Positions 1-13,052 of a stretch of DNA of 13,052 nucleotides are shown in pieces. Position 1 is the stretch's first letter. Each line of letters starts with the position of its first letter. Under the pieces are notes generated by a model. It made no database searches and was not told the DNA's origin. It saw only the letters and a list, made by a program, of their open reading frames with translations. The stretch lies in assembly GCA_002394535.1 (NCBI GenBank), contig DGUG01000154.1, forward strand, positions 1 to 13,052, given 5' to 3'. The position numbers were made by a program, and so were the translations under genes. The DNA is from Lachnospiraceae bacterium UBA4316 (GTDB lineage: Bacteria > Bacillota > Clostridia > Lachnospirales > Lachnospiraceae).

Positions 1-2777
1 CGGTATAATTCCTTGTCAAGGTCAGCAATCTTCTTGGATATTTCTTCCCGCTTATCAAAGAAGGATTTCTGCTTTGCTGTAAACTCTTCTTTACTCGCAA
101 TCGCCTCTTTCATGGCAATCTCATTTTCATCGGCATCACCCTTTGATGCCTCGATTGTTTCCTTGATTTTGGAAATGTTTTCCTCTTTTTCACCTATCTC
201 AGCTTCAGTATCTTTAATGTTTGTGCCTACTTCTTCGAGTTCTTTCCTTAAATGCTCTATTTCGGCACGGACACGTTCAACATTCTGGCGTGCAAAATCC
301 TGCTTCTGCTTTTCTTTCGTAACCTCAAGATCAAGATCGGTCTTGATAAATACCTTTTCGGTCTCTATATCCCGTAACTTTTCAAGCTTCTCGCCGGAAG
401 CGTTTATCGCAGCATTAAGCTCCTCTTCGGACTTTTCGGATGCAGCAAGTTCTTCCTTTGCCTTGCTCTCGTCTGTCGTAATCCCTTCAGCCGCCGCTTT
501 CATCTGGGCAAATTCGGTCTCGAGATTTGCATGATCCGCGATCATCTCTTCTTTATGCTTGTTGGCCGCATCCACATTGAGTTGTGCGGTATTCTGCTGT
601 ATGTATAACTCCTGAAGCTTCGCCTTGAATTCTTCTATGTCGGAGCGAAGTTTCTGTCTCTCATCCTTGGTCTTATCAATCTCATCCATGATTGATTCTA
701 TATTACGAAGACCCTTCTTTGCTTCTTCCTCAAGAGTCTCGATCTCTCTCTTTCTTCCGAGAAGATTTGATGCATTCTTAAAGGAACCGCCGGCAAGTGC
801 ACCGCCGGGAGTCAAGTATTCACCCTCAAGCGTTACGATACGAAGTGTATAGTTGTACTCCTTGGCAAGTTTAAGAGCATTCTCAACGTTATCCATCACG
901 ATGATGGCACCGAGAAGCTGGCTGATTACATCCTCATACTCACTTTTGGAACTGACAAGTTCATTGGCCATTCCGATGAAGCCTTCTGCTTTTCTTACTT
1001 CGGGTTTATCGAATTCACCTCTGTTTCTTGTCGTTGTAAGCGGCAGGAAAGTCGCTCTTCCGGCTTTGTTGTCCTTCAGATACTGGATAAGTTTTCTGGC
1101 AACATGCTCATCCTTCGTAACTATATTCTGTATATTTCCGCCCAGAGCAGTCTCTATCGCAGTTTCATACTTGTCATCTACCTGCATTATGTCAGCAACA
1201 ACACCTATGATACCCGCGACCTTGCCCTTTTGCTCCATGACACGCTTAATACTGCTTCCGTAGCCGTCATAACGCTCCGCAAGGTTACGAAGAGTGTCAA
1301 GCTTTGATTTTATACCGTGATACGCCATCTGCGCATCGCCGAGTTTTCTGTCAAGTTCCTCTAACTTGGTGCGAAAATCACCGAGCTTTTCTTCCATGGA
1401 CTCCCGCTTCGAATCGGTCGACTGTATCTCGGCACAGATAGTATTAAGTTCAAGAGTCAGTGCGTTTACAAGTGTATCCTGCTCAGCCTCCTCACTCTTT
1501 GCACCAATGAGTTTGGACTGGATCTCAGCCTCACGGATTCTTGTCTGCTCCAGCATTGTCCCAAACTGCCCGAGTTTGGTCTTGATACCGGCTCTTTCGT
1601 TAAGAAGTTCGATTATAAGGTTCTTGTTTTTCTCAACAACACTATTCTCTTCTTCTATTTCAGCCTGCAGTTTTTCAAGTTCGGCTACGGCCGCATCCCT
1701 TTTTTTGATAAGTTCGTCGCATCCTTTGTCAAGGGTTGTCTGTTCGGAAGCAAGCCTTTCGGCCTCCGACTCTTTAGCGGTGATATCATCATTTAGTGTC
1801 TTCTGTCTTGCACGGAAATGATCTGCGGAAATATTGGCGGAATTAATCTTCTCCTTTAGCACATTAATCTCGCCTTCAAGTTTTTCCTTGAGCAGACTGT
1901 CGGCTGAAAGCTTCTGACGCTTTTCTTCTATCTGTGCATCCAGATCCGCAATCTTAGCCTCAATATCGCCGTACTCTTCCTTTAATTTCTCATTTTCCCC
2001 GTTTGCAGCATCAAGGTCGCCTGTCGCAATGTTTATCTTATTTTCGCAATCCTCTAATGCTGCCTTGGCATTCTCGTTATCAATGAGGAAAATATTAACA
2101 TCAAGTTTCTTTAACTCCTCTTTCATCTGGAGGTAGTTCTTGGCCACCTCGGACTGTTTCTCCAGCGGTTCAACCTGTCGTTCGAGTTCACTTAATATAT
2201 CCGAAACACGGACGAGATTGGCACGTTCCTGTTCCAGTTTCTTGAGTGCTGTAGCTTTTCTTCGCTTAAACTTTACAATCCCGGCAGCCTCATCAAACAA
2301 CTCTCTTCTCTCTTCGGGCTTACCTGACAGAATCCTGTCTATCTGTCCCTGACCGATAATGGAATACCCTTCCTTACCGATACCGGTATCGTAAAACATC
2401 TCGGCAACATCCTTAAGCCTGCATGTCGTACCGTTTATAAGGTATTCGCTCTCGCCGGATCGGTACACTCGCCTTGCAACAGTAACTTCCTCGTAATCGG
2501 TGGGAAGCGCATGATCGGAATTATCAAGTGTAATGGCAACATAAGCGTATCCCATTGGCTTACGCATCTCCGTGCCCGAGAAAATAATATCCTGCATCGA
2601 AGATCCGCGAAGCTGCTTGGCGCTCTGCTCTCCGAGAACCCATCTTACCGCATCGGCAACATTACTCTTTCCCGAACCGTTAGGTCCGACAATAGCAGTT
2701 ATACCGTTATGAAATTCGAAATTAATCTTGTTTGCAAAGGATTTAAAACCCTGCACCTCAATGTTTTTTAAATACAT
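1..2777 (-). CDS. smc: Chromosome partition protein Smc (C-terminal part lies outside the window)
   Basis: Structural maintenance of chromosomes ATPase. With ScpA and ScpB it forms the condensin-like ring that organises and helps segregate the chromosome. My translation from the ATG at 2777 stays open to the left edge: 925 residues of a family usually near 1,180. The N-terminal head has the Walker A motif GPNGSGKS at residues 31-38 and the Q-loop SIIGQGQIDRIL around 139-150. A long Glu/Lys/Leu-rich coiled coil spans about 170-500. The hinge begins near DGYGSS (504-509) and ends around TPGGALAGGS (656-665). A second coiled coil then runs off the edge. The signature motif and Walker B of the C-terminal half-head are not visible. 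The start codon overlaps the rnc stop by one base (TAATG), which indicates translational coupling. ftsY often follows smc in relatives but would be outside the window. Identification is secure. Confidence 0.98.
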   Translation of the reverse strand, partial: MYLKNIEVQGFKSFANKINFEFHNGITAIVGPNGSGKSNVADAVRWVLGEQSAKQLRGSSMQDIIFSGTEMRKPMGYAYVAITLDNSDHALPTDYEEVTVARRVYRSGESEYLINGTTCRLKDVAEMFYDTGIGKEGYSIIGQGQIDRILSGKPEERRELFDEAAGIVKFKRRKATALKKLEQERANLVRVSDILSELERQVEPLEKQSEVAKNYLQMKEELKKLDVNIFLIDNENAKAALEDCENKINIATGDLDAANGENEKLKEEYGDIEAKIADLDAQIEEKRQKLSADSLLKEKLEGEINVLKEKINSANISADHFRARQKTLNDDITAKESEAERLASEQTTLDKGCDELIKKRDAAVAELEKLQAEIEEENSVVEKNKNLIIELLNERAGIKTKLGQFGTMLEQTRIREAEIQSKLIGAKSEEAEQDTLVNALTLELNTICAEIQSTDSKRESMEEKLGDFRTKLEELDRKLGDAQMAYHGIKSKLDTLRNLAERYDGYGSSIKRVMEQKGKVAGIIGVVADIMQVDDKYETAIETALGGNIQNIVTKDEHVARKLIQYLKDNKAGRATFLPLTTTRNRGEFDKPEVRKAEGFIGMANELVSSKSEYEDVISQLLGAIIVMDNVENALKLAKEYNYTLRIVTLEGEYLTPGGALAGGSFKNASNLLGRKREIETLEEEAKKGLRNIESIMDEIDKTKDERQKLRSDIEEFKAKLQELYIQQNTAQLNVDAANKHKEEMIADHANLETEFAQMKAAAEGITTDESKAKEELAASEKSEEELNAAINASGEKLEKLRDIETEKVFIKTDLDLEVTKEKQKQDFARQNVERVRAEIEHLRKELEEVGTNIKDTEAEIGEKEENISKIKETIEASKGDADENEIAMKEAIASKEEFTAKQKSFFDKREEISKKIADLDKELY

Positions 2778-3481
2778 TAAAACCTCTCCGTACGGTTAAG
2801 ATGCTTAACCAATATGGCATACGCCGCACTCTGCTGGGCGGCCTTCTTGCTTTTTGCCGTTGCCTCTTCTGCGATCCTTCCGTCGAGTACGGCCCGCATA
2901 ACATAATCCCTGTCATGGGACGGTCCCAGTTCCGCAACCGGTATATATTCCAGGCTCATTCCATGATCCTGGGCATATTCCTGCAGTATTGTCTTGGCGT
3001 CTACAAACTCTATCTTCTTCTCATAATCCGACAGTACAAATCTGTATATAAATGCTTTGGCAGCATCCATTCCGCCGTCCAGATATATGGCGCCTATTAT
3101 TGCTTCAAAAACATCAGAGACAATGGAATCTCTCCCGCGTCCTCCGCTTTTCTCCTCACCCTTACCCAGCAATACATACCGGCCAAGGTCAAAACCCTCT
3201 CTGGCACAATATGCGAGGGTCGGTTCGCAAACAATGGCGGCCCTTAGCTTTGTCATCTCTCCTTCGTGCATTTCGGGATGATTCCGATACAGAAAATCAC
3301 TTACCGTAAGTTCAAGCACCGCATCACCTAAGAATTCCGTCCGCTCGTAATCATCATGTTTGTTAAGTTTTAACTCATTCACGTAAGAACTGTGAGACAG
3401 GGCTTTTATGAGAAAATCACTGTTTTGAAAATCATACCCGATGAGTTTTTGCAGTTCTGTATAACCGCTTTCATTATTCAT
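2777..3481 (-). CDS. rnc: Ribonuclease III
   Basis: Double-strand-specific endoribonuclease that processes the rRNA precursor and some mRNAs in the cytoplasm. The protein is 234 residues, normal for the family. The catalytic domain covers about residues 1-155 and carries the signature ERTEFLGDAVL (46-56). Metal-binding acidic residues are visible as E49, D53, D123 and E126, the last two in SDVFEAIIGAIYLDGG. A double-stranded-RNA-binding domain follows at about 161-230, from KTILQEYAQ to the KKAAQQSAAYAIL helix. The ATG at 3481 is preceded by a GGAG-type ribosome site at about 3488-3492. The stop overlaps the smc start by one base. A hairpin separates this gene from acpP upstream, so expression relative to acpP may be reduced or altered by processing. 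Confidence 0.98.
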   Translation of the reverse strand: MNNESGYTELQKLIGYDFQNSDFLIKALSHSSYVNELKLNKHDDYERTEFLGDAVLELTVSDFLYRNHPEMHEGEMTKLRAAIVCEPTLAYCAREGFDLGRYVLLGKGEEKSGGRGRDSIVSDVFEAIIGAIYLDGGMDAAKAFIYRFVLSDYEKKIEFVDAKTILQEYAQDHGMSLEYIPVAELGPSHDRDYVMRAVLDGRIAEEATAKSKKAAQQSAAYAILVKHLNRTERF

Positions 3482-3517
3482 GTAAAACTCCGCACCAATT
3501 ATACAGGCAACGTATAA

Positions 3518-3545
3518 ATAGAGTTCCGCTTATCCGGAACTCTAT
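3518..3545 (-). terminator. 11-bp perfect hairpin between acpP and rnc
   Basis: The arms ATAGAGTTCCG (3518-3528) and CGGAACTCTAT (3535-3545) are perfectly complementary around a six-base loop. Read on the minus strand, the hairpin is followed by TTTATACG, which is a poor U-tract. It therefore looks like a leaky terminator or attenuator after acpP, or an RNA-processing or stability element, more than a full stop. The hairpin itself is certain; its role is inferred. Confidence 0.6.
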
Positions 3546-3572
3546 CCGCCGAATACCCATATTATTGATTAT

Positions 3573-3803
3573 TTAGCTGATTGCGTTCCTGATCTGCTCT
3601 ATCGCATCCGCAACAGTTACGATAGACTCAGCATCATCAACATTTATCTCAATATCAAACTCTTCTTCGACACCCATAATGATCTGGTAAACATCAAGAG
3701 AATCTGCCCCAAGATCGTCAATGAATTTCGTATCCATAGTGATCTCGCTAACATCAACGTTAAGTACCTCTGTGATGATTTTTTTCAGCTTTTCAAGTTC
3801 CAT
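3573..3803 (-). CDS. acpP: Acyl carrier protein
   Basis: Small acidic cytoplasmic protein that carries growing acyl chains as thioesters on a phosphopantetheine arm during fatty-acid synthesis. It has 76 residues, the standard length. The attachment motif is GADSLD, with Ser35 as the residue modified by holo-ACP synthase. Acidic helix II (DVYQIIMGVEEEFDIEI) follows, as in all bacterial ACPs. The ATG at 3803 has an AAAGGG ribosome site about nine bases upstream. It starts only 14 bases after the plsX stop, so the two are almost certainly co-transcribed. That fits the biochemistry, because PlsX takes acyl groups from acyl-ACP. No other fab genes are present in the window. Confidence 0.98.
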   Translation of the reverse strand: MELEKLKKIITEVLNVDVSEITMDTKFIDDLGADSLDVYQIIMGVEEEFDIEINVDDAESIVTVADAIEQIRNAIS

Positions 3804-3817
3804 AGTGATAACCCTTT

Positions 3818-4828
3818 CTATTCGTCCTTTATTATTATCTTATCAGCGATACGCTGATTGATATTTTGCTCTTTAAAAGTAACGCATTGCATAATTGCAT
3901 TTGATATTTCCTTGGCAGTTGCGTTCCCATGAACCTTCACTACGAGGCCGTTCAGTCCAAGGAGGGGTGCTCCGCCGTATTCTGTCGCATCAAAAGTCTT
4001 CATGACTCCTTTAAGCGAAGGCTTAATAAGAAGACCTCCTATCTTACCGAGAGTGCTTCCCATAAGAGCGCCCTTTATCGACTTCAGGATCATCTTACCG
4101 ACACCTTCGTACATCTTCAGGATAACATTTCCCACAAATGCTTCGCAGACAATAACATCCGCTCCCCCGTTAGGTATCTCCCGTGCTTCTATAGAGCCTA
4201 TGAAGTTAATGTCCGGGCAGTTCTTAAGAAGCGGGAATGTTTCCTTGACAAGCATGTTGCCCTTCTCTTCCTCGGCACCGATATTAACTATGGCTACTCT
4301 GGGATTTTTGACACCGATAACATGTTCCATATATATGGAGCCCATCTTGGCAAACTGTACGAGATGTGAGCTTCTTGCATCTACATTGGCTCCGCAGTCT
4401 ATTATAAGCGATACACCCTTGGGGGTTGTTGACGGTATAAGCGGTGCAAGAGGCGGACGCTCCACTCCTTTGATACGGCCTACGATAAGCTGTCCTCCCA
4501 CAAGAATAGCACCTGATGATCCGGCAGACACAAATGCATCCGCCTTCTTCTCTTTGACAAGGTTAAGGCCCTTTACTATCGAGGATTCCTTCTTCCGTCT
4601 TATAGCCATAACAGGCGCTTCCTCGGTTGATATAACCTCCTGGGCATCAACAATCTCTACACGATCACGGGGATAATCACACCCCTCAAGCGCAGCCTTA
4701 ATATCGGACTCCCGTCCACACAGGGTAATTCTGATTGACTGTGAACCTTTAAGGGCCTCTATTGCTCCTTTAACTATTTCCCCGGGCGCATTATCACCGC
4801 CCATAGCGTCAAGTACAACGTGTACCAT
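3818..4828 (-). CDS. plsX: Phosphate acyltransferase PlsX
   Basis: Peripheral membrane enzyme that converts acyl-ACP plus phosphate to acyl phosphate, the donor used by PlsY for the first acylation of glycerol 3-phosphate in phospholipid synthesis. It is 336 residues, typical for the family. The N-terminus VVLDAMGGDNAPGEIVKGA (4-22) is the family hallmark. Further conserved blocks include GSSGAIL near residue 103, CEAFVGNVILKM near 228 and EYGGAPLLGLNGLVVKVHG near 285. The ATG at 4828 has an AGGAGA ribosome site at about 4833-4838. The gene lies downstream of the rpmF terminator, so it probably has its own promoter or relies on readthrough, and it runs directly into acpP. Confidence 0.98.
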   Translation of the reverse strand: MVHVVLDAMGGDNAPGEIVKGAIEALKGSQSIRITLCGRESDIKAALEGCDYPRDRVEIVDAQEVISTEEAPVMAIRRKKESSIVKGLNLVKEKKADAFVSAGSSGAILVGGQLIVGRIKGVERPPLAPLIPSTTPKGVSLIIDCGANVDARSSHLVQFAKMGSIYMEHVIGVKNPRVAIVNIGAEEEKGNMLVKETFPLLKNCPDINFIGSIEAREIPNGGADVIVCEAFVGNVILKMYEGVGKMILKSIKGALMGSTLGKIGGLLIKPSLKGVMKTFDATEYGGAPLLGLNGLVVKVHGNATAKEISNAIMQCVTFKEQNINQRIADKIIIKDE

Positions 4829-4841
4829 CGTCTTCTCCTAT

Positions 4842-4901
4842 TGTATAATGAACGAAATCAATTTGTTCAAACTTATAATACTATACAAGACCCACAGACA
4901 A
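4842..4901 (-). promoter_or_regulatory. Candidate promoter region for plsX-acpP
   Basis: Two overlapping sigma-A-like pairs are visible between the rpmF terminator and plsX. One is TTGTCT (4896-4901) and TATAAG (4872-4877) with an 18-base spacer. The other is TTGAAC (4865-4870) and TATACA (4842-4847) with a 17-base spacer. The first leaves a more sensible leader, because the second would start transcription almost inside the ribosome site. Both depart from consensus, and in AT-rich DNA such matches can arise by chance. Confidence 0.4.
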
Positions 4902-4922
4902 AAAGCAAATAAAAAAAGATAC

Positions 4923-4948
4923 AAAAAAACCACGGGATATCCCGTGGT
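4923..4948 (-). terminator. Rho-independent terminator after rpmF
   Basis: A perfect eight-base-pair stem, ACCACGGG (4929-4936) with CCCGTGGT (4941-4948), closes a four-base loop. On the minus strand it is followed directly by a run of Ts (4923-4929). It lies 16 bases beyond the rpmF stop. The opposite strand has no comparable T-run, so it acts in one direction only. This is the strongest terminator in the window. Confidence 0.92.
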
Positions 4949-4964
4949 ATTTGTCGTATAATGA

Positions 4965-5144
4965 TCAATCCTGACTGATGATCTCTTTCTTATTATAAGA
5001 ACCGCATGCCTTGCATACTCTGTGGGGTACCATAAGCGCACCGCACTTGCTGCACTTTACAAGCGTAGGAGCAGACATTTTCCAGTTTGCTCTTCTTTTA
5101 TCTCTTCTTCCTTTGGAAGACTTATTTTTAGGACAGATCGACAT
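4965..5144 (-). CDS. rpmF: 50S ribosomal protein L32, zinc-binding form
   Basis: Small structural protein of the large ribosomal subunit. The protein is 59 residues and starts MSICPKNKSSKGRRDKRR, the usual basic N-terminus. It ends in a zinc ribbon with four cysteines (C31, C34, C44, C47 in CSKCG...CKACG), so this is the zinc-containing form and not the zinc-independent paralogue. I chose the ATG at 5144 because an excellent AAAGGAGGTG site sits six bases upstream. A longer in-frame reading starting at 5189 would include the promoter leader and does not resemble L32. The gene has a near-perfect promoter in front and a strong terminator behind, so it can be made as a short single-gene mRNA. 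Confidence 0.97.
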   Translation of the reverse strand: MSICPKNKSSKGRRDKRRANWKMSAPTLVKCSKCGALMVPHRVCKACGSYNKKEIISQD

Positions 5145-5150
5145 TGCTAA

Positions 5151-5160
5151 CACCTCCTTT
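5151..5160 (-). promoter_or_regulatory. Ribosome binding site that fixes the rpmF start
   Basis: AAAGGAGGTG is nearly the full anti-Shine-Dalgarno complement and lies six bases before the ATG at 5144. It decides the start against the longer in-frame alternative. Confidence 0.9.
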
Positions 5161-5189
5161 TCAAGGATGTCTAATAGACGTACTTGCAA

Positions 5190-5218
5190 ATTATAACCAC
5201 CGTGTATTATTTTGTCAA
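5190..5218 (-). promoter_or_regulatory. Consensus sigma-A promoter of rpmF
   Basis: Read on the minus strand, the -35 box TTGACA (5213-5218) and the -10 box TATAAT (5190-5195) match consensus exactly, with the optimal 17-base spacer. Transcription should begin near 5183, giving a leader of about 40 bases before the rpmF ATG. This fits a highly expressed ribosomal-protein gene and makes rpmF independent of pta. Confidence 0.93.
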
Positions 5219-5228
5219 CAATAAATTT

Positions 5229-5265
5229 GTAGAGCAGGCTCCTCCGAGCGGGCCCTCCTATCTAC
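5229..5265 (-). terminator. Imperfect GC-rich hairpin after pta, possible weak terminator
   Basis: The outer arms GTAGA (5229-5233) and TCTAC (5261-5265) and an inner GCTC/GAGC stem (5238-5241 with 5246-5249) can pair around unpaired bases. The structure overlaps the pta stop codon. On the minus strand it is followed by AAATTTATTG, with no real T-run. It is the only candidate for a pta terminator before the rpmF promoter, and it is weak. Confidence 0.3.
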
Positions 5266-6263
5266 AATAACTGTGCCTGCACGGCGGTAAGCGCAACTAC
5301 ACCTACAATATCATCGGCATTGCAGCCTCTGGACAGATCATTAACGGGTCTGGCCAAGCCCTGAAGCATGGGACCATACGCCTCCGCTTTGGCAAGACGC
5401 TCAACAAGCTTGTATCCGATGTTGCCCGCATCAAGGTTAGGGAAAATCAGCACATTTGCCATTCCACCTATCTCCGAATCAGGGGATTTTGCCCTTGATA
5501 CCGAAGGTATAATAGCTGCATCAGCCTGAAGTTCACCATCAAGCAAAAGCTGGGGATATTTCTCTTTGGCGATCGCTGTGGCATTTGCAACCTTATCAAC
5601 AAGCGGATGCTTGGCACTTCCCTTCGTCGAATGGGAAAGCATGGCAATTATAGGCTTGGCACCTACAAGTGATGTGAAGCTCTTTGCCGAAGTATTGGCA
5701 ATGCTTGCAAGCTCTTCGGATGTGGGATCCTGATTAAGTCCGCAATCCGCGAAGAGGAATGTTCCGTTCTCGCCGAGATCGCAGTTCGGAACATCAAGAA
5801 TAAAGAAGCCCGATACAAGATCTACACCGGGTGCTGTACGAAGTATCTGGAGCGAAGGGCGCAAAACATCGGCAGTCGCATGGCACGCTCCGGCAACCAT
5901 ACCGTCGGCGTCATTCATCTTTACCATCATAACGCCCCACATCAGATTGTCAGTACGCAGCCGCTCTCTTGCTTTCTCAAGAGTCATACCCTTCTTCTCA
6001 CGAAGTTCAAAAAGCTTCTGGGCATATTCCTCGAACTTGTCACTTGTCTCGGGATCTACAACCTTGATCTTGGACAGATCTACCTCCAGCCATCTGGCAC
6101 CGTCCATGATCTTCTCTTCCTTACCGATCATGATAAGATCCGCTATACCCTCTTCAAGAATCTTAGCTGCGGCAATAAGCGATCTTCTGTCATTGCTCTC
6201 AGGCAATACTATTGTCTTGACGTCCTGTTTTGCACGTTCTTTGATTTTTTCAATAAAATTCAT
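5262..6263 (-). CDS. pta: Phosphate acetyltransferase
   Basis: Cytoplasmic enzyme that interconverts acetyl-CoA plus phosphate with acetyl phosphate plus CoA, normally paired with acetate kinase to make ATP and acetate. It is 333 residues, the usual length of the short Firmicutes form without an N-terminal DRTGG extension. Family landmarks are VLPESNDRRSLIAAAKIL near the N-terminus, GACHATADVLRPSLQI, LFADCGLNQDP, MLSHSTKGSAKHP, and the C-terminal FPNLDAGNIGYKL with PVNDLSRGC. These favour Pta over phosphotransbutyrylase. The ATG at 6263 is chosen because GGGAGGG lies five bases upstream; a longer TTG start at 6299 has no such site. No ackA follows, which is unusual for this family of organisms. 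Confidence 0.96.
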   Translation of the reverse strand: MNFIEKIKERAKQDVKTIVLPESNDRRSLIAAAKILEEGIADLIMIGKEEKIMDGARWLEVDLSKIKVVDPETSDKFEEYAQKLFELREKKGMTLEKARERLRTDNLMWGVMMVKMNDADGMVAGACHATADVLRPSLQILRTAPGVDLVSGFFILDVPNCDLGENGTFLFADCGLNQDPTSEELASIANTSAKSFTSLVGAKPIIAMLSHSTKGSAKHPLVDKVANATAIAKEKYPQLLLDGELQADAAIIPSVSRAKSPDSEIGGMANVLIFPNLDAGNIGYKLVERLAKAEAYGPMLQGLARPVNDLSRGCNADDIVGVVALTAVQAQLL

Positions 6264-6268
6264 TGTAA

Positions 6269-6275
6269 CCCTCCC
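6269..6275 (-). promoter_or_regulatory. Ribosome binding site that fixes the pta start
   Basis: GGGAGGG ends five bases before the ATG at 6263. It supports this start over the upstream in-frame TTG at 6299, which has no such site. Confidence 0.85.
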
Positions 6276-6356
6276 GTTCGCATATATGAAGTTTTTCAAA
6301 CCCCGACTGATAATACGAATTGCTCTGTTTCTTCGAAAGATTTGACCCTATTTTAT

Positions 6357-6385
6357 AATATATACCCCCGTAAAATTGCATACAA
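6357..6385 (-). promoter_or_regulatory. Candidate pta promoter
   Basis: On the minus strand, TTGTAT (6380-6385) and TATATT (6357-6362) are separated by 17 bases. The -10 box is good and the -35 is weak. It would give pta an untranslated leader of about 85 bases. The 161-base gap after tmcAL makes a separate pta promoter likely, though this exact pair is uncertain. Confidence 0.4.
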
Positions 6386-6408
6386 GAACAAAATCATTAA
6401 GTTCTTGT
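6382..6408 (-). terminator. 8-bp hairpin after tmcAL, weak terminator or regulatory element
   Basis: The arms ACAAGAAC (6382-6389) and GTTCTTGT (6401-6408) pair perfectly around an 11-base AT-rich loop. The structure starts about 16 bases past the tmcAL stop. No T-run follows it on the minus strand (TATGCAATTTT), so termination would be inefficient. It overlaps the candidate -35 box of pta. Confidence 0.35.
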
Positions 6409-6424
6409 GCTAAATCAAAAACAA

Positions 6425-7666
6425 TCAGATGATCACAACCTCACGGGCAAAATCATGTGCCGGTGTTTTGCCGAACTTAAATACAGCTGCCATATCATAC
6501 ATATTTGCGGCGCGTATATCCTGATTGAAGTAATACATTGCCTCGTCATCAAGAATGGATGCGGCATCGGCAGCTTTACTTATGACAGGAACCATACAGT
6601 TCTCTTTTATTTCCGTAAGAACCGCTGTCGATGACTGTCTGAATCCGAGTATTCTGATATACGGTACTTCGCAGTCCTCAAGATAATCTGCGTAATCGGA
6701 TTTTCTAATACCGAGTAGGATGTGAAGAAGCGCACGGTACACCCTGCTCTTCGTATATTCCTTGGAGTGAACCAGATTTACAAACTCTTCATATCCGGTG
6801 TATTTGCCGAAACTGCTTCTGATACGTCCTGCGATATTTTCGGACACGTCCATATAATCTGTCAGGTTTAGGGCATCTTCCTCTTCTTCGATCGCCTTTG
6901 CAAGCAGCGTATGCAGTTGAATTGAAAAATCATCGGAATTAATCGGAAACGACTGATTTGCAATACCCTGCAGATTACGGTACACATATTTCGGGACAAG
7001 ATGTGCAAAGTTTTCTTTCTTTTCAATCTTTCGTCTTACCGCAAGTGCCGAATATGCATTTCCTGAGGGATCATTATAGTTTCCGCCTGTCCTCTTTATA
7101 CATACCGGTTCTATATCAGATCCCATCATGTCAAGAGACTTGATGTAACGGACAGCAAGCATGTCATTAGGTGCAAAATCATTGCCTGTAACAGTCGCAT
7201 AAGCCTTAGCATATGACATTCCTTCACGAAGGAGTTGTGATATCTTATAGTTTCTGGATGTGGGCGAGTTGGCCCCCTGAGATAAGATATGAAGTCCGGG
7301 ATTATCCTCTTCCGACAGTCCCGCAAGCGAGCGCAGCATATTCAAATCCCCGCATTCACTTCCGAATACTATGCAATCTACGCATCCCATATTGACAATA
7401 GCGGACACTGCACCATGGGCAAAATAGTCTGCCGAAGCTGTCGCGTACATTGCAGGAAGTTCTACTACAAGGTCCGCCCCACCCATAAGAGCCTGTTTGG
7501 TCCTGGCATATTTGTCGCATATAGCCGGAAGCCCGCGCTGCACAAAATCCCCACTCATAACCGCGACAATATAATCTGCTCCGGTAAGCCTTCTTGCCTC
7601 CCGGAGCAGATATTCATGTCCGTTATGAAACGGATTAAGTTCACAAATGCACGCGCATATCTTCAT
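6425..7666 (-). CDS. tmcAL: tRNA(Met) cytidine acetate ligase (TmcAL, YlbM family)
   Basis: The family makes N4-acetylcytidine at the wobble position C34 of elongator tRNA-Met, using ATP to activate free acetate. The protein is 413 residues, typical. The N-terminal nucleotidyltransferase fold carries NPFHNGH (11-17), the HxGH ATP-binding motif. It is followed by MSGDFVQRG, the DKYARTKQAL block, VVELP and FGSECGD, and then NDMLAVRYIKSL in the middle of the protein. The C-terminal half is the helical region typical of the family. One oddity is CACICE before the motif, where relatives often have GIIAEY. It starts seven bases after the PAP2 stop with only a weak GAG ribosome site, so it is probably translationally coupled. 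Its position near rpmF matches ylbM in Bacillus. It lies beside pta, another enzyme of acetate metabolism. Confidence 0.95.
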   Translation of the reverse strand: MKICACICELNPFHNGHEYLLREARRLTGADYIVAVMSGDFVQRGLPAICDKYARTKQALMGGADLVVELPAMYATASADYFAHGAVSAIVNMGCVDCIVFGSECGDLNMLRSLAGLSEEDNPGLHILSQGANSPTSRNYKISQLLREGMSYAKAYATVTGNDFAPNDMLAVRYIKSLDMMGSDIEPVCIKRTGGNYNDPSGNAYSALAVRRKIEKKENFAHLVPKYVYRNLQGIANQSFPINSDDFSIQLHTLLAKAIEEEEDALNLTDYMDVSENIAGRIRSSFGKYTGYEEFVNLVHSKEYTKSRVYRALLHILLGIRKSDYADYLEDCEVPYIRILGFRQSSTAVLTEIKENCMVPVISKAADAASILDDEAMYYFNQDIRAANMYDMAAVFKFGKTPAHDFAREVVII

Positions 7667-7673
7667 TTACAGT

Positions 7674-8636
7674 TCACTCGATTATTTGAGCTTTCTTTTT
7701 ACTTCCGCACACTTTGGTGATGACCATCGGCCATACACTCATGGCAAACAACACCATTATTCCCCGTGCTAACAAATTTCCCCAGTGACCTCCGAGTGCA
7801 GCTACAATTGTTGCGGGAGCAAACAACTCCTTCCATCCGAACATCAGTGCTGCACCGATGCAAGTCAGTATAGGCAGATCCGCTGCGCCTGTGGGAATCT
7901 CATATTTAAGATAGTGTCTGTCCAGATAGCTCCCGAGCAAAAGCCCAAGAAAAGAACCGCAAGCTTTGAACGAATCATTCATCATCTTCTGTGGATCAAC
8001 AAGTAGCTGACCATCCACATAATCCATCGGATACGGCTTGAATACAATATAAACAATTGTCAGTGCTACTGCAAGAACCCCTAACAGCGTAAGGATATCA
8101 AGTGTCTTCTCGTTACCCTCCACTTTTTTCTGTACAATTCCCACAACAATTATGATAATTACTGATTCACATAAACCTATCACCACATCCTGTGGGGTGT
8201 GTACTCCAAGGTAGTTCCTTGAAAAACCGGTCAGTACGATCAATATGCCGCAAAGGATGGAAATCCATCTTCTTTTATCTTTCTGCCATACAGCAGTTGT
8301 CCCGTATGTTACAGTGGCAACCATAGTGTGTCCGCTCGGAAACGAATAACCCGTCGCCGCCACCTTGGAATCTCCGGCCGGTTCAATAAGATCCGATCTT
8401 ATCCATGGTCGATAAGCGCATACCGTAAGCTTGATGATGCCGTTTAATATCTCTCCGATCCCCCATGTAGTTATAAAGCGGTACCCCCATTTCTTGTCCG
8501 CACACCAGAACACAACGAACGGGAAAAAGGGCATGATATCCACCGCAAACTTGGACAGAGCATTAAAAAACTCATCAAATGCTCCACCCGTTGCATTTCT
8601 AATTTCCTGTAGCCACAACAGATACTGAATATCCAT
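7674..8636 (-). CDS. PAP2-family membrane phosphatase with extended C-terminal membrane region
   Basis: Integral membrane protein of the type 2 phosphatidic acid phosphatase superfamily, whose members hydrolyse lipid phosphates such as phosphatidate, phosphatidylglycerophosphate or undecaprenyl diphosphate. All three signature motifs are intact: K69-x6-R76-P77 (KLTVCAYRP), P100-S-G-H103, and S139-R-x5-H146-x3-D150 (SRNYLGVHTPQD). The catalytic pair is expected to be H103 and H146. The core fills about residues 20-175. Residues about 178-315 add several further hydrophobic segments, making the protein (320 residues) longer than ordinary PgpB-like enzymes of about 200-250. The ATG at 8636 has a strong AGGAGG site (8644-8649). 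It lies 34 bases after the lipoprotein gene and 7 bases before tmcAL. The substrate cannot be told from sequence. Confidence 0.93.
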   Translation of the reverse strand: MDIQYLLWLQEIRNATGGAFDEFFNALSKFAVDIMPFFPFVVFWCADKKWGYRFITTWGIGEILNGIIKLTVCAYRPWIRSDLIEPAGDSKVAATGYSFPSGHTMVATVTYGTTAVWQKDKRRWISILCGILIVLTGFSRNYLGVHTPQDVVIGLCESVIIIIVVGIVQKKVEGNEKTLDILTLLGVLAVALTIVYIVFKPYPMDYVDGQLLVDPQKMMNDSFKACGSFLGLLLGSYLDRHYLKYEIPTGAADLPILTCIGAALMFGWKELFAPATIVAALGGHWGNLLARGIMVLFAMSVWPMVITKVCGSKKKAQIIE

Positions 8637-8670
8637 CGTCGGTCCTCCTTGTCATTTTCTCCTCTGCATT

Positions 8671-9870
8671 CTACAACACGGTAAAGGTTTTGAGTGTCTC
8701 CTCGAATGTCTTCTCCAGTTCCTCAACCGTAAGCTCGGATACACCTTCTTGGACAGCAGTTGTAAGATATATGGTGATCGTTTTATCTCCGGCCGGAACG
8801 GCATAACAAATATATCTGAATATACGGCCGTCAGAAATATCCTCATCATAAACCGCTCTCTTGCATGAAATATTATCACCGATTACTGAATCAGATATAT
8901 CAAAAGTCTCTGCATCAGTAAATGACAGAGCTTCGGCAATGGCCTCCCCGGCATCTTCTGTGTCAAAACTATTTACCTTCATTGTTGTTCCGGTCCAGGT
9001 AGCATCAGGCTCAATCTTCAAGTATGATTCTCCGGTATCGTCACCCCCATATGAAAATTTCCGAAGATCATATGTCAGGCTGTAGCCCATCTGACTCGTG
9101 TGAGTATAGAAATTCTCCTCCTCCGGTGTCGGGGGCGCATTCAGTACAGGCTTCGGTGCATAGCCATATTCCTGCCACTGTGTGATATACAATCCGTTTG
9201 TATTGATATATTTGGCAATCTCTTCCTGCCGCAGCTCATCTCCTGTTTCGTCAAGGGTTGCCATTAATTTGTTATACAAACCCGGAAGCGGATCAAAAAG
9301 TTTAATACTTTCCTGCTCGGTCATCGGGAGATCTGCGCCTGTAACCTTGTAATCTCCGTCGCCCGTCTTCTTTAAATGGAATATGCCGGCATCCCATGAA
9401 CCGCTTACAGCCACAAGAGTAGAATTCAGAAGGTTATATCCGCATCTGTTGAATGATCCGTACACAAGAATATCATCCGGGTTTCTGTCATCCGTATGAG
9501 CAACGATCGAATAGGGAATATACACATCAGCTGCATTTTCCCCGTTCATCTCCATAGCCTCAGCGATCATATAGTCGCTTATCACACCAAGATATTCATC
9601 ATCTCCCTGATATTTGTATAACGGTAAAGATTTCGGATCATCATAAGGCGATTCATCTACTGCTTCATCTGCGGGTTCAGTCTCTTCTGCTGCCTGAGCA
9701 TCTTCAGGCTGAGCCTCTTCAACATCTACTGCATCCTCGTCCTTTACGGTCTCCTCCGTGGCAGTCTGGCCATCATCGGCACTCTTATTATTAACTGTAA
9801 TGTTTCCGGTACAGGCTGTAAGCGCTGTGACAACAACTGCACCAACAAGTAATGTAACGATTTTTTTCAT
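8671..9870 (-). CDS. Lipoprotein of unknown function with acidic linker
   Basis: I do not recognise a family with confidence. The 399-residue protein starts MKKIVTLLVGAVVVTALTAC, a lipoprotein signal with lipobox LTAC and Cys20 as the predicted lipidated residue. It should be anchored on the outer face of the membrane. Residues about 30-78 are a low-complexity linker very rich in Glu, Asp and Ala, and are probably unstructured. The rest (about 80-399) looks globular, with conspicuous Tyr, Asp and Gly. The last 120 residues or so (KVNSFDTEDAGEAIAE onward) look like a separate compact domain. No enzyme motif is evident. A good AGAGGAGA site precedes the ATG at 9870. It is first in a probable run with the PAP2 gene and diverges from the hydrolase-fusion lipoprotein, whose post-cysteine sequence it resembles. 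Confidence 0.85.
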   Translation of the reverse strand: MKKIVTLLVGAVVVTALTACTGNITVNNKSADDGQTATEETVKDEDAVDVEEAQPEDAQAAEETEPADEAVDESPYDDPKSLPLYKYQGDDEYLGVISDYMIAEAMEMNGENAADVYIPYSIVAHTDDRNPDDILVYGSFNRCGYNLLNSTLVAVSGSWDAGIFHLKKTGDGDYKVTGADLPMTEQESIKLFDPLPGLYNKLMATLDETGDELRQEEIAKYINTNGLYITQWQEYGYAPKPVLNAPPTPEEENFYTHTSQMGYSLTYDLRKFSYGGDDTGESYLKIEPDATWTGTTMKVNSFDTEDAGEAIAEALSFTDAETFDISDSVIGDNISCKRAVYDEDISDGRIFRYICYAVPAGDKTITIYLTTAVQEGVSELTVEELEKTFEETLKTFTVL

Positions 9871-9906
9871 ATTCGGTATCTCCTCTGATTAAAATGCAAC
9901 ATATCA

Positions 9907-9935
9907 AGTATACACCATTATTGCCGGTTTGTCAG
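9907..9935 (-). promoter_or_regulatory. Promoter of the minus-strand lipoprotein gene
   Basis: On the minus strand, CTGACA (9930-9935) and TATACT (9907-9912) each match the sigma-A consensus at five of six positions and are 17 bases apart. They lie just upstream of the AGAGGAGA ribosome site. The resulting leader would be about 30 bases. Confidence 0.75.
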
Positions 9936-9968
9936 TCAATTCATGCATTAGACCGTGCACAAACCCGG
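9924..9968. repeat. Inverted repeat in the divergent promoter region
   Basis: GGTTTGT (9926-9932) and ACAAACC (9959-9965) are perfect inverted arms. One more C/G step on each side pairs if a bulge is allowed (CCGG...CCCGG). The left arm overlaps the -35 box of the lipoprotein promoter, and the interval contains smaller palindromic bits such as ATGCAT and TGCAC. It could be an operator controlling both divergent genes. A chance 7-base match is also possible. Confidence 0.35.
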
Positions 9969-10010
9969 TCCTCACCTTGTCAAATTTGAACCCAAATGAT
10001 CAAATATATG

Positions 10011-10019
10011 TGCTATGAT
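10011..10019 (+). promoter_or_regulatory. Extended -10 promoter candidate for the hydrolase-fusion gene
   Basis: TGCTATGAT contains TATGAT (10014-10019) with the TG of an extended -10 element one base upstream. No convincing -35 box is found 16-18 bases upstream, which extended -10 promoters can tolerate. The leader would be about 60 bases. Confidence 0.45.
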
Positions 10020-10073
10020 ATACAAGTTAAAATCAGTTTCACTTTCGGTTTTGTAAAATACGATAATGGTTGG

Positions 10074-10079
10074 AAGGAG
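10074..10079 (+). promoter_or_regulatory. Ribosome binding site that fixes the fusion lipoprotein start
   Basis: AAGGAG lies six bases before the ATG at 10086 and nine before the next ATG at 10089. Starting here puts the lipobox at residues 22-25, where a signal peptide needs it. A longer in-frame start at 9996 would put some 55 residues before the lipidated cysteine and has no such site. Confidence 0.85.
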
Positions 10080-10085
10080 TCTGAC

Positions 10086-12101
10086 ATGATGCACGGAAAT
10101 AATATAAGAAAATATATGGTGGAAGCATGTATCTTATGCTGTATGATTCTGACTGGATGTAATTATAACATCACCATCAACAATAATACCGGCAAAACAG
10201 GCAATGAATCTTCAACCATTGATTATTCGGATAAGAATAACTGGGCATACTACGAAGCCGGGGATGACAAACCTGCTGACCTGTTTATAATATGTCCGAC
10301 TGTTGACACCAAAGATGAGTATAATATGTCAATGGATGATGAGACTATAAAAGAAAACTTCATTGGCGCACTAAACATGGAACGCGGCATCTACGAAGGC
10401 AGTACGCGAATGTTTGCACCCTTTTACAGGCAGGCCTCGTTGAAGGTTTATGGTCTTGGTGCATCCGAATGGGAACCCTACCTTGCAACTGCATACGAAG
10501 ATGTTTCCGATGCCTTTTCTTATTATCTTGAAAACGAGAACAATGACCGCCCGATTATTCTTGCAGGCTTTTCTCAGGGTGCGGACATGTGCTACCGCCT
10601 TCTTGAAGAATACTTTGACGACAGCAGCCTTGCCGACCGTCTTGTGGCTGTATACGCATTAGGATGGCCGTGTACCCGTGATCTTGTGGAAAAATACCCC
10701 CAGATAAAACCTGCAACAGGCGCTACAGATACCGGAGTGGTTATAAGCTTTGACTGTGAGGATCCCGAGGTTTTTGAAACATTTATCACTCCCGCGGGGA
10801 CAAAATCATATTCAATCAATCCGCTCAATTGGAAAACAGACAGTACGCCCGCCTCCAAAGAAGAGAATATTGGCGCCTGCTTTACCGACTACAGCGGACA
10901 GATTAAAAAAGCTCAGCGTAATCTGTGCGGATGCTATATAGACGAAGATCGGGGAGTCGTTAAAGTCACGGATATTGATCCGTCTGATTACCCTCCTGTT
11001 ATCCCCAATCTTCCCGATGGTGCGTATCACATTTATGATTATCAGTTTTTCTACAGAAATCTGCAACAAAACGTGGAAGACAGAGTAAATGCCTACATAG
11101 CCTCTCTTTCTCCCCGGGAAGATACAATAGATGAAGGGGTAGACACCGAATGTGAGATAACCGGTTATAACAGTATTCCGGCAAATGAGCGGTCATATTT
11201 TCTTGAAGCAGGTGATAAGGTTGCCGTGCTCTCCCCCTCTGCCATTCCCAGCCGTAAACAGGTTGATGATACAATCGAAGGTCTAAGAGACTGGGGCTTT
11301 GAACCTGTGGAGGGGAAGTATGTAAGTCCCGACACAAGAACACTTAATGATGTAATTGATGATTTCGAATGGGCTCTGTCCGACCCTTCGATTAAAGCGA
11401 TTTTCTGCGTACGGGGCGGCTACGGCGCTTCGCAGGTTATGGACAGTGTTCCTCTTGATATTATAAAACAGGCAAACAAGCCGATCATCGGCTACAGTGA
11501 TATTACTGTATATCATTCCGCATGGACTGCATCTTCTCTTGAGTCGGTTCACGGATGTATGAGTGCAACCTTTACGTCTCTTCCGACAGAATGCGCCAAA
11601 GCCGAATATAATATGCTAAAGGGAAGGATTCCTGTCTACAAGTGCACTTCCGCCGAGCCCGGAGTGGACGGTGATGCTACAGGCGTCCTGATAGGTGGCA
11701 ATCTTTCCACCTTTACATCTGTGCTTAATACAGAATACGACTGCACTAAAATAAATGAGCCTTATATACTGTTTATTGAGGACGTAGGTGAAGATATCCA
11801 GCACCTCCATCGCTATCTTACAATATTAAAACATTACGGTGTTCTGGACAATGCCTCGGCTATTATCTTCGGTGAGTGGACAGGACTTCCGGCGGACGGG
11901 TCCGGTAATTTCGGAGCCACAAGAGGTGGCAAATACGAATCGGTTGCCGATATGATAAGACGTGAATTCCTGACAGATATAAATGTCCCGGTTGCCTTCG
12001 GATTCCCGTCAGGGCACGGGGATACAAACTATCCGCTCCTAATGGGAAGATGTGCACACATCACGGTTACCGGTAACGAGTACACCATTGAATGGCAGTA
12101 A
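10086..12101 (+). CDS. Two-domain surface lipoprotein: DUF3089 alpha/beta-hydrolase fused to S66 LD-carboxypeptidase
   Basis: Predicted 671-residue lipoprotein. A short signal ends in lipobox LTGC with Cys25 lipidated, followed by the Asn-rich stretch NYNITINNN. Domain 1 (about 53-338) matches DUF3089, an alpha/beta-hydrolase-like family of unknown substrate. It opens with WAYYEAGDDKPADLFIICP, has the nucleophile elbow GFSQG with Ser163, and ends around YHIYDYQFFYRNL with His315, a likely catalytic histidine. A linker follows (about 339-375). Domain 2 (about 376-671) is a full-length S66 serine carboxypeptidase of the LdcA/MccF type: GDKVAVLSPSA, FCVRGGYGASQ, GYSD with Ser471, LFIEDVGE with Glu565, and GFPSGHGDTNYPLLMG with His644, which together form the expected Ser-Glu-His triad. 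S66 enzymes trim D-amino acids from murein tetrapeptides or inactivate peptide-nucleotide antibiotics and are usually cytoplasmic, so a lipid-anchored outer location is unusual. Either ATG (10086 or 10089) could be the start. Confidence 0.92.
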   Translation: MMHGNNIRKYMVEACILCCMILTGCNYNITINNNTGKTGNESSTIDYSDKNNWAYYEAGDDKPADLFIICPTVDTKDEYNMSMDDETIKENFIGALNMERGIYEGSTRMFAPFYRQASLKVYGLGASEWEPYLATAYEDVSDAFSYYLENENNDRPIILAGFSQGADMCYRLLEEYFDDSSLADRLVAVYALGWPCTRDLVEKYPQIKPATGATDTGVVISFDCEDPEVFETFITPAGTKSYSINPLNWKTDSTPASKEENIGACFTDYSGQIKKAQRNLCGCYIDEDRGVVKVTDIDPSDYPPVIPNLPDGAYHIYDYQFFYRNLQQNVEDRVNAYIASLSPREDTIDEGVDTECEITGYNSIPANERSYFLEAGDKVAVLSPSAIPSRKQVDDTIEGLRDWGFEPVEGKYVSPDTRTLNDVIDDFEWALSDPSIKAIFCVRGGYGASQVMDSVPLDIIKQANKPIIGYSDITVYHSAWTASSLESVHGCMSATFTSLPTECAKAEYNMLKGRIPVYKCTSAEPGVDGDATGVLIGGNLSTFTSVLNTEYDCTKINEPYILFIEDVGEDIQHLHRYLTILKHYGVLDNASAIIFGEWTGLPADGSGNFGATRGGKYESVADMIRREFLTDINVPVAFGFPSGHGDTNYPLLMGRCAHITVTGNEYTIEWQ

Positions 12102-12120
12102 CTTGCGCAGGCTGTTCTCC
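12102..12120. other. Short convergent intergenic gap without a visible terminator
   Basis: Only 19 bases separate the stops of the fusion lipoprotein (plus) and the UPF0210 gene (minus). I see no hairpin with a T-run here for either strand, so transcripts may overlap at their 3' ends. Confidence 0.6.
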
Positions 12121-13052
12121 CTAATTCTTAAAACTGTGTATAGGTGCCGGAATACGTCCTTTGCGGTTAATAAACTCCTGACATGAAAAGTTATTGACCG
12201 CCATTATGGGCGCATGCCCCAACAGTCCTCCATACTCCACCGTGTCTCCCACATTTTTACCTTTTGCGGGACACAGTCTTACTGCGGTGGTTTTCTGATT
12301 GACCATTCCTATTGCCATCTCATCGGCTATGATGCCTGAAATAGTTGCCGCACTTGTATCTCCGGGTATGGCTATCATATCAAGGCCTACCGAACATACG
12401 CATGTCATGGCCTCAAGTTTTTCGATGGTGAGTGCTCCGGCTTCAGCCGCATCGATCATTCCCTGGTCTTCGGATACGGGAATAAAAGCCCCCGACAATC
12501 CTCCGACATATGAACTTGCCATTACGCCGCCCTTTTTAACCTGATCATTTAGAAGTGCAAGGGCAGCTGTAGTTCCCGGTGCTCCGGCCTTCTCAAGACC
12601 CATTTCACACAGAATATCCGCAACGGAATCTCCGATCGCGGGAGTAGGTGCCAAGGAAAGATCAACTATGCCGAACGGGACATTAAGACGCCTTGATGCT
12701 TCCTTGGCAACAAGCTGACCGACACGCGTTACTTTAAATGCGGTCTTCTTGATCGTCTCGCACAACTCTTCGAAACCCTTGCCTTTAGTATCGGCAACCG
12801 CGCGTCTAACTACTCCGGGTCCGGATACTCCCACATTGATCACGGCATCACCTTCTGTCACACCGTGGAAAGCACCTGCCATAAACGGATTATCATCCGG
12901 AGCATTACAGAATACTACAAGCTTGGCACACCCTATATCCGACTTCTCCGATGTTTCCTTGATTATCTGCCCCATCAGCCTGACCGCATCCATATCAATT
13001 CCGCATCTTGTTGATCCTACGTTTACTGATGAACAAACAAGGTTTGTTGAGC
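12121..13052 (-). CDS. UPF0210 / PFL family (DUF711) protein, N-terminal part outside the window
   Basis: The reading frame is open to the right edge and ends at the TAG at 12121-12123. About 310 C-terminal residues are visible of a family usually near 450. The sequence entering from the edge reads [18 protein letters not shown]. It is followed by [26 protein letters not shown] (written here in part), [47 protein letters not shown] and [11 protein letters not shown], all characteristic of UPF0210. An internal ATG at 12993 is not the real start, because the conserved family sequence continues upstream of it. The structure resembles glycyl-radical (pyruvate formate-lyase-like) barrels, but no biochemical role is established. 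In many genomes a small ACT-domain gene (UPF0237) sits directly upstream; that position is beyond the edge. It converges on the fusion lipoprotein gene. Confidence 0.94.

Follow-up and report, generated by a model that had tools for sequence, protein, structure and literature searches.

A predicted lipoprotein joining DUF3089 and S66 hydrolase modules in a Lachnospiraceae bacterium

Two known kinds of enzyme, an esterase-like DUF3089 alpha/beta-hydrolase and an S66 carboxypeptidase, are joined in one reading frame of a 13,052-nucleotide stretch of Lachnospiraceae bacterium UBA4316 (contig DGUG01000154.1; hereafter the window), and the combination appears to be new. Judged from its sequence, the product is probably a lipoprotein with two unrelated full-length serine-hydrolase domains, both active, and it would sit at the membrane's outer face. 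On the best explanation, it belongs to a set of secreted enzymes that rumen and gut Clostridia assemble by mixing and matching modules; that its single chain carries two independent hydrolases, anchored at the membrane and acting on wall fragments, we put at about an even chance. For a protein family without known function, the domains to which it is fused offer one of the few clues, and this fusion, together with the partners that its two modules share, lets a concrete, testable question be put to DUF3089 in gut Clostridia: does it act on cell-wall fragments? Hosts sense cell-wall fragments of this kind. If true, the proposal would mean single-molecule processing of wall peptides outside the cell in Gram-positive gut bacteria.

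The fused protein and its two active sites

The sequence-only reading had proposed a DUF3089 hydrolase and an S66 carboxypeptidase within a single lipoprotein frame, and profile searches recovered both at full length between positions 10086 and 12101 (Table 1). DUF3089 (PF11288) matched residues 64-252 over its whole profile (1-207 of 207; E 4.6e-49, 167.2 bits, cut-off 23.4), the S66 N-domain matched residues 379-490 (1-121 of 121; E 4.1e-25, 88.7 bits, cut-off 25) and the S66 C-domain residues 532-659 (1-120 of 120; E 5.7e-27, 95.1 bits, cut-off 23.7). The catalytic residues that had been named from the letters were correctly positioned: Ser163 (in GFSQG) and His315 are invariant in all 87 rows of the DUF3089 alignment (the fused protein and 86 relatives, 28-70% identical), as is the Ser471-Glu565-His644 triad in 48 of 48 S66 rows.

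Table 1. Features of the fused gene and of its flanks, in window coordinates
Feature	Position	Strand	Remarks
Fused gene DUF3089-S66	10086..12101	+	671 aa, open intact frame, ATG at 10086
Probable ribosome-binding site GGAAGGAG	10072..10079	+	6 nt ahead of ATG, from sequence
Lipoprotein signal peptide, lipobox L22-T-G-C25	10086..10160	+	by eye; Cys25 = 10158-10160
DUF3089 alpha/beta-hydrolase module, residues 45-342	10218..11111	+	Pfam core 64-252 = 10275-10841
Ser163, nucleophile in GFSQG	10572..10574	+	87/87 rows
His315, probable catalytic His	11028..11030	+	87/87 rows
Linker between modules, about residues 343-372	11112..11201	+	alignment occupancy switches from DUF3089 rows to S66 rows
S66 N-terminal domain, residues 379-490	11220..11555	+	Pfam; contains Ser471 (11496-11498)
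S66 C-terminal domain, residues 532-659	11679..12062	+	Pfam; contains Glu565 (11778-11780), His644 (12015-12017)
Divergent lipoprotein gene, 399 aa	8671..9870	-	no Pfam family over cut-off
DUF711 gene	12121..13050	-	cut by window end, convergent; adjoins fusion also in G026, G004

Asp215, Glu225 and Asp318 of the DUF3089 module are likewise invariant (87/87), and all 26 near rows have Asp at position 296; across the wider set of 87 rows, that position is Asp in 44 and a gap in 43. An Asp stands upstream of the histidine at -14 in 45 of the 87 rows, at -15 in 15, at -17 in 16 and at -19 in 44, so that candidates occur at several spacings, whereas MGS0012 has its acid, Asp360, about 15 residues before His375. 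The predicted model and a fold search give the module an esterase-like alpha/beta-hydrolase fold with a GxSxG nucleophile and a histidine, and Est1E, solved with ferulic acid, is among its fold neighbours; no solved structure matched the DUF3089 alignment profile at E 0.01. Est10 and MGS0012 share with it the Pfam family, the GxSQG motif and the fold, and Est10 also has a signal peptide, but at 367 residues Est10 is too short to hold a second enzyme. The DUF3089 enzymes assayed so far are described as short-chain esterases (PMC4431682, PMC5341072), with the highest activity of Est10 on C4 esters (PMC4431682).

The S66 module has an LdcA-type fold in the predicted model. LdcA chains rank first for it in both the sequence and the fold searches, with MccF chains close behind, from rank 8 of the fold list on, and this nearness to LdcA makes action on wall peptides likely. 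The only NCBI family matched, muramoyltetrapeptide carboxypeptidase, scored 76 bits against an equivalog cut-off of 378, so the module is classed as S66 and not as an LdcA ortholog. It shares the full N and C domains and the Ser-Glu-His residues with LdcA of Pseudomonas (PA5198) and of E. coli, and differs from them as part of a lipoprotein joined to another enzyme; the S66 row in the table of a 2019 review of wall hydrolases gives no extra catalytic domain (PMC6403190). A further comparison is LdcA of Neisseria gonorrhoeae, an exported S66 enzyme predicted, like the fused protein, to be a lipoprotein with a lipobox (PMC5646250); it differs in its Tat signal and Gram-negative host, and the available excerpt of that paper mentions no second catalytic domain. 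A second S66 gene lies in the window's own genome (G000:C27:1-534, minus strand; L176). It is cut by the contig start, shows no visible signal peptide and has a longer N-domain match.

Structure prediction agrees with esterase-type and LdcA-type folds, and nothing in it shows the two active sites facing each other, a point that the sequence-only reading had marked for checking: the full-length model (pTM 0.63) is poor over about residues 241-320, which leaves the relative placement of the sites without confidence.

After the lipobox, the fused protein and the divergent 399-aa lipoprotein start alike (CNYNITINN, 10158-10184 on the plus strand, and CTGNITVNN, respectively). The pattern [VI]N[VI]N following the lipobox Cys was considered as a sorting tag and set aside as too weak (9 of 47 DUF3089/S66 lipoproteins, 1 of 20 others).

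Spread of the fusion and partners of its modules

Seven further complete DUF3089-S66 proteins (P0001-P0007), 63-90% identical to the window protein, are among the matches listed in the protein collection, and P0001-P0004 have a lipobox at a comparable place. The best 80 of 179 confirmed named loci hold five complete fusions, some of which encode P0001, P0004 and others, and one that is cut; their hosts are metagenome-assembled Lachnospiraceae, several labelled ruminant. These seven proteins and five genes rule out a frameshift or assembly artefact as the cause of the fusion, and the claim of a single gene stands. Surveyed across genomes, the fused form recurs and is rare and patchy: it is complete in 3 of 37 genus genomes (G000, which is the window's own, G004 and G026), and a fourth, G012, may hold the two ends of one fusion at contig ends; among 392 order genomes, a set that includes the window's own, it is complete in two, both of the same genus.

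Multiple origins of the fusion were considered and set aside. Free quick trees require three changes on the DUF3089 side and two on the S66 side, yet trees holding the fusions together are likelier (AU p 0.70 and 0.94), and a single origin is not rejected by either domain tree. The trees were built from thinned sets (126 of 188 DUF3089 rows and 110 of 126 S66 rows), in which the contig-cut fusion P0008 was entered as S66 alone.

Both modules occur alone and with many other enzymes, in varied orders. The matches listed comprise 225 proteins, 112 with DUF3089, 120 with S66 and seven with both; as they are best-scoring rows of 0.55-1.75 times the query length, counts among them are no prevalences. 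Among the 112, DUF3089 is joined to HAD in 57 (four of these also with DUF218), to a cyclohexadienyl-dehydratase-like module in 11, to S66 in seven, to an acid phosphatase in six, to a nucleoside deoxyribosyltransferase-like module in two, and to NagZ-like GH3, VanX-type M15, YkuD and SLH in one each, besides several domains without a family match; M15_4 (L116), NlpC/P60 (L131) and GDPD (P0343) extend the range. Among the 120, S66 partners other than DUF3089 are NagZ-like GH3 (five), VanY (two), a cyclohexadienyl-dehydratase-like module (one) and an acid phosphatase (one), and at least 38 of the S66 proteins have N-terminal domains of no assigned family. Of the wall-peptide enzymes, VanX-, M15_4-, YkuD- and NlpC/P60-type enzymes each accompany DUF3089 in one protein, and VanY accompanies S66 in two.

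Three partners are common to both modules, and their copies can be close kin. The dehydratase-like module beside S66 is 75-82% identical to those beside DUF3089, the acid phosphatases of the two kinds of fusion are 60-65% identical, and the GH3 module of the DUF3089-GH3 protein is 59-64% identical to those of three S66-GH3 proteins, though only 37-41% to those of two GH3-S66 proteins. Such sharing suggests that DUF3089 and S66 replace one another before the same kinds of second enzyme; in the window protein, modules that substitute for each other elsewhere stand side by side. GH3 precedes S66 in some proteins and follows it in others, the GH3 modules of the two orders are of different kin, and a quick tree requires at least two gains or losses of the GH3 label on its starred branches; GH3 and S66 were likely joined twice independently.

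Several partners can be characterised further. The GH3 module of P0014 has the Bacillus NagZ lipoprotein YbbD as its best match, and the KH(F/Y)PGHG...D-H signature, which includes the Asp-His dyad described for NagZ-type GH3 (PMC6403190), is kept in six of six GH3 modules. The M15 module matches VanX at 211 of 320 bits and the phosphatase matches glucose-1-phosphatase at 340 of 425 bits, both under the NCBI cut-offs. The module that Pfam calls SBP_bac_3 has cyclohexadienyl dehydratase 5jos as its nearest solved relative (E 1.7e-67), and with such dehydratases as its best solved relatives, a role in amino-acid capture was dropped. Nine active-site residues of PaCDT, taken from PMC10520331, were rendered as six patterns with positions set by eye from an alignment: all six occur in 11 of 12 dehydratase-like modules, but the place of Thr132 is Leu or Met in those 11, while P0080 keeps the Thr and lacks two patterns; the catalytic Glu is present in 12 of 12 by pattern. 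Fusions of this module to DUF3089 or S66 are seen in gut Clostridia in P0043, P0048, P0057, P0150 and relatives, and in L092; exported dehydratase fusions with chorismate mutase have been reported from nine species (PMC10520331).

Other architectures were seen in passing. A distant DUF3089 branch has a tandem DUF3089-DUF3089 protein (L048:5392-7437, domain-checked); for P0231 and others the same layout is suspected solely because they measure some 650 residues. A domain with a weak match to SAM_HAT_C, possibly misnamed and perhaps binding or structural, accompanies S66, VanY or DUF3089 (P0148, P0177, P0200, L156). S66 proteins of 430-500 aa carry N-terminal domains of about 130-265 residues, and those of the four scanned (P0125, P0139, P0134, P0136) matched no Pfam family.

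Gene neighbourhood

The DUF711 gene is kept beside the fusion in G026 and G004. On the fusion's other side, both of these genomes have a three-gene block that looks, by eye, like a CoA ligase gene and an indolepyruvate oxidoreductase pair. In G026 this block separates the fusion from the gene for the 399-aa lipoprotein, and in G004 from TmcAL. The window has no such block, and there the lipoprotein gene is directly next to the fusion. The remaining window genes look housekeeping or of no known role (by Pfam for six; SMC, RNase III and PlsX by eye).

More widely, adjacent same-strand frames at 76 loci yielded no conserved operon or neighbourhood around DUF3089, and no wall enzyme is among the 25 most frequent of the 140 families matched by the genes scanned there. 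The frames numbered 81 within 400 bases; 77 were scanned, two of L123 were added by hand, and four that looked spurious were left out (L143, L148, and one each at L152 and L155). The ORF caller overlooked the gene in question at 4 of the 80 named loci. For neighbours farther off or otherwise oriented, the comparison was solely among themselves or against a single M15-YkuD protein, so that more wall genes may lie near DUF3089 than were counted in a non-systematic look, which found wall-peptide enzymes close by at no fewer than three named loci: L123, L131, where a VanX-type gene directly precedes the DUF3089 gene, and L097 (the same place as L040), where an M15-YkuD lipoprotein is one gene away. 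At L123 (2516-7008) a VanY lipoprotein, a YkuD protein and then DUF3089 form a same-strand row. The L040 lipoprotein (2141-3667, minus strand) combines a YkuD domain with an M15 domain of the VanX type; this YkuD domain and two relatives read SGGC or TGGC around the Cys. The usual YkuD motif there is SHGC.

A proposed pair of tethered hydrolases and competing readings

On the reading of two independent, tethered hydrolases, the lipobox-anchored protein would carry both enzymes at the outer face of the membrane, and the S66 module would act outside the cell on wall fragments, clipping the last D-Ala off their tetrapeptide stems, a role given fair confidence by analogy with the exported Neisseria LdcA (PMC5646250). 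From these fragments, or from material released along with them, the DUF3089 module might strip a short acyl or aminoacyl ester, candidates being D-alanyl esters and the O-acetyl groups of wall sugars. This second step is a guess drawn from fusions with six kinds of wall enzyme, most of them seen once, and from the short-chain esterase activity of tested relatives. Fused, two enzymes of a single degradation route would stay together in one place and in equal amounts, without channelling between two steps. Bacillus subtilis offers a likeness in NagZ (the lipoprotein YbbD) and AmiE, sequential muropeptide enzymes (PMC6403190), which differ in being separate proteins of families other than DUF3089 and S66.

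In six genus genomes, DltA was found over its cut-off in none and as weaker matches in all six (up to 307 of 560 bits), which weakens the D-alanyl-ester idea for the organism's own wall. All six have acyltransferase 3 proteins, but the one long example inspected is, by eye, not of the OatA type; GH3 occurs in five and was not found in the window's own genome, which is 71% complete. Against a wall role also stand the missing conserved neighbourhood around DUF3089, with no wall enzyme among the 25 commonest families there, and the score of the S66 half, far under the NCBI muramoyltetrapeptide carboxypeptidase cut-off. A wider proposal, which we offer as tentative, is that DUF3089 of this clade may be an unrecognised wall-directed hydrolase (one possibility being an esterase for O-acetyl or aminoacyl groups on muropeptides) and that rumen and gut Clostridia may build an extracytoplasmic muropeptide-salvage kit by swapping DUF3089, S66, NagZ, VanX, VanY, YkuD and NlpC/P60 within single exported proteins. 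The literature search turned up no paper naming DUF3089 together with peptidoglycan; the available text of papers naming DUF3089 makes no mention of a DUF3089-S66 type of fusion, and no publication on an enzyme of this architecture was found, in keeping with the original impression that none has been characterised.

By count, the partners of DUF3089 are in the majority non-wall (HAD, dehydratase-like and phosphatase in 57, 11 and 6 of the 112 listed), which makes generic scavenging the main rival and a strong one, if somewhat unlikely. It would treat these proteins as assorted nutrient-releasing exoenzymes, tethered and freely fused, with DUF3089 a broad dietary or plant carboxylesterase that has only the anchor in common with S66. 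The variety of partners (HAD, present in about half of the DUF3089 proteins listed, acid phosphatase, the dehydratase-like and deoxyribosyltransferase-like modules, DUF218 and GDPD), the many hosts labelled rumen bacteria, the ferulic acid of the fold neighbour Est1E and the C4 preference of Est10 (PMC4431682) would all suit it. Set against it are the wall enzymes that make up 6 of the 13 named DUF3089 partner families (S66, GH3, M15, M15_4, YkuD and NlpC/P60), in a raw tally without a null model, and the three partner families that S66 and DUF3089 have in common, in copies up to 59-82% identical.

A working two-step enzyme had been the original proposal; it gained no support. The version weighed here, with catalysis beginning at the DUF3089 site and the product passing to the S66 site within one molecule, seems improbable. 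Both sites look active from their conserved residues and several genomes retain the fusion, but the model gives no confident domain placement, and modules that occur alone and with many enzymes in various orders fit the co-anchoring of independent enzymes better than coupling. By analogy, a study of exported chorismate mutase-cyclohexadienyl dehydratase fusions reports no kinetic evidence of gating or channelling (PMC10520331).

More doubtful still is self-protection, in which an MccF-like S66 half would inactivate a peptide-nucleotide antibiotic and DUF3089 would remove an ester from the same compound. MccF does belong to S66 and its chains appear among the matches, but LdcA comes first by both sequence and fold, the sole NCBI family matched, albeit under its cut-off, is the muramoyltetrapeptide carboxypeptidase, the genome has its separate S66 gene, partners such as VanX, VanY, NagZ and NlpC/P60 suit wall peptides, and the surrounding window genes offer nothing beyond housekeeping or no known role. 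Of the substrates first suggested, wall peptides are thus favoured by the LdcA-like S66 half, and a peptide antibiotic has become less likely. A neutral or decayed fusion with one half dead, which might suit so rare and patchy a gene, is very remote: the frame is intact and both domains are complete, as had been claimed, the named catalytic positions are invariant in the rows examined, and fused relatives down to 63% identity retain both halves.
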